Assembly: GCA_902628365.1 (NCBI GenBank)
Contig: CACOMW010000001.1
Location: forward strand, 62,001-126,000
Direction: 5' to 3'
From: an uncultured Marinoscillum sp.
GTDB taxonomy: Bacteria > Bacteroidota > Bacteroidia > Cytophagales > MED-G16
Length of the DNA stretch: 64,000 bases
The notes beneath the pieces are model-generated. The model was not told where the DNA came from and did not search any database. It was given only the letters and a program-made list of their open reading frames with translations. Shown one piece after another: positions 1-64,000 of the stretch (position 1 is its first letter; each line of letters begins with the position of its first letter). Made by a program: the position numbers and the translations under genes.

Positions 1-957
1 GGGATTGATACTGTTAACATTACTTTTAATGATGCAGGTACATTTCCTGTTACTGCTACTGGTTATAAAAATGGTTTAAATTATTCTTCAAATACTTTGG
101 ATATTATAATAGGTGTTACTCTCGATGTTTCAAGTGAGTATGGAACAAATTTTTCTGATATGCTAGGAAATGAGTTTACACTTGATGGGTTTACTATAAG
201 TTCATACAGTGGTTTTTCTGGAGATATTCTTCACACTCAGCCACACCCTTATCAAAATGCTGGTTCGGGTCAATATTTAGAGTTATTTGCTACATTAAAT
301 ACTCCAATTATTGTATCAAATTATACTCCTTCTATAAAATTTAGAGAAGTAGCTATTGTTGAAATTGGTGAAGCGGGAACTTCTTACGGTGATGCAGAAT
401 TTTGGGATTATGTTATTGTAGAAGCTTCAAAATATAATCAAAATAGTTGGAAGCCTTTGGTTGATGGATATGACTCCAACGCACATTCAGATTGGTTGTC
501 TGCATATGCTTCGGATATTTCAGCAACATCATCGATGTTAAAAGATAGAGAGATTGAATTTACTCCTACATTTTCTGTTGGTGATACCGTTAAACTTAGA
601 TTTAGGCTATATTCTGATCCATATACTGTAGGTTGGGGATGGGCAATAGATGATTTATATGTCCAAATGGATAAGCCAGTCGTTTCTGGAGTAGAAGATG
701 TTTCTATCAATAAAATTAATGTTTATCCAAATCCTTCTACTGGGGTATTTAATATTCAATTTAATGGTGAATTAAAAGGTGATGTAGGAATTAACGTATT
801 TGATATATTTGGAAGAACTAAATATCAAACTATATTCAATAATAATTCTGGATATAACGCTCATAAGATTGATTTTTCTAATAACCCACAAGGTATATAT
901 ATATTAGAATTGAATCAAAATGACAGAAAATTACATAAGAAATTAATTATAAAATAG
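1..957 (+). CDS. T9SS type A sorting domain secreted protein (5' partial)
   Basis: The reading frame is open from base 1, so the gene starts outside the window; the ORF track begins at an internal TTG. The first ~30 codons (ITFNDAGTFPVTATGY) look like the end of a PKD-type beta-sandwich repeat. A middle region ends in GWGWAIDDLYVQ, a pattern of MAM/immune-inhibitor-A-like jelly-roll modules in secreted peptidases. The last ~75 residues (INKINVYPNPSTGVFNI to the basic end KKLIIK) are a classic type A C-terminal sorting domain, which directs outer-membrane export by the type IX system. The catalytic part, if any, lies upstream, so peptidase identity is only a guess. Confidence 0.85.
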   Translation, partial: GIDTVNITFNDAGTFPVTATGYKNGLNYSSNTLDIIIGVTLDVSSEYGTNFSDMLGNEFTLDGFTISSYSGFSGDILHTQPHPYQNAGSGQYLELFATLNTPIIVSNYTPSIKFREVAIVEIGEAGTSYGDAEFWDYVIVEASKYNQNSWKPLVDGYDSNAHSDWLSAYASDISATSSMLKDREIEFTPTFSVGDTVKLRFRLYSDPYTVGWGWAIDDLYVQMDKPVVSGVEDVSINKINVYPNPSTGVFNIQFNGELKGDVGINVFDIFGRTKYQTIFNNNSGYNAHKIDFSNNPQGIYILELNQNDRKLHKKLIIK

Positions 958-965
958 TTAAAGTA

Positions 966-1721
966 TTATTCCTTAATTTTTATTTTCTTCTTGCTTACAT
1001 TTCTAAAAATTATGTTAATATACTCTACACCTAGTGTGAAAAATAAAGCAAAATATATATATCCCTTTGGTATGCTGTAATGAGCTGCTTCTACAATTAA
1101 ATTAAATCCTATAAGTATTAAAAATGATAGTGCTAGAATTTCTAGTGAAGGGTATCTTTCAATAATATTACTAATTTTCGATGCATAAACCATCATTACA
1201 ATTATTGATATTACTACTGCTATAATCATAAGCAAAACTTGTTCAGTAAGTCCTATTGCTGTAAGAATAGAATCTACAGAAAAAATAAAATCTATAGCAA
1301 CGATTTGCCAAACAACAGTATATAATGATGTTACTGATAATGATTTTGAGGGATTGGTATCAAAATTACTATCAATTTTATGGGTAATTTCCATTGAACT
1401 TTTTAGAATGAGAAATATTCCTCCAGCAGCAAGAATAATATCTTTCCAACTTACACTTAAATTTATTCCTGTATCAAATACGTTTTTTGTTTCAAATATA
1501 GGTTCAGTTAATCCAATAAACCATGTAAGCCCAAGTAACATAATTATTCTTAAAATCATTGCTAAAAACAAACCGATAGTTCTAATCCTTTGTCTAAACT
1601 CCTTGTCAACTTTATTTGAAACTATAGAAATAAAAATAATATTATCAACTCCTAATACAATTTCAAGAAAGGTAAGTGTAATAAGTGCAATATAGGTTTC
1701 TAATTCAAAAAATATTTCCAC
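966..1721 (-). CDS. TerC family integral membrane protein
   Basis: A multi-pass membrane protein with the TerC hallmark near its N-terminus, LTFLEIVLGVDNIIFISI, where acidic residues sit inside a membrane helix, and a second such helix (VAIDFIFSVDSILTAIGL). TerC-family proteins are linked to metal ion (Mn2+) efflux and metalation of exported proteins; tellurium resistance is only the historical name. The track starts at 1766, but the GTG at 1721 gives MEIFFELETYIALITL, which matches the usual short family N-terminus, so I prefer it. It converges with the preceding secreted protein gene and diverges from the ABC ATPase. Confidence 0.85.
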   Translation of the reverse strand: MEIFFELETYIALITLTFLEIVLGVDNIIFISIVSNKVDKEFRQRIRTIGLFLAMILRIIMLLGLTWFIGLTEPIFETKNVFDTGINLSVSWKDIILAAGGIFLILKSSMEITHKIDSNFDTNPSKSLSVTSLYTVVWQIVAIDFIFSVDSILTAIGLTEQVLLMIIAVVISIIVMMVYASKISNIIERYPSLEILALSFLILIGFNLIVEAAHYSIPKGYIYFALFFTLGVEYINIIFRNVSKKKIKIKE

Positions 1722-1805
1722 AATTAAATGTCTATTAAAGGATATAAAAATATTAAATTTGATCAAATTTTATAGATTTAATATTAAATATTTTATTTAA
1801 AATCA

Positions 1806-2495
1806 ATGAAAAAAATAATTAGTGTATCTAAAATATCCAGGCATTTTCAAGTAGGAAAGCAAGTCGTTAAAGCCTTAAAATCTATTTCAATTTCTATAAA
1901 TCAAAATGAGTATGTTTCATTTATGGGTCCATCGGGTTCAGGAAAATCAACTCTAATGAATATTGTAGGATGTTTAGATACTCCAACTGGTGGTGAATAT
2001 GTTTTAAATGGTAAAAATGTTAGTTCAATGTCTGAAAGTGAATTAGCAGACGTTAGGAATAAAGAAATTGGTTTTGTTTTTCAAACTTTTAATTTATTAC
2101 CAAGAGCTTCTGCGCTTGATAATGTCGCGTTACCTTTAGTATATGCAGGGTACAAAAAAGAAATTAGAGATAGTATGGCAATGAAAGCACTTAAAAGTGT
2201 TGATTTAACTAATAGAGCTACGCATAAACCAAATGAACTATCTGGAGGACAAAGACAAAGGGTTGCTATAGCTAGAGCTCTTGTGAATAAACCAAGTATT
2301 ATTTTAGCTGATGAACCAACAGGTAATTTAGATAGCAAAACGTCTGAGGGTATTATGGATTTGTTTTCTAAACTTCATGATACTGGAAATACTATAATTA
2401 TGGTTACTCACGAAAATGATATTGCTGCATATTCGAAAAGAATTGTTAGACTAATGGATGGGAATATTGAATCAGATAAAAAAAATCTAAAATAG
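1806..2495 (+). CDS. LolD/MacB-type ABC transporter ATP-binding protein
   Basis: A 229-residue stand-alone ATPase subunit. It has Walker [10 protein letters not shown] (~res 41), a Q-loop (VFQTFNLLP), signature [15 protein letters not shown], Walker [13 protein letters not shown] and the switch His (MVTHEND). The [11 protein letters not shown] stretch is characteristic of the LolD/MacB/FtsE branch, which powers lipoprotein release or mechanotransmission rather than substrate channelling. No permease lies next to it, so its partner is encoded elsewhere. It sits 5 nt upstream of ilvE and is probably co-transcribed. LolD is the likeliest role, but MacB- or FtsE-like roles cannot be excluded. Confidence 0.88.
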
Positions 2496-2500
2496 CTTTA

Positions 2501-3553
2501 ATGAAGATAGATGTTATCCATAAGAAAAAATCAGATATTGATAAAGTCGACTTTTCAGATATAAAATTTGGAGCATTTCATTCTGATCACATGTTTGAAG
2601 CGCAGTTTTTTGAAGGTTCATGGAAAAACTTTAAAATTTTACCATTTGATAATATAACTATTTCGCCTGCTTGTACCACTTTACACTATGGTCAAACAAT
2701 TTTTGAAGGACTGAAGGCATATAAAAACAAAGATGATGAAATTTTGATTTTTAGAATGGATAAAAATGCTAAAAGATTCAATATTAGTGCTGAAAGAATG
2801 TGCATGCCTAATTTTCCAGAACAATACTTTACTAAAGCAATATCCGAATTATTAATTTTAGATAAAAAATGGATTCCTAACAAAAAAAATACTTCATTAT
2901 ATATCCGACCTTTGATGATTGCTTTAGATCCATTTATTGGTATTAAACCTGCTGAAAATTTTAAGTTTTACATATTTACTTGCCCAGCTGGAAATTATTA
3001 TTCTGAACCAGTAAGAGTAAAAATAGAAACAGAATTTACAAGGGCAATAAAAGGAGGTGTTGGATATTCAAAAACAGCTGCAAATTATGCTGCTTCTTTA
3101 TATCCATCGGTTTTGGCTCAAGAACAAAATTATGATCAACTTATTTGGACTGATGGAAAAACTCATAATTATATAGAAGAGTCTGGTACTATGAATCTTT
3201 TTTTTGTTATAGAAAATACTTTACTTACTGCTCCTTTGGGAGATACTGTGTTGGATGGAGTTACAAGAGATAGCATTTTAGCATTAGCTGAAGATTTGAA
3301 TATTAAAACTGAAGTTAGAAATATTTCAGTCGATGAAGTGATAAATTCTATTAATAATAATACATTACAAGAAGCTTTTGGTGCTGGAACTGCTGCTACA
3401 ATTGCTCCAATTAAAACTATTGGATATGAAAATAAAGATTACGATTTGCCTAAAATTGATTCATCTTCACTATCAAGCAAATTTTTAGATTTACTTGATG
3501 GGATAAAGTACGGATCAATTAATGATAATCATAATTGGATAACTAAATTATAG
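2501..3553 (+). CDS. ilvE: branched-chain amino acid aminotransferase
   Basis: A fold-type IV PLP enzyme of 350 residues, the size of the long (eukaryote/Bacteroidota) BCAT type. Landmarks are LHYGQTIFEGLKAY, the PLP lysine in GVGYSKTAANYAASL, and the loop EESGTMNLFFV. It interconverts Leu/Ile/Val and their 2-oxo acids with glutamate. A fused E1 of the branched-chain 2-oxoacid dehydrogenase type lies ~30 kb downstream and would use its products. The stop codon is 2 nt before the prfB start, so the two are very likely one transcript. Confidence 0.95.
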   Translation: MKIDVIHKKKSDIDKVDFSDIKFGAFHSDHMFEAQFFEGSWKNFKILPFDNITISPACTTLHYGQTIFEGLKAYKNKDDEILIFRMDKNAKRFNISAERMCMPNFPEQYFTKAISELLILDKKWIPNKKNTSLYIRPLMIALDPFIGIKPAENFKFYIFTCPAGNYYSEPVRVKIETEFTRAIKGGVGYSKTAANYAASLYPSVLAQEQNYDQLIWTDGKTHNYIEESGTMNLFFVIENTLLTAPLGDTVLDGVTRDSILALAEDLNIKTEVRNISVDEVINSINNNTLQEAFGAGTAATIAPIKTIGYENKDYDLPKIDSSSLSSKFLDLLDGIKYGSINDNHNWITKL

Positions 3554-3555
3554 AT

Positions 3556-4639
3556 ATGAATTCAGATCAAATAAAAGATTTAAAAGCAAGAGTTGATGCT
3601 TTAAGGAGGTATCTTTGACTATGATAATAGATTAAAAATTATCAAAGAATACGAATCAAACACTACTAATCCAAATTTTTGGGATGACAAAAAAAATGCT
3701 GAAGTTGTTCTAAAAAAAATTAATCAAAATAAAATTTGGACTGACTCTTATTTAGAAATTCAAAATATGTATGATGATTTAGTTATATTAAATGACTTTT
3801 ATGTAAGTGGAGAAGCGGATAAACAGGAAATAGAAAAAGAATCTAATAAATTATTAAAAAAACTAGAACGCATAGAATTTCAAAAAATGCTTTCATCAGA
3901 TGAAGATCAGCTAAACGCAATCATTGAAATAAATCCAGGAGCTGGTGGAACAGAAAGTCAAGATTGGGCTGAAATTTTAATGAGGATGTATGTTATGTGG
4001 GCTGAATCTCATAAGTTTAATGTAAAAAAAATTAATATTCAACAAGGAGAAACTGCAGGTTTAAAATCTGCGATATTAGGTATAGAAGGTTCTTTTGCGT
4101 ATGGATATTTAAAATCTGAAATTGGAGTACATAGGCTTGTTAGAATATCTCCATTTGATTCAGGAGCAAGAAGGCATACTTCTTTTGCCTCAGTTTTTGT
4201 CTATCCTGAGGTAGATGAAACCATTGAAATTGTTGTTAATCCATCTGATATTGAATGGCAAACTTTTAGATCAAGTGGATCGGGCGGTCAAAGCGTAAAT
4301 AAAATTGAGTCTGCAGTCAGATTAAAGCATGAACCTTCTGGTATCATTATTGAATGTCAACAAGAGAGGAGTCAATTACGAAATAAAGATAAAGCTTTGA
4401 ATATGCTAAAATCTAAACTTTATCAATTAGAAATAGACAAAAAAAGAAAATCAAGAGAATCAATTGAAAATACGAAGCTACAAATTGATTTTGGATCTCA
4501 AATTAGAAATTATATTTTACATCCATATAAACTCGTCAAAGATATAAGAACAAATATTGAAAGAAGTGATGTTTCAAATGTTCTAGATGGAGATATTGAT
4601 GATTTTATTAAAGCATATCTTTTGCAAAAAGAAAATTAA
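3556..4639 (+). CDS. prfB: peptide chain release factor 2, with programmed +1 frameshift
   Basis: The track shows only the part from 3767. The real start is ATG 3556, giving a 20-codon zero frame ([20 protein letters not shown]) that runs into TGA at 3616; a +1 shift at CTT TGA C continues as [14 protein letters not shown] into the long frame, giving 360 residues in all. The product ends translation at UGA and UAA. It carries the RF2 SPF discriminator ([15 protein letters not shown]) and the catalytic GGQ ([15 protein letters not shown]). As in other bacteria, the in-frame UGA is read by RF2 itself, so low RF2 favours the shift and gives autoregulation. It is tightly coupled to ilvE upstream. 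Confidence 0.97.
3602..3619 (+). promoter_or_regulatory. prfB: prfB programmed +1 frameshift signal
   Basis: TAAGGAGGTATCTTTGAC contains an internal Shine-Dalgarno stretch TAAGGAGGT, three bases, then the slippery CTT TGA C. It differs from the textbook E. coli element (AGGGGGTATCTTTGAC) by a single base in this core. It makes ribosomes stall and slip +1 when RF2 is scarce. Confidence 0.96.
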
Positions 4640-4679
4640 TCCATAAAATTACATTTCTTTTATTAATAATAAATTTTCT

Positions 4680-5918
4680 ATGCTTCAATATAAAAATTCA
4701 AAGAATTTTACTGCAAATACGCAGATGAAAATATCTCCTTTTTTTGAAAGAACAAGCAAATTAAATATGTCTCAAGAGTGGAAAAGATGGGGTGGATATC
4801 TGTCTGCAACCAAATATGATCTTAATCATGATAATGAATATTTTGCAATTAGAACTAAAGCCGGACTACTAGATATTTCTCCTCTTTATAAGTATAGAAT
4901 AAGTGGAAAAGATTCGAGTTTATTTTTAAATAGATTGGTAACTAGGGATATTAAGATTTGTAAAATAGGACAAGTAATGTATTCAACATGGTGTGATGAA
5001 AATGGTAAAGTAATTGATGATGGTACTATTCAAAGATTAGCTGAAAATGATTTTAGACTTACAAGTGCCGAACCAAACCTGTCATGGTTGGAATTAAATT
5101 CTTATGGGATGGATATTAAGATATATGATGAATCAAACAAAATTGCTGCTTTAGCCCTTCAAGGCCCAAACTCTAGAGATATTATTAATTCTATTTCTTC
5201 AAAATCTATCAACAGTTTGAAGTTTTTTGAAATCATTGATACAAAATTAAAAGATATTAATGTTTCTATTTCTCGTACGGGTTATACTGGTGACTTGGGA
5301 TATGAAATTTGGATTAATCCAGATGATTCTTTAAAAGTTTGGGATATTTTGATTGAGTTTGGTAAAAACTATGGAATAACCCCAGTAGGATTAGATGCTC
5401 TTGATATATCTAGAATTGAAGCCTCTCTTATTTTATTAGATGTAGATTATATTTCTTCTAGAAATGCATTAATTGAAGATAGAAAATCATCTCCATTTGA
5501 ATTAGGTTTGGGTTGGACAGTAAAATTAAATGATGAAAGTTTTATTGGATCTCAAGCTCTTAGAATAGAAAAAAAAAATCCATCAGAATGGAGATTTGTT
5601 GGTATTGAAATCTTGTGGGAGGATCTTGAAAAATTATATAAAAATGTTGGACTTGCTCCTGAGCTTCCTCACGGTGCTTGGAGGGATAGTGTCCCTCTAT
5701 ATAACAAAAAAAATCAAGTAGGTTATGCATCTAGTGGCTGTTGGTCTCCTATATTAAAAAAATATATTGCACTTGCTCATGTTAATTCTAAATATTCTAG
5801 TTTAGATACTATTCTTGATTTTGAAGTTAAGGTTGAACATTTTAGATATTTAACTCCAGCTAAAATTGTGAAAACACCTTTTTATAACCCTAAAAGAAAA
5901 ATATCATGTCCAGAATAG
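4680..5918 (+). CDS. GcvT-fold aminomethyltransferase family protein (putative folate-dependent demethylase)
   Basis: A 412-residue relative of glycine-cleavage T protein, DmdA and the folate domains of dimethylglycine/sarcosine dehydrogenases. Visible family motifs are the acidic pair in DENGKVIDDGTIQRL, LALQGPNSR, RTGYTGDLGYEIWI and PVGLDALDISRIEASLIL; the C-terminal beta domain ends in VEHFRYLTPAKIV. Such proteins pass a one-carbon unit from an N- or S-methyl compound to tetrahydrofolate. It is not the gcv T protein by context: no gcvH or gcvP is near, while two FAD oxidoreductases overlap it and a Rieske oxygenase follows. ATG 4725 (MKISPFFERT) is an equally good and perhaps better start. 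The substrate is unknown. Confidence 0.85.
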   Translation: MLQYKNSKNFTANTQMKISPFFERTSKLNMSQEWKRWGGYLSATKYDLNHDNEYFAIRTKAGLLDISPLYKYRISGKDSSLFLNRLVTRDIKICKIGQVMYSTWCDENGKVIDDGTIQRLAENDFRLTSAEPNLSWLELNSYGMDIKIYDESNKIAALALQGPNSRDIINSISSKSINSLKFFEIIDTKLKDINVSISRTGYTGDLGYEIWINPDDSLKVWDILIEFGKNYGITPVGLDALDISRIEASLILLDVDYISSRNALIEDRKSSPFELGLGWTVKLNDESFIGSQALRIEKKNPSEWRFVGIEILWEDLEKLYKNVGLAPELPHGAWRDSVPLYNKKNQVGYASSGCWSPILKKYIALAHVNSKYSSLDTILDFEVKVEHFRYLTPAKIVKTPFYNPKRKISCPE

Positions 5919-7486
5919 ATAAATATGATGTTATAATTATAGGTGGAGGTCATAATGGATTGACGGCAGCAGCATATTTATCAAAAGCTGGTAAAAAAGT
6001 TTTAGTATTAGAAAGAAGACATGTATTAGGTGGTGCAGCTGTTACTGAAGAAGTTTTTCCTGGTTTTAAATTTTCTGTTTGCTCATATGTAGTAAGCTTA
6101 TTAAAAGCCAATGTAATAAGGGAATTAATGTTGCCTCGTTTTGGTCTTGAAATTTTACCTCTTGAAAGTACTTTTACTCCACTTGATAATGATTATTTAT
6201 TTAGAACATCAGATTATGATCAAACTTATAAGGAAATTTATAGACATTCTCCAAAAGATGCGGAAAATTATATGAGATTTGGTCCATTGATGGGACAGGT
6301 TGGTATGGCGGTTAGGCCAATTTTAGAGACTATTGCTCCAAATGCTATAAGACCAAGTTTTAATGATTTAATGTCTTTAAAAAGTATATTTAATCATGTT
6401 CAAGGACTTAATAATGAGACTTTTGAATATTTATGTAAACTGATGACCATGAGTTCTGCAGACTTTCTTGATGAATGGTTTGAGTTTGAACCTTTAAAAG
6501 CTACCATGTCAGCTAGTGGAATTATTGGTACATTTATGGGTCCTCGATCGCCTGGTTCAGCATATGTTATGTTACATCATTATATGGGTGATATTGATGG
6601 TTCGTTTCGTGCTTGGGGATTTCAAAGAGGAGGAACTGGAGAGTTAAGTATGACAATAGCTCGTTCTGCAATGTATTTTGGTACAAAAATTTTAACCGAA
6701 GCAGCTGTTGATAAAGTAATAGTAAAAAATGGAAGTGCTATTGGAGTCGCTTTAGAAAATGGTGATGAATACAAATCAGATATAGTAATATCAGGATTAG
6801 ATCCTAAGCTTACATTTTTAAAAATGTTGGATGAAAGTGATTTGCCAGAAGATTTTGTTAACGATATAAAAAAGTTTAGAATTAGAGGTTCATCTGGTAA
6901 AGTGAATCTAGCTTTAGATGGACTTCCAAATTTTACTTCTTTACCAGGCAATGGTCCTCATTTAAGAGGAGCTATCTCAATTAGTCCAAGTTATGATCAT
7001 CTTGAAAAAGCATATGATGATGCTAAATATGGGAACTTTTCTAAAGAACCATACATGGATATTATTTTACCTTCAGTCATTGATCCTGAAATGGCGCCTC
7101 CTGGTAAACATGTTATGTCTTGTTTTGTTCAATACGCTCCATATAATATTAATGGAGGATGGGATGATACTAAAAGAGAAGCTTTTGGTGATGCCGTTAT
7201 CAATACCCTTGCCAGATTTGCTCCAAACATCAAAGATTTAATTTTGCATCGTCAAGTTTTAACGCCTAAAGATTTAGAAAAGACTTTTGGATTAACTGAA
7301 GGAAATATCTTCCATGGTGAGCTTACACTACAACAACTTTTTTCGTTTAGACCTGCTGTTAAGTGGGCGGATTACACTACCCCTATAAAGAATTATTTTC
7401 AGTGTGGTTCTGGAACTCATCCAGGAGGAGGAGTAACAGGATCGCCTGGAGAAATGGCAGCTAAAAAAATTCTTAAAATATGGTAA
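5906..7486 (+). CDS. NAD(P)/FAD-dependent oxidoreductase, PYROXD2/phytoene desaturase-like
   Basis: A 526-residue flavoprotein. The N-terminus carries the dinucleotide motif DVIIIGGGHNGLTAAAYL followed by VLVLERRHVLGGAAVTEE, and the C-terminus has the second FAD contact CGSGTHPGGGVTGSPG. This is the 'phytoene dehydrogenase-like' superfamily, but carotenoid synthesis is not implied: no crtB or other carotenoid gene is near and the length fits the PYROXD2 branch. It overlaps the GcvT-like gene by 13 nt and the next flavoprotein by 7 nt, so the three form one translationally coupled unit. A role oxidising an amine or aldehyde intermediate in that unit is inference. Confidence 0.88.
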   Translation: MSRIDKYDVIIIGGGHNGLTAAAYLSKAGKKVLVLERRHVLGGAAVTEEVFPGFKFSVCSYVVSLLKANVIRELMLPRFGLEILPLESTFTPLDNDYLFRTSDYDQTYKEIYRHSPKDAENYMRFGPLMGQVGMAVRPILETIAPNAIRPSFNDLMSLKSIFNHVQGLNNETFEYLCKLMTMSSADFLDEWFEFEPLKATMSASGIIGTFMGPRSPGSAYVMLHHYMGDIDGSFRAWGFQRGGTGELSMTIARSAMYFGTKILTEAAVDKVIVKNGSAIGVALENGDEYKSDIVISGLDPKLTFLKMLDESDLPEDFVNDIKKFRIRGSSGKVNLALDGLPNFTSLPGNGPHLRGAISISPSYDHLEKAYDDAKYGNFSKEPYMDIILPSVIDPEMAPPGKHVMSCFVQYAPYNINGGWDDTKREAFGDAVINTLARFAPNIKDLILHRQVLTPKDLEKTFGLTEGNIFHGELTLQQLFSFRPAVKWADYTTPIKNYFQCGSGTHPGGGVTGSPGEMAAKKILKIW

Positions 7487-9051
7487 ATAATAAATATGAT
7501 TATATTGTTATTGGAGGAGGATTAAACTCATTAATTGCCGCTGCTCTTTTGGCTAAAAAGAATAATTCTGTAATATTATTCGAATCTAATAATACATTAG
7601 GAGGTATGGCATCTACTTATGAATTTTCATCTGGTTTTCGATGCAATTTAGTTTATGATTATATAAAATGGTTAGATGAAAGGGTTTTGAAGGAATTAAA
7701 TATTAAAAATAATGAACTTGAAATCATAAATAATGATATATATAGGATTTCTTTAGATTTAGAAGGTAAACATATTTTTTTTCATAGAGATAATAAAAAA
7801 ACAATTGAATCTATTTCCAAAATTTCAAAATCTGATGCAGACAAATGGAATGATTTTACTTCATTTATATCAAAAGTTTCTTCTTTTTTGAAACCTCTTT
7901 ATAAAATAACTCCTCCTAATATTCAAAAAATAGGCTTAACTGATGCTATTTCTATGAAAAATTTACTTAATCCAATTTTAAGCCACGGAACTAGAGGTAT
8001 AGCTGATATTTTGAGAACATTACCAATGATGATGCCAGAGTTATTAGATGAGTGGTTTGAATCTAAATTATTAAGAGGAACTCTTGCTGCTGGTGGAATT
8101 CATCATTTAAATCAGGGCCCGTATTCTGCCGCTACAGTTCTAAATTTTTTACATCAAAACATATATTCAGGTACAAATATTTTAGATGCAAAATTTATTA
8201 AAGGAGGGACTAATTTACTTCCAAGTATTTTAATAAAAAAAGCAAAGGATTATGGTGTAGTTATTAAAAATAATTCTGAGGTTATAAAAATAAATTGTAA
8301 TAATGGAAAATGTGATGGAGTTAGTTTAGCAGACGGTCAATTATTCTTTTCTAAAAATATTATTTCAGGATTGGACCAAGAAAATACCTGCATTAAATTG
8401 TTAGGAAATGAAAATTTATATCCTTATGTAAGAACACAGCTAAATAATATTAAATACAGAGGGAGTACTGCAAGATTACATTTTGCTTTGAAAAATTTAC
8501 CAAAAATTAAAGGTGTTAATGATGATCAGCTGCAAACTGTATTTTCAATTTCTCCTTCAGTAAATTATTTAGAGAAAGCATATGATGAAGTTAAATACGG
8601 AAGCTTTTCATCTTTACCATATATTGAATTTTGTATTTCCAGTTTAACTAACCCATCTTTTGCAAAAAACAATAATCATATTGTTTCCGCTTCAATTCAA
8701 TATATTCCTTATACTTTAAAAGATAATGAATGGTCTGATAAATTAAAGAAAGATATAATTAAGAATGTCACCGGAATATTAGATAAATATATTATAAACT
8801 TTTCTAATAATATCATTGACTCTTCTCTTTCCATACCCCTTGATTTTGAGTCGACTTTAAATAATACTGAGGGTAGTTTTAATCATGGTGAAATGACTCT
8901 TGATCAATTTTTATTTATGAGACCAACAATTGCTTCATCACAATATAAAACTCATATTAAAAATCTATTTATTTGTAGCCCATCTACTCACCCAGGAGGT
9001 GGTCTTCATGGAGCAAATGCTATTAACATGATCAATGAAATAACCAAATAA
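7480..9051 (+). CDS. second NAD(P)/FAD-dependent oxidoreductase, diverged tandem paralogue
   Basis: A 523-residue homologue of the gene just upstream, aligning end to end (both share DEWFE in the middle, THPGGG near the end, and YLEKAYDE/DAKYG-type segments). Its nucleotide-binding loop is altered: GGGLNSLIAAAL, where the third glycine of GxGxxG is serine, followed by ESNNTLGGMAST. The C-terminal loop also differs (CSPSTHPGGGLHGANA). It is more AT- and Asn/Lys-rich than its neighbour, which suggests faster change. It may form a heterodimer with the upstream paralogue or act on a different intermediate. The 3' end lies 6 nt from the convergent Rieske gene. Confidence 0.85.
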   Translation: MVNNKYDYIVIGGGLNSLIAAALLAKKNNSVILFESNNTLGGMASTYEFSSGFRCNLVYDYIKWLDERVLKELNIKNNELEIINNDIYRISLDLEGKHIFFHRDNKKTIESISKISKSDADKWNDFTSFISKVSSFLKPLYKITPPNIQKIGLTDAISMKNLLNPILSHGTRGIADILRTLPMMMPELLDEWFESKLLRGTLAAGGIHHLNQGPYSAATVLNFLHQNIYSGTNILDAKFIKGGTNLLPSILIKKAKDYGVVIKNNSEVIKINCNNGKCDGVSLADGQLFFSKNIISGLDQENTCIKLLGNENLYPYVRTQLNNIKYRGSTARLHFALKNLPKIKGVNDDQLQTVFSISPSVNYLEKAYDEVKYGSFSSLPYIEFCISSLTNPSFAKNNNHIVSASIQYIPYTLKDNEWSDKLKKDIIKNVTGILDKYIINFSNNIIDSSLSIPLDFESTLNNTEGSFNHGEMTLDQFLFMRPTIASSQYKTHIKNLFICSPSTHPGGGLHGANAINMINEITK

Positions 9052-9057
9052 GATATT

Positions 9058-10299
9058 TTATTTAGTTATTTTTAATTCTAGATGTTTTAAATACCATTTT
9101 TTTAATTTATCTAAGCCTATCTCCATTTTTGACAATGGTCCGGGTTCATATTTAGAAGATAAAACTCCTTTTTGATTATTTTCAATTATTCTTTTATCTG
9201 CTTTTGTTGTTTCATCCCACATCCAAGTTATTTCATTTATATCATAGTCAATTCCTTCGACAGCTCTCTCATTAACTAACCACATTAATTCAACTTCTGT
9301 TTCAGTTGGACTTTTAGGAATAAATGTAAATAAAGTTGCAAAATCATTAGTCATAATAATACTATTAAATGGAGATGGTCCTATCGTTGTATATCCACCA
9401 TCAAATTCATTAAAGTCACCCATCAAAATAGAAGCAGGTTTTCCTGATTTTGTTTCAGATAGTTTTCCATTACTAAAAGGTGTTCTTTCTGCACTCCTAA
9501 AAAATTTAGAAAATTTTTTTTCTGAAAACTCACCGGTCAAGTAACCCATTTTTTTTACTTTTTTATTCCAAGTTTCCAATTTTTTATTGAATTCTTTTGA
9601 TTCTGGACCAGTATTGCTTCCAGCACCATATGCTTGAATATAATCTTTACTATGAACATGACAATATTCCGGGTGTGACGGTTGGCAATGATAACATTCA
9701 TGAAAATTGTCTAATGTGAGTTTCCAGTTTCCTTTTGTAGGATATATTTTTCTTGCTGCTATTTTGGCTTTACCTAATCCATGTAGTTTAATAAAATCTT
9801 CAATTGGATTAATGAAATTTTGAAAATCAGATGCATTTTCTGATAGATTTATAAAAATCAATCCTTCAAAAACTATACAATTACATTTTTTTAAACTCCA
9901 ATTTTTAGGTTTGAAATTATCATCCATCATTCTTGCTTTCAAAAGCTTTCCGGACAAATCATAATTCCATGCATGATAAGGACAAACAAATTTTCTTACT
10001 CTTCCTTCTTCTTCTAAACAAATGTGTGAGCCCCTATGTCTACATACATTATAGAATGCATTAATTTTATCTTCATTTTCCCTAATTATTATAATTGATT
10101 CTTCACCAATTGAAAACAAAAAGTAATCTCCTTTATTTTTGATTCTCGATATGTGTCCAACAAAAACCCACTGATTAAAAAAAAATGTTTTAAGATCCAT
10201 TTCAAAGATACTTTTATTGGTATAAAAAGATTGATCCAGACTAAAATTATCTTTTTGTGATTTAATTAAATCTAATAAGTAAGAATTATTTTTTTTCAT
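9058..10299 (-). CDS. Rieske ring-hydroxylating-type oxygenase alpha subunit, quaternary-amine demethylase-like
   Basis: The 413-residue product has a Rieske [2Fe-2S] domain (C86-x-H88 in CRHRGSH and C106-x2-H109 in CPYHAWNY) and a mononuclear iron site (NFHECYHCQPSHPEY: H204, H209, with E201 between the centres). A glutamate at the bridging position where aromatic dioxygenases have Asp, and the NxxECYHC signature, point to the GbcA (glycine betaine), CntA (carnitine) and stachydrine demethylase group rather than true aromatic dioxygenases. Such enzymes oxidatively remove an N-methyl group. No reductase gene is adjacent. It converges on the GcvT/FAD operon and diverges from NhaC. Confidence 0.87.
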   Translation of the reverse strand: MKKNNSYLLDLIKSQKDNFSLDQSFYTNKSIFEMDLKTFFFNQWVFVGHISRIKNKGDYFLFSIGEESIIIIRENEDKINAFYNVCRHRGSHICLEEEGRVRKFVCPYHAWNYDLSGKLLKARMMDDNFKPKNWSLKKCNCIVFEGLIFINLSENASDFQNFINPIEDFIKLHGLGKAKIAARKIYPTKGNWKLTLDNFHECYHCQPSHPEYCHVHSKDYIQAYGAGSNTGPESKEFNKKLETWNKKVKKMGYLTGEFSEKKFSKFFRSAERTPFSNGKLSETKSGKPASILMGDFNEFDGGYTTIGPSPFNSIIMTNDFATLFTFIPKSPTETEVELMWLVNERAVEGIDYDINEITWMWDETTKADKRIIENNQKGVLSSKYEPGPLSKMEIGLDKLKKWYLKHLELKITK

Positions 10300-10300
10300 A

Positions 10301-10321
10301 CTATTATTTTAATAGCTATTA
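10301..10321. promoter_or_regulatory. overlapping inverted repeats between Rieske oxygenase and nhaC genes
   Basis: CTATTATTTTAATAGCTATTA holds two nested symmetries: CTATTA-3 nt-TAATAG and the 12-bp perfect palindrome TAATAGCTATTA. It lies directly upstream of the Rieske start codon within the 79-bp divergent spacer. It could be an operator or a 5'-UTR hairpin, but AT-rich spacers often make such repeats by chance. Confidence 0.25.
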
Positions 10322-10378
10322 TAGTTTTATTTAATTAAGTTTTCCAGTTTTTTTTAATAAATATTATTAATTTGATTC

Positions 10379-11818
10379 ATGAAAGAAAATAAATTAAGAA
10401 CTCCTACTTTTTTTGAATCTATATTTCCCATACTTTTTTTAATTATTTTTTTATCAATTAATGTTTTTATTTTTAAAGACTCTTCTTTAGATGGAAGCAA
10501 TCAAATAGTATTAATTGTTTCTGCTTCAGTAGCATCTGCAATTGCTTTAAACATTGGTTTTAAATGGAGTGAATTACAAAAAGGTATAGTAAATAGTATT
10601 AGTTCTGCAATACCATCAATACTTATTTTATTTCTTGTTGGATCATTGGCTGGTTCATGGATGTTAAGTGGAATAGTTCCTGCAATGATTTATTATGGAA
10701 TTCAATTGCTTAATCCAAAAATATTTTTAATAGCTTCTTGTCTCATTTGTATTATTGTTTCAGTAGCTACTGGAAGTTCTTGGACAACATCTGCTACTAT
10801 TGGAATTGCATTGATTGGAATAGGAAAAGCATTGGGTATTTCTGAAGGTTTAATAGCTGGATCAATTTTGAGTGGAGCATATTTCGGAGATAAAATGTCT
10901 CCATTGTCAGATACAACTAATTTATCTCCTGCAGTAGCTGGAAGTGACCTTTTTTCTCATATTAGATATTTATCATATACAGCTTTTCCCTCAATGTTGA
11001 TTTGTTTAGTATTATTTTTATTTTTAGGACTAAGTAATTATAGTAATATTAGTCAAACTAATTCTATTTTAATTTCTAATGCAATTTCTGAAAAATTTTA
11101 TTTGTCCCCAATATTATTTTTCGTTCCATTATTTGTGATTTTTTTGATTTACAAAAAAACAAAAGCTCTTCCATCCTTATTTTGTGGTACACTTTTAGGT
11201 GTAATTTTCGCGCTTATTTTTCAACCTGATCTTGTTAAAGAAGTGTCTGGCATTAATGATTCTAATTTTAAAAGTCTTTTTGTTGGAATTATGAAATCAT
11301 TATATGGAACTATTTCTATTTCTACTTCCAATGAAATTGTAAATGAATTGTTAACATCAGGGGGAATGTTTGGAATGTTAAGTACTATATGGTTGATTTT
11401 TTCAGCTATGATTTTTGGTGGAGTTATGGAGGTTTCTGGATTTTTAAAAAAAATTGTAAATACGATTTTAACCTCTGTTAAATCAACAGGATCTTTAGTT
11501 TCATCTACTGTGGGAACATGTGTCTTTTTTAATCTTACAGCTTCAGATCAATATCTTTCAATAGTAGTTCCTGGAAGAATGTTTTCTGAAACCTACAGAA
11601 AAAATGGTTTAGATCCTGTGAACTTAAGTAGAACTCTTGAAGATGGTGGTACAGTTACTTCAGTTCTTGTACCGTGGAATACATGTGGTGCTTACCATGC
11701 TTCTGTTTTAAACGTAAGTACATTAACTTATTTGCCATATTGTTTTTTTAGTATAATAAGTCCTATAATGACTATACTATTTGCATATTTGAAAATAAAA
11801 ATAAAAAAATTAAAATAA
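10379..11818 (+). CDS. nhaC: Na+/H+ antiporter NhaC family protein
   Basis: A 479-residue protein with about 11-12 hydrophobic segments. It has the NhaC-family core GSSWTTSATIGIALIGIG, then GAYFGDKMSPLSDTTNLSPAVAG, and near the end TVTSVLVPWNTCGAYHASVL. Family members exchange Na+ for protons, and some exchange organic acids (malate/lactate). It diverges from the Rieske oxygenase gene across a short spacer with inverted repeats, so it might be co-regulated with the methyl-compound island and balance ions during uptake of a charged osmolyte. That link is inference; a plain pH/sodium role is just as possible. Confidence 0.88.
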   Translation: MKENKLRTPTFFESIFPILFLIIFLSINVFIFKDSSLDGSNQIVLIVSASVASAIALNIGFKWSELQKGIVNSISSAIPSILILFLVGSLAGSWMLSGIVPAMIYYGIQLLNPKIFLIASCLICIIVSVATGSSWTTSATIGIALIGIGKALGISEGLIAGSILSGAYFGDKMSPLSDTTNLSPAVAGSDLFSHIRYLSYTAFPSMLICLVLFLFLGLSNYSNISQTNSILISNAISEKFYLSPILFFVPLFVIFLIYKKTKALPSLFCGTLLGVIFALIFQPDLVKEVSGINDSNFKSLFVGIMKSLYGTISISTSNEIVNELLTSGGMFGMLSTIWLIFSAMIFGGVMEVSGFLKKIVNTILTSVKSTGSLVSSTVGTCVFFNLTASDQYLSIVVPGRMFSETYRKNGLDPVNLSRTLEDGGTVTSVLVPWNTCGAYHASVLNVSTLTYLPYCFFSIISPIMTILFAYLKIKIKKLK

Positions 11819-11830
11819 TATTAACCTTTA

Positions 11831-12739
11831 TTAATGGTCTTGAATCATAGATAAATAATTGTTATATCTTCTTTTCCAAATCGATTTATCTATTTCTTTT
11901 TTTATTTGGCAATTTGGTTCATTTATATGTAAACAATTATTAAACTTGCATTTTTCATTAATTTCAATAAACTCAGGGAAATAATTTTTAATTTGATTTT
12001 TTTCCATATCAAACAATTCAAAGGTTTTAATTCCAGGAGTATCTATGATTTTTGTTTTATTATCAATATCAAAAATTTGAGAGAAAGTTGTTCTATGCTT
12101 TCCCTTATTGCTTTTATTTGAAATTTTTGAAATTTTTTGATTCGCTTTATTACTTAATTTATTAATTAATGTTGATTTTCCTACTCCAGAATTTCCCATA
12201 AATAATGATATTTTGTTTTTTAATATAGATTTTAACGCTTTCATTTTTTTATCAAACTTAGCCGAAATTGATAAAGAATTGAATCCAATTTTATTATAAT
12301 AATCAATTTCTTGATTAAGTTTAATTTTTTCTTTACTACTTAATAAATCTTCTTTATTATAAACTACCATCGCAGGGATTCTATAAGCAAAACATGAAAT
12401 TAAAAATCTATCAATAAATCCTGATTTAGTAAAGGGTTTTTTTATTGATGATATTATTATTGCTTGATTAATATTTGATGCGATTATATGACCATTATTT
12501 TTTTTTTTGATGGACTTTCTTATTAAATAATTTTTTCTAGGTAAAATTTTATTTATTATATAACTACCCAAATAATCTTTATCTTCATCAAATTCAACTT
12601 TATCTCCTGTTGCAAGTGGATTAGATAATTTATGATTACTTATTTTAAATTTTCCTCTTAATCTAGATTTAAAAATTTCTCCTTTATCATTTCTTATTAG
12701 ATACCATGAACCAGTTGATTTAATAATGCTCCCAATCAT
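11831..12739 (-). CDS. rsgA: ribosome small subunit-dependent GTPase A
   Basis: A 302-residue circularly permuted GTPase that aids late 30S maturation. Order seen: N-terminal OB fold (~1-65), G4 NKED (~127), then G1 GNSGVGKSTLINKL (~182) and G3 DTPGIKTF (~233), and a C-terminal zinc finger CKFNNCLHINEPNC (Cys-Cys-His-Cys). G4 before G1 is the diagnostic permutation. Its start overlaps the kdtA stop by 4 nt, so engB-kdtA-rsgA form one minus-strand operon. Confidence 0.96.
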   Translation of the reverse strand: MIGSIIKSTGSWYLIRNDKGEIFKSRLRGKFKISNHKLSNPLATGDKVEFDEDKDYLGSYIINKILPRKNYLIRKSIKKKNNGHIIASNINQAIIISSIKKPFTKSGFIDRFLISCFAYRIPAMVVYNKEDLLSSKEKIKLNQEIDYYNKIGFNSLSISAKFDKKMKALKSILKNKISLFMGNSGVGKSTLINKLSNKANQKISKISNKSNKGKHRTTFSQIFDIDNKTKIIDTPGIKTFELFDMEKNQIKNYFPEFIEINEKCKFNNCLHINEPNCQIKKEIDKSIWKRRYNNYLSMIQDH

Positions 12740-13959
12740 TTTATCAATTTAATTAATGATTTATAAATAATTTTTGTTGCACCAACATTATTTAAAACAT
12801 ATTTTTTAGTTCCAAAAGTGTTTTTCTTATTAAGAAATAATTCCTTTATTTTTTTTTCATATTCAAGAGTTGAATTAATTGGAAATGATAGTTTTAATTT
12901 TTCCATATTATTTATTTCATAAAATTTTTTATTGTTTTTATGTTTACCATACAAAATTGGTAAATCCCATATTGCTGCTTCTAAGCTATTATGTAAAGTT
13001 CCTTCAAAACCGCCTCCAATGTAAGCTATATTTCCATAGCGATATATTGATGATAGCATTCCTATATTATCAATTATCAAAATATTTTTATCATAATATT
13101 TGTTTAAATCCAAATCAGAATATTTAATTGTATTATTTGGAAAAGAATTTTCAATAAAAATAATTTCATCTTTATTTACATTATGTGGAGCAATAATAAA
13201 TTTTAATTTATCATTTTTTAATATTCCTTCTTTCAAAATTTTTATATCTGATTTCCAAGAACTCCCAATAATTAATGTTTGTTTTTTTTTAAGAAACTTT
13301 TCAATCTTTGGATAATTTTTTGATTCTTTATAAATATCATATACTCTATCAAATCTTGTATCTCCAACTACTTTTACATTTTTTATACCTATTGAATTTA
13401 ATAAAGATCTTGACTCTTCATTTTGGACATAGAAATAAGTTATACTTTTTAAAATTTTTGAAAAAAAATTAAACTGATTAAAATAAATTTGATTTTCTCT
13501 AAAAATTGATGAAATGGAAACTACTGGCACATTCATTTTCTTTCCTTCATTTATCAAATAATACCAAAACTCATATTTGATTATTAATAAAATTTTTGGA
13601 TTGATTTTTTTATATAGATATGAAATTTTATCTTTTGAATCTTCAGGTATATAACAAGAGTAATCTACTAATTTGAAACTTTTAATCACTTTTTCTGTTG
13701 ATGGAGAAAAAAAAGTAACAAAAATTTTAAGTTTCAAATTTTTTTTAAATTGATAAATAATTGATTTAGCTTGTTCAAACTCACCAATAGATGAAACGTG
13801 TATCCATATTTTTTCTTCATTTGTAATCTTTATGGTTTTTAAATACTTTTTTATTTTTTTTCTTCCATTATGTAATTGATTTAATTTTTTTGAAAAAAAA
13901 GATCCAATAAATATTAAGGTAGAAGATAAATAAACAATTAAATTATATAGATAAATCAT
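12736..13959 (-). CDS. kdtA: 3-deoxy-D-manno-octulosonic acid (Kdo) transferase
   Basis: A 407-residue GT30-family enzyme of the inner membrane that adds Kdo to lipid IVA in lipopolysaccharide synthesis. Seen: an N-terminal membrane anchor (LYNLIVYLSSTLIFIGSFF), WIHVSSIGEFEQAKSI with the family's conserved S-x-GE segment, the inter-domain region VVGDTRFDRVYDI, and C-terminal YIGGGFEGTLHNSLEAAIW with the GG(F)-x-G-x-HN-x-LE motif. It shows a Gram-negative LPS-bearing envelope. It is sandwiched between engB and rsgA with overlapping or abutting ends. Confidence 0.95.
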   Translation of the reverse strand: MIYLYNLIVYLSSTLIFIGSFFSKKLNQLHNGRKKIKKYLKTIKITNEEKIWIHVSSIGEFEQAKSIIYQFKKNLKLKIFVTFFSPSTEKVIKSFKLVDYSCYIPEDSKDKISYLYKKINPKILLIIKYEFWYYLINEGKKMNVPVVSISSIFRENQIYFNQFNFFSKILKSITYFYVQNEESRSLLNSIGIKNVKVVGDTRFDRVYDIYKESKNYPKIEKFLKKKQTLIIGSSWKSDIKILKEGILKNDKLKFIIAPHNVNKDEIIFIENSFPNNTIKYSDLDLNKYYDKNILIIDNIGMLSSIYRYGNIAYIGGGFEGTLHNSLEAAIWDLPILYGKHKNNKKFYEINNMEKLKLSFPINSTLEYEKKIKELFLNKKNTFGTKKYVLNNVGATKIIYKSLIKLIK

Positions 13960-14561
13960 TATTTTAATATGGAATTGTTTATTTCTGATATATAAGTCAA
14001 AATTCTTTTTCTACCTATTTTTTTTTTAGATGATGTTATAAATATTTCCGGTAATTTTTTCCACTTTTTTAAAAGCTCTTTTTTATATAAATCAATATTT
14101 TTTTCAACTATATTTTTTTTTATTTTATCAATTTTAGTGAATATAATACTTAAAGGAATTTTATTCATTCCTAAAAAAAGTGTAAAATCAATATCAGAAC
14201 TTTGTGGTTCAATTCTTGAATCAATTAGTTGGAAAACTAAAGACAATTTTGAACTTTTTCTCAAGTATGATTTTGTCATTTTTAACCATTTTTCTCTATC
14301 ACTTTTACTTGATTTTGCCCAACCATAACCCGGTAGATCTACTAAAAAAAATTTTTGATTTATCATGAAATGGTTAATTAGCTTTGTTTTGCCAGGTTTT
14401 GAAGAGGTTTTTGATAGTTTTTTATTATTAACTAACATATTTAGAAGTGAAGATTTTCCTACATTTGATCTTCCAACAAATGCATATTCAGGTATAGGAT
14501 TTTTTGGGCAATCCTTATAACTACTACTACTCTTTATAAATTCAGATTTAAAAACTTCCAT
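13959..14561 (-). CDS. engB: ribosome biogenesis GTP-binding protein YsxC/EngB
   Basis: A 200-residue single-domain TRAFAC GTPase needed for large-subunit assembly. G1 is GRSNVGKSSLLNML, the G2 area PGKTKLINHF, G3 DLPGYGWAK and G4 TKIDK, all at typical spacing for EngB. It is the first gene of the engB-kdtA-rsgA minus-strand set, and its stop shares a base with the kdtA start. Confidence 0.96.
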   Translation of the reverse strand: MEVFKSEFIKSSSSYKDCPKNPIPEYAFVGRSNVGKSSLLNMLVNNKKLSKTSSKPGKTKLINHFMINQKFFLVDLPGYGWAKSSKSDREKWLKMTKSYLRKSSKLSLVFQLIDSRIEPQSSDIDFTLFLGMNKIPLSIIFTKIDKIKKNIVEKNIDLYKKELLKKWKKLPEIFITSSKKKIGRKRILTYISEINNSILK

Positions 14562-14654
14562 TAATATATTAAAAAAACTAATTGATCGATATTAACTTTA
14601 TTATGCAATTTATATTCATTTTAATAGTTATCATATTATATTTTTATCATTATA

Positions 14655-15389
14655 ATGAAAAATAATTTAATTGTATTATTATTTATTTTGATTTTCTCAG
14701 GTAATTTAAAATCTCAGAATATTTTGATGTCAAAGAATTCTGCAATTAATTTACCTAATTACGATGAAGCATGGATTCATTTTGGGTTCCTTATTGGCCT
14801 TCATTCATCTTATTACAGAATAAATTATTCGGAAAAATATGTTTCTCCTGAGTTTTCCGATTTACACTCGATTGTTCCACTATCCAAACCTGGATTTAAA
14901 TTAGGTTTTATTTCAGATATTAATATTATTTATCCATTTGATTTAAGAACATTATTACAAGTTTCTTTTTATGAATTTTCCTTAGAATATAAGTATTTAA
15001 GTGGTGATGTTTTTTCTGATACTAGAGCAGCAACTTTAGTAGAATTACCTATTTTAGTTAAATATAAATCCCAAAGAAGAAAAAATTTAAGAATGTATAT
15101 TATTTCCGGATTAAAACCTGGAATTGAAGTAGGTGCTAAAAATAAAGATGAGGCTGGAAAAGATATACTTGGTTTAAAAGCATATGATATTTCTTTTGAA
15201 TTAGGATTTGGTGCTGATATTTTTTTTGAACTATTTAAACTATCACCCGAAATTAGATATTCAAGAGGTTTAATTAATATGATCAAAAAATCAGAAAATG
15301 GAGTTCCAAATATTTATTCTGATCCAATTGAAAAAATAATACCTCATAATTTATCAATTTTCTTTACCTTCGAGGGAGGACCAAATTAA
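14655..15389 (+). CDS. porT: PorT-family outer membrane protein of the type IX secretion system
   Basis: A 244-residue exported protein with a signal peptide (MKNNLIVLLFILIFSGNLKSQ) and alternating hydrophobic strands of an outer-membrane beta-barrel. It resembles PorT of Flavobacteriales: an early HFGFLIGLHSSYYRI strand, LGFISDINI, ELPILVKYKSQRRKN and a closing LSIFFTFEGG strand. PorT is required for type IX export, in line with the sorting-domain proteins at both ends of this window. It diverges from engB; an SDR gene follows 6 nt downstream. Confidence 0.82.
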   Translation: MKNNLIVLLFILIFSGNLKSQNILMSKNSAINLPNYDEAWIHFGFLIGLHSSYYRINYSEKYVSPEFSDLHSIVPLSKPGFKLGFISDINIIYPFDLRTLLQVSFYEFSLEYKYLSGDVFSDTRAATLVELPILVKYKSQRRKNLRMYIISGLKPGIEVGAKNKDEAGKDILGLKAYDISFELGFGADIFFELFKLSPEIRYSRGLINMIKKSENGVPNIYSDPIEKIIPHNLSIFFTFEGGPN

Positions 15390-15395
15390 ATTATT

Positions 15396-16145
15396 ATGAA
15401 AAAAATAGCTTTTATAACAGGTGCAACATCTGGGATTGGTTATTCTGTATCAAAAATACTTGCAAAAGATTATGCTCTTATTTTATGTGGAAGACGTGAA
15501 TTAAGATTAAAAAATATAAAAGATGAGTTATCAAAAATTACTGAAGTATACACATTGTGCTATGATATTAGAGATAATGAAAGTTTAAATAAAAGCTTTG
15601 AATCTTTACCAACTGAATGGAAAAAGGTTTATATATTAATTAATAATGCTGGAAATGCTCATGGAATGGACTTAATTCATGAAGGAAGAATTAGTGACTG
15701 GGATGCGATGATTGACATAAATGTAAAAGGGTTACTTTATGTTAGTAAATTAATTATCCCAATTATGATTAAATTTAATAGAGGAATAATAATTAATTTA
15801 GGATCAATAGCAGGAAAAGAGGTTTATCCTAAAGGAAATGTTTATTGTGCTTCAAAGTATGCTGTAGATGCAATAACAAAAGGAATGCAAGTAGATTTAA
15901 ATAATTATAATATAAAAGTTTGTTCTGTGAATCCAGGCTTAGTTGAAACTGAATTTGCATTAGTAAGGTTTAAGGGAGATAAAGAAAAAGCAAATTTAGT
16001 TTATGATAAAATCAAGCCATTAACACCAGATGATGTTGCTGAGGTAATATATTTTATAATTAACAGGCCAGATAATGTAAATATTAGTGATATTACTATT
16101 TTTCCAAAGAATCAAGCATCATCTACAGTTATTAATAGAGAATAA
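15396..16145 (+). CDS. short-chain dehydrogenase, NADP-dependent 3-hydroxy acid type (YdfG-like)
   Basis: A 249-residue Rossmann-fold SDR. It has the cofactor motif TGATSGIGYSVSKIL, an Arg pair after strand 2 (CGRRELRL) that favours NADP(H), NNAGNAHG, and catalytic Ser/Tyr/Lys in LGSIAGKEVYPKGNVYCASKYA. The NVYCASKYAVDAITKGMQVDL region fits the YdfG/serine 3-dehydrogenase group, which oxidises 3-hydroxy acids such as L-allo-threonine. It sits between porT and the saccharopine dehydrogenase-like gene with gaps of 5-6 nt and is presumably co-transcribed. Confidence 0.9.
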   Translation: MKKIAFITGATSGIGYSVSKILAKDYALILCGRRELRLKNIKDELSKITEVYTLCYDIRDNESLNKSFESLPTEWKKVYILINNAGNAHGMDLIHEGRISDWDAMIDINVKGLLYVSKLIIPIMIKFNRGIIINLGSIAGKEVYPKGNVYCASKYAVDAITKGMQVDLNNYNIKVCSVNPGLVETEFALVRFKGDKEKANLVYDKIKPLTPDDVAEVIYFIINRPDNVNISDITIFPKNQASSTVINRE

Positions 16146-16150
16146 TTTTA

Positions 16151-17473
16151 ATGAAAAATATTTTAATTTTAGGTGCAGGGAAATCATCTACAGTATTAAT
16201 TAAGTATTTATCAAATTTATCTGAAAAGTTTAATTTAAAAATAAAGGTTGCAGCGCTTGATGTATCCTATTTTTTTAGCAATCCACTTAATAATGTATTA
16301 CCAATAGAACTTGATATTAATAATTTGGATCAGTTAAAAAGAAATATGATGGATGTTTCTTTAGTTGTAAGTATGCTTCCAAATTTTATGCATTTTAAAA
16401 TTGCAAAAATTTGTTCAAATATTGGTAAGAATCTTATAACGGCATCTTATTTAACTTCTGAAATAAAAAAACTTCATACTGATTTTATAAAAAAAAATGC
16501 ATTTTTACTAATGGAAATGGGATTAGATCCAGGTATTGATCATATGTCCGCAATGAAAATTATTCATAAATTAGGAAAAGATTATAATCTTAAAAGCTTT
16601 GAATCTTATACTGGAGGTTTATTAACACCAAATTCTAAATTATATAACCCCTGGAATTATAAATTTACTTGGAACTCTAAAAATGTAGTTTTAGCTGGAT
16701 CGCAAGGTGCTATTTATCTTGAAAATAAAAAAAAAGTAAAGCTTTCTTATGACGAAATATTTAATAAAATAAATTTAATTGAAATACCACAATTAGGCAT
16801 TTTTGAAGGTTATGCTAATAGAGATTCAATAAAATACCTGGATATATATAATCTTAAAAATATAGATACATTATTTAGAGGAACATTAAGAAATAAAGGG
16901 TTTTCTTCTGCCTGGAATTTATTGGTTAAACTTGGATTAACTGATGATAAAACATCTATTAATCAATCATTCAATATGACTTATAATAATTTTTTGAGAT
17001 CTAAAGTTTTTAAAAATAAAAAAGAGGATATATATCAGTTAATATCATCAAAATTTAATATTAAAAAAAATTCATTAGAAGTACAGTGTTTAGATTGGTT
17101 AGAATTATTTTCCAATAAATTAATTAAAATTAAAAATGGAACATATGCAGATATTTTGGAATACATTTTATCTAAAAAATGGAATATGAAAAAAAATGAG
17201 ACAGATAGGGTAGTTATGGTTCATAGATTTAAATATTTTAAAAATAAAAAGTTAAGAAATCTAGTATCTTATTTTCATATAGATGGAAAAAATCAAATTG
17301 AAACAGCTATGGCTCAAACAGTTGGTCTTCCAATTGGAATTTTTATAAAATTATTTTTAATGAATAAAATAAATTTAAAGGGCATTCATCTACCAGTTAA
17401 AGAAGAAATTTATAATCCGATCTTAAAAGAATTAAAGACTTTTGGAATAGACTTCAAAGAAGTTAATTATTAA
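16151..17473 (+). CDS. saccharopine dehydrogenase family protein (LYS9-like)
   Basis: A 440-residue protein with an N-terminal NAD(P) Rossmann segment ([18 protein letters not shown]) and the saccharopine reductase core ([44 protein letters not shown]). In plants and in Bacteroidota this activity splits saccharopine into glutamate and 2-aminoadipate semialdehyde in lysine breakdown. No lysine-ketoglutarate reductase is adjacent, so the exact reaction rests on family similarity. Its stop overlaps the convergent accC stop by 4 nt. Confidence 0.88.
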
Positions 17474-18813
17474 ATTGACTTGAAATCATAATCATCTAGA
17501 AATTTAGTTGTAAAATTTCCTTCACAAAAAGATTTATCATTCATTAATTTAAGCTGTAATGGAATTGTTGTCTTAATACCTTCTATTACAAACTCTTCAA
17601 GTGCTCTTTTCATTCTTACAATAGCTTCATCTCTTGATTGATGTGTTGTAATTATTTTAGCTATCATTGAATCATAATTTGGTGGAATTGTATATCCAGC
17701 ATATACATGAGTGTCGACTCTTACACCATGACCTCCTGGAATATGAAGATTTGTTATTTTACCAGGTGAAGGGATAAAATTTCTTTTTGGATCCTCAGCA
17801 TTGATTCTACATTCTATGGCATGAAGTTTTGGATAATAATTTTTTCCAGACACTTTTATTCCATCAGTTACTTTAATTTGTTCTTTGATTAAATCAAAAT
17901 CAGTAACCTCCTCGGTAACACCATGTTCAACTTGAATTCTAGTATTCATTTCCATAAAGTAAAAGTTCTTATATTTATCAACAATAAATTCTATTGTACC
18001 AGCACCTTCGTAATTAATGGCTTTGCCTGCTTTTATAGCTGTTTGACCCATTTTTTCTCTTAACTTATCGTCAACAAATGGAGAAGGTGTTTCTTCAATA
18101 AGTTTTTGATGTCTTCTTTGTATTGAACAATCTCTTTCAGATAAATGACTTACATTTCCATATTTATCTCCAACAATTTGTATTTCTATATGTCTTGGTT
18201 CTTCAATATATTTTTCAATATATAAACCTGAATTTCCAAAAGCTGCACTTGATTCATTAGTTGCTTCTTCCCATGATTTTTTAAAATCTTTGTCCTCATT
18301 TACAATTCGCATACCTTTTCCTCCTCCACCAGCTGTAGCTTTTAGAATAATTGGGTATCCAATTTTTTTTGCTAATTTTTTCCCCTCAGATATTGATTCT
18401 ATTAAGTCTTTGGATCCAGGAACAGTAGGAATTCCTGCTTTTTCCATTGTTTTTTTTGCAGTTATTTTGTCGCCCATTTTTTCTATCATATGATGAGTTG
18501 GTCCTATAAATTTAATTTTGCTTTCAGAACAAATTTTAGAAAATTCAGAATTTTCAGCTAAAAACCCATAACCTGGGTGTATAGCTTCTGAATTTGTAAT
18601 TTCAGCTGCAGCAATTATTTTTGGAATATTTAAATATGAATCTTTAGAATTTGGTGGTCCTATACATACTGCTTCATCTGCAAATTTTACATGTAAACTT
18701 TCTTTATCAATTGTTGAATAAACAGCTACTGTACTTATCCCCATTTCTTTACAGCTTCTAATTATTCTAAGAGCAATTTCGCCTCTATTTGCAATTAATA
18801 TTTTATTTATCAT
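17470..18813 (-). CDS. accC: acetyl-CoA carboxylase biotin carboxylase subunit
   Basis: A 447-residue ATP-grasp enzyme that carboxylates biotin on AccB using bicarbonate and ATP. Seen: N-terminal [18 protein letters not shown], the glycine-rich ATP loop [30 protein letters not shown], and [14 protein letters not shown] (the usual Pro after His is Gly here). The length is full. It is the last gene of the minus-strand pdxA-DUF177-rpmF-fabH-efp-accB-accC run, 18 nt after accB. Confidence 0.96.
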
Positions 18814-18831
18814 TTTAATCTTATGAAAGGA

Positions 18832-19289
18832 TTATTTTGGATCTATCACAAATAAATCTTGATCATATTCAACTGGTGAAGCATCATCTATAAGAATTTT
18901 AATTACTTTCCCTGATACTTCAGATTCAATTTCGTTAAATAACTTCATTGCTTCAATTATACAAATAGTTTGTCCTTCTGAAATAATATCACCCTCCTTT
19001 ATAAAAGGATTACTTTTTGGGTTAGAAGCTCTGTAAAAAGTTCCTATCATTGGAGATTTTATTATTAAATGATTATTTGATTCATTAGTCTCTTTTGTTT
19101 TATTTTGTTTTGTTTCAGCTTTTTGAATTTCGCTAGTAGTTTCTATTATTTTTTCTACTGCTTTTTTAGGTTGATTTGTATTTTTATTTTTTTAACTCTT
19201 ATTTTATAATTTTCTGTTTCAATGCTAACGTCATCTAGATCAGATTTTTTAATAAAATTAATTAAATCTTGAATTTCTTTATTTTTCAT
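18832..19289 (-). CDS. accB: biotin carboxyl carrier protein with apparent frameshift in a poly(A) tract
   Basis: The track lists only the 72-residue C-terminal part. An N-terminal piece starts at ATG 19289 (MKNKEIQDLINFIKKSDLDD, the normal BCCP start) but hits TAG at 19157-19155 after 44 codons. Shifting by -1 at the A7 run (plus-strand T7, 19187-19193) rejoins VKK to NTNQPKKAVEK, a Lys/Glu/Thr linker, and the biotinyl domain with the modified Lys in CIIEAMKLFNEIESEV. One added A would give a normal 152-residue BCCP. Because AccB is essential, likely explanations are an assembly error, or polymerase or ribosome slippage restoring the frame; true inactivation is least likely. Confidence 0.85.
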
Positions 19290-19311
19290 TTAATGCAAAT
19301 TTACAATAAAA

Positions 19312-19875
19312 TTATTTTACTCTTTCAACATACTTTTTCAGTTTAATATCAACTTTTATTTTATCATTTTCATTTATAAAAAGAGGTACTTGAATTTCAA
19401 TGTCATTTTCTATTTTAGCAGTTTTTGTTGCATTTGTTGCAGTATCTCCTTTTACGCCGGGTTCGGATGATATGACAATCGATTCTATATGAGACGGTAA
19501 TTCACAATTTATAATTTCATTTTTTTCTGTATGTATTGATATTTCAACATTTTTCCCTTCAATTAGAAATTCGGGAAAATCAATTTGATTTTTATTTAAA
19601 GTTATTTGCTCAAAAGAAGTATTATCCATAAAAAAATATTCATCAGAATTTTTATACAAAAATTGATGGCTTCTTTTTTCAACTCTTGCAGTAGTAATTT
19701 TGTGACCAGAAGGAAATGTATTATCTATAACCTTTCCTGTTTTTACATTTTTAAGTTTTGTTCTAACAAATGCTGGTCCTTTTCCGGGTTTAACATGTTG
19801 AAACTCAACTACATAAAAGAGGTTTCCATTTAATTCTAAACATATTCCATTTTTTATATCAGTAGTGGTTGCCAT
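19312..19875 (-). CDS. efp: translation elongation factor P
   Basis: A 187-residue factor that relieves ribosome stalling at consecutive prolines. The N-terminal KOW-like domain carries HVKPGKGPAFVRTKLKN, where K32 in the PGKGPA loop is the position normally modified in EF-P. Two OB folds follow, ending VPLFINENDKIKVD. It sits between fabH (5 nt away) and accB (22 nt), so it is embedded in the fatty-acid operon. Confidence 0.97.
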   Translation of the reverse strand: MATTTDIKNGICLELNGNLFYVVEFQHVKPGKGPAFVRTKLKNVKTGKVIDNTFPSGHKITTARVEKRSHQFLYKNSDEYFFMDNTSFEQITLNKNQIDFPEFLIEGKNVEISIHTEKNEIINCELPSHIESIVISSEPGVKGDTATNATKTAKIENDIEIQVPLFINENDKIKVDIKLKKYVERVK

Positions 19876-19879
19876 TCTA

Positions 19880-20881
19880 TTAAGAGTTATAAGACCATTT
19901 TAAGTAAACAGAACCCCACGTAAATCCTCCTCCAAAAGCAGATAAAATTAAATTATCTCCTTTTTTAAGTTTTTTTTCAAAATCCCATAAACATAATGGA
20001 ATAGTTCCGGCAGTTGTATTACCATATTTTTCAATATTCATTAGAACTTTTTTGTCTCCTATTCCCATTTTTTTTGCAGTAGCATCAATTATTCTTTTAT
20101 TTGCTTGATGAGGAACAAGATAGGATATATCATTTGATTTTAGATTATTTTTTAACATAATTTCCTCTGATACATTTGCCATATTTGTTACAGCAAATTT
20201 AAATACTCTTTTACCTTCTTGATAAATAAAGTGATCTTTATTATTAATTGTTTCTAAAGAAGCTGGGTATTTACTTCCTCCGCCTTTTATACAAAGATAG
20301 GAGCCTCCAGAGCCATCACTTTTTAATATATGATCAATAATACCATTTTCATCTGATGATGGTTCAAGTAGAACCGCACCACCACCATCTCCAAATAAAA
20401 CACAATTATTTCTATCCTCAAAATCAACAATTGAAGACATCTTATCAGCTCCAACAACAACAACCTTTTTATGAGTTCCTGATTCTATGAATTGAGAGCC
20501 AGTTACAAGTGAATATAAAAAACCAGAACATGCAGCTGACATATCAAAACTATATGCATTTTTTATTCCAACATTATTTGAGATAATGTTAGCTGTTGAA
20601 GGAAAAAACATATCCGGAGTAACAGTAGCACATATTAGTAAATCAATATCTTTTGGATTAGTATTAGTTTTTTTCAGTAAACCCTTTACACATTTAGTAC
20701 CAATTACTGAAGTTCCTCTTCCTTCTCCTTTTAAAATTCTTCTTTCTTTAATACCTGTTCTTGTCGTAATCCATTCATCAGAAGTTTCAACTAGCTTTTC
20801 TAGCTCAGCATTTGATAAAATATATTCAGGAACATAACCGTGAATTCCTTTAATACAAGACTTTATAATTTTTGAATTCAT
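19880..20881 (-). CDS. fabH: beta-ketoacyl-ACP synthase III
   Basis: A 333-residue thiolase-fold enzyme that starts fatty-acid chains by condensing an acyl-CoA with malonyl-ACP. The catalytic triad is visible: Cys118 in SFDMSAACSGFLYS, His in YLVPHQANKRI and Asn in EKYGNTTAGTIP. An early TTRTGIKERRI and the closing LSAFGGGFTWGSVYLKW complete the family pattern. It is co-oriented with rpmF upstream and efp/accBC downstream. Confidence 0.97.
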   Translation of the reverse strand: MNSKIIKSCIKGIHGYVPEYILSNAELEKLVETSDEWITTRTGIKERRILKGEGRGTSVIGTKCVKGLLKKTNTNPKDIDLLICATVTPDMFFPSTANIISNNVGIKNAYSFDMSAACSGFLYSLVTGSQFIESGTHKKVVVVGADKMSSIVDFEDRNNCVLFGDGGGAVLLEPSSDENGIIDHILKSDGSGGSYLCIKGGGSKYPASLETINNKDHFIYQEGKRVFKFAVTNMANVSEEIMLKNNLKSNDISYLVPHQANKRIIDATAKKMGIGDKKVLMNIEKYGNTTAGTIPLCLWDFEKKLKKGDNLILSAFGGGFTWGSVYLKWSYNS

Positions 20882-20905
20882 TATATTACTTAATGCTTAA
20901 ATAAA

Positions 20906-21097
20906 TTAAGCTAATACTTCTTTTTCAAGTACAACTTTTCCTTTGTAATATAATTTTCCTTCATACCAATGTGCTCTATGCGGAAGATGTGTTTCTCCAG
21001 TTGTAGGACAAACAATTAAGTTTTTTGAATTAAGTTTTATATGAGTCCTTCTTTTATTTCTACGTGTTTTAGATATTTTTCTTTTAGGATGTGCCAT
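20906..21097 (-). CDS. rpmF: 50S ribosomal protein L32
   Basis: A 63-residue basic protein starting [19 protein letters not shown], typical of bL32. Only one cysteine is seen ([12 protein letters not shown]), so the four-cysteine zinc ribbon is absent and this is a zinc-independent (C-) type form. It lies between DUF177 and fabH, the classic bacterial arrangement. Confidence 0.97.
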
Positions 21098-21113
21098 AAT
21101 GTATTTTTTATAA

Positions 21114-21629
21114 TTATAATTTTTTTAACTTTTCAAATCTTGGATCTATGTTGTTTTCTTTTTTTTTCTTAGTTGAAAACACAAAATTATCAATATTATT
21201 TTCATTTACTACACTTGGATGAATTCTTTTTAATGGAATAGAAAGTAAGAAAAATTCATAAATAAACTTAGAAACATTAATTACATCAGTGTTTTGTTTT
21301 ATAAAAACAATTTCATCATTAATTTCTTCATCTATTTTTTCAAATTTGATTATAATTTTTTTTTTCTTGTTTATTTTAAAATTAAATTCTTTCAATGATC
21401 TATCACAGTTTAAATTAACATTCCCTTTAATCTTAAAATACATTTCAATTAATCCATCTCTCTTATTTATTTGAATATTACATGTTCCATTAGGGGTTTT
21501 TAAATCATTTTCTTTATCATAATAAAGAAATAATTCACTAGAGAAGTCAAAAGAAAAATCATCTTTTTCTGATAGACTTTTTAAATTTATATTATACTGA
21601 TTGATGAATTTTTTACCCATTTTTTGCAA
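21114..21629 (-). CDS. DUF177 (YceD family) protein
   Basis: A 171-residue protein directly upstream of rpmF, the invariant position of DUF177/YceD across bacteria. The sequence is Lys/Glu/Asn-rich, with [17 protein letters not shown] in the centre (a single Cys in place of the paired cysteines seen elsewhere) and an acidic [25 protein letters not shown] stretch followed by PLKRIHP. In other bacteria the family has been tied to 23S rRNA metabolism; the precise function is unsettled. Its start overlaps the pdxA end by 17 nt. Assignment rests on position and motif pattern. Confidence 0.82.
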
Positions 21630-22617
21630 TGATTTTTAAATTTAATAAAATTGCTTTATCTAAAGAGATATTGTTTGCTTGATTTTTTCCAGATATATCA
21701 TAAGCGGTTCCATGATCTGGAGATGTTCTTATAAATTTTAATCCAGCTGTAAAATTAACTCCATCAGAAAAAGAAATCATTTTAAAGGGAATGAGTCCTT
21801 GATCATGATATAATGAAAAAGTCGCATCATATTTTTTATATAATTTATTTCCGAAATAACTATCGCTTGAGAATGGGCCATATACATTTTTGTTTTTATG
21901 ATTTAATTTTTTAATAACTGGTTTAATTATTTTATCTTCTTCGTTTCCAAGCATACCATCTTCACCTGCATGGGGGTTAAGTGATAAAATACCAATTTTT
22001 GGATTATTTATTTTAAAATTATTTTTTAATGAATCCATTAAAATATTTATTTTTTTTATCAATTCTAATTTTGATAATTTTTTAGATATAAATTTAAATG
22101 GTATATGTCCCGTTAAAACACCCACTTTGAGTTTTTCAGATACCATCATCATTAGAAAATCTTTAGAATTTGTTTTTTTAGCAAAATATTCAGAGTGACC
22201 AGGGAATTTGAATTTTTCAGATTGAATATTTTTTTTGTTGATTGGTAATGTGACTATTCCATCGATTTTTTTTTTTATTAAATCATTCGTTGATAATTCT
22301 AGGGATTTGAATGAGTAAATACCTGCTTCTTTTTTAATTTTTCCAGGATTTACATTAATTCTATTATTAGTTATTGGGATTAAATTTATTTTATTTGGTT
22401 TTATTTTATTTAAAGAGTCAATTTTTTCATACACTAATTTTTTTTTTAAAATTTTAGAATAAAAATCAATAATTTCAAAGTTGCAATATACTAATGGAGT
22501 AAAAAGTTTTGTTAAATTATGGTTGGATAATGATTTTATGAGTATTTCTGGGCCGATACCATTAATATCCCCAATACTAAATCCAATAATAGGTTTCTTC
22601 TTATTTAGTTTTTTCAT
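21613..22617 (-). CDS. pdxA: 4-hydroxythreonine-4-phosphate dehydrogenase
   Basis: A 334-residue NAD-dependent enzyme of pyridoxal 5'-phosphate synthesis by the DXP-dependent route. It begins IIGFSIGDINGIGPEIL, has the metal-site region KFPGHSEYFAKKT, YHDQGLIPFK and the end pattern RTSPDHGTAYDISGKNQA. It is the first gene of the minus-strand pdxA...accC set and diverges from ksgA over 26 nt. Confidence 0.96.
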   Translation of the reverse strand: MKKLNKKKPIIGFSIGDINGIGPEILIKSLSNHNLTKLFTPLVYCNFEIIDFYSKILKKKLVYEKIDSLNKIKPNKINLIPITNNRINVNPGKIKKEAGIYSFKSLELSTNDLIKKKIDGIVTLPINKKNIQSEKFKFPGHSEYFAKKTNSKDFLMMMVSEKLKVGVLTGHIPFKFISKKLSKLELIKKINILMDSLKNNFKINNPKIGILSLNPHAGEDGMLGNEEDKIIKPVIKKLNHKNKNVYGPFSSDSYFGNKLYKKYDATFSLYHDQGLIPFKMISFSDGVNFTAGLKFIRTSPDHGTAYDISGKNQANNISLDKAILLNLKIIAKNG

Positions 22618-22643
22618 TAATTTGAAGAATTAACTAAAATCAA

Positions 22644-23405
22644 GTGAATATAATTAAATCTAAGAAAAAATTTGGTCAACATTTTTTAAAAGATTTATCA
22701 GTTGCAAAAATTATTGTAAAAGAATTTCAAAAAAAAAAAAATATTCTTGAAATAGGGCCGGGAGATGGAGTTTTAACAAATTTTTTAGTTGATCAAAAAT
22801 TTATTAAAATAGTTGCAATTGATATTGACCATAGATCAATTGAGTATTTAAGAGGTAAAAAAAAATATAGAAAAATTCATTTAATAAATGATGATATTTT
22901 AAAAATTGATTTTTCTCATTTATTCAGAGATAAATTTTCAATTATTGGAAATCTACCTTATAATATATCTAGCCAAATATTATTCAAGATTCTAGAATAT
23001 AGGAATAAAATTGGACTTATTGTTATCATGCTTCAAAAAGAAGTTGCAGATAGAATAATTTCTACTAATAATTCAAAAAAATACGGTATTTTATCAGTTT
23101 TAATTCAGACTTTTTTTAAAGTTAGAAAGATTATTGATGTTGATTCTAAATCATTTGATCCACAACCTAAAGTACAATCTACTGTAATAAAACTAATTAG
23201 AAACGATGTAATAAATCTTGGAATTGAATTTTCTTTTTTCAAGAAAGTTGTGAAGTCAAGCTTTCAAAGGAGAAGAAAAATGTTGAGAAATGCTTTAAAA
23301 AATCTAAATTTACAAAACAAGTTAGATCATGATATTTTTTCAAAAAGAGCTGAAGAACTAACTTCAGATGATTTTATTTGGCTTTCAAAATACTTAAAAA
23401 ATTAA
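22644..23405 (+). CDS. rsmA: 16S rRNA (adenine(1518)-N(6)/adenine(1519)-N(6))-dimethyltransferase
   Basis: A 253-residue KsgA/RsmA that dimethylates two adjacent adenosines near the 3' end of 16S rRNA late in 30S assembly. Motifs are KKFGQHFLKDL at the N-terminus, SAM loop ILEIGPGDGVLTNFL and catalytic NLPYNIS. The start codon is GTG (22644); the FGQHFL motif sits only 9 residues in, as usual, so no longer start is needed. It leads a plus-strand run with mgtE 4 nt downstream. Confidence 0.96.
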   Translation: MNIIKSKKKFGQHFLKDLSVAKIIVKEFQKKKNILEIGPGDGVLTNFLVDQKFIKIVAIDIDHRSIEYLRGKKKYRKIHLINDDILKIDFSHLFRDKFSIIGNLPYNISSQILFKILEYRNKIGLIVIMLQKEVADRIISTNNSKKYGILSVLIQTFFKVRKIIDVDSKSFDPQPKVQSTVIKLIRNDVINLGIEFSFFKKVVKSSFQRRRKMLRNALKNLNLQNKLDHDIFSKRAEELTSDDFIWLSKYLKN

Positions 23406-23409
23406 TTTA

Positions 23410-24777
23410 ATGAAGTTTTCACTCACTAATAAGTTTAAAGAAAGGTTTTATGATGCTATTAAATTAAAAGATGAAAAATTCATATTTAATTCTTTATATG
23501 AAATAAGTCCTGCAGATATAACTATTCTTCTTAATGAGTTTAATTCTACTGATTCAAAATATGTTTTAGATATAATTGATTTATCAATTTCGTCAAAAAT
23601 AATAAGTGAATTGGATCAGGATACAAGAATCAGTTTTTTAAAAGTTTTTTCTGCTCAAGAAATTGCTAAATATATTGAAAAAATGGATTCTGATGATGGT
23701 GCAGATATCCTATCTGAATTAGATTTAGAATTTAGAAATTCAGTTATTAAATATATAAAAGATAAAGAAAAGTCATCAAATCTTAAAGATTTAATTAGAT
23801 ATGATGATAATGTTGCTGGTGGATTGATGGCTAAGGAATTGGTAAGATGTAATATAAATTGGAATATTGTTCAATGCATTAACCAAATTAGAAAACAAGC
23901 TGAGGAAGTATCAAAGCTATATAGTGTTTATGTAACTGATAATTATGGTAAACTAATTGGAAAAGTTTCTTTAAAAAAAATAATTATTTCAAAAGATAAA
24001 ACTAAGGTTAAGGAAATATATGATGATTATGTTATTTCAGTAGATACATCAACTAAAGCTGAAGAAGTTGTAATTATTATGCAAAAATATGATTTGGATG
24101 CTTTACCAGTAGTCAATAAAAGGGGAAAATTGGTTGGAAGAATAACTATTGATGATGTTGTTGATTATATAACAGAATCGGCTGATGAAGAAAGACAAAT
24201 TATGTCTGGTATTTCATCAGATGTTGAAGAAGATGATTCAATTTGGAAATTATCTAGTGCAAGATTACCATGGTTAATTATTGGTATTCTTGGAGGTTTT
24301 TTTGGAGCTTTTTTTTTAGAATCATTTGAAAATAGTTTTATAGATAATAATAAGTTTTTTATTTCTTTATCTTTTTTTATACCATTAATTATGGCAACTG
24401 GAGGAAATGTAGGGATTCAATCTTCATCATTGGTAATTCAATCTCTATCAAACCCTAACGTATTTCAAGATTCGGTTTTTATTCGTTTATTTAAAGTATC
24501 TATTATTGCAATCATAAATGGATTGGTATTAGCTTCTATTGTTTACTTTGGTATAAATTTTATTATTCCAGATAATAACAAAATTTCATTTATTGTTTCA
24601 TTTTCATTGTTTACGGTTGTAATTATTTCATCATTAATGGGAACAATAACGCCCATAATACTAGATAAATTAGGATTTAATCCAGCATTAGCCTCAGGAC
24701 CGTTTATAACTACATCGATTGACATATTAGGGTTGGCAATATATTTCATGGTAGCAATTTTTCTAAATAGTTATTAA
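23410..24777 (+). CDS. mgtE: magnesium transporter MgtE
   Basis: A 455-residue channel. An N-terminal helical MgtE_N domain (~1-125, with SAQEIAKYIEKMDSDDGADIL) is followed by two CBS domains (~135-255: VYVTDNYGKLIGKVSLKK and DALPVVNKRGKLVGRITIDDVVDYI) and five C-terminal membrane helices with the pore motif PLIMATGGNVGIQSSSLVIQ. The cytosolic domains sense Mg2+ and gate the pore. It is co-transcribed with rsmA. No riboswitch-sized leader is present. Confidence 0.95.
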   Translation: MKFSLTNKFKERFYDAIKLKDEKFIFNSLYEISPADITILLNEFNSTDSKYVLDIIDLSISSKIISELDQDTRISFLKVFSAQEIAKYIEKMDSDDGADILSELDLEFRNSVIKYIKDKEKSSNLKDLIRYDDNVAGGLMAKELVRCNINWNIVQCINQIRKQAEEVSKLYSVYVTDNYGKLIGKVSLKKIIISKDKTKVKEIYDDYVISVDTSTKAEEVVIIMQKYDLDALPVVNKRGKLVGRITIDDVVDYITESADEERQIMSGISSDVEEDDSIWKLSSARLPWLIIGILGGFFGAFFLESFENSFIDNNKFFISLSFFIPLIMATGGNVGIQSSSLVIQSLSNPNVFQDSVFIRLFKVSIIAIINGLVLASIVYFGINFIIPDNNKISFIVSFSLFTVVIISSLMGTITPIILDKLGFNPALASGPFITTSIDILGLAIYFMVAIFLNSY

Positions 24778-24827
24778 TTTCTTTAGTTATATTTGTCATT
24801 GGTGATCAAATAAAAGAATAATTTGTT

Positions 24828-25301
24828 ATGTCTAAGGTTTCTTATTTTACAGAAGAAGGGCTATCTAAGTTAAAAAATGAACTTCGTTTACTCAAAACAT
24901 CCGGTAGGAAAAAAATTGCACAGCAAATTGCCGATGCTAGAGATAAAGGTGATTTAAGTGAAAATGCTGAATATGATGCTGCAAAAGAAGCACAAGGATT
25001 GCATGAACTAAAAATTTCAAAATTAGAATCAACACTAAGTAATGCAAAGATTATAGATAAAAAAAATATAGATGCATCTAAAGTATCTATTTTATCCAAG
25101 GTTGATATAAAAAATTTACAAAATGATATGAAATTCACATATCAACTTGTTGCTGAAGAAGAATCAGATTTAAAATCAGGTAAATTATCTGTAAAATCTC
25201 CTATAGGAAGTACCTTATTAGGTAAAAGAAAAGGTGATAAAGTTATAATTAATACCCCTTCAGGAAATATCAAATTTCAAATTTTAAATATTTCACTGTA
25301 G
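24828..25301 (+). CDS. greA: transcription elongation factor GreA
   Basis: A 157-residue factor that rescues backtracked RNA polymerase. The N-terminal coiled coil carries the tip region ARDKGDLSENAEYDAAKEAQ with the conserved acidic residues, and the C-terminal FKBP-like domain includes SPIGSTLLGKRKGDKVIINTPSG. HIT follows after 2 nt. Confidence 0.97.
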   Translation: MSKVSYFTEEGLSKLKNELRLLKTSGRKKIAQQIADARDKGDLSENAEYDAAKEAQGLHELKISKLESTLSNAKIIDKKNIDASKVSILSKVDIKNLQNDMKFTYQLVAEEESDLKSGKLSVKSPIGSTLLGKRKGDKVIINTPSGNIKFQILNISL

Positions 25302-25303
25302 AT

Positions 25304-25702
25304 ATGAGCTCAATTTTTTCTAAAATTATTAATAGGGAGATTCCGTCATATATTGTAGCTGAAAATGAAAAATTTTTAGCATTTCTTGATATTTATCCTC
25401 TAACAAAGGGTCATACCTTAGTAATACCTAAATTAGAAATTGACTATTATTTTGACATTCAGGATGAACTATTTAATGAAATGAATATTTTTTCTAAGAA
25501 AGTAGCAATTGGAATTGAAAAAGCGATTACATGTAAAAGAATTGGAGTTTCAGTAATTGGTTTAGAGGTCCCCCATGCACATATTCATTTAATTCCTATT
25601 AAATCTATTTCTGATATGAATTTTTCAAATCCCAAATTAGAGCTAACTGAAAAAGAGTTTTTAGCAATTAAAGAAGAAATTAAGAAAGAAATTAGTTTAT
25701 AA
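25304..25702 (+). CDS. HIT family nucleotide-binding hydrolase
   Basis: A 132-residue histidine-triad protein. The N-terminus SIFSKIINREIPSYIVAENEK is typical of the bacterial HinT/Hit1 group and the active site is VPHAHIHLIPI (H-x-H-x-H). Such proteins hydrolyse nucleoside phosphoramidates or related nucleotides. It is 2 nt from greA and overlaps the convergent ruvC end by 11 nt. Confidence 0.95.
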   Translation: MSSIFSKIINREIPSYIVAENEKFLAFLDIYPLTKGHTLVIPKLEIDYYFDIQDELFNEMNIFSKKVAIGIEKAITCKRIGVSVIGLEVPHAHIHLIPIKSISDMNFSNPKLELTEKEFLAIKEEIKKEISL

Positions 25703-26240
25703 TTCTTATTTTATTTTTTGATATAAATTTTTTCCAAGAGGAGGATTCTTGATTTTTCAAATTTGATTGAAAGTGATGACATAATGCAGCACCTAAAGCA
25801 TCAGTAGCATCAAATTTATTATCTGATTTATGTTTAAATTTAAGGAAATTCATCAGAAATTTTGCAAGTTTTTCTTTAGAAGCATTTCCATTTCCAGTTA
25901 TCGATTTTTTAATTTTTTTGGGAGCATATTCAAATATTGGTATATTTTTTTGAAGTCCTGCTGCCATGGCAACTCCTTGTGCTCTTCCAAGTTTTAACAT
26001 TGATTGAACATTTTTTCCAAAAAATGGTGATTCAATAGCAATTTCATCGGGTTTATAATCTCCAATTAGTTCAGTAACTCTTGTAAAAATTTTTTTTAAC
26101 TTCATTTCGTGATTAGACTCTTTTGATAAAGAAATTATTCCATATTGGAGTAGTTTAATATCAGATTTAATACATTTAATTAACCCAAATCCCATAATGT
26201 TTGTTCCAGGATCAATGCCTAATATAATTTTGTCCATCAT
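25692..26240 (-). CDS. ruvC: crossover junction endodeoxyribonuclease RuvC
   Basis: A 182-residue Holliday-junction resolvase with an RNase H-like fold. The first acidic residue lies in ILGIDPGTNIMGFGLI, the second in EIAIESPFFGKNVQSMLKLGRAQG, and the C-terminal acidic pair in SDNKFDATDALGAALCHH. It diverges from tatD. Confidence 0.96.
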   Translation of the reverse strand: MMDKIILGIDPGTNIMGFGLIKCIKSDIKLLQYGIISLSKESNHEMKLKKIFTRVTELIGDYKPDEIAIESPFFGKNVQSMLKLGRAQGVAMAAGLQKNIPIFEYAPKKIKKSITGNGNASKEKLAKFLMNFLKFKHKSDNKFDATDALGAALCHHFQSNLKNQESSSWKKFISKNKIRIIN

Positions 26241-26332
26241 ATTGTAATTTAATTAAAATTCAAAATTTTTCTTTTTCTTCAGTTTAAACTCTTTTAATAA
26301 TTTCTAAATTTGATACTATAATAATAATTTGA

Positions 26333-27097
26333 ATGAACTTTATTGATACACATGCTCATATATATTTTAATCAATTTGAAGAAGATATTGATTCTGTTAT
26401 AAATAATTCATTGGAAAATCAAGTTAACAAAATATTGATGCCAAACATAAACTCATCTTCAGTAAATAAATTATATCGAATTTCAGATTTTTACAGAAAC
26501 ATTTGTTATCCAATGCTTGGTCTCCACCCTTGTTATGTTAATGAAGACTATAAAAATGAACTTAAAAAAATTAAAAATTATTTTAATAAACAAATTATAG
26601 CTATTGGTGAAATAGGCATTGATTTATATAGAGAAAAAAAATTTTTCAAACAACAATTAGATGCTTTTGAAATTCAATGCTATTGGGCTTTAGAAAATGG
26701 TTTACCTGTTGTAATTCATACTAGAAATTCATTGAAGGAAACAATTAAAATTGTTAGTCAACCTGACTTTAAAGATTTAAAAGGAATTTTTCATTGTTTT
26801 GATGGGAGCTACAAAGATGCAATAAAATTGGTAGACTTAGGATTTTTACTTGGAATAGGAGGTATATTAACTTTCAAGAATTCTAATTTGCGTAATACTA
26901 TAGTTAAAATTGGAATAGAAAAATTAGTTTTAGAAACCGATAGTCCATATTTATCTCCAGAACCTTATAGAGGAAAGAGGAATGAACCTTCAAATATTTT
27001 ACATATAGCAGAAATGCTTGAAAAAATCACTACAATTCCTCTAAAAAAGATTTCTCGAGTTACCACAAAAAATGCTATCGAATTATTTGATTTATAA
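26333..27097 (+). CDS. tatD: TatD family metal-dependent hydrolase
   Basis: A 254-residue TIM-barrel metalloenzyme: FIDTHAHIYFNQF (HxH metal ligands), AIGEIGIDLYREKKF, PVVIHTRNS, IFHCFDGS and ETDSPYLSPEPYRGKRNEP. The family shows 3'-5' exonuclease or deoxyribonuclease activity on damaged or single-stranded DNA. The tRNA-Ser gene follows 40 nt downstream. Confidence 0.93.
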   Translation: MNFIDTHAHIYFNQFEEDIDSVINNSLENQVNKILMPNINSSSVNKLYRISDFYRNICYPMLGLHPCYVNEDYKNELKKIKNYFNKQIIAIGEIGIDLYREKKFFKQQLDAFEIQCYWALENGLPVVIHTRNSLKETIKIVSQPDFKDLKGIFHCFDGSYKDAIKLVDLGFLLGIGGILTFKNSNLRNTIVKIGIEKLVLETDSPYLSPEPYRGKRNEPSNILHIAEMLEKITTIPLKKISRVTTKNAIELFDL

Positions 27098-27136
27098 ATT
27101 ATTTTTTTTGTTTAATTGTATTAATATTATTTTTAA

Positions 27137-27227
27137 AGAGAGGTGGCCGAGTGGTCGAAGGCGCGCGCTTGGAAAGCGTGTATACGGATTAATCTTCGTA
27201 TCGAGGGTTCGAATCCCTTCCTCTCTG
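27137..27227 (+). tRNA. tRNA-Ser (anticodon GGA)
   Basis: The acceptor stem AGAGAGG pairs with CCTCTCT, followed by discriminator G; the 3' CCA is not encoded. The anticodon loop TTGGAAA has GGA at 27171-27173. A long variable arm (TATACGGATTAATCTTCGTAT region) marks a class II tRNA, and the T arm reads GGGTTCGAATCCC. It reads UCC and UCU codons. Confidence 0.97.
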
Positions 27228-27284
27228 CTAAGTTGAATTTTAATTTATAAATTGAATAATACTATAATAGGCTCATGAAAAAAT

Positions 27285-27728
27285 ATGAAAATTGAAAAAT
27301 TAGTAAGTGCAATTAATAAAGTTACCCCAGAAACTAAACCAAATTGGGGAAAAATGAATTCTTCTCAAATGCTTTGGCATTGTAAAAAATTTATCATTTT
27401 TTATCAGAATGAAAAAAACTATTCTCCAAATTTTGTAACAAAAACACTTGGATATTTTCACATGTTTTTTCTTAGATATATTATAAAGTGGGATTATGAT
27501 AAATATCCAAAAAACACCCCTACTTTAAAGTTTTTTAATCCAAAAAGAGTCAATAATATAGATTTTAATAAAGAAAAGATTGAATTGATTCAAAGATTAA
27601 AATTGGCAAATGATTATAATAAAAAATTTATAATAAATCCAATGCATGGTAAAATTAGTAAGGAAACATTTAGAGAGGTAATTAGGGGTCATACTTCTTT
27701 TCATTTGAAGCAGTTTGGAGTTCTTTGA
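27285..27728 (+). CDS. DUF1569 domain-containing protein
   Basis: A 147-residue protein with the DUF1569 opening pattern (TPETKPNWGKMNSSQMLWHCKKF) and closing HTSFHLKQFGVL. DUF1569 is a DinB-like four-helix bundle; His residues at the starts of helices (MLWHC, HTSFHLKQF) could bind a metal. No biochemical function is established. It stands alone between tRNA-Ser and the Exb cassette. Confidence 0.8.
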   Translation: MKIEKLVSAINKVTPETKPNWGKMNSSQMLWHCKKFIIFYQNEKNYSPNFVTKTLGYFHMFFLRYIIKWDYDKYPKNTPTLKFFNPKRVNNIDFNKEKIELIQRLKLANDYNKKFIINPMHGKISKETFREVIRGHTSFHLKQFGVL

Positions 27729-27822
27729 AAAAAAATTGATAATATTTTTATATTACTCTTATTAATTATATTTTTGACAAATTTGAATCAAATAAAACTT
27801 AACTAAATAATCAAAAATTACT

Positions 27823-28659
27823 ATGAAAAAATTATTATCATTAATCCTTTTTTTATCTTTTCTCACACTCGGAAACAACACATTTGCGCAAGATGAAGTA
27901 ATTCAAGATTCAGTTGAATCTGTTTCTGATACATCTGCAGTTGTTGAAGAAAATTTAACTTCAGAAGTTGTTCAAACTACCGAAGAAGAAGAAGAAATTA
28001 TTTTTGAAGAAGAAGAATCAAAAGGTTTCCATCAAGCAATTAAAGAACAATTTATACAAGGTGGATGGCAATTTATGGGTATTGTACTTTTATGTCTTAT
28101 ATTAGGATTAGCAGTATCCATTGAAAGAATTATTACCTTAAATTTAGCGACTACAGATACTAAAAAGTTATTATCAGATGTTGATGATGCTTTAAAAAAT
28201 AAAGGCGGTGTAAATGCAGCAAAAGAAATTTGTAAAAATACTAGAGGGCCTGTTGCTTCAATATTTACTCAAGGTTTAATGAGAGCTTCTGAGGGAATAG
28301 AAATGGTAGAAAAATCAATTATTTCTTATGGTTCTGTTGAAATGGGAAAACTTGAAAAAGGAATGGTTTGGATTTCTCTTTTTATCTCATTGGCACCTAT
28401 GCTAGGTTTCATGGGAACTGTAATTGGTATGATTGGTGCATTTGATGCTATTGCTGAAGCAGGTGATGTTTCGCCTTCGCTAGTAGCGGGAGGTATTAAA
28501 ATAGCTTTATTGACAACAGTAGGTGGTCTAATTGTTGCTGTTATACTTCAGTTATTCTATAATTATCTTGTATCAAAAATAGATTCTCTTGTTAATAACA
28601 TGGAGGATGCATCAATATCTTTAGTTGATATTTTAGTGAAAAATAAACTTTCTAAATAA
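27823..28659 (+). CDS. exbB: MotA/TolQ/ExbB proton channel family protein with signal peptide
   Basis: A 278-residue protein with a cleavable signal (MKKLLSLILFLSFLTLGNNTFAQ), a very acidic Glu/Val-rich periplasmic segment (~res 24-68, e.g. TEEEEEIIFEEEES), and three membrane helices. The TolQ/ExbB core is APMLGFMGTVIGMIGAFDAI and ALLTTVGGLIVAVIL. Together with the two ExbD proteins it forms the proton-driven motor that energises TonB-dependent outer-membrane transport. A -7-like box TATTTTTG lies at 27769-27776. The stop overlaps the next start by one base. Confidence 0.93.
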   Translation: MKKLLSLILFLSFLTLGNNTFAQDEVIQDSVESVSDTSAVVEENLTSEVVQTTEEEEEIIFEEEESKGFHQAIKEQFIQGGWQFMGIVLLCLILGLAVSIERIITLNLATTDTKKLLSDVDDALKNKGGVNAAKEICKNTRGPVASIFTQGLMRASEGIEMVEKSIISYGSVEMGKLEKGMVWISLFISLAPMLGFMGTVIGMIGAFDAIAEAGDVSPSLVAGGIKIALLTTVGGLIVAVILQLFYNYLVSKIDSLVNNMEDASISLVDILVKNKLSK

Positions 28660-28997
28660 TGTTATTTTTAGATATAATAGATATAGCATTATTTTCTGCA
28701 TATGGATTGGTAGTAATTGGCGCATTATTAGCAATTGGCTTCCCAATTTATATATCCACAAAGAATCCGGCTAGCTTAAAAAATTCTGGTATTGCTTTTG
28801 GAGGTTTACTTATTATGTTTTTGCTTGGTTATTTGATTTCTGGGAATGAAGTATTACCATCATATATTGAATTTGGAGTAGATGCAGGATTGTCTAAGTT
28901 TATTGGTGGAATGATAATTCTTGTTTATCTATTGGCTGGCATAGCTATAGGCGGTATTATTTATTCTGAGATTTCTAAAAGTTTCAAAAATGGCTAG
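28659..28997 (+). CDS. small three-helix membrane protein inside exb cassette
   Basis: A 112-residue protein with three predicted membrane helices (~res 7-29, ~45-60, ~80-102), including GLLIMFLLGYLISG and LAGIAIGGIIYSEI. I recognise no named domain. Its ATG shares a base with the exbB stop (TAATG) and its end overlaps the ExbD start by 8 nt, which implies coupled translation in fixed ratio. It may be an accessory subunit of the ExbB-ExbD motor in this phylum; that is an inference from position. Confidence 0.8.
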   Translation: MLFLDIIDIALFSAYGLVVIGALLAIGFPIYISTKNPASLKNSGIAFGGLLIMFLLGYLISGNEVLPSYIEFGVDAGLSKFIGGMIILVYLLAGIAIGGIIYSEISKSFKNG

Positions 28998-29628
28998 AAA
29001 AAATAGACCTACAGCAGAAATTCCAAATGGATCAATGGCTGATATTGCTTTTCTACTATTGATTTTCTTTTTGGTTACTACAACTATAGCAAATGATAAA
29101 GGTATTGCAATGTTATTACCACCAAAACCTGACCCAAATGAACCACCTCCTGAAGTAACAAAAAATGATAGAAATATTTTTAAGATTTTGGCAAACTCCC
29201 AGGATAAATTGCTTGTTGAAGATGAACCTTTAACTGACGTATTTGAATTAAAAGAAATGGTCAAAAGTTTCGTATTGAATTTTGGAAATCCTGGTGAAGA
29301 AGGTGTTGCTATTTATAATAGTCTTCCCTCCACAATGAAATCATATATTTCTTTGAATGGTAGGAGAGTTGATTATTCTGATGATCCAACAGAAGCAGTT
29401 GTTTCTTTTAAAGCAGATAGGGGAACATCCTATGAGCTTTTTGTTCAAGTTTTAGATCAAATTAATGGAGCTTATAATGATATTTATGGTTCTAGAGTTG
29501 GTATTTCTGCTTCTGATTTTTTGCAGCTTGATAGAGATGATCCAATTCAGAAAAGAAAATATAATAATGCAAGAGAAGGTATTCCAAGAGCAATATCAAT
29601 TGCAGAACCAAATAAAATAGGAGGTTAA
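28990..29628 (+). CDS. exbD: ExbD/TolR family biopolymer transport protein (long form)
   Basis: A 212-residue protein with a short cytoplasmic start, one membrane helix bearing the motor aspartate (NGSMADIAFLLLIFFLVTTTI) and a periplasmic tail rich in Pro at its base (PPKPDPNEPPPEV). It is longer than E. coli ExbD (~141) because of a ~70-residue insert in the periplasmic part. It pairs with the shorter ExbD downstream (gap 4 nt), giving two different rod subunits per cassette. Confidence 0.92.
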   Translation: MARKNRPTAEIPNGSMADIAFLLLIFFLVTTTIANDKGIAMLLPPKPDPNEPPPEVTKNDRNIFKILANSQDKLLVEDEPLTDVFELKEMVKSFVLNFGNPGEEGVAIYNSLPSTMKSYISLNGRRVDYSDDPTEAVVSFKADRGTSYELFVQVLDQINGAYNDIYGSRVGISASDFLQLDRDDPIQKRKYNNAREGIPRAISIAEPNKIGG

Positions 29629-29632
29629 TAGT

Positions 29633-30094
29633 ATGGCAAAATTTGGAAAAAAATCAAATACCTCTCAAGATATACCAACTGCTGCGTTGCCGGATATTAT
29701 TTTTATGTTATTATTTTTCTTTATGGTAACAACAGTTCTTAGGGAAACTGATATTTTAGTTAAACAACAATTACCTAGGGCTGTTCAGCTTACAAAATTA
29801 GAAAGAAAATCTCTTGTAAGTTATATTTACATTGGAGAGCCAAAACAAACTAATTTATATGGTAAAGAACCTAAAATTCAAGTTAATGATGTTTTTGTAG
29901 AAGTTTCTGATATTGTTCTATTTGTTAATCAGGAAAAAGATAAATTAAATGAAGCTGAGAGAGACCAAATAACCATGTCAATGAAAGTTGATGTAGATTC
30001 AAAAATGGGTATTGTTTCAGATGTGCAACAAGAGCTAAGAGAAGCAAATGCAAGAAAAGTTCTTTACAGTTCCATTAAGTCTGTTGATTTATAA
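29633..30094 (+). CDS. exbD: ExbD/TolR family biopolymer transport protein (short form)
   Basis: A 153-residue second ExbD with the motor helix PTAALPDIIFMLLFFFMVTTVL (the Asp is the proton-carrying residue in the family) and a periplasmic domain ending VQQELREANARKVLYSSI. It is the last gene of the exb cassette; its stop codon lies inside the left arm of a strong hairpin. Confidence 0.93.
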   Translation: MAKFGKKSNTSQDIPTAALPDIIFMLLFFFMVTTVLRETDILVKQQLPRAVQLTKLERKSLVSYIYIGEPKQTNLYGKEPKIQVNDVFVEVSDIVLFVNQEKDKLNEAERDQITMSMKVDVDSKMGIVSDVQQELREANARKVLYSSIKSVDL

Positions 30095-30129
30095 ATTAAA
30101 AAAAAATAGTTTTTTTTTTAATTTATAAA
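30088..30129 (+). terminator. 19-bp perfect hairpin at end of exb cassette
   Basis: The left arm TTTATAAATTAAAAAAAAA (30088-30106) and right arm TTTTTTTTTAATTTATAAA (30111-30129) are exact complements around a 4-nt loop TAGT. The left arm includes the exbD stop codon. The A-run/T-run symmetry makes it a potential terminator in both directions. Confidence 0.65.
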
Positions 30130-30136
30130 TTTGATT

Positions 30137-31411
30137 ATGCAAAATAATAGAATCATCAATGCTTGGTGCATGTATGATTGGGCTAATTCGGTATACTCAT
30201 TAGTAATAACTACTGCTATTTTCCCAATATATTATAATGCAGTCACAACTTCTTCCTCTGGTTCAGATATAGTTAGTTTTTTTGGAATAGAAATTGTAAA
30301 TTCAGTATTATATTCTTATTCATTATCTTTTTCTTTTTTAATTCTTACTTTTTTTCAACCTATTTTATCTGGAATAGCTGATTTTTCTGGAAATAAAAAA
30401 TTGTTTTTGAGATTATTTATGTATTTGGGTTCATTTTCTTGTATGGCTTTATATTTTTTTGATGGAGATAATATTGAATTTGGAATAATATGTTCAGTGG
30501 TTGCTAGTATTGGTTTTACTGGAAGTTTAGTGTTTTATAATGCATTTTTACCAGAAATAGCATCAGCTAGAGATTTTGATAGAATAAGTGCTAGAGGATA
30601 TACTTTTGGGTATATTGGAAGTGTAATTTTATTAATTATTTGTTTGATTTTAATTCAAATGTTTGATTCATTTGGTTTTAAAGATTCAAAATCAGCAACA
30701 AAATTTACTTTTTTATTAGTAGGAGTATGGTGGATCATTTTTTCTCAGATAACCTTGTGGTTTTTACCGCAAAATGTTAAAAAAATAAAAATAAACTTTG
30801 AAATACTATCACATGGTATAAGGGAGTTATTCAAAGTCTGGAATTATATTAAAAATGTTAGAAATCTGAGACTTTATTTATTTTCTTATTTTTTCTATAG
30901 TATGGGTGTTCAAACAATAATGTTAGTAGCATCTTATTTTGGAAGTAAAGAATTAAATTTAGATCAAGACAAACTGATATTTACAATTCTAATAATTCAG
31001 ATTATTGCAATTTTTGGAGCATATTTTTTTGCTTATATATCTAAAATTAAGGGAAACAAGTTTTCTTTAGTTGTAATGAATATTGCATGGATTTTTATTT
31101 GTTTAGCAGCTTATTTTACAACCAATGAAAATCAATTTTATTTTTTAGCTGCCGCAGTCGGTATTTTAATGGGAGGTATTCAATCTCTTTCAAGATCTAC
31201 TTTTTCAAAATTAATACCTTCAGAAATTAATGATAATGCATCTTTTTTTAACTTTTATGCTATATCTTATAATATTTCGGTTGTTGTAGGTACATTTTCT
31301 TATGGTTATATTGAACAAATAACAGGAAGCATGAGAAGTAGTATTCTTGCTTTAATGACCTTCTTTATTATTGGATTATTTATCTTGTTTTTTACAAGAA
31401 TCAAAAGGTAA
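30137..31411 (+). CDS. MFS transporter, UMF1/Atg22-like family
   Basis: A ~424-residue membrane protein with about 12 helices. The N-terminus NRIINAWCMYDWANSVYSLVI is the diagnostic start of the UMF1 (Atg22-like) branch of the major facilitator superfamily, and AAAVGILMGGIQSLSRSTFSKLIP is the matching second-half motif. Yeast Atg22 exports amino acids from the vacuole; bacterial substrates are not established. The track starts at a TTG (30131); ATG 30137 is the better start and lies 7 nt after the exb hairpin. Confidence 0.88.
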   Translation: MQNNRIINAWCMYDWANSVYSLVITTAIFPIYYNAVTTSSSGSDIVSFFGIEIVNSVLYSYSLSFSFLILTFFQPILSGIADFSGNKKLFLRLFMYLGSFSCMALYFFDGDNIEFGIICSVVASIGFTGSLVFYNAFLPEIASARDFDRISARGYTFGYIGSVILLIICLILIQMFDSFGFKDSKSATKFTFLLVGVWWIIFSQITLWFLPQNVKKIKINFEILSHGIRELFKVWNYIKNVRNLRLYLFSYFFYSMGVQTIMLVASYFGSKELNLDQDKLIFTILIIQIIAIFGAYFFAYISKIKGNKFSLVVMNIAWIFICLAAYFTTNENQFYFLAAAVGILMGGIQSLSRSTFSKLIPSEINDNASFFNFYAISYNISVVVGTFSYGYIEQITGSMRSSILALMTFFIIGLFILFFTRIKR

Positions 31412-31418
31412 TTTTTTA

Positions 31419-31877
31419 ATGTTTAAACTTAATTTACCAGCTTTTAGTTTTAAATTAATAAAGAAAAACTCAAAAAAATTTATTTTTGATATTATTCGAA
31501 AAAAATATTTTGTTTTAACACCAGAAGAGTGGGTTAGACAAAATTTAATACATTACTTAGTATTTAATTTAAAATATCCTAAATCTTTTATAAAAGTCGA
31601 AGTAAAATTAAATTATAATAACTTGACTAAAAGAGCAGATCTTTTAGTATATGATAATAATTTCTCAATTAAATTATTAATTGAGTGTAAATCATTCAAG
31701 ATAAATCTAAATAAATCAGCTTTTGATCAAGCCTCTATTTATAATAAGATTTTTAAAAGTGAATATTTAATTGTTTCAAATGGAATTAATCACTTTTGCT
31801 GCAAATATGATTGGAAGAAAAAAAAAATAATTTATCAAGATTCTTTTCCAAATTATGAAAAGCTAAATAAAACTTGA
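31419..31877 (+). CDS. HsdR N-terminal domain-like (PD-(D/E)XK fold) orphan protein
   Basis: About 152 residues. The track start (31371) lies inside the transporter gene; ATG 31419 (MFKLNLPAF) lies 7 nt after the transporter stop and fits better. The core TPEEWVRQNLIHYLVFNLKYP, then RADLLVYDN and IKLLIECKSFK, matches the type I restriction R-subunit N-terminal domain (HSDR_N_2) with the D...ExK nuclease triad (Asp of RADLL, Glu/Lys of ECK). There is no helicase motor, HsdM or HsdS here, so it is not a restriction enzyme by context. Bacteroidota commonly carry such a stand-alone gene, of unknown role. Confidence 0.82.
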   Translation: MFKLNLPAFSFKLIKKNSKKFIFDIIRKKYFVLTPEEWVRQNLIHYLVFNLKYPKSFIKVEVKLNYNNLTKRADLLVYDNNFSIKLLIECKSFKINLNKSAFDQASIYNKIFKSEYLIVSNGINHFCCKYDWKKKKIIYQDSFPNYEKLNKT

Positions 31878-32975
31878 TACCTCTTTAAAGTTTAAATTAA
31901 ATGCATCAGAAACTTCTTTATAAACTACATGACCGGAAATTATATTCAGCCCTTTTTTTAGTTCTATATTTTCTTTGCAAGCTTTTTCCCATCCTTTTTC
32001 TGCTATCTGAATTATATAAGGCAGGGTATTATTTGTTAGAGCTAGGGTAGATGTATATGGTACAGCTCCAGGCATATTTGCTACACAATAATGAAGAATA
32101 CCATCAACTACGTAAGTAGGATTTTGATGGGTTGTGGGTCTGGAAGTTTCAAAACATCCACCTTGATCGATTGCTATATCAACCAAAACACAACCTTTTT
32201 TTAAATCTTTTAACATTGTTTTTGTGATTAATTTTGGTGCCTTTCCTCCAGTTACTAGAACCGCTCCTATAATAAGATCACTTTGTATTGCAAATTTATA
32301 TAATGTTTTTTTGTTGGATAAAATAGCTTTAACATTTTTAGGCATTACTTTATTTAATTCTTTGATTTTGGTTTCATTGGTATCTAATATTGTTACATTT
32401 GCTTGTAGACCAGAACACATCTTTGCAGCTTCCGTTCCAGAAATACCACCACCAATTATCAAAACTTTAGCGGGCGCTACATTTTCGACTCCACCCAATA
32501 ATATACCTCTTCCTCCCATAGGTTTTTCTAGATATTTTGCTCCCTCTTGAGCTGCCATTCTCCCTGCAACTTCTGACATTGGTTTTAATAAGGGGAGTGT
32601 TTTATCTACCTTTTCAACTGTTTCATAAGCTATACATATACTTTTATTATTTACCATAGCTTGGGTAAGTTTTTCATTTGATGCAAAATGAAAATATGTA
32701 AAAACAATTTGATTTTTTTTTATTTTATTATACTCCTCTTTAATAGGTTCTTTTACTTTCAGAATCATTTCTGAATTATTATAAATATCATCAGCTGTTT
32801 CGTATATGGTTGCTCCTGATTTCAAATATTCTTTATCTGAAAAATTACTTTCTAAACCTGCATTTTTTTGCAAAATTACTTTATGACCTTTACTAACAAG
32901 TTCTTTTACTCCAACTGGAGTCATAGCTACTCTAAACTCATTATTTTTAATTTCTTTAGGTATACCTATTTTCAT
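31863..32975 (-). CDS. ald: alanine dehydrogenase
   Basis: A 370-residue NAD-dependent enzyme interconverting L-alanine and pyruvate plus ammonia. The N-terminus MKIGIPKEIKNNEFRVAMTP and substrate loop LKVKEPIKEEY with YFHFAS are typical, as are nucleotide loop IGGGISGTEAAKMC and DIAIDQGGCFETSRPTTH. A -7-like box reads TATTTTTG on the minus strand at 32992-32999. Its 3' end overlaps the HsdR_N-like gene by 15 nt (convergent). The closely related transhydrogenase alpha subunit is excluded by length and the ending. Confidence 0.95.
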   Translation of the reverse strand: MKIGIPKEIKNNEFRVAMTPVGVKELVSKGHKVILQKNAGLESNFSDKEYLKSGATIYETADDIYNNSEMILKVKEPIKEEYNKIKKNQIVFTYFHFASNEKLTQAMVNNKSICIAYETVEKVDKTLPLLKPMSEVAGRMAAQEGAKYLEKPMGGRGILLGGVENVAPAKVLIIGGGISGTEAAKMCSGLQANVTILDTNETKIKELNKVMPKNVKAILSNKKTLYKFAIQSDLIIGAVLVTGGKAPKLITKTMLKDLKKGCVLVDIAIDQGGCFETSRPTTHQNPTYVVDGILHYCVANMPGAVPYTSTLALTNNTLPYIIQIAEKGWEKACKENIELKKGLNIISGHVVYKEVSDAFNLNFKEVSSFI

Positions 32976-33076
32976 TTTTGTAATTATTTGACAAAAATAT
33001 TTATAGTTATGATTATTAATATAATATTTTAGTTTTTTTTATTTTTTATATTTGTACTTCGTTTTTTTAAAATCTT

Positions 33077-35494
33077 ATGATAAAATTTTCAAAACTACTT
33101 GCAAATAAAATAAAGTTATCTAAGCAGGAAATTTTAAACGATTATTATTTAATTAATGAGAGTAGAAATATAAGTCTTATTGGTAGAAAGGAAGTTTTTA
33201 TGGGAAGAGCAAAATTTGGAGTTTTTGGTGATGGTAAAGAATTACCCCAAATAGCTATGTCTAAAGTTTTTAAAAACGGTGATATTAGATCTGGTTATTA
33301 TAGAGATCAAACTTTTATGATGGCTATTGATCAATTAAATTCTGAGCAGTTTTTTGCTCAACTTTATGCTAATACTGATATATCAAAAGATCCTCATTCT
33401 GGAGGTAGACAAATGAATTCTCATTTTGCTACTAGGATGCTAAATAATAAAGGAGAGTGGAAAACATTAACTGACATTAAAAATTCATCTAGTGATGTTT
33501 CATGTGTAGCGGGACAAATGCCACGACTTGTTGGTTTAGCATATGCTTCTAAATTATATAGAAAAAATAAAGAACTAAAAAATTATCCAGACTTTTCAGT
33601 AAATGGGAATGAAATTGCATTTGGAACAATTGGAAATGCAGCTACATCTGAGGGTCATTTTTGGGAAGCAATTAATGCTGCGGGTGTTTTACAGATACCC
33701 TTTATATTATCAATTTGGGATGATGATTATGGAATTTCAGTACCTTCAGAATATCATACAACTCGGAATGATTTATCAAAAGCTTTGAAAGGATTCCAAA
33801 GAAAAAATGATAAAGAAAATGGGTTTGAATTATTTGAAGTTTTTGGTTGGGACTATATCGGTTTAATAGACGCCTATATTAATGCTGAAAAATTTGCAAG
33901 AAAATACCATGTCCCTTGTATTGTTCATGTTAAAGAATTGACTCAACCCCAGGGTCATACAACTTCTGGTTCCCATGAAAGATATAAAAGTAAAGAAAGG
34001 TTAAAATGGGAAAGAGATAACGATTGTATAAAAATGATGAGAAAATGGATTTTGGAGAATCAAATCGCTGATGAAAATGAATTGGATAAAATTGAAAATA
34101 AAGCAGTTCTTGACTCAAAAAAAAGTAGAGATATAGCTTGGAAGGATTATAGAAATGAGATAAAAGAGGATCTTCAGGATGCTATTTCGGTATTAACTAG
34201 AGTGGCACAAAATAGTCCAAAAAATAAAAATGAAATAATTAATTTTAGAAATGAATTAAATTCAATTCTTTTTCCTTTAAAAAGTGATATTTACAGGTGT
34301 TTAAAAAAAGTTTTGATAATTATAAGAGGTGAGGAAAATATAGCTAAAAATTTTCTAATCGACTTGATAAATGAAAAATCAGAAAAATATACTTATCAAT
34401 ACAGTTCTCATTTATATAGTGAATCAAAGTTTTCTGCACTAAAGATTACAGAAGTAAAACCAACATATGATGAAAATTCAAAAATCGTAGATGGTCGAGA
34501 AATTATAAATTCTTGTTTTCATTCTATATTTAGTAATAATAAGCTTGTTTTTGCAGTTGGAGAAGATGTTGGTTTAATTGGAGGTGTTAATCAAGGCTTT
34601 GCAGGAATTCAGGAAAAATTTGGAAAATTAAGAATTACCGATACCAGTGTGAGAGAAGCAACAATAATTGGTCAAGGTATTGGGGCAGCACTTAGAGGGT
34701 TAAGGCCAATTGTTGAAGTGCAGTACCTTGATTATATATACTGGGCAATTCAAACGCTTGCAGATGATCTAGCAACTCTTCAATATAGAACAAAAGGTGG
34801 TCAAAAAGCTCCAGTTATTATCAGGACTCGGGGGCACAGACTGGAAGGGATATGGCACTCAGGATCACCCATGAGTGTACTTGTAAATAGTTTAAGAGGA
34901 ATTCATATTCTTACTCCTAGAAACTTTGTTCAGGCAGCTGGTATGTATAATACAATGTTATCATCTGATGAACCTTCAATAATTGTTGAACCACTCAATG
35001 CATATAGATCAAAAGAAAAAATGCCAAATAATATAGCTGATATTAAAGTTTCTTTAGGTATGCCAGAAATTATTAGAAAAGGAAGTGATATCACAATAGT
35101 AACATATGGTTCTATTATTAAAATAGTAGAGGAAGCATCTATTATGTTAGAAAAGATTGGAATTTCTTGTGAAATAATAGATGTACAAACTCTTCTCCCT
35201 TTTGATATCAATCACATTATTTTAGGATCAATAAAAAAAACAAATAGGGTTGTATTTTTAGATGAAGATGTTCCTGGAGGATGTACTGCATATATGATGC
35301 AAAAAGTTTTGGAAGAACAAAATGCATATAGATATTTAGATTCCAAACCAATAACAATATCAGCTAAGGAACACAGGCCATCTTATAGTAGTGATGGTGA
35401 TTATTTTTCAAAGCCAAATTCTGAAGAAATTTTTGAAGTAATCTATAATTTATTTAATGAAACAGATCCAAGATCCTATCCTAGTTTAATTTAA
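33077..35494 (+). CDS. fused alpha/beta E1 component of branched-chain 2-oxoacid dehydrogenase
   Basis: An 805-residue thiamin-diphosphate enzyme with both E1 halves in one chain. The alpha part (~1-370) has RSGYYRDQTFMMAI and the ThDP region FGTIGNAATSEGHFWEAINAAG; the beta part (~470-805) starts at VDGREIINSCFHSIFSNN and holds FAVGEDVGLIGGVNQGF and VVFLDEDVPGGCTAYMM. A ~100-residue linker joins them. It decarboxylates a branched-chain 2-oxo acid (IlvE product) and hands the acyl group to E2 lipoate. The fusion is common in this phylum. A -7 box TATATTTG is at 33047-33054. Confidence 0.92.
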   Translation: MIKFSKLLANKIKLSKQEILNDYYLINESRNISLIGRKEVFMGRAKFGVFGDGKELPQIAMSKVFKNGDIRSGYYRDQTFMMAIDQLNSEQFFAQLYANTDISKDPHSGGRQMNSHFATRMLNNKGEWKTLTDIKNSSSDVSCVAGQMPRLVGLAYASKLYRKNKELKNYPDFSVNGNEIAFGTIGNAATSEGHFWEAINAAGVLQIPFILSIWDDDYGISVPSEYHTTRNDLSKALKGFQRKNDKENGFELFEVFGWDYIGLIDAYINAEKFARKYHVPCIVHVKELTQPQGHTTSGSHERYKSKERLKWERDNDCIKMMRKWILENQIADENELDKIENKAVLDSKKSRDIAWKDYRNEIKEDLQDAISVLTRVAQNSPKNKNEIINFRNELNSILFPLKSDIYRCLKKVLIIIRGEENIAKNFLIDLINEKSEKYTYQYSSHLYSESKFSALKITEVKPTYDENSKIVDGREIINSCFHSIFSNNKLVFAVGEDVGLIGGVNQGFAGIQEKFGKLRITDTSVREATIIGQGIGAALRGLRPIVEVQYLDYIYWAIQTLADDLATLQYRTKGGQKAPVIIRTRGHRLEGIWHSGSPMSVLVNSLRGIHILTPRNFVQAAGMYNTMLSSDEPSIIVEPLNAYRSKEKMPNNIADIKVSLGMPEIIRKGSDITIVTYGSIIKIVEEASIMLEKIGISCEIIDVQTLLPFDINHIILGSIKKTNRVVFLDEDVPGGCTAYMMQKVLEEQNAYRYLDSKPITISAKEHRPSYSSDGDYFSKPNSEEIFEVIYNLFNETDPRSYPSLI

Positions 35495-36235
35495 TTAATT
35501 TTTTAATATAGAATTGAGTGTAAAATCTTGAGTTTCAATAATATTACTATTGTTTAAACTTCGATCTTTAATTTTTATTTTTAATTTAAATGTTTCATTT
35601 TCTAAAACACTCTTGAATCCATAAGAAACCATAGAATAAGTCAAGTTTCCACTAATTGATTGAGAATTGGAACTGATATTTAGAGGTGGAAATCTTGAAT
35701 TAAAGTCTAGTCCGCAAGAATATTCTTTATCAAAAATTTTTTTCCAGTCTACAAATTCATAATTTTCTCCATTTTTAATATAATATTCTACAAAAATATT
35801 TTTATTATTTTCATTTTTTTGAATGTAAAAAGTATCAAGTTCTGTAGTTTGAAAAACAGTATCAATAATATAATCTTGACAATTGAAAGAAGGTCTAGAA
35901 TCATCATTACTAAATAGAGAATAGGATCCATTTGGTTTATATAAATAGAGTGGTGGAGTAACATTTGCTGATCCTAAAGTTACCCAAGTTAAATTTTCAT
36001 CAATTATTGCATCATATGGATTATAAGGAAAATTAATATCATCGTTAGATAAACCCAAATCACCATCTCCATCAGTAAATGATATTGTTAAATTAATTGA
36101 GTCTTGATTTATATTATTACTACTTTTTACATATTCTATTTTATCAAACGAGATTGATGGTATATTTGAAAACTCTTCTTTTGGTAGGCAATTTGAAAGA
36201 AATAAATATATAATAACAATTAATAATCTATTCAT
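35495..36235 (-). CDS. predicted lipoprotein of unknown function
   Basis: A 246-residue protein with a lipoprotein signal (MNRLLIVIIYLFLSNC, lipobox Cys16). The mature part has an Asp-rich TISFTDGDGDLGLSNDDI stretch, a pattern seen in many Bacteroidota surface lipoproteins and suggestive of calcium binding, then beta-rich sequence ending in IKIKDRSLNNSNIIETQDFTL. I do not recognise a named family. It converges with the E1 gene (adjacent stops) and is 8 nt downstream of the DUF255 gene. Confidence 0.8.
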   Translation of the reverse strand: MNRLLIVIIYLFLSNCLPKEEFSNIPSISFDKIEYVKSSNNINQDSINLTISFTDGDGDLGLSNDDINFPYNPYDAIIDENLTWVTLGSANVTPPLYLYKPNGSYSLFSNDDSRPSFNCQDYIIDTVFQTTELDTFYIQKNENNKNIFVEYYIKNGENYEFVDWKKIFDKEYSCGLDFNSRFPPLNISSNSQSISGNLTYSMVSYGFKSVLENETFKLKIKIKDRSLNNSNIIETQDFTLNSILKN

Positions 36236-36243
36236 AATAAAAG

Positions 36244-38259
36244 CTAATTTAATATATTATTATTTTTAATTAATTTATTTAATTCATCCAAATTATTTAC
36301 GGGTAACTGACAAACTTTGTTTTTACATAAATAGATATTAATTTTTTTTGAAAATATTTTTCCTTTCATAAGTTTCATCTTATTTTTTTTTTCAGATGCT
36401 AATATTACTTTGTTTGTTAAATATTTTAAATTAATTTTTCTTATTGTAGCTGTTGTATTTTTTCCAGTCAGAATAATTTCATTAAATCCTATTCTATAAT
36501 TTAATAATACATTTAACCAGTTTGATAAAAATGAATGTTCGTATTTGCAAATCTTAATAACATTTAGAAGCATATTTTCACCAATTTTAAAATATTTACT
36601 TTCATTAAATAGTTTTGAAATTTTAATTAAATTTTCAGCCATTATAGAGTTTGATGAAGGTATAACGTTATCAAATAGTTCTATTTTTTTTACAATTAGT
36701 TTATTTGATTGTTTCGATGTATAATAAAAAAACTTTTCTTTTTTTGAATAAAATTTTTGAATTGATATATCTATTAATTTTTTTGTAATATCAAGGTATC
36801 TCATCTCTTGAGTTATTTCGTGATATTTAATCAAACTTTTGATAATTAAAGCATAATCATCAAAAAAACCTTCTCTATGATTATTATAAGTATGTAGAAG
36901 CTTATCTTTTATTATCATTGATTCTCTTAAGAATGATATATTCTTTTTTGCAATTCTTAGAAATTTATCATCTTTTGTTGCTTCATATGTATTTAATAAT
37001 CCAATAAGAGCTAAGCCATTCCAAGAGGATATTATTTTTTTATCAATTATTGGTTTCTCCTTTTTATTTCGTTTTTTAATTAGTTTAAATTTGAAATTAT
37101 CTAGTTTTTTTAAAAATTTTTTTTTATTTATTTTCCATTTTTTTATAAACCTTGAATCATCATATCTTCTATTTAATGTAAATTCATCTTGATATATATT
37201 TAGACCATAATATTCACTAAACATTTTATAATCTTTTCCTGCTACTTTAATAAATTCATTCTTATTCCATTTATAATATTTGCCTTCTTCTCCTTCAGAA
37301 TCTGCATCAATTGATGAATAAAAACCACCATTTGAATCCATCATTTCATTTTTTAACCAATTTATGGTATCATAAAGAACTTTTTTATATTTATCATCAT
37401 TCGTTATCTTATAAAAATTTGAATATAAATTTAGTAATTGACCATTATCATATAACATTTTTTCAAAATGTGGAATTTTCCACTTTTCATCAACTGAATA
37501 TCTATAAAAACCTCCTTCTAATTGATCATAAATACCCCCTTTAGAAATTTGATTCAATGTCAATGATATGTGATTTTTAACTTTTTTATCATTAAAAAAA
37601 AATGAATAATTAATTAAAAATTCCCATATAGATGGCATTGGAAATTTAGGCGCCCCAATTAAACCACCATTGATTTCATCAAATTTTGATTTTAAATTTT
37701 TAACAATATTTTCAAAGTAATTTTTATTAATTTTTTTATCATACCTAGAAAGATTATATTTTTCAATTTCACTTTTTTTTAATGATTTTGTAAAATTAAT
37801 AGCTGATTTTTCAATTTCTTCTCTATTATTTTTATAAGCATCAGAAACACTTATCAAAAGATTTTTCCAATTATTTTTGGTGAAATATGTTCCGCCATAG
37901 AAAGGTTTTTGATTAGGTGTTAAAAAAACATTTAATGGCCAGCCTCCATTAATACCCATATTTTGAATAGATTCCATATATATTTTATCGATATCCGGCC
38001 TTTCTTCTCTATCTACTTTTATGTTAACAAAAAAAGAATTCATTATTTCGGCTATTTTTTCATCCATAAATGACTCTTTCTCCATTACATGACACCAGTG
38101 ACATGAAGAGTATCCTATACTTAGTATAATAGGTTTTTTTTCTTTTTCTGCTTTGTTTAGACTTTCTTCATTCCATGAAAACCAATTTACAGGATTTTTA
38201 GAATGGCTTTGTAAATACAGGCTATTTTCATATTTTAAAGAATTAGGCGTATTTTTCAT
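36244..38259 (-). CDS. thioredoxin domain-containing protein (DUF255/YyaL/SSP411 family)
   Basis: A 671-residue cytosolic protein. The N-terminal thioredoxin-like domain has PVNWFSWNEESLNKA, then the CxxC-type motif SIGYSSCHWCHVMEKESF and VKVDREERPDIDKIYME; a long alpha/alpha-barrel like N-acylglucosamine 2-epimerase follows (SKGGIYDQLEGGFYRYSVDEKWKIPHF; ISSWNGLALIGLLNTYEAT). The family (human SPATA20) is widespread with no settled activity. Very Lys/Asn-rich, like other genes in the window. It diverges from the small lipoprotein/rnpB locus. Confidence 0.93.
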   Translation of the reverse strand: MKNTPNSLKYENSLYLQSHSKNPVNWFSWNEESLNKAEKEKKPIILSIGYSSCHWCHVMEKESFMDEKIAEIMNSFFVNIKVDREERPDIDKIYMESIQNMGINGGWPLNVFLTPNQKPFYGGTYFTKNNWKNLLISVSDAYKNNREEIEKSAINFTKSLKKSEIEKYNLSRYDKKINKNYFENIVKNLKSKFDEINGGLIGAPKFPMPSIWEFLINYSFFFNDKKVKNHISLTLNQISKGGIYDQLEGGFYRYSVDEKWKIPHFEKMLYDNGQLLNLYSNFYKITNDDKYKKVLYDTINWLKNEMMDSNGGFYSSIDADSEGEEGKYYKWNKNEFIKVAGKDYKMFSEYYGLNIYQDEFTLNRRYDDSRFIKKWKINKKKFLKKLDNFKFKLIKKRNKKEKPIIDKKIISSWNGLALIGLLNTYEATKDDKFLRIAKKNISFLRESMIIKDKLLHTYNNHREGFFDDYALIIKSLIKYHEITQEMRYLDITKKLIDISIQKFYSKKEKFFYYTSKQSNKLIVKKIELFDNVIPSSNSIMAENLIKISKLFNESKYFKIGENMLLNVIKICKYEHSFLSNWLNVLLNYRIGFNEIILTGKNTTATIRKINLKYLTNKVILASEKKNKMKLMKGKIFSKKINIYLCKNKVCQLPVNNLDELNKLIKNNNILN

Positions 38260-38335
38260 AAAGAGTTATAATTAACGATAAAATTATAATTATCAATAAA
38301 GTTTAATATCTTTGCGTTAGAAATTGAATTTTAAA

Positions 38336-38479
38336 ATGATTAGAATCATTTATATTTTCCTTTTTACTTTAATAATTTCTTGTCAACAGAAGTTATGTCC
38401 TACATATTCATCAGTTTATGATTTACATACTGAGTCTTCTGAAGTTAAAACTATAAAAAAACAAAAAGTAAGTTTATAA
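38336..38479 (+). CDS. very small predicted lipoprotein (47 aa)
   Basis: Too short for the track. ATG 38336 opens MIRIIYIFLFTLIISCQQKLC, a signal with lipobox IISC, followed by a short polar tail ending KKQKVSL. A -7-like box TATCTTTG lies at 38307-38314. The last five codons are antisense to the 3' end (P1 stem) of rnpB. Short lipoproteins of this type are common in Bacteroidota, but expression here is unproven. Confidence 0.55.
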   Translation: MIRIIYIFLFTLIISCQQKLCPTYSSVYDLHTESSEVKTIKKQKVSL

Positions 38480-38833
38480 GCCGGATTCTGTATTTAATTT
38501 TTAAAATTAAATTCTTATCATTTATCTAGACTTAATATTGCTATTAAGTTCAATCGGTCTACCCGTTCAAAAAATAGCGAGCAACTATTAGTGAAAATCA
38601 CATTTGAACTACTTGACCTTTCAGTTTATAAGGTTTACAAAACATTTAATATCACTATTAAACTGGTAAGCTTTTACCTTACCTTTTCACCCTTACCTAA
38701 ATTAGGCGGTTTATTTTCTGTTGCACTTTCTGTTCTCAAAAAAGAGACCTTCCAGTTAGGAAGTATAATGCTCTATACTGTCCGGACTTTCCTCTTCATA
38801 ATATTTTATGAAGCGATAAGACAACTTACTTTG
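38464..38833 (-). ncRNA. rnpB: RNase P RNA (class A)
   Basis: Reading the minus strand gives the catalytic RNA of RNase P. The 5' part has GAGGAAAGTCCGGAC, the centre CAGAAAGTGCAACAGAAAA and TAAACCGCC, then AGGTAAGGGTGAAA, and the 3' end CAGAATCCGGCTTAT. The ends pair as P1: AAGTAAGTT at the 5' end with AACTTACTT at the 3' end. A -7 box TACTTTTG (minus, 38842-38835) sits just before the 5' end. The RNA is ~370 nt. The 88-aa plus-strand ORF in the track here is a shadow. Confidence 0.96.
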
Positions 38834-38834
38834 A

Positions 38835-38842
38835 CAAAAGTA
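38835..38842 (-). promoter_or_regulatory. -7 element for rnpB
   Basis: TACTTTTG on the minus strand matches the Bacteroidota -7 consensus TAnnTTTG and lies immediately upstream of the RNase P RNA 5' stem. No convincing TTG -33 box is seen at normal spacing. Confidence 0.45.
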
Positions 38843-38873
38843 TGTATATTTTTGTAAGAAATTATATTTTAAA

Positions 38874-39878
38874 ATGAAAGAAGTTATTTTAGCAATTGAA
38901 ACTTCATGTGATGATACATCAGCTGCAATCGCAATAGATGGTATTGTGAAAAGTAATATTATAATATCTCAAGGCATTCATTCTAAACACGGAGGAGTAG
39001 TTCCTGAAATTTCATCAAGAGAACATCAAAAAAATATAATTTTAGTTGTTAAAGAAGCACTTAGATCTGCAAAAATTCAAAAAAATGATCTTAATGCTAT
39101 TTCTTTTACAGTAGGTCCAGGTTTGTTAGGATCTTTATTGGTTGGTTGTTCTTTTGCCAAATCACTTTCTTTTGCATTAAATATTCCATTAATTGGAGTT
39201 GATCACATGAAAGCTCATGTTTTATCCAATTTTATAGACGAACCTATTCCAAATTTTCCTTTTATTTGTTTAACAGTTAGCGGAGGGCATACACAATTAG
39301 TTTTAGTTAAAGATTTTCTTAATATGGATATAATTGGAGAAACATTAGATGATGCAGTTGGAGAAGCTTTTGATAAATCTGCAAAAATTTTAGGAATTGA
39401 ATATCCAGGGGGACCTATAATTGATAAGATTTCTAAAAATGGTGATCCTTTGAAATATAAATTTTCAAAGCCTAGAATATCTGATTTAAACTTTTCTTTT
39501 AGTGGAATAAAGACTTCAATATTATACTTTGTAAAATCGGAAATGGAAAAAGACCCTATGTTTGTAGAAAAAAATTTAAATGATATTGCAGCAAGTATTC
39601 AGTATTCATTAGTTGAAATTTTAAAGGAAAAACTAATCAAAGCAGCTAATAAATATAAAATTTCAAATATTGCTATTGCTGGGGGCGTTTCTGCAAATTC
39701 ATTATTGAGGAAAGAAATAGATAAACTTAAATCAATATATAACTGGAAAACTTTCATTCCAAAGACAGAATATTGTACTGATAATGCTGCCATGATTGCT
39801 ATTGCTGCACACTATTATATTAAAGAAAAGATGTTTGATGATATAAACATATGTCCTAATCCCAGATTAAATTTTTAA
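38874..39878 (+). CDS. tsaD: tRNA N6-adenosine threonylcarbamoyltransferase
   Basis: A 334-residue ASKHA-fold enzyme (Kae1/Gcp family) that, with TsaB/TsaE, makes t6A37 in tRNAs reading ANN codons. Seen: LAIETSCDDTSAAIA, GVDHMKAHVLSNF (HxxxH metal ligands), TVSGGHTQLVLV, DDAVGEAFDKSAKILG, IAGGVSANSLLR and the final CTDNAAMIAIAAHYY. A -7-like TATTTTTG is at 38847-38854. The smpB start overlaps its last base. Confidence 0.97.
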   Translation: MKEVILAIETSCDDTSAAIAIDGIVKSNIIISQGIHSKHGGVVPEISSREHQKNIILVVKEALRSAKIQKNDLNAISFTVGPGLLGSLLVGCSFAKSLSFALNIPLIGVDHMKAHVLSNFIDEPIPNFPFICLTVSGGHTQLVLVKDFLNMDIIGETLDDAVGEAFDKSAKILGIEYPGGPIIDKISKNGDPLKYKFSKPRISDLNFSFSGIKTSILYFVKSEMEKDPMFVEKNLNDIAASIQYSLVEILKEKLIKAANKYKISNIAIAGGVSANSLLRKEIDKLKSIYNWKTFIPKTEYCTDNAAMIAIAAHYYIKEKMFDDINICPNPRLNF

Positions 39879-40327
39879 TGAAAGATAAAAATCAAATCAG
39901 AATTATCAATAAAAAAGCCTCATACAATTATGAGTTAATTGAATCCTTTACCGCTGGAATTTGTTTAAAAGGAACAGAAATAAAATCTATTAAAGAATCT
40001 AATGTATCATTTAATAATGGATTTTGTTTTTTTAAAAAAAATGAAATTTTTATAAAAGGACTTCATATTTCAGAGTATTTGTATGGAAACACTAACAATC
40101 ATGATCCTATGAGAGATAAAAAATTATTATTAAATAAAAATGAAATAAATAAGCTTAAGAAAAATCTAGAAGAAAAAAACATGGCAATTGTTCCTAAAAA
40201 ACTATTTATAAATAATAAAGGTCTAGCAAAAATTGAAATATCATTGGCAAAAGGAAAAAAATTAGTTGATAAGAGGGAAAGTATAAAAAAGAAGGATATT
40301 GAAAGAAAATTAAAGCAAAATTATTAA
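39878..40327 (+). CDS. smpB: SsrA-binding protein
   Basis: A 149-residue OB-fold protein that escorts tmRNA to stalled ribosomes. IINKKASYNYELIESFTAGICLKGTEIKSIKE is the standard N-terminal pattern, followed by EYLYGNTNNHDPMRDKKLLL, and the basic Lys-rich tail (GKKLVDKRESIKKKDIERKLKQ) that enters the mRNA channel. It overlaps tsaD by one base and the convergent aldehyde dehydrogenase end by 4 nt. Confidence 0.97.
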   Translation: MKDKNQIRIINKKASYNYELIESFTAGICLKGTEIKSIKESNVSFNNGFCFFKKNEIFIKGLHISEYLYGNTNNHDPMRDKKLLLNKNEINKLKKNLEEKNMAIVPKKLFINNKGLAKIEISLAKGKKLVDKRESIKKKDIERKLKQNY

Positions 40328-41724
40328 AACCACTTAATTGAAAAATCAATTAATTTTTGTTTTAAGTTATTATATGGGGGCATCATTAAATCAGTAGCAC
40401 TTGGTAAATTTTGTTTTAAAATACTTTTTTTATTGGAAAACTCTTCAAATCCATATATTCCTTTTGATTTTCCTACCCCACTATTATTTATTCCTCCAAA
40501 AGGTAAATTGCTATTTGAATAATGCATCGCGCTATGATTAATACAAACTCCTCCAGAAGAAGTATTATTTATAATTTTTTTTATGTTCTTTTTATTTCTA
40601 CTGTATATATATAGCGCTAATGGTTTTTCTTTGTTATTAATAAAATCTATAACTTCATTTATTGATTCATATTCATATAAAGGTAGTATTGGTCCAAAAA
40701 TTTCTTCATGATTTACAAGTGATTTTTCTGAGACATTTTCAATTATAGTAGGCTCAATAAAATTTTCTTTTTCATTATAATTTCCTCCATAAATTATCTT
40801 AGATCCATTTTTTATTGAATCATCTAACATAAGTTTTACACGATTAAAGTGCTTTTTATTTACAATTCTACAATATGATGGGGATTCTAATGCATCATTA
40901 TTATAGTATTCTTTAATTTTTGAAATTAAAGCTTTCTGAAATTTTTCTTTAATTGATTTATGAACTAAAAGATAGTCAGGTGCTATACATATTTGTCCGT
41001 TATTAATAAATTTTGACCAAGCTATTCTTTTTGCAGCATTTTCAATCGATGAAGTATCATCAACAATTGTGGGTGATTTTCCACCTAGTTCTAATGTTAC
41101 TGAAGCTAAGATTTTTGCTGCTGCTTTCATCACAATTTTTCCTATTAAAGGAGAGCCAGTAAAATAAATGTGATTGAATGGAATTTCAAGCAAACTTTTT
41201 GCAACATCAGGTCCCCCAAGAATTACTCGTACTTCATTCTTTTCAAATGTTTTTTCAATAATTAATTTTATTACTTTAGATGTATTTTCAGTAATTTCAG
41301 ATGGTTTTAAAACAATACAATTTCCGGATGATATAGCACTAATTAAAGGTATAAGTGAAAGATTAATTGGAAAATTCCAAGGGGTAATGATAAGAACAAC
41401 ACCTTTTGCTTCATATTTTATATATGAATTTGATCCAAGAAGTGAAACTGGAGTTTTTACTTTTTTATCTTTAACCCAATTTTTAAGATTCTTTATATTA
41501 TGTTTGATTTCAGATGTAACCGGGTAAATTTCAGTTAAATCAATTTCAGAGGGATGCTTTTTAAAGTCATCAAATAAGGCTTTATGAATTTGACTTTTAT
41601 GATTAATTAAAACTTTTTTTAATTTTTCTAATTTAGAAATTCTCTCTTTATAAGAAGTGTTTCCAACTCTATTTTGATTTTTTTTTAATTCTAGAAAAAC
41701 TTTTTTTAGTTCAGATGAGATCAT
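40324..41724 (-). CDS. aldehyde dehydrogenase family protein
   Basis: A 466-residue NAD(P)-dependent dehydrogenase of the short class-3-like type. Seen: ITPWNFPINLSLIPLISA, TGSPLIGKIV, VTLELGGKSPTIV (Glu base), catalytic Cys in NNGQICIAPDYLL, and EEIFGPILPLY. The C-terminal hydrophobic tail of animal class 3 enzymes is not evident. It probably oxidises medium- or long-chain fatty aldehydes. It is the last gene of a minus-strand run with crcB, msrB, mscS. Confidence 0.93.
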   Translation of the reverse strand: MISSELKKVFLELKKNQNRVGNTSYKERISKLEKLKKVLINHKSQIHKALFDDFKKHPSEIDLTEIYPVTSEIKHNIKNLKNWVKDKKVKTPVSLLGSNSYIKYEAKGVVLIITPWNFPINLSLIPLISAISSGNCIVLKPSEITENTSKVIKLIIEKTFEKNEVRVILGGPDVAKSLLEIPFNHIYFTGSPLIGKIVMKAAAKILASVTLELGGKSPTIVDDTSSIENAAKRIAWSKFINNGQICIAPDYLLVHKSIKEKFQKALISKIKEYYNNDALESPSYCRIVNKKHFNRVKLMLDDSIKNGSKIIYGGNYNEKENFIEPTIIENVSEKSLVNHEEIFGPILPLYEYESINEVIDFINNKEKPLALYIYSRNKKNIKKIINNTSSGGVCINHSAMHYSNSNLPFGGINNSGVGKSKGIYGFEEFSNKKSILKQNLPSATDLMMPPYNNLKQKLIDFSIKWF

Positions 41725-41726
41725 AA

Positions 41727-42095
41727 TTATTTAATAAATATCGTTCCAAAATAACAAAATAATAATCCAAAACCAATACTAGAAATTATATATAGTAGCA
41801 TTAAAAAAAATTTTCCATCATAAATTAAATTAAGGCTTTCCATTGAAAAAGTAGAAAATGTTGTTAACCCTCCACAAAAACCAATACCAATAAAAAGGTA
41901 TAATTTATTTGAAAACAAATCATTTTCCTTAGCTAACAATGAAATCAATAACCCCAATATAAAACAACCAATTATATTGATCAGAAAGGTTCCATATGGA
42001 AAAAAATTTAAATTCTTTTCGAAAATTTTACCTATTCCATATCTTAAAATAGTTCCTATAAACCCACCTAATCCAATCAAAATGATATTTTTCAT
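41727..42095 (-). CDS. crcB: fluoride efflux channel CrcB/FluC
   Basis: A 122-residue protein with four membrane helices, functioning as a dual-topology dimer that exports fluoride. Motifs are [32 protein letters not shown] and [17 protein letters not shown]. It overlaps the msrB end by 4 nt. I found no fluoride riboswitch; there is no leader because it sits inside an operon. Confidence 0.94.
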
Positions 42096-42541
42096 TTTTT
42101 AGACTTAGGATAGAATTCTAAAGCAGCAGAATTAATACAATATCTTAAACCTGTGGGGTTTGGTCCATCATTAAAAAGATGCCCTAAATGTCCTTTACAA
42201 TTTGAACATATAACTTCAATTCTTTTCATTCCATAACTATTATCTTCTTGAAAATTTACATAATTATCACTAGATACATCGTAAAAACATGGCCATCCAG
42301 TACCTGATTCAAATTTTGTATTTGAAATAAATAGTTCTTGGTCACAACCAGCACATCTATATGTTCCCTCTTTTTTATTATTCCAATATTTCCCAGTAAA
42401 TGCTCTTTCAGTTCCTTTTTCTCTCAGCACATAATATTGCATATCAGAAAGCTTTTCTTTCCAAATATCTTTTTCAATTTTTTTATCTTGACTTTGACAA
42501 TTATAGAAACAGAAAATAGTTATAATTAATAGATATCTCAT
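42092..42541 (-). CDS. msrB: peptide-methionine (R)-S-oxide reductase, exported lipoprotein form
   Basis: A 149-residue MsrB with an N-terminal lipoprotein signal ([15 protein letters not shown]), so it should repair oxidised methionines outside the cytoplasm. The zinc cysteines are in [10 protein letters not shown] and [12 protein letters not shown], and the catalytic Cys in [10 protein letters not shown]. The run [20 protein letters not shown] and TGWPCFYD also fit. It lies between mscS and crcB. Confidence 0.95.
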
Positions 42542-42548
42542 CTGATGA

Positions 42549-43361
42549 TTATTTATTCAAGTTTACATCTAGTTGTGGGTAAGGTATATTTAATCCTTTT
42601 TTAGGAAATTCTTTATATACCTTTTCGTTAAATTCAAATTTTACAGGTTGAAAATCTTTTCTCTTTACCCATACTCTTACTCTAATATTCACTGAACTAT
42701 CAGCAAGTTCAGACAATACTATATCTGATTTTTTGTCATTTAGAATCCTTGAATCTTTCTTTATCCATTCTGATATGAGTCTCTTTGCTAGGTCATAATC
42801 ATCTCCATATGCTATACAAAATACCCATTCAATTCTTCTTTTGTCCTCAGCAGAAAAGTTTGTTAATGTAGATGATTGAAGTAAACCATTAGGTACAATA
42901 ACTCTTTTATTTTCTATTGTAGTAAGTATTGTATTGAAGATTTGAATTTCTTTTACACTTCCTGATATTCCTTCAAATTCAATCCAATCCCCAACTCTAT
43001 ATGGTTTAAAAAACAAAATCATTACTCCAGCAGCAAAATTTTGAAGGGTATCTTTTAAAGCTAAACCAACTGCTAAACCTGCTGCACCAAGAATTGCTAG
43101 AAATGATGTCATCTCTACCCCAATCATAGATAAAACAGATATAATTAGAGCTACTTGAAGAGAAATTGATAATAATGATTTTAAGAATGATACTAAAGAA
43201 GGATCAATATTTTTTTTCTTTAATAATTTTTCAAGACTAATTATGAATTTTTTAATGATCCATATTCCAAATATTAAAAAGGCTAAGCCTAAAATAATTT
43301 CAAGACTCTTACTAATAAGAAAGTCGTAATCATTCAGGTTGAAATTTATTTTATTATTCAT
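42549..43361 (-). CDS. mscS: small-conductance mechanosensitive channel, MscS family
   Basis: A 270-residue channel with three N-terminal membrane helices. The pore helix and beta domain read [39 protein letters not shown], the conserved MscS core with its Gly/Ala-packed TM3, and a C-terminal alpha/beta domain ends [16 protein letters not shown]. It opens under membrane tension to release solutes on hypo-osmotic shock. It is preceded by a small unknown gene. Confidence 0.95.
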
Positions 43362-43380
43362 TATATAATTTTATTCAAAT

Positions 43381-43755
43381 TTATAATTTATCTAATTTAT
43401 ACGGAACAAAAACAAATTTTGCACTTTTATTAATAGATAACAACAAAGAACAAAAAATATTTGGATCTTTGAAGTTTTTAATAAATGTTTCTTTATTTAT
43501 AATCAATTTATTTTTTTGCAAGTTTTCAAAATAACTTGCATAATATTTCCATTGATTATTATTTATTTCATTAATGTCTATTAATAAAGACCCGATATCT
43601 ATATTTTCTTTTGTCATAATAAAGATTGGATATTCAGAAAAACCTTTCTTAATAATTTGTTTTGATGCATAATATAAGTTTTTATAAACCCTATTAAAAT
43701 CTTCAGTTATTTGATTAACTAATTGAGGATTTATTTCATCTTCATTTTCTGTCAT
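43381..43755 (-). CDS. conserved-looking hypothetical protein upstream of mscS
   Basis: A 124-residue soluble protein with no signal or membrane helix. It starts with an acidic segment and a helix NQITEDFNRVYKNLYYASKQIIKKGFSEYPIFIMTKENIDIG, then YYASYFENLQKNKLI and FVFVPYKLDKL at the end. I do not recognise a characterised domain. A -7-like TAATTTTG (minus, 43797-43790) lies ~35 nt upstream, so it probably heads the mscS-msrB-crcB-ALDH run. Confidence 0.75.
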   Translation of the reverse strand: MTENEDEINPQLVNQITEDFNRVYKNLYYASKQIIKKGFSEYPIFIMTKENIDIGSLLIDINEINNNQWKYYASYFENLQKNKLIINKETFIKNFKDPNIFCSLLLSINKSAKFVFVPYKLDKL

Positions 43756-43801
43756 AAAAAGATATTCTTAGATATATTTAATATATAATCAAAATTAGTT
43801 A

Positions 43802-46453
43802 ATGAGGAATCTTATTTTACTTTTTTTTCTATTTTTATTTTATTCACCAAATATTATTGGAAATCATATTGTAGGTGGTGAAATTGAAATGAAATTTGTT
43901 GGTGATTCATTAGGGGATTACAAATATAGAATCTCTTTAATTCAATATTTTGATTGTTATCAGGATGGAGAAGTTCCTTTACCAAATCCAGGGCCTGATA
44001 ACAGTGTCACTTATTCAATCTTTAGAAGATCAGATGGTTCTCTAATAGAAAACAGAACTATGTTTATTACATCTCAGACATTTGTTCCATATACCAATCC
44101 TGCATGTGCAGTTGGTTTTATTTGTACAATTCGGGTAGTTTATTCACATGAGATTTATTTAAACCCAGATAAATATGATGATCCTGAGGGGTATGATATA
44201 TCTTGGGCAAGGTGTTGTAGAAATAAGAATACTAAAAATTTAGTTAATCCTAGATATACAGGTATGGTTTATTCATTACATTTTCCTCCAATAAGAAAAG
44301 ATGGTGTACATTTTGTTAATTCATCTCCTAGACTTTTCCCTCCATTAAGTGATTATGCTTGTAGAAATCAATTGTTTTATACTGATTTTGCTGGAACTGA
44401 TGATGATGGAGATTCAATTGTTTATTCTCTATCTCATCCATTGGATGATAATCAACCTAATCAACTTCCAGGACTTGTAGCCTTACCGGGAAACTATCCT
44501 CCACCATATGAATTGGTTGAGTTTGGACCAGGTTATTCAGTAGATAATATGATACCTGGAAGCCCAAAACTTAATATTTCAAGTGATGGTTTTATTACGG
44601 TAAAACCTACTTCACTTGGATTATATGTATTTTCGATAAAATATGAAGAATTTAGAAATGGCGCAAAATTGGGGGAGGGAAGAAGGGATTTTCAAATGTT
44701 AGTTGTAGATGGATGTGATCCTCCCATTCCTCCTGATGCAGTAGTAAAGCTCCCAGGTGAATCAGATTTTTATAATGAAGTAGATACAATAAGATTTACA
44801 GTATCTGAACCAAAATGTTTTGACTTTTTTGTAACAGATCAAAATGATGGAACTAATATAAAACTTGAAGCACTAGGAGTTAATTTTAAATTAGCTGATG
44901 AAATTTTTAGTTTTACAGAAGGACAAATAAATGAAGCTGGAGATACTTTAAAAGTAGAAGTTTGTGTTTCTGATTGCCCGTATGTTGAGAACAACGAACC
45001 TTATCTTATTGATTTAATTGCTTCTGACGATGCATGTCCTCTACCTCAAAAAGATACGGTAAGATTAATTATTGAAATAAAATCACCTGAAAATCAAAAT
45101 CCATATTTTGTAGGAAAAAAGGATACAACAAAAGTTAAAATTTTATGGAATTCAAAATATTCTGAAATAATTCAAGGAATAGATCCAGATAATGATAGTT
45201 TGGTTCTTGAATATTTATATGACGGATATATTCCTGAAGAAAACGGTATATTTATTACAAATAACTTTAATATACCAGGTAGTTTAGAGAGTACATTAAC
45301 TTTTGATGCAAATTGCAAAAAATATAATTATAATGAACAGAATAAATTTCTATTTGGACTTGTTATAGATGATTTAGATACATGCAATTTATTAAATACC
45401 GATACTATTTTCTACAAATTGGAGGTTGAATTACCTGATAATACAAATCCAGATCTTACATCAGATTTAAGTATTACAAATCCTTTTCCTGACAGACCGA
45501 ATTACTCAGAGATTGTTAGAGATGTTGATCTTTCTGGAGTTTTTTCAATGCAATTATTTTCAGATGATGTTGATAATGATTCACTTATAATTTCTGCTGA
45601 AGGTGTAGATTTTGATTATCAAGGGATGGGTGCTACATTTTCAGCTAATAATTATCAAAGAGGGCATGTTGAAGGGTCTTTTAATTGGGATATGGAATGT
45701 GTTAATTTTAGATATGATGGGACAAATACATATAAAATTAATTTTATAACTGAAGATATTGATCAATGTCAAGAGGTAAACTCAGATACTATTCAGTTGA
45801 TATTAAATGTAAATTTACCAGAAAATAAAGCACCCGAAATAACTAATTTAGATACCTATAAATTAATTGTCAATAATGATTTTAAAATTGATATAAATGC
45901 TATAGAACCGGATAATCAGTTGGTATTTTTGGATCTAATTTCAACTAGTCCAAAAGGAAATTTTTCCTTTACACCTAGTTCAGGAATTGGTTCAACTTCT
46001 AGTGCCTTATCTTGGACACCTACATGTGATTTTTTAGATGATAATCTTGGTGAAAAAAGTTATAATTTAACTTTTAGTGCTACAGATAACAGTTGTCCTA
46101 TTCCAGAAAAAAAACTTAAAACAATTAAATTTTTAGTATCTATGCCTGATTCTATTGAATATAATTTTTCACCCCCTAATGCTTTTAGTCCTAATGGTGA
46201 TGGAAAAAATGATACCTATAAGTTATCTGGATTATCTATCGATCAACAGAATTTGCCTAAAGATCAATGTGATGACAAATTTGTTTATATAGCATTTTAT
46301 GATAGAACCGGATTAGAAGTATTTAGATCATATGATAGAAATTTTGAATGGGACGGTAGTGGTTTAGAGTCAGGCACCTATTATTATTATATAAAATATA
46401 GTAAAACTAATAGTAGGCATAATTATAAAGGAAATGTATCTTTAATTTATTAA
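43802..46453 (+). CDS. T9SS type B surface protein with gliding motility-associated C-terminal domain
   Basis: An 883-residue secreted protein with a signal peptide (MRNLILLFFLFLFYSPNIIG) and then NHIVGGEIEMKFVGDSLGDYKY, a start shared by many such Bacteroidota proteins. Several cadherin/Ig-like beta repeats with acidic DPDNDSL/DDVDNDSL motifs suggest calcium binding. The last ~95 residues are the type B C-terminal domain (PPNAFSPNGDGKNDTYKL; FYDRTGLEVFRSYDRNFEWDG; YYYYIKYSKTNSRHNYKGNV). It is probably a surface adhesin or part of the cell-surface layer; its ligand is unknown. Confidence 0.92.
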   Translation: MRNLILLFFLFLFYSPNIIGNHIVGGEIEMKFVGDSLGDYKYRISLIQYFDCYQDGEVPLPNPGPDNSVTYSIFRRSDGSLIENRTMFITSQTFVPYTNPACAVGFICTIRVVYSHEIYLNPDKYDDPEGYDISWARCCRNKNTKNLVNPRYTGMVYSLHFPPIRKDGVHFVNSSPRLFPPLSDYACRNQLFYTDFAGTDDDGDSIVYSLSHPLDDNQPNQLPGLVALPGNYPPPYELVEFGPGYSVDNMIPGSPKLNISSDGFITVKPTSLGLYVFSIKYEEFRNGAKLGEGRRDFQMLVVDGCDPPIPPDAVVKLPGESDFYNEVDTIRFTVSEPKCFDFFVTDQNDGTNIKLEALGVNFKLADEIFSFTEGQINEAGDTLKVEVCVSDCPYVENNEPYLIDLIASDDACPLPQKDTVRLIIEIKSPENQNPYFVGKKDTTKVKILWNSKYSEIIQGIDPDNDSLVLEYLYDGYIPEENGIFITNNFNIPGSLESTLTFDANCKKYNYNEQNKFLFGLVIDDLDTCNLLNTDTIFYKLEVELPDNTNPDLTSDLSITNPFPDRPNYSEIVRDVDLSGVFSMQLFSDDVDNDSLIISAEGVDFDYQGMGATFSANNYQRGHVEGSFNWDMECVNFRYDGTNTYKINFITEDIDQCQEVNSDTIQLILNVNLPENKAPEITNLDTYKLIVNNDFKIDINAIEPDNQLVFLDLISTSPKGNFSFTPSSGIGSTSSALSWTPTCDFLDDNLGEKSYNLTFSATDNSCPIPEKKLKTIKFLVSMPDSIEYNFSPPNAFSPNGDGKNDTYKLSGLSIDQQNLPKDQCDDKFVYIAFYDRTGLEVFRSYDRNFEWDGSGLESGTYYYYIKYSKTNSRHNYKGNVSLIY

Positions 46454-46462
46454 ACTATTTAT

Positions 46463-47803
46463 ATGAGAATATTTGCTTTACTTTTTTTTATTAATATTAG
46501 CTCTATATCATTTTCTAATGAAAGAGTTAAAGTATTAATGGGAGGTACATTAATAGATGGATTTGGCTCTCATACAATAAAAAATAGTGTTATTATTATT
46601 CATGATGATATCATAAGGGAGGTTGGTTCAATAAATGAGATTGAAATTCCTTCTGAGGCTGAGATAATTTCAACAGAGGGAATGTCAATTTTACCAGGAT
46701 TGTGGGATATGCATGTTCATTTAGATATAAATGGTCATACCGACTATTCACATTGGCATGATATATATCCAGTAATTTTTGAAGATATAATTATGCCGTC
46801 TTCTGCTCATCAACTTTTATTAGCTGGAGTGACTAGCGTAAGAGATTGTGGTGCTCCATTAGATGAAATTATTTCTGTAAGAGAAAAAATTAAAAAAAAC
46901 ATTATTCCTGGTCCTAATTTATATGTTTCTGGTCCATTTCTTCAGCACAAACCATATCCAAATACTGAATTATATAGATGGGGTATAAATGGTGTAGAAG
47001 ATGCAAAAAGAAAGGTTAGAAAATTATTTAATGCAGGAGTTGATTTTATTAAATTAATAGATCAGGACCAAATGACTATGGATGAACTGTATGCTGTAGT
47101 AGAAGAATCACATAAGCTAGGGTTAAAGGTTGTTGCTCATGGACATAGACCAGAGGAGATAAGAAGAGGATTAAAAGTTGGTGTTGATTGCTTTGAACAT
47201 ACTGGATTATCTAGCGCCCCGAATTATCCAGATGACGTGATGAGTATGATAAAAGAAAGAACTGCTCAAATGAATTTGGGTCCTCTCTATTGGACACCAA
47301 CGGTATCACCATTATATAATTATGAATACATCAGAGATAATATGGAAATTTTAGATAATGATTCATGGCATTTAGGATTACCTGATTCTATAGTTCAAGA
47401 TATTAGAAATTCTTTCAAACATCCAGATAGACTTCCTTATTATCAATTAACTCCTTCAAGAAGACCAACCCTTGAAAATAAAATGAATCAGTTATTAGAT
47501 GCAGGAGTAGTTTTAATGATTGGAACTGATAGCGGTGTCCCATTAACTTTCCATAGTCAATCTACTTGGAATGAACTTGAAATTTGGGTTAATGAATTTG
47601 GAATTGATCCAATGTATGCGATTAGAGCTGCAACATATTGGCCTTCTCTTTGGATGGGTGTATCTGAAAAAGTTGGCACCATAACTCCTGGGAAAAAAGC
47701 AGATATAATAGCTGTTAAGGGTGATGTGTTAAGAAATATTTCAATACTTCAAAATATAGATATTATTTTAAAAGATGGTAAAGTAATTAAAAAACCTAAT
47801 TAA
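46463..47803 (+). CDS. exported amidohydrolase family protein
   Basis: A 446-residue metal-dependent hydrolase with a short signal peptide (MRIFALLFFINISSISFS). Amidohydrolase landmarks are ILPGLWDMHVHLD (HxH), FIKLIDQDQMT (the Lys position), VVAHGHRPEEI, CFEHTGLSS and LMIGTDSGVPL with the metal/base Asp. Related periplasmic members are imidazolonepropionase-like or Xaa-Pro dipeptidase-like; the substrate is not readable. It follows the T9SS protein by 9 nt and converges with the trans-sulfuration gene. Confidence 0.9.
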   Translation: MRIFALLFFINISSISFSNERVKVLMGGTLIDGFGSHTIKNSVIIIHDDIIREVGSINEIEIPSEAEIISTEGMSILPGLWDMHVHLDINGHTDYSHWHDIYPVIFEDIIMPSSAHQLLLAGVTSVRDCGAPLDEIISVREKIKKNIIPGPNLYVSGPFLQHKPYPNTELYRWGINGVEDAKRKVRKLFNAGVDFIKLIDQDQMTMDELYAVVEESHKLGLKVVAHGHRPEEIRRGLKVGVDCFEHTGLSSAPNYPDDVMSMIKERTAQMNLGPLYWTPTVSPLYNYEYIRDNMEILDNDSWHLGLPDSIVQDIRNSFKHPDRLPYYQLTPSRRPTLENKMNQLLDAGVVLMIGTDSGVPLTFHSQSTWNELEIWVNEFGIDPMYAIRAATYWPSLWMGVSEKVGTITPGKKADIIAVKGDVLRNISILQNIDIILKDGKVIKKPN

Positions 47804-48953
47804 GAGCTTTTTCTATATCTTTTATTAAAAACTTTGAATCTTCCAGTCCAACATAGAATCTAATAAAATTTAACGGTAATGCTTCTGATTCATCAAAATA
47901 TTCGTTTCCAAAATTTGCAATTTCAGGAAATATTAATGACTCATGTCCACCCCATGAACATGCCATTTTAAAATATTTTAAGTTATTACAAAAGCTTTCA
48001 ATTTCATGTTTAACTGTAGTTTTAAGTTGTACAGAGAATTGACCGCACGGTTTTTTCAAGTATTTTTTAACTAAATCTTTTTGGTGAAAATCTTTACCAT
48101 GTGGATAGATCACTTTATTAATTTTTGGGTGATTTTCTAAATAACTTACAACTTTTGGCGTGTTTTCAGATATAAATTTCATCCTCATTTCTAAAGTTCT
48201 AAGACCTCTAATGAAAAGCCAAGAATTAAATGGAGAAATTATTCCTCCATTTACTTTGTATTGATGGCCATAAATTTGATCAACAATTTTTTTTGTACTA
48301 CAAACTACGCCTCCCATGACATCTCCATGACCACTAATATATTTAGTTGCTGAGTGAACAACAATATCAATTCCCCAGACATGAGGATTACAATTTAAAG
48401 GTGAAGCATAACTGTTATCAATTATTGTGATAAGTTTATTTTTTTTGGCAAAATCTGCTACTTTTTCAAGGTCTTGCATTTCAAAGGTCCAGGAATTTGG
48501 ACTTTCCAAATAAATAAGTTTTGTGTTTTTTTGAATTGCATCTTCAAAATCTTTGATATTATTTCCTTCTACAAATGTTGTTGAAATATTAAAATTTGGT
48601 AAAATTTCTTTCATCAGTTTATTAGTTCCAATATATGGTTTATTTATTGATATAATATTGTCACCAGATTTTAATTGAGAAAATATTGCTGCACTTATTG
48701 CACTCATACCACTAGAAAATGCAAGAGCGCTTTCGGTTTTTTCTAAAGCTGCAATTTTTTTTTCTAATATTTTAGTTGTTGGATTAACACCTCTTGTATA
48801 AAATGGAATTCCATTTTTATAGCTAAGTGCATTTCGAATTTCATCAACAGAATCAAATAAAAAATTACTAGTTGCTATTATTGGAGGGGCACCTGCGTTG
48901 AAGTAATCTTCTCTATCTTCCCCTAGGTGATTATAAATTTCTGACTTATCCAT
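47796..48953 (-). CDS. Cys/Met metabolism PLP-dependent enzyme (trans-sulfuration family)
   Basis: A 385-residue fold-type I PLP enzyme. Seen: YTRGVNPTTKILEKKIAALE, ALAFSSGMSAISAAI, the phosphate/ring contacts YLESPNSWTFEMQDL and IDNSYASPL, and the PLP lysine in VVHSATKYISGHGDVMGGVV. The family includes cystathionine gamma-synthase, beta-lyase, gamma-lyase and methionine gamma-lyase; motifs alone do not settle which. The ending, with RFYVGLEDSKFLIKDIEKAL, is standard. Confidence 0.9.
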   Translation of the reverse strand: MDKSEIYNHLGEDREDYFNAGAPPIIATSNFLFDSVDEIRNALSYKNGIPFYTRGVNPTTKILEKKIAALEKTESALAFSSGMSAISAAIFSQLKSGDNIISINKPYIGTNKLMKEILPNFNISTTFVEGNNIKDFEDAIQKNTKLIYLESPNSWTFEMQDLEKVADFAKKNKLITIIDNSYASPLNCNPHVWGIDIVVHSATKYISGHGDVMGGVVCSTKKIVDQIYGHQYKVNGGIISPFNSWLFIRGLRTLEMRMKFISENTPKVVSYLENHPKINKVIYPHGKDFHQKDLVKKYLKKPCGQFSVQLKTTVKHEIESFCNNLKYFKMACSWGGHESLIFPEIANFGNEYFDESEALPLNFIRFYVGLEDSKFLIKDIEKALN

Positions 48954-49026
48954 TTTTGGTTAATTTTGATTACAAAAGTAGTAAATAATATAAATAGTCT
49001 TTAAATAATTTATATTTGAAAATATT

Positions 49027-49839
49027 ATGGAAAAAAAAGTAGCAATTATAACAGGTGCTTCTTCAGGTATAGGTGAAGCCCTTGCTTACCAATTTGGAAA
49101 AGAGGGTTTTAGATTATTAATTACTGGAACAAATGAAAAAAGAATAAATGCAGTATCAAATAATCTAAATAAATATAATATAGATCATAAAACTCTCATT
49201 CATGATGTTTCAATTGAAAACGATAATAAGAAAATGGTTGATTTTGCTATAAAATCTTTTGGTAGAATTGATGTTTTAATTTGTAACGCTGGAATTTCAA
49301 TTAGATCATTATTTGAAAATGTTGATATAAAAATTTTTAAAAAACTATTTAATATTAATTTTTTTGGCGCAATATATGGAACCAAATTTTCATTGCCATA
49401 TTTAGAAAAAACAAAAGGTACTATTATCGCGATGTCTTCTCTTAATGGATTTATTGCTACACCTACAAGGTCAGCATATGTTGCATCTAAACATGCAATG
49501 CAAGGGTTTTATGATTCTTTAAGATTAGAATTATTAAATAAAGAAATTAATGTTATGGTAATTTCTCCAGGATATGTAAGAAGTAATTTTAGATTAAATA
49601 CTTTAAAAAGTGATGGTAAAAAAGAAGGGCCTTCTTCAAGAGATAGCAAAAAAATGATGGATCCAGAATTTTTAGCTAAAAAAATTTTTATTGGTTATTC
49701 AAAGAAAAAAAGAAATATGATTTTTACTTTCAGAGGAAAGCTAGCACATTTAATTAAAAATTGGTTTCCAAGATTATCTGATAAATTAGCATATAAAGAA
49801 ATTCTTAATGAGAAAGAATCATTATTAAAAAATAATTAA
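49027..49839 (+). CDS. short-chain dehydrogenase/reductase, DHRS7B-like
   Basis: A 270-residue SDR: IITGASSGIGEALAYQFG, ICNAGISIRSLF, catalytic Ser in MSSLNGFIATPTRSAYVASKHAM with Tyr/Lys, and ISPGYVRSNFRLNTL. A basic C-terminal extension (GYSKKKRNMIFTFRGKLAHLIKNWFPRL) could touch the membrane, as in the DHRS7 group of lipid-related reductases. TATATTTG at 49011-49018 is a -7-like box just before the start. The substrate is unknown. Confidence 0.9.
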   Translation: MEKKVAIITGASSGIGEALAYQFGKEGFRLLITGTNEKRINAVSNNLNKYNIDHKTLIHDVSIENDNKKMVDFAIKSFGRIDVLICNAGISIRSLFENVDIKIFKKLFNINFFGAIYGTKFSLPYLEKTKGTIIAMSSLNGFIATPTRSAYVASKHAMQGFYDSLRLELLNKEINVMVISPGYVRSNFRLNTLKSDGKKEGPSSRDSKKMMDPEFLAKKIFIGYSKKKRNMIFTFRGKLAHLIKNWFPRLSDKLAYKEILNEKESLLKNN

Positions 49840-50543
49840 TCAATTAAAGAAATATTTTTTTTTCTGATATATTTTTTTTTGTTTTCAAATATTACCTCAT
49901 ACCATATAGAATATTCTTTGGATATCTTTAACTTATTTCCCTTTTTTATTATTGAATAAACATCTGAACCAGATGATGGTCCGTTCATAATATATGTATT
50001 ATCTTGATCTATGATACCTTGTTTTTTTGTAAGATTAAAATTCATTATAGCTAAAACAAGTGCTGAAATCATCATAAATCTTATATGATAGCTTATATCC
50101 TTTTTTTCCCCAATAATCAGATATAATACAAGAAATACAACTAAAAGTGAATGTATCAAATAAATATTTTTATTATATACATTAAGAATTAATGATAAAT
50201 CATTTTGTTCAAATCCAATTAATTCATTTTTTTTTGCAATAGATTTTATTTTTTTAGAGGTTTCTTTATTGTGTGTATGATAATAATGTTTTGATAAATA
50301 AATTAATGCTTTATCATAATTTCCTATGCCTTCTTCAATAAATGATAATTTTAATAACATAGCATCAGAAAAATAATTTTTATCATAATATAAGTTTTCA
50401 TATATTTTTTTAGCATCAACATATTTCCTCAATTTAAATAATGAATCCCCTTCACTTAAAAGATATTTCTCATTTGCCAAAATATTTGTTGTAAGAAATA
50501 ATAGAAAAAATATTAAAATTCTAGTTTTAATTATTGAATTCAT
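49836..50543 (-). CDS. BatE-like TPR membrane protein with SH3-like C-terminus
   Basis: The track start (50573) lies inside the upstream gene; ATG 50543 (MNSIIKTRILIFFLLFLTT) gives a proper signal peptide and a 235-residue product. TPR-like helices (~35-110: EGDSLFKLRKYVDAKKIYENLYY, GNYDKALIYLSKHYY) are followed by one or two membrane helices and a C-terminal SH3-like segment with YIIMNGPSSGSDVYSIIKKG-type sequence ending YEVIFENKKKYIRKKNI. This order resembles BatE of Bacteroidota Bat operons, but no batA-D genes are near. Function unknown. Confidence 0.72.
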   Translation of the reverse strand: MNSIIKTRILIFFLLFLTTNILANEKYLLSEGDSLFKLRKYVDAKKIYENLYYDKNYFSDAMLLKLSFIEEGIGNYDKALIYLSKHYYHTHNKETSKKIKSIAKKNELIGFEQNDLSLILNVYNKNIYLIHSLLVVFLVLYLIIGEKKDISYHIRFMMISALVLAIMNFNLTKKQGIIDQDNTYIMNGPSSGSDVYSIIKKGNKLKISKEYSIWYEVIFENKKKYIRKKNISLID

Positions 50544-53115
50544 ACACATTGAAGGTTTCCTCAAAATTCTCATCAGATAATTTAAGGTTTAATTTATAAT
50601 TTCCTGCTGGTAGGTATTTATTGTAATGAATAAAGTAAGGTAACTCACTTTGATTTTTTTCATAAATAATATCCCATCTGAATTCGTTATATCCTTTTTT
50701 TGCATCAAATTTATAACTCCAAATTAAATCATTTTTATCATTAAAAACTTCAGTTAAAACTTTTTCATCTTTAATAATAAAAAAAGAAATGGATAGTTTT
50801 TCTGCAGTACTTGAAATTGGTTCTTTGTGTGTGTCATTAATTAACGGTCTATTGACGTCTTTAAGAGGAAATAAAATGTTTTGTTCTTTTGAACCTCCTT
50901 TTTTTATTAAATAATGAATTGGATTCAGATTTAGTTTATAAATTCCTCTTCCATGAGTAGCAGCAATTAGATCTCCTGACTTTTCATCAATAATTAAATC
51001 TGATATGCTAACTATTGGAAGTTTTTTTCCAAGTATTGACCAAGATTTTCCTTTATCAAAAGAAATATATACACCTCTGTATAATCCAGCGTATAAAATA
51101 TTTTCGTATTTTAAATCTTCAATTATAACATTAGCAGGTTCATTTGGAAGATTTGATTTAATTGTTTTCCAATCTTTTCCATAATTTTCCGACATATAAA
51201 TATAATTTCCTAAATCATCATAGTTTATTCCGGTCATAGCCATATAAACTCTTGATTTTAAGAATTTTGAAGGATAAATACTTCTAATATAATTGTCTTT
51301 TATATTTTTTGAGTTTTCGTTCCAACTTTTACCATCATCTTTGCTTACCCAAAAACTACCTTTATCCGAACCATAATATAATAATCCTTTTTGGAGCGGT
51401 GATTCAGCAATAGCACCAGCTGAAAAAGAATTTTTTGATTTACTAAGGTCTGGACTAATTTGACTCCATGAGTTTCCTTGATTAGTTGTTTTCATTACAT
51501 AATTTCCTCCATGGTAAAGGGTTTTATTGTCATGGGGTGAGATGAAATAAGGTGTTATAAAATTATAATTTAATGAATTTATATTTTCTTTTGGTAGTTT
51601 AGGTTTTATAGAAATAGATTTTCCAGTTTTCATGTTTTTTCTTCTAATTGCACCATTTTGCATGCTAAAGTATACGATGTTTGGATCCAATGGATCTACT
51701 TGAGTTACACATCCATCACCTCCATCCCAAGCATCAATCCACAGATATTTCCATTTATCAGAATATTTATTATTCCATTCTTTTGCTGGTCCATAAACAG
51801 TCGCATCATCTTGGGTTCCGCCGTAAATAAGATATGGTTCTTGATTACTAATTGTAATATCATAAAATTCACCGGCAGGTATGTTGTTATAGTGCATCCA
51901 ACTTTCTCCCTTATCATAACTTACAAATAATCCACCATCATTTCCTAAGGCTATGTGATTTGGATTTTTTGGGTTAATCCATAATTCACAATGGTCTAGA
52001 TGAAGAAATTTTGCATCACTATTATTCATTCTCTTAACAGTTCCATAAAGATTACTAAAGGTTTTACCTCCATCTGTGCTTTTAGCTATTCTCACTCCTA
52101 GAGAATAAATTTCTTCATCATCTTTTGGATTAACATAAATATCAGCAAAATACCAACCAATTCCTGGAAATATCATGAGTTCATCATTGTGTGTTCTTCT
52201 CCATAATTTTCCCCCATCAATAGTTTTATATACTTCTGCAGCTTCGCTTCTATTTTTTGACAAATTATCTATTAAAGCGTATACTTTATTTGGATTAGAA
52301 TATGAAACTGCTAGACCTATTCTTCCCATTTTATGACCATAGGGTAATCCATCAACTAATTTTTTCCAAGTATCGCCACCATCTGAACTTTTATAAATAC
52401 CACTATTTAATCCACTTATTCCTGGGTTATTTTCCCACATAGAGGCATAGATAATGTTAGGGTTAGAATTAGAAATAACTATATCATTGGATCCTGTACT
52501 TTCATCAATATATAGAACATGTTTCCATGATTTTCCACCATCTTCTGTTTTATAAATACCTCTATTTATATTTTTTGACCAAAAATGACCTAAAACACTA
52601 ACCAATACGATATCTGGATTTGTTGGATGAACACTTATTTCTCCGATGTGCCATGAATCCTCTAATCCAATATGATTCCATGTTTCTCCTGCGTCAACAG
52701 ACCTATACATACCCGTTCCAGGCATTGTAAAGTTTCTAGCTTTTTTTAAACTTTCTCCTGTACCAACATATATAATATTTGAATTTGATGGTGCAAGAGC
52801 AATATCTCCGATTCCAAGAGATGGTTGATTTTCAAATATAGGCCTCCAGCTTATTCCATTATTTATGGTTTTCCACAAATTACCTGACCCAAATGCTACA
52901 TACATCGTTCCTGGATTATTTTCATCAACTTGAACTGATTCAACTCTTGCAGAATTTAAAACTGGCCCAAGACTAACCCATTCTAAATTAATATTACTTT
53001 CATTTTTTAATTTAATGTGTTCATAAAAAGAATTCACTAATGGTGATTCTTCTTGTTGTGAATAAGAAGAATGCAAATAAAAAAGAAGAATAAAAAGTAT
53101 AAACAATCGTTTCAT
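50527..53115 (-). CDS. exported BNR/Asp-box (sortilin/VPS10-like) repeat protein
   Basis: An 862-residue exported protein (signal MKRLFILFILLFYLHSSYSQ). About ten Asp-box motifs of the S/T-x-D-x-G-x-S/T-W type are visible (SVDAGETW, TEDGGKSW, SSDGGDTW, SYDKGESW, SKDDGKSW, SFDKGKSW), forming two beta propellers like sortilin or cellulase-like glycosidases. A C-terminal beta domain follows. No type IX sorting domain is seen. Enzyme activity is not evident; it could bind glycans or peptides. It is a diverged paralogue of the gene at 59515. Its 3' end overlaps the BatE-like gene. Confidence 0.9.
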   Translation of the reverse strand: MKRLFILFILLFYLHSSYSQQEESPLVNSFYEHIKLKNESNINLEWVSLGPVLNSARVESVQVDENNPGTMYVAFGSGNLWKTINNGISWRPIFENQPSLGIGDIALAPSNSNIIYVGTGESLKKARNFTMPGTGMYRSVDAGETWNHIGLEDSWHIGEISVHPTNPDIVLVSVLGHFWSKNINRGIYKTEDGGKSWKHVLYIDESTGSNDIVISNSNPNIIYASMWENNPGISGLNSGIYKSSDGGDTWKKLVDGLPYGHKMGRIGLAVSYSNPNKVYALIDNLSKNRSEAAEVYKTIDGGKLWRRTHNDELMIFPGIGWYFADIYVNPKDDEEIYSLGVRIAKSTDGGKTFSNLYGTVKRMNNSDAKFLHLDHCELWINPKNPNHIALGNDGGLFVSYDKGESWMHYNNIPAGEFYDITISNQEPYLIYGGTQDDATVYGPAKEWNNKYSDKWKYLWIDAWDGGDGCVTQVDPLDPNIVYFSMQNGAIRRKNMKTGKSISIKPKLPKENINSLNYNFITPYFISPHDNKTLYHGGNYVMKTTNQGNSWSQISPDLSKSKNSFSAGAIAESPLQKGLLYYGSDKGSFWVSKDDGKSWNENSKNIKDNYIRSIYPSKFLKSRVYMAMTGINYDDLGNYIYMSENYGKDWKTIKSNLPNEPANVIIEDLKYENILYAGLYRGVYISFDKGKSWSILGKKLPIVSISDLIIDEKSGDLIAATHGRGIYKLNLNPIHYLIKKGGSKEQNILFPLKDVNRPLINDTHKEPISSTAEKLSISFFIIKDEKVLTEVFNDKNDLIWSYKFDAKKGYNEFRWDIIYEKNQSELPYFIHYNKYLPAGNYKLNLKLSDENFEETFNVYEFNN

Positions 53116-53155
53116 ACATAAAAATTAATAATTTTTAAATTATTATTTTACATTA

Positions 53156-53186
53156 TTGTAATTTGATTAACATCTTTCTACTTTTG
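53156..53186 (+). promoter_or_regulatory. tRNA-Lys promoter (-33/-7)
   Basis: TTG at 53156-53158, 20 nt, then TACTTTTG at 53179-53186 fits the Bacteroidota primary sigma consensus TTG-N(19-21)-TAnnTTTG exactly. It ends 19 nt before the mature tRNA-Lys. Confidence 0.7.
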
Positions 53187-53205
53187 CGCGTAATATAAAT
53201 TTATT

Positions 53206-53278
53206 GAGTCGCTAGCTCAGTTGGTAGAGCACATCCCTTTTAAGGATGGGGTCCTGGGTTCGAGGCCCAGGCGACTCA
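53206..53278 (+). tRNA. tRNA-Lys (anticodon TTT)
   Basis: The acceptor stem GAGTCGC pairs with GCGACTC, with discriminator A; CCA is not encoded. The D arm reads GCTCAGTTGGTAGAGC, the anticodon stem CATCC/GGATG encloses CTTTTAA with TTT at 53239-53241, and the T arm is CTGGGTTCGAGGCCCAG. It reads AAA and AAG, among the most used codons in this AT-rich window. Confidence 0.98.
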
Positions 53279-53283
53279 CATTT

Positions 53284-53310
53284 ACCTCTCTCTTTGAGAG
53301 GTTTTTTTTT
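53284..53310 (+). terminator. intrinsic terminator after tRNA-Lys
   Basis: ACCTCTC and GAGAGGT are perfect 7-bp arms around TCTTT, followed by a run of nine T (53302-53310). This is the clearest classical terminator in the window. It stands between tRNA-Lys and asnB, only 7 nt before the asnB start. Confidence 0.88.
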
Positions 53311-53317
53311 CTAAGGT

Positions 53318-54988
53318 ATGTGTGGAATATTTGCTTTATTTGATATCAAAAACTCTCCTAATGATCTTATGAGAAAAAGATCTTTAGAAATGATTAAGCT
53401 AGTTAGACATAGGGGTCCTGATTGGTCAGGTATTTTTACATCCCCAAATGCAATCTTAGCTCATGAAAGATTATGTATAGTAGATATAAATTCTGGAAAA
53501 CAACCTATAAAGTCAGAAGATGAGGATATAATCCTTTCAGTAAATGGTGAAATTTATAACCATAAAAAAATCAGAAACAATAAAAATATAAAGTACAATT
53601 ATCTAACCAACTCTGATTGTGAAGTTATTCTGTCACTCTATCAAAATAAAGGCATTAATTTTTTAAATGAATTAAATGGTATTTTTGCATTTGCTCTCTA
53701 TGATGCCAAAAAAAATGAGTATTTAATTGCTAGAGATCCAATTGGTGTTATTCCATTGTATATAGGTTGGGATGAATACGGTAATTTAAATGTTGCATCA
53801 GAAATGAAATCTCTCGTGAAATATTGTAAAAAAATAGAAGAGTTTCCTCCTGGACATTATTATACAAGTAGAAGTAAGAAATACATCAAATACTATAAAA
53901 AAGATTGGATGGATTACAATAAGATTTCTGAAAACAAAACTTCTATTAGTTCTTTAAAAAAAGCTCTTGAACAATCTGTAAAAAATCAGTTAATGTCAGA
54001 TGTTCCTTTTGGTGTACTTCTTTCAGGGGGATTAGACTCATCAATTATTGCTGCACTTGTGAAAAAATTTTCTAAGAAAAGGATAGAATCTGATGATAAA
54101 AAAGATGCTTGGTGGCCACAAATACATTCCTTTGCAATTGGTCTTGAAAATTCTCCTGACCTTGAAGCTTCCAGAGAGGCAGCAAATTATATTGGAACGG
54201 TTCACCATGAAAAAACTTTTACAATTCAAGAAGGTTTTGATGCAATAAGTGATGTGATTTATTTTTTAGAAACATATGATGTCACAACAGTTAGAGCTTC
54301 TACTCCAATGTATTTATTAGCAAGAATTATAAAATCTATGGGAATAAAAATGGTTCTTTCTGGTGAAGGAGCAGATGAAATTTTTGGAGGATATCTTTAT
54401 TTTCATAAGGCACCAAATGCTAAAGAATTTCATGAAGAAACAGTCAGAAAATTGAATAAGTTACATTTATATGATTGTTTGAGAGCCAATAAATCAATGG
54501 CAGCTTGGGGTGTTGAGTGTAGAGTTCCATTTTTAGACAAAGATTTTCTTGATGTTTCTATGGCAATAAATCCAAAAGACAAGATGATAGGATCAGAAAA
54601 AATGGAAAAATGGATTTTAAGGAAGGCATTTGAAAATGAATTGCCAAAAAACATTTTATGGAGACAAAAAGAACAGTTTTCCGATGGAGTAGGATATGGA
54701 TGGATCGATTTTTTGAAAGAATATGTTGAATCAAATATATCAGACAAAGAATTTAATATGAGAAATAAAAAGTTTCCTATCAATACTCCGAAAACTAAAG
54801 AAGAATATTATTATAGAAATATCTTTGAGGAGTTTTATAAATCTGAATATGCTATTAAAACTGTTCCTTCATCAAAATCTGTAGCTTGTAGTACAGAAGA
54901 AGCATTATTGTGGGATAAAGACTTTCAAAATCTTAATGACCCATCTGGAAGGATTATTTCAGATATCCATAAAAAGTCTTATTTTTGA
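53318..54988 (+). CDS. asnB: asparagine synthetase B, glutamine-hydrolysing
   Basis: A 556-residue enzyme making Asn from Asp, Gln and ATP. The start is fixed by the N-terminal nucleophile Cys2 (MCGIFALFD). The GATase II half has RHRGPDWSGIF and LSVNGEIYNHKKIR; the synthetase half carries the PP-loop VLLSGGLDSSIIAALV and LSGEGADEIFGGYLYF. Length and the C-terminal ending match E. coli AsnB. The start lies just behind the tRNA-Lys terminator, so its transcription depends on read-through or on a promoter overlapping that hairpin. Confidence 0.97.
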   Translation: MCGIFALFDIKNSPNDLMRKRSLEMIKLVRHRGPDWSGIFTSPNAILAHERLCIVDINSGKQPIKSEDEDIILSVNGEIYNHKKIRNNKNIKYNYLTNSDCEVILSLYQNKGINFLNELNGIFAFALYDAKKNEYLIARDPIGVIPLYIGWDEYGNLNVASEMKSLVKYCKKIEEFPPGHYYTSRSKKYIKYYKKDWMDYNKISENKTSISSLKKALEQSVKNQLMSDVPFGVLLSGGLDSSIIAALVKKFSKKRIESDDKKDAWWPQIHSFAIGLENSPDLEASREAANYIGTVHHEKTFTIQEGFDAISDVIYFLETYDVTTVRASTPMYLLARIIKSMGIKMVLSGEGADEIFGGYLYFHKAPNAKEFHEETVRKLNKLHLYDCLRANKSMAAWGVECRVPFLDKDFLDVSMAINPKDKMIGSEKMEKWILRKAFENELPKNILWRQKEQFSDGVGYGWIDFLKEYVESNISDKEFNMRNKKFPINTPKTKEEYYYRNIFEEFYKSEYAIKTVPSSKSVACSTEEALLWDKDFQNLNDPSGRIISDIHKKSYF

Positions 54989-54991
54989 TTA

Positions 54992-55984
54992 GTGAAATAC
55001 TATTTGATTCTCTTATATTTTTTTTTATCTCATAGTTTATTTTCTCAAATAGCATTACCAACTTTCCATGCTACCCAAAATGTAAAGACAGTAGTTAATA
55101 ATTTTCAAGTAGGTGATCCTTTAATTGTTGCTGGTGGTGGTGGTGGAGTTATTTATCAAGTTAACCCACATTCAGGAATGCATGCATCTATATCAGAAAC
55201 TGGAAATAGTGGAAAAAATGGGACTGCTGGCGGTTCGAACGGCAATGGAGGAAGCTCTAGTCGAGGAGGAGGGGGAGGAGGATTTCTGACCGATGGTGGA
55301 GAAGATTCTAGAAGACCCGGAACTAAAGGAATAAGTTTTACTAATGGTGGTTTAGGAGGTAATGCGACTGATACAAATACAGGTGATGGAGGATTTGGAG
55401 GTGGAGGAGCTTCAATTCGAGTAAATAATAATATTAGTGATCAAGGTGCTGGAGGAGGAGGAGGTTACTCTGGAGGAGGAGGAGCGGGAGCAAATAATCA
55501 AAGTCACGGTGGTGGAGGTGGATCTTATAATAATGGAGCTAATCAAGTAAATGTGACTCATCCTAATGGAAATGTTGGGCATGGTAAAGTTATAATAATA
55601 CAAGGGGGTTCTACATGGACTTTTACTACTTGTGGTGTGTCTGGAAGAACTGGACCCACTCAAAATCAATGTAACTCTTCTTATTCTGGTACTAATTTAG
55701 CAGGAAATGTTACTTTAGTTGATGGAATTCAACATTGGACTATTCCAGCTACTGCAACTTATACTATAAAAGCTTACGGAGCCTCTGGTGGCGATAATGG
55801 AAAAGACCCTAATTGGAGTAGTTGTCCATATTTTTGTAGAGATGGGGGTCACGGTGCAATTATTCAAGGAGACTTTACTTTAGCTTCTGGTACAGTACTA
55901 AAAATACTTGTTGGTCATCACCCTGAAAATGTTAACTGGCTTAATGGAGGTGGAGGAGGAACCTTTGTAGTATTATCAAATTAG
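54992..55984 (+). CDS. exported glycine-rich domain protein with half-domains in swapped order
   Basis: 330 residues from a GTG start, with signal MKYYLILLYFFLSHSLFSQ. Residues ~45-205 are a Gly-rich sheet starting PLIVAGGGGGV and ending GGGGGSYNNGANQVN...GHGKVIII, which is normally the C-terminal half of the glycine-rich domain. Residues ~208-330 (TFTTCGVSGRTGPTQNQC, QHWTIPATATYTIKAYGASGG, LKILVGHH, GGGGGTFVV) are normally the N-terminal half, and the protein ends exactly where the other half should continue. So the module appears circularly permuted or cut from a tandem array. It abuts asnB by 3 nt and converges with the M49 gene. Confidence 0.8.
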   Translation: MKYYLILLYFFLSHSLFSQIALPTFHATQNVKTVVNNFQVGDPLIVAGGGGGVIYQVNPHSGMHASISETGNSGKNGTAGGSNGNGGSSSRGGGGGGFLTDGGEDSRRPGTKGISFTNGGLGGNATDTNTGDGGFGGGGASIRVNNNISDQGAGGGGGYSGGGGAGANNQSHGGGGGSYNNGANQVNVTHPNGNVGHGKVIIIQGGSTWTFTTCGVSGRTGPTQNQCNSSYSGTNLAGNVTLVDGIQHWTIPATATYTIKAYGASGGDNGKDPNWSSCPYFCRDGGHGAIIQGDFTLASGTVLKILVGHHPENVNWLNGGGGGTFVVLSN

Positions 55985-57990
55985 TTGTTATCTGGTAATG
56001 TACTATATCTACTTGCATATTCAATCATTTGAACTGCAAAACTTTCAGGTTGCTCTACTTTAATATCGATAATTTCACCTTTGTCGTCTAATTCAGGAGT
56101 AAGCACTGGATTGATAAAACCACTATATGGAGCCGAGGTAAATTTTTCATTTCTTTTTAGAATTTCTTCGTGTAGTTCTTGATCTATTTTTACTCCATAA
56201 TTTTCAATTAAATTTTTTCCTGCTTCATAATCTCCTTCGGATTTAATCCTTTGAATTTCTCTTAAAAGCTCACCAAATAGCTCTCTTAATTTTTCATAAT
56301 CGTTAATAACAAAATAAGTTTTATCATTTTCAACTATCTTTTCTATAACATTATCACTAAGTCCTTTCTCATAAACCCACTTGGAAACTGTTTGTCTATT
56401 TCTCATATGAGCTTGTTCTACGTCGTCACCAAGCTTGATCCTAATTAGCTGAGTCATTAACCCATTTCTAATATAACCATCATAACTTGTCCTTCCCATG
56501 TCTTTTGATGAAGGTGATATTCCGAGCTCTTCCATTTTTTTATCAACTATAAAATATAAACCCACAAGGTCTGCTCTAGCTTCTTCTAAGGACGAAGCAT
56601 AATTTTTTAACGTTTCTTTAGGTGTTCCTACACCTTCAACTATTTGTCCACTTGCATGACCTATAACTTCATGAAGTGCGGTATGTAGGTTATCAGCATC
56701 TTTTCCATATTTTTTCTCTAATTCTATTTCCTCTTTGCTATAAGCAAACTCTTCTAACCTACCTGAGCTACCCGCATTTCCATAAGCATAGAGTATATTT
56801 CCTAGGGAGATTGATTTTGATCCATGATTTGCTCTAATCCAATTTGCATTAGGTAAATTGATTCCAATTGGGGTTGAAGGTGACGCATCACCAGCTTCAC
56901 CAGCTACGTTCACTGTATTATAAGAAATACCTACAACATTTTTTTTCTTATGAACATCCATAATCGTTGAATTATCTTCAAACCATTGAGCTTCGCTAGA
57001 AATAGCTGACATTTTTTTGCTCATTTCAAAATCTTTAATTTGAACTACTGATTCATAAGAGCCTCTGTATCCTTTAGGATCATTATATACTTCAATAAAT
57101 CCATTTATATAATCTACATCTCCTTCTGTTGTTTCTACCCATGCAACATTATAATCATCCCAAATTTTTAGATCACCAGTTTCATAATACTTAATAAGTA
57201 AACCTAAAGCATCAGCTTGTTTTTTATTTTCAGCATATTTTTTGGCTATTTCAAGATTTTCAATAATTTTTTCTATAGATTCACTATACATTCCACCCTT
57301 TTTCCAAACCTTTTCTTTTAATACACCATCTTCTCTTACAAGTTTAGAATTTAGACCAAGTGATATGGGTTTGTTAGGATCTGGTACTTTGATATTATTA
57401 TAAAAATTTTCTACTTCTTCCTCTGTAATATCTGGATCATAAAAATTAACTGAAGATCCAATAATAATTCCTTTGCTTTTATCTCTATTTACTTTTTTAG
57501 AATCAACGTCATTAAATATTAAATCAAATACTTGATTATTTAATTCGGTATTTGTTTCATTCATTAAATTTTTTAGATATTCTTGGGAAAAATCAGGATC
57601 AAATTTGTCATTAGAATAATGATGATGGATTCCATTAGAAAACCATATTCTTTTTAAATATATCTCAAAAGATTTCCATTGGTTATCATTTTTATTTCCA
57701 TTAAAGTTCAAATAAATATTTTCTAATGCTCTTCTTATTTTCAAGTTGTGTCTATAATTCTGATCATACATTATATCTCTTCCATAAAGTCCAGCTTCAG
57801 TCAAATAATAGACAAACTTTTTTTGATTTAAAGTTAATTTATCAAAACCTGGAATTTGATATCTTAAAACTTTTAAATCAGAAAATTGCTCTGAAAAATG
57901 AGAAAACTCACTTTTTTCTTCTTGATTGATATTACAAGAAAATATTATAGAAATAATAACTAATAAGAAAAGTATTTTTTTTGATTTCAT
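55981..57990 (-). CDS. M49 family dipeptidyl-peptidase III-like lipoprotein
   Basis: About 669 residues. The track start (58008) overlaps a -7-like box TATATTTG (minus, 58013-58006); ATG 57990 gives MKSKKILFLLVIISIIFSC, a lipoprotein signal, and is preferred. The zinc motif HEVIGH (HExxGH, unique to M49) with the second motif EEARAD appears in HTALHEVIGHASGQIVEG and SLEEARADLVGLYF. DPP III enzymes clip dipeptides from short peptides; this exported form would act in the periplasm or at the surface. The C-terminal region includes SAPYSGFINPVLTP. Confidence 0.9.
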   Translation of the reverse strand: MKSKKILFLLVIISIIFSCNINQEEKSEFSHFSEQFSDLKVLRYQIPGFDKLTLNQKKFVYYLTEAGLYGRDIMYDQNYRHNLKIRRALENIYLNFNGNKNDNQWKSFEIYLKRIWFSNGIHHHYSNDKFDPDFSQEYLKNLMNETNTELNNQVFDLIFNDVDSKKVNRDKSKGIIIGSSVNFYDPDITEEEVENFYNNIKVPDPNKPISLGLNSKLVREDGVLKEKVWKKGGMYSESIEKIIENLEIAKKYAENKKQADALGLLIKYYETGDLKIWDDYNVAWVETTEGDVDYINGFIEVYNDPKGYRGSYESVVQIKDFEMSKKMSAISSEAQWFEDNSTIMDVHKKKNVVGISYNTVNVAGEAGDASPSTPIGINLPNANWIRANHGSKSISLGNILYAYGNAGSSGRLEEFAYSKEEIELEKKYGKDADNLHTALHEVIGHASGQIVEGVGTPKETLKNYASSLEEARADLVGLYFIVDKKMEELGISPSSKDMGRTSYDGYIRNGLMTQLIRIKLGDDVEQAHMRNRQTVSKWVYEKGLSDNVIEKIVENDKTYFVINDYEKLRELFGELLREIQRIKSEGDYEAGKNLIENYGVKIDQELHEEILKRNEKFTSAPYSGFINPVLTPELDDKGEIIDIKVEQPESFAVQMIEYASRYSTLPDNN

Positions 57991-58075
57991 AATTTTTTTT
58001 TTTAGCAAATATAATTTTTTTAAACTTTTTTAAATAAATTAAGAATTATTAAACAACACTAAAACATTATTATTT

Positions 58076-58750
58076 ATGAAAAAAACAATTTTATTACTAC
58101 TAATATCAGTATTTTGTTTTGAGCTAAAAGCACAAAAAGATTATGAGGCACCAGGAGCTAAAGAAGCAGTAAAATCACATAAAACTTTTGCTGTTTTACC
58201 TTTTCAATTCATTATAACTGCAAAAAAACCAAAAAAAATGACTCAAGAGGAGTTTGAAGAGAATACTAAAAACGCTGAGAGAGATGGTAGAACATCATGT
58301 CAAGCTGCTTTTGCAAGTAGAATTCTTAAAAAAATGCAAAAAGGAAAAATTGTTGCTCAACTACAGCCAGTAGCAAGAACCAATGCACTATTATCTAGAG
58401 GTGAAGTTACTGGAACTGATATTGGATCTAGTAAATATTTACCTGAAGAGCTTTGTGAAATTTTAGGGGTTGATGCTGTTGTTATGGGTAATGTAGAATC
58501 TGCTAAGCTTTTATCAACAGGTGCTGCAATTGGATTAAAAGTTGCTAGCAAATTTGTTCCTGGTCTAGGAAGAATTTCTTCTGGAAAGTCTAGTGCTGAT
58601 TTATCCTTGTATGATAAGGATGGACAGTTACTTTGGAACTGGGCAACTAGAGAACTAAAGACCAGTGATATTGGTTCAAACACAGATGATCTCATTGATT
58701 ATTTGATGAAAAGAGCCACTAAAAAGTTTCCTTATTTTCAAAGAAAATAA
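58076..58750 (+). CDS. exported protein of unknown function, possibly CsgG/TolB-N-like
   Basis: A 224-residue protein with signal MKKTILLLLISVFCFELKAQ. The mature part starts with KTFAVLPFQFIITAKKP, a pattern of CsgG/TolB-N/GNA1162-type folds, then RTSCQAAFASRILKKMQKGKI, LPEELCEILGVDAVVMGNV and ADLSLYDKDGQLLWNWATREL near the end. These features (AVLPF, then GVDAVVxGxV, then LYDxxG) resemble a family that senses or assembles at the outer membrane, but I cannot name it. It diverges from the M49 gene and converges with rsmE. Confidence 0.8.
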   Translation: MKKTILLLLISVFCFELKAQKDYEAPGAKEAVKSHKTFAVLPFQFIITAKKPKKMTQEEFEENTKNAERDGRTSCQAAFASRILKKMQKGKIVAQLQPVARTNALLSRGEVTGTDIGSSKYLPEELCEILGVDAVVMGNVESAKLLSTGAAIGLKVASKFVPGLGRISSGKSSADLSLYDKDGQLLWNWATRELKTSDIGSNTDDLIDYLMKRATKKFPYFQRK

Positions 58751-58759
58751 GCTAAATTA

Positions 58760-59455
58760 TTAACTCATCAATTGAATTATGGAATAGCAAGCAATAATGC
58801 TTGCTGTTTCTGTTTTTAAGGTATTTTTTCCTAAACTAATACTTTTAAATTTCTTTTTATGAGCATCTGTGATTTCATTTGAAGAGAAATCTCCCTCTGG
58901 TCCTATTAAAATTGTAAAATTCTCATTTTTTTTAAAACTTTTTTTTAATAATTCATTGCCTTCATCCATATGAGCAATATATTTTTCATCATTAGTATTA
59001 TAATTTCTTAGAAAACTTTGAAGAGATATTATTTCTTCAATTTTTAATTTTTTTAATGAGTTAGATTGTTTCATAGAAGCAATAGAAATTTTTTCTAGTC
59101 TATCCAATTTTATTTTTCTCCTTTCGGAGTGTTGGGTATAAATAAAAGTTACTTTGTCAACACCTATCTCGGATATTTTTTCAATCATCCATTCGGATTT
59201 TTCAAAACGTTTTGGAGGTGCAACTACTAGATGTATTTTATATTTAGATTTTTTACTAAGTATTTTTTTTACCTTTCTCAGTGAACAAGCTTCTAGGTTT
59301 TCATCATCAATTATTGCTGAGAATAAATTACCTTTTCCATCAGTTAAATGTATTAATTGATCTTTTTTACATCTTAGTACTTTTAAGCAATGAAAAGACT
59401 CATCTTTTGAAAGGATTGCTTTGTTTGTAATATCTGGTAGATAAAATAATTGCAT
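58760..59455 (-). CDS. rsmE: 16S rRNA (uracil(1498)-N(3))-methyltransferase
   Basis: A 231-residue SPOUT-fold methyltransferase. The N-terminal PUA-like part (DESFHCLKVLRCKKDQLIHLTDGKG) is followed by the trefoil knot with ILIGPEGDFSSNEI and SLGKNTLKTETASI, the SAM-binding signature. It modifies U1498 of 16S rRNA near the decoding site. Confidence 0.96.
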   Translation of the reverse strand: MQLFYLPDITNKAILSKDESFHCLKVLRCKKDQLIHLTDGKGNLFSAIIDDENLEACSLRKVKKILSKKSKYKIHLVVAPPKRFEKSEWMIEKISEIGVDKVTFIYTQHSERRKIKLDRLEKISIASMKQSNSLKKLKIEEIISLQSFLRNYNTNDEKYIAHMDEGNELLKKSFKKNENFTILIGPEGDFSSNEITDAHKKKFKSISLGKNTLKTETASIIACYSIIQLMS

Positions 59456-59514
59456 TAATAATAAATAAGTTCTAATTTAATAATTAAAATAATTTTTAAC
59501 CCATAATTGTTACT

Positions 59515-62358
59515 TTGAAAATTTATTTATTCATATTAATTCTTTTTTTAACTTTTTCTTCTAATATATATTCTCAAAAGAAGAAAAATAATAAAAATGA
59601 ATTTGTCAAATCCACATCATCAGTAATTAGAGTTGCTGATTACGAAAAAAGATTAGAATTAGAAAGAAACTCTATAGCTAAAAATATATTTTTTAGAAAT
59701 ATAGGACCCACTGTTATGAGTGGAAGAGTCGTTGATTTAGCTGTTAATCCAAATGATCCTACCCATTTTTATGTTGCATATGCTTCTGGTGGATTATGGG
59801 AAACAAAAAACCATGGAAATACTTTTACTCCAATTTTTGATAATAAAATAGTCATGACTTTAGGAGATATAGCAGTAGATTGGAAAAATGAAATAATTTA
59901 TGCAGGTACAGGTGAAAATAATTCTAGTAGGTCATCTTATTCTGGCGTAGGAATTTTTAAATCTTCTGATAATGGAAAATCCTGGAACCATATAGGTCTC
60001 GATGATTCTCATCATATAGGTAGGATAATCATTCATCCAGAAAACCCAGATATAATATGGGTAGCAGCCTTAGGACATCTTTATTCTGAAAATGAAGAAC
60101 GTGGAATTTATAAATCAACCGATGCTGGAAAAACATGGACAAAAACATTATTTGTTAATAACAGAACAGGAGCGATCGACATTGTAATTGATAAGAAATC
60201 TCCAGATATCTTATATGCTTCAATGTGGGAGAAAGATAGAAAAGCTTGGAATTTTGATGGTTCTGGATTTGGTTCTGGAATATATAAATCCAATGATGGA
60301 GGGAATACTTGGAAAGAAATATCAGGAGCAAAAAGTGGTTTTCCAGATACAAGAGGTACTGGAAGAATAGGTTTAGCAATATCTAATTCAAATTCAAATA
60401 TTCTTTATGCAATTCTTGATAATCAGGATAGAAAAGAGAAAAAAAACACTGTAAACGAAGAAGTAATTAATAAAGATATTTTAAGAAATATAACAAATGA
60501 AGATTTTTTAAAATTAAAAGATTCTGATCTTAACTCTTTCTTGAGAGATAATCGTTTTCCTAGAGAATACAATTCTAAGTCAGTTAAAGAATTAGTTAAA
60601 AATAATAGTATATCTGCAATTGCATTAGTTGAATATTTAGAAGATTCTAACACTTTACTTTATGATACTCCTGTAAAAGGCGCAGAAGTTTATAGGTCAG
60701 ATGATGGAGGTATTAGTTGGTATAAAACACATGAAGACTATATAGATAATCTTTTTTATTCATATGGCTACTACTTTGGTGAAATTAGAATAGATGGTTC
60801 AAACCCAGATAAAGTATATACAATGGGAGTACCAATGATCAAGTCAGATGATGGTGGTAAAAATTGGAAATCCATAGATTATCCTAATATGCATGGAGAT
60901 CACCATGCTCTTTGGGTAAACCCTAATAGGACTGGACATATGATTGCAGGTAACGATGGAGGTTTAAATATAACGTATGATGATGGTGAAAACTGGATGA
61001 AATATAATAGTACATCGGTTGGTCAATTTTATGATATAAATATTGATATGAAAAAACCATATAATGTTTATGGTGGTTTTCAAGATAATGGAGTTTGGAT
61101 GGGGCCCTCAGATTATGAATCAAGTATGAGGTGGCATAGCACTGGTCAATATCCGTGGAAATTTATATTTGGTGGAGATGGGATGCAAACAGAAGTAGAT
61201 TTTAGAGATAACGAAACTGTATACACTGGTTCACAATTTGGAAATTATGCTAGACTAAATACAAGGACCGGAGAAAGAAAAAGAATTACTCCATCACATA
61301 AATTAGGAGAAAGGCCATATAGATGGAATTGGGAAACACCAATATATTTATCAAGACATCAACAAGATATATTATATATGGGGTCTAATAAGTTTCACAG
61401 ATCATTGGATAAGGGAAATTATTTTGAAACACTTTCTGGTGATTTAACCAAAGGAGGTATAAAAGGAAATGTTAGCTATGGGACATTAACAACTATTATG
61501 GAATCCCCTTTGAAGTTTGGTCTTATATATGTTGGAAGTGATGATGGTTTAGTTCATGTAAGTCATGATGGAGGAAATACATGGAAAAATATTTCATCTT
61601 CTTTACCTAACAATATGTGGATTAGTAGTGTATATCCTTCAAAATTTTATCAAAATAGAGTTTATGTATCACTAAATGGATATAGATGGGATAATTTTGA
61701 TCCTATGATATATGTATCTGATGATTATGGTTCGAATTGGAGTAAAATAGGACATAACCTTCCAAAAGAGCCAATTAATGTAATAATAGAGGATTTAGAA
61801 AATGAGAAATTAGTATATGTTGGCACTGATCATGGAGTGTATGCGTCTTTAGATTATGGTAACAATTTCTTTGCTTTTTCAAATGGCTTATCTAATGCTC
61901 CTGTTCATGATTTAGTTCTTCATCCAAGAGAAAGAGATTTGATTGTAGGAACACATGGACGATCAGTTTATGTAGCTAATATTAAGCATTTACAAATGCT
62001 GAGTGAAAAAATTCTTTCAAAGAATATTCATGTTTTTGAATTGGAAAAAATAAAATTTTCGTCAAGATGGGGAAGTAAAGGTTGGGGATCAAACTTCTAT
62101 ACACCTGAAATTCAAATTGTATATTATTCTGCTTCTGGTTTACCTGCTAAAATAAATGTTATCCATCAAAATAAAATAATTAAAACTATAGATGCTGATA
62201 CTTCTTTAGGGTTAAATTTTATTTCTTATGATTTATCATTTGATAGTAAAGAAGAAAGTTCCAATGATAATGGAGTGCATTATTTAATGAAGGGAGAATA
62301 TATTATCGAGATTATTCAAAATGATAATATTTCAAATGCTAAACTTATTATAAACTAA
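59515..62358 (+). CDS. exported BNR/Asp-box (sortilin/VPS10-like) repeat protein, long paralogue
   Basis: A 947-residue exported protein starting at TTG 59515 ([17 protein letters not shown] signal; no ATG upstream in frame). About nine Asp-boxes are seen ([48 protein letters not shown]). Other sortilin-like stretches are [32 protein letters not shown]-type sequence and [13 protein letters not shown]. Compared with the 862-residue paralogue it has an extra charged, helical stretch of ~70-85 residues ([15 protein letters not shown] to [13 protein letters not shown]) between two blades. No sorting domain is present. The DUF1080 gene follows by 8 nt. Confidence 0.9.
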
Positions 62359-62366
62359 TTTTTACT

Positions 62367-63278
62367 ATGAATTTTTTTATAAAATTAATTTTTTTACTTT
62401 CTTTTCCTTTTATTATATACTCTCAGAGCCAGTCGGATAATGGTTTGAAAGATAGGGACTCTGCTTTAAATTATGCTTATTATTTAAACTGCAGTGGTGT
62501 ATTTGAAAAAAAGATAGATGGAATAATTTATTTTTTTCCATGTAAAGATGAGGAAGAACTACAAATTAAAAAAATACAAATGCAGGTAAGACCTGAGGTA
62601 ACAGAAGTATGGGATCCAGAACCAAAAATAATTACTCCAGGAAATTCATATGGTATGCCTCCTTCGGATGCAATAATTCTATTTGATGGAACTAATCTAG
62701 ATAGTTGGATTCAAGAAAATGGAGAACCTAAATGGAGTTTAAAAGATGACTACATGACCGTCAAGCCTGGTTCTGGTGGTTTGTATACAAAAAAATCATT
62801 TGGAGACTGTCAGTTACATATAGAGTTCAGAACTCCATCGCAGATCAAGGGAGAAGGTCAGGGGAGAGGTAATAGTGGTGTTTATTTTATGCAAGAAATG
62901 GGAGCCAAAGGTGACGTCGGTTATGAGGTGCAGGTACTAGACTCATATGAAAATAGAACTTACTCCAACGGACAAGCATCAAGTATTTACAAACAACATA
63001 TTCCACTAGTAAATGCTTCAAAAAAACCTGGTGAATGGCAGACATATGATATTTTTTTTAAAGCTCCTTTATTTGATGAAAAAGGTAAATTATTAAGACC
63101 AGCATATATCACCGTGATACATAATGGTGTACTTGTTCAAAATCATGTTCAGATTCAGGGTGCAACAAGGTATATTGGTTATCCTAGCTATAAGAAAGAC
63201 AATAAAAAAGAGCCTATTATGCTTCAAGACCATGGGGATTTAGTTAGCTATAGAAATATTTGGATTAGAGAGCTATAA
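62367..63278 (+). CDS. exported DUF1080 (3-keto-disaccharide hydrolase-type) protein
   Basis: A 303-residue exported protein (signal [20 protein letters not shown]). The DUF1080 jelly roll covers ~105-300: [69 protein letters not shown], and YRNIWIREL at the end. Family members hydrolyse 3-keto-glycosides or bind glycans. A ~75-residue N-terminal domain precedes it. The closeness to the BNR gene suggests joint action on an extracellular glycan or peptide, which is inference. Confidence 0.9.
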
Positions 63279-63332
63279 ATTATTTTTTTTTTATTTTTTT
63301 TGTTGATATATTACACATACAAATTGATGCCT

Positions 63333-63779
63333 ATGAAACTATTTAATTATAAAAACTTTTTTTTCTTTTTTTTAGTTATTCTTATTTCATGTAAGAAAAA
63401 AGATGATGAAGTAACACCTGCTGATGATCCACTTGATGTTCAAGCAAAAAAGATTGAAGCTTTATGGGATTTAAAAGATGATGCTTCTGCTACAAAAGAT
63501 GGTTCAGTAGTAGCTGAATTTGCAGACTTGACCTTAACTTTTTCTGCTGGATCTAAAGCTGGAGGTAATTTTAATACTTCAAATTCTGCTAATGCAAGTG
63601 TATGGCCAAACTCAGGATCTTGGACTTTTGATGGCGGAGATAAAAATAAACTGAAAAGAAATGACAATGTAGTGATGACAATTTCACTTACAAATAATGA
63701 TAATGATCTTAAAGTTTCTTTTAATGTTGCTTCTGGAGTTAAACAAGGAAACTGGGTATTTGACTTTGCAAAGAAGTAG
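63333..63779 (+). CDS. small predicted lipoprotein, lipocalin-like beta protein
   Basis: From ATG 63333 the product is ~148 residues: MKLFNYKNFFFFFLVILISCKKKDDE, a lipoprotein signal with lipobox ISC. The track start (63300) and ATG 63327 add residues that do not improve the signal. The mature part is beta-rich: ADLTLTFSAGSKAGGNF, WPNSGSWTFDGGDKNKLKR, ISLTNNDNDLKVSFNV, typical of lipocalin-like Bacteroidota lipoproteins. Function unknown. Confidence 0.78.
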   Translation: MKLFNYKNFFFFFLVILISCKKKDDEVTPADDPLDVQAKKIEALWDLKDDASATKDGSVVAEFADLTLTFSAGSKAGGNFNTSNSANASVWPNSGSWTFDGGDKNKLKRNDNVVMTISLTNNDNDLKVSFNVASGVKQGNWVFDFAKK

Positions 63780-63782
63780 TTT

Positions 63783-64000
63783 TTAATCTATCGTTTCTAG
63801 TATTATATTGTGATTTGTATAAATGCAAATATCTGCGGCAATAGATAAACTTTTTTTAACCATATCCTTTGCAGTAAGGTTTTTTACATTTTCTTTAAGA
63901 GCAATAGCTGCTGATTGAGCATAATTACTCCCTGATCCAATTGTGGCAATTTGATTATCAGGTTCCAATACGTCTCCAGTTCCAGATACTATTAATATTT
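63783..64000 (-). CDS. hslV: ATP-dependent protease subunit HslV (5' partial)
   Basis: The C-terminal ~72 residues of HslV; the 5' part lies beyond the window. The frame is open to base 64000 ([18 protein letters not shown]); the track's Met is an internal TTG. The stretch [22 protein letters not shown] followed by [22 protein letters not shown] is diagnostic. HslV is the threonine peptidase chamber of the HslUV complex. It converges with the small lipoprotein gene. Confidence 0.95.

Follow-up and report, generated by a model that had tools for sequence, protein, structure and literature searches.

A candidate oxidative N-demethylation system formed by a GcvT-like protein, two flavoproteins and a group V-type Rieske oxygenase in marine Bacteroidota

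Four neighbouring genes of an uncultured Marinoscillum sp. raise the question of whether a GcvT-like protein, two flavoproteins (FAD1 and FAD2) and a Rieske oxygenase (RO) act in a single demethylation pathway. A preliminary description of the 64,000-nucleotide stretch of contig CACOMW010000001.1 analysed here (the window) had proposed that they jointly strip successive methyl groups from a betaine-like osmolyte, first with O2 and then via folate. The gene layout on which this idea was based, with three overlapping plus-strand genes and a convergent RO gene, was confirmed and all the open reading frames were intact (Table 1). The GcvT-like and FAD1 genes overlap by 13 nt and the FAD1 and FAD2 genes by 7 nt, and 6 nt lie between the ends of FAD2 and RO. 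The best NCBIfam models all scored below their cut-offs, these being the C-terminal half of Tdm and GcvT for the GcvT-like protein, CrtO/CrtI for both flavoproteins and GbcA for the RO. The gap between the RO and NhaC genes is a possible shared control region.

Table 1. Features of the island and its flank (positions within the window).
Feature	Position	Strand	Size and best domain or family match
GcvT-like	4680..5918	+	412 aa; GCV_T 201 bits + GCV_T_C (Pfam)
FAD1	5906..7486	+	526 aa; Amino_oxidase 57 bits (Pfam); CrtO/amine-oxidase-superfamily flavoprotein
FAD2	7480..9051	+	523 aa; Amino_oxidase 26 bits (Pfam)
RO alpha subunit	9058..10299	-	413 aa; Ring_hydroxyl_A 95 bits + Rieske 63 bits (Pfam)
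AT-rich gap with divergent RO and NhaC genes on either side	10300..10378	none	79 nt
NhaC-family antiporter	10379..11818	+	TIGR00931 404 bits, cut-off 370

The co-occurrence of the genes was analysed in 396 Bacteroidota genomes, with presence thresholds of E<=1e-60 for GcvT and E<=1e-90 for FAD1. Both proteins were found in an identical set of 10 genomes from four families. The chance of such an identical 10-genome set is 1/C(396,10)=4e-20 if kinship is ignored. Because GcvT and FAD1 share exactly the same genomes and are adjacent in all of them, the island is not a chance neighbourhood. The GcvT-FAD1-FAD2 triad was strictly linked across Bacteroidota and alphaproteobacterial plasmids, usually with an RO nearby. 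Among the plasmid loci, all five examined carried FAD1-FAD2-GcvT with one or more ROs within about 12 kb. An aminotransferase gene was present at each of these loci (class III in the four scanned), accompanied by ABC transport genes, in one case PotF-like. Culturable carriers of such plasmids include Shinella zoogloeoides ATCC 19623, Parasedimentitalea marina and Fuscovulum ytuae. The ROs of the Shinella, Rhizobium, Ensifer and Fuscovulum clusters represent another subfamily, with the motif EGYHVA. Plasmid FAD1 relatives of less than about 43% identity were set aside and were mostly without GcvT, an exception being Shinella sumterensis, in which a FAD1 of 42% lies beside a GcvT of 30%.

The ECYHC-type ROs, counted without eight weaker matches that were all outside triad genomes, were detected in 3 of the 10 triad genomes versus 1 of the 386 others (Fisher 5e-5). 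In the proposal of a shared four-gene pathway, the linkage of the triad stood, whereas the RO as an obligatory member did not: no ECYHC-type (group V) RO was found in the genomes of family f57, which carry the triad, and in six genomes of family f1 the RO occurs without it. These exceptions fit a rival reading in which RO and triad are two independent neighbours, the RO (with NhaC) performing its own quaternary-amine chemistry and the triad being a separate module for folate-linked amine or methoxy oxidation in a prfB-RO replacement hot spot. In line with such independence, genome G409 contains both the triad and an ECYHC-type RO at unlinked positions, and the RO holds its place beside three different neighbours. 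It adjoins NhaC in 11 of 12 family genomes, and its other neighbour has been swapped within the family by at least four changes, being either the triad or one of two single genes, for a flavoprotein of the amine-oxidase type (501 aa) and for a member of the saccharopine-dehydrogenase family (371 aa). However, each of these three neighbours comes from a family that includes C-N oxidising enzymes, which makes a random hot spot unlikely. A search of plasmids with the two single-gene cassettes gave distant matches only and no substrate clue.

Independence is further opposed by loci in which the triad and the RO sit or move jointly. In G195 the triad adjoins the RO in the same direction, and an RO was near the triad at every plasmid locus mentioned above. 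In G002 the GcvT-FAD1-FAD2-RO unit is found at a distance from prfB and NhaC; these two genes are direct neighbours there, without an RO. In G005 the RO groups with those of G000 and G001 and the species grouping of G005 with G009 was rejected (AU p=0.003), whereas the flanking genes follow the species tree. On account of this separate location in G002 and the conflict of trees in G005, the four genes behave as a unit, and we consider independent neighbours unlikely. The idea of RO and NhaC as an inseparable pathway pair was dropped, since the RO of G002 goes with the triad. Membership of NhaC in the pathway is uncertain; the protein, a putative ion or substrate antiporter, exceeds the cut-off of its family model and scores 349 of 650 bits against the ArcD model.

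In the phylogenetic analysis, the RO was placed beside relatives of Stc2 and GbcA, both group V enzymes, and away from ring-hydroxylating enzymes. Both checks named in the preliminary description as able to refute it, on co-occurrence of the genes elsewhere and on the placement of the RO, came out in its favour. The Rieske ligands are C86-R-H88 and C106-P-Y-H109 and, in the alignment to Stc2, the mononuclear-iron ligands are H204, H209 and D368, the last being a predicted iron ligand by homology. The motif E201-C202-Y-H204-C205 contains the ECYHC Cys pair preceded by the bridging Glu201, and both elements are present in 12 of 12 family ROs. A Cys-X-X-Cys pair of this kind, next to the iron site, is described as a mark of some group V enzymes (PMC10952381). 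A phmmer search gave 265 bits for the stachydrine (proline betaine) demethylase Stc2 (PDB 4qup) and 268 bits for 3n0q. Stc2 is matched over the full length and shares ECYHC and the bridging Glu with the RO; it differs in being only about 35% identical and in belonging to another clade, and no Stc3 or Stc4 genes were found near the RO. The protein is therefore predicted from its sequence to be an alpha subunit of the group V (quaternary-ammonium) type that would oxidise a quaternary ammonium compound.

The closest model of the RO is that of GbcA (NF058607), likewise a group V Rieske alpha subunit matched over its full length, which works with GbcB. This likeness, together with the presence of glycine cleavage genes in the family, suggests an ordinary route from glycine betaine to glycine, in which a GbcA-like RO would act first and the triad would then demethylate dimethylglycine and sarcosine. 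However, the RO reached only 329.6 bits of the 670-bit cut-off, whereas a P. denitrificans RO located near sarcosine oxidase genes scored 528, and in the tree it was placed in a clade separate from GbcA and outside the one holding Stc2 and the P. denitrificans proteins. No GbcB-type reductase (FNR + 2Fe-2S) was found near the RO, and in the f1 genomes, which are incomplete, both domains appeared only in an NqrF-like protein; these genomes also encode a small ferredoxin and a 231-aa FNR that lacks 2Fe-2S. No BCCT betaine carrier was found, and the plasmid neighbours suggest omega-amine handling. Glycine betaine, one of the substrates suggested in the preliminary description, thus gained no specific support, and this route appears quite improbable. 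In Yoonia, an RO relative (44% identical) is encoded near a fused DAO+GcvT protein of the DMGDH/SoxA kind, and this locus is a case of a known-type second step beside the RO clade.

The island GcvT shares its fold and Pfam domains with the glycine-cleavage T-protein but missed the cut-offs of both T-protein models (TIGR00528, 192 of 236 bits; NF001567, 226 of 300 bits). Most relatives possess, besides it, a true GcvT of about 300-310 bits. In 21 of 21 island copies, Leu or Met occupies a site that is Arg in both true GcvTs aligned. Among residues of the T. maritima GcvT, D96 and E195 align with D114 and E209; R245 was rejected as the counterpart of R227, the aligned site being Leu241. The protein is a second, divergent paralogue, and its identity as the glycine-cleavage T-protein is excluded. 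The best curated match was the C-terminal (folate) domain of the TMAO demethylase Tdm (NF053776; PDB 9q59) with 266 bits, and the Leu at the 'A-L-D' site is common to both proteins. The score is under the 1100-bit cut-off, the match is confined to positions 383-759 and the N-terminal half of Tdm is missing here. Tdm is not known to need a flavoprotein partner. Lower scores were obtained for SoxA (158 bits), DMGO (94 bits) and DmdA (NF009133, 121 bits with a cut-off of 410). In a search of f1 genomes, no additional GCV_T domain other than the island GcvT was detected, and hence no DMGDH, SoxA, TDM or DmdA. The protein combines PF01571 and PF08669, as does the GcvT-fold acceptor of DMGDH and sarcosine oxidase, and is probably a folate-dependent one-carbon acceptor, folate binding being predicted.

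The placement of the flavoproteins outside the DAO superfamily was borne out. Full-length matches were to Amino_oxidase/CrtO, and DAO (PF01266) covered only the first Rossmann stretch of 38-41 residues, unlike in DMGDH or sarcosine oxidase. Conservation within the island is highest for FAD1 (98% identical to the G001 copy and 94% to the G005 copy), with 117 invariant residues in 19 copies versus 22 in FAD2. The latter is a fast-evolving FAD1 paralogue (about 32% identical) and perhaps its partner subunit. No solved structure of a close relative of either protein was found, and an AlphaFold model of FAD1 built from six close rows was discarded (pLDDT 48); amine oxidation is therefore suggested by superfamily and gene context. 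Carotenoid- or terpenoid-modifying enzymes of the CrtO/CrtI type, with GcvT in an unrelated folate reaction, are a very remote alternative, for although CrtO beta-carotene ketolase (NF045689) is the best curated model (FAD1 338 bits, FAD2 195 bits), FAD1 stays far under the cut-off of 1000, no carotenoid genes were noticed in the island loci read and strict co-inheritance of FAD1 with GcvT across phyla makes such a role implausible.

The gene anatomy, the inheritance of the triad as a strict set, the linkage between triad and RO and the RO signature were directly observed; from them we infer the reactions of a pathway that would remove N-methyl groups oxidatively from a small nitrogen compound, methylated and probably quaternary, proceeding first with O2 and then coupled to folate. 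We hold this reading at slightly better than even odds (about 55%). Judging by its family and motif, the RO would consume O2 and two electrons in hydroxylating a single N-methyl group on the quaternary substrate, and this group would be lost as formaldehyde. The tertiary or secondary amine would then be acted on by FAD1, with FAD2 as a partner or second dehydrogenase: any N-methyl group still present would be oxidised to an iminium, and its methylene would be handed to tetrahydrofolate by the GcvT-like protein. In relatives, a lone flavoprotein or a lone amine dehydrogenase of the NAD(P) type could apparently take over this second step. A flavoprotein combined with a GcvT-fold acceptor is also found in DMGDH and heterotetrameric sarcosine oxidase; there the flavoprotein is of the DAO type, whereas here a separate GcvT accompanies tandem CrtO/Amino_oxidase-type flavoproteins. 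The claim of a new combination holds as far as the open-access literature goes, which yielded nothing relevant on this set of genes, on PYROXD2 with an aminomethyltransferase or on trimethyllysine demethylation.

The plasmid neighbour genes hint that glycine betaine fits less well as the substrate than a methylated diamine or the betaine of a basic or an omega-amino acid. A wider proposal, which we put forward tentatively, is that of an undescribed, phylum-crossing aerobic system in which a group V RO cooperates with a three-protein, folate-linked demethylase of the CrtO/amine-oxidase type, the second step being carried out in close marine relatives by an in-place substitute, either one flavoprotein or an enzyme resembling saccharopine/lysine dehydrogenases. 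Its substrate might be some methylated amino acid or diamine of marine origin and without a known pathway of this kind, e.g., trimethyllysine.

Methylated nitrogen compounds form an important share of marine dissolved organic nitrogen and, to our knowledge, many of them have no known degrader genes. If the proposed pathway is true, GcvT-FAD1-FAD2 (with the RO) would be a compact marker set for an unassigned demethylation route, spanning small-genome marine Bacteroidota as well as rhizobial and rhodobacterial plasmids. A second flavoprotein lineage would then have been recruited for folate-coupled demethylation, and the three interchangeable cassettes beside one oxygenase would constitute a natural experiment that makes the substrate findable.

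All four genes of the island, at window positions 4680-10299, were found intact and arranged as the preliminary description had it: a GcvT-like gene and two flavoprotein genes (FAD1 and FAD2; together the triad) follow one another on the plus strand with overlaps of 13 nt and 7 nt and meet a convergent Rieske oxygenase (RO) gene 6 nt away. An NhaC-family antiporter gene, divergent from RO, starts 79 nt past the RO start. The genome is incomplete (1.28 Mb in 59 contigs); those of its relatives that have names are MAGs, under the labels Marinoscillum sp. and Rhodothermaeota MED-G19. Elsewhere in the window, an 805-aa protein looks by eye like the E1 component of a 2-oxoacid dehydrogenase with its alpha and beta chains fused. 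Two large repeat proteins within 10 kb, apparently paralogues, look, likewise by eye, like the sortilin/BNR-propeller type.

FAD1 and FAD2 grouped with CrtO/CrtI and the Amino_oxidase family and not with DAO enzymes, so the earlier assignment of both to a superfamily other than DAO stands. No protein of the locus is better conserved than FAD1, which is 94% identical between genera whose rsgA proteins share 48% and keeps 117 positions invariant in 19 copies; for FAD2, which some families have in a shortened form, the number is 22 over its own set. FAD1 would be the catalytic flavoprotein and FAD2 its partner.

The GcvT-like protein fell short of the cut-off in both GcvT models; the curated entry that it matched best was TMAO demethylase, in the folate half. 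Most relatives encode, separately, a true GcvT (300-310 bits) as well as GcvP. At the sites of T. maritima D96, E195 and R227, which we take to be folate contacts (putative in the island protein), the island copies carry Asp/Glu, Glu and, in 21 of 21 cases, Leu/Met. The two true GcvTs aligned have Arg at the last site, where TMAO demethylase and sarcosine oxidase have Leu/Met like the island copies. These features fit a folate acceptor of a demethylase rather than a glycine-cleavage partner.

RO matched Stc2 (stachydrine demethylase) and the related 3n0q over the full length with 265-268 bits, and carnitine monooxygenase more poorly. The Rieske ligands are present, together with the bridging acid E201 and a Cys pair (C202-C205) of the type reported in certain group V enzymes with quaternary ammonium substrates (PMC10952381). 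In the tree RO was placed with relatives from Yoonia, Parasedimentitalea and Shinella, next to a clade holding Stc2 and a GbcA-type protein. Judged from its sequence, RO looks like a group V enzyme, and the name GbcA is unwarranted since RO scores only 330 bits on the GbcA model, whose cut-off is 670. No GbcB-type reductase was found for RO; a 231-aa FNR and a small 2Fe-2S ferredoxin are candidate electron donors.

Among the stronger GbcA-model matches in Bacteroidota, the iron-site motif ECYHC was confined to four genomes, those of the window, G146, G195 and G409, of which three have the triad; the remaining proteins had EGYH or DVYH. A further eight weaker matches all came from genomes without the triad. 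The ROs of four plasmid clusters belong to a different subfamily (EGYHVA).

Under the proposed mechanism, RO would remove the first methyl group with O2 and release formaldehyde, FAD1 (with FAD2) would oxidise further N-methyl groups, and storage of the one-carbon unit on tetrahydrofolate would fall to the GcvT-like protein. Such chemistry, Rieske plus folate-linked oxidative demethylation, is of a known type.

As to the substrate, the triad shares five plasmid clusters with ROs, ABC transport genes (in one cluster with a PotF-like binding protein) and an aminotransferase gene, which is of class III in all four clusters scanned. In Yoonia, which has the nearest RO relative, the genes nearby include one of the agmatinase family, one for an old-yellow-enzyme-type protein, a DAO+GcvT fusion gene and a further class III aminotransferase gene. 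Such a gene context suggests that a primary amine is set free once the methyl groups are gone, which would suit omega- or basic-amino-acid betaines, methylated diamines or trimethyllysine. Nothing specific pointed to glycine betaine, a less likely candidate; a search of the window's own family, f1, for a BCCT carrier found none. Separately, the triad cluster of Fuscovulum ends with a DMSP_lyase-family gene (PF16867).

Strong relatives of FAD1 (E<=1e-90) and of the island GcvT (E<=1e-60) occurred in an identical set of 10 of the 396 Bacteroidota genomes drawn, from four families. The two genes were adjacent in all ten, and a FAD2-like gene followed FAD1 in every carrier whose contig goes on (that of G207 stops within FAD1). 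The GcvT gene of G409 has the opposite orientation. The closest plasmid relatives of FAD1 (Alphaproteobacteria, 45-47% identical) show a tandem FAD1-FAD2-GcvT order; of those read below about 43% identity, six lack GcvT and one, from Shinella sumterensis, has it. The grouping exceeds chance, by statistics that ignore kinship and come from genomes that are mostly incomplete MAGs. Partial arrangements were also encountered and are listed below.

Coordinates of intervals and single observations
Locus	Position	Feature
Window; L074-L079	4640-9057 (window)	prfB-RO interval
Window	33077-35494	E1-like protein
Window	50527-53115; 59515-62358	repeat proteins
Fuscovulum, L019	22647-23498	DMSP_lyase-family gene
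G016, L037	9197-10432	lone island-GcvT relative (about 50% identical) beside aquaporin-like gene; FAD1/FAD2 absent nearby
Shinella sumterensis, L021	6026-12746	FAD1 relative (42%) immediately 5' of GcvT; FAD2 and RO absent; following 3-hydroxyacyl-CoA dehydrogenase and acyl-CoA genes, beta-keto acid cleavage enzyme near (carnitine-like context)
Sphingobium, L084	5807-8599	FAD1 relative (41%) directly 3' of Rieske oxygenase gene, without GcvT
G002, L098 and L036		GcvT-FAD1-FAD2-RO beside PhyH-family gene

A search with the GbcA model recovered RO from every one of the ten f1 genomes covered. Among the twelve RO loci read (these ten and two further triad carriers), RO adjoined NhaC in 11, with prfB on the opposite side where the contig extended. 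The prfB-RO interval was exchanged among close relatives, RO and NhaC staying constant. It holds the triad in G000, G001, G005, G012 and, as far as the contig end, G014; one 501-aa Amino_oxidase-family flavoprotein in G003, G004, G006 and G008; and one saccharopine-dehydrogenase-family protein of roughly 371 aa in G007 and G009, the best solved relative of which is PH1688 (3abi), a lysine dehydrogenase. At least four changes of state were counted on the flanking-gene tree, on which triad carriers do not form a clade (AU p=5e-14). RO can thus also pair with other C-N oxidising candidates.

In G002 the four genes lie at another site, and prfB and NhaC are direct neighbours without RO. The G005 RO clusters with those of G000 and G001, the species grouping being rejected for RO (AU p=0.003). 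Owing to this relocation and this tree conflict, the triad and RO probably travelled together at least once. The idea of a shared demethylation pathway, put forward in the preliminary description, was strengthened by the co-occurrence and by this probable joint movement; RO proved a frequent but not obligatory partner, as the triad genomes of another Bacteroidota family, f57, yielded no ECYHC RO. Together with the probable joint travel, the exchange of neighbours beside RO is in our view the most informative result of the analysis, as it favours a common pathway whose second step can be replaced.
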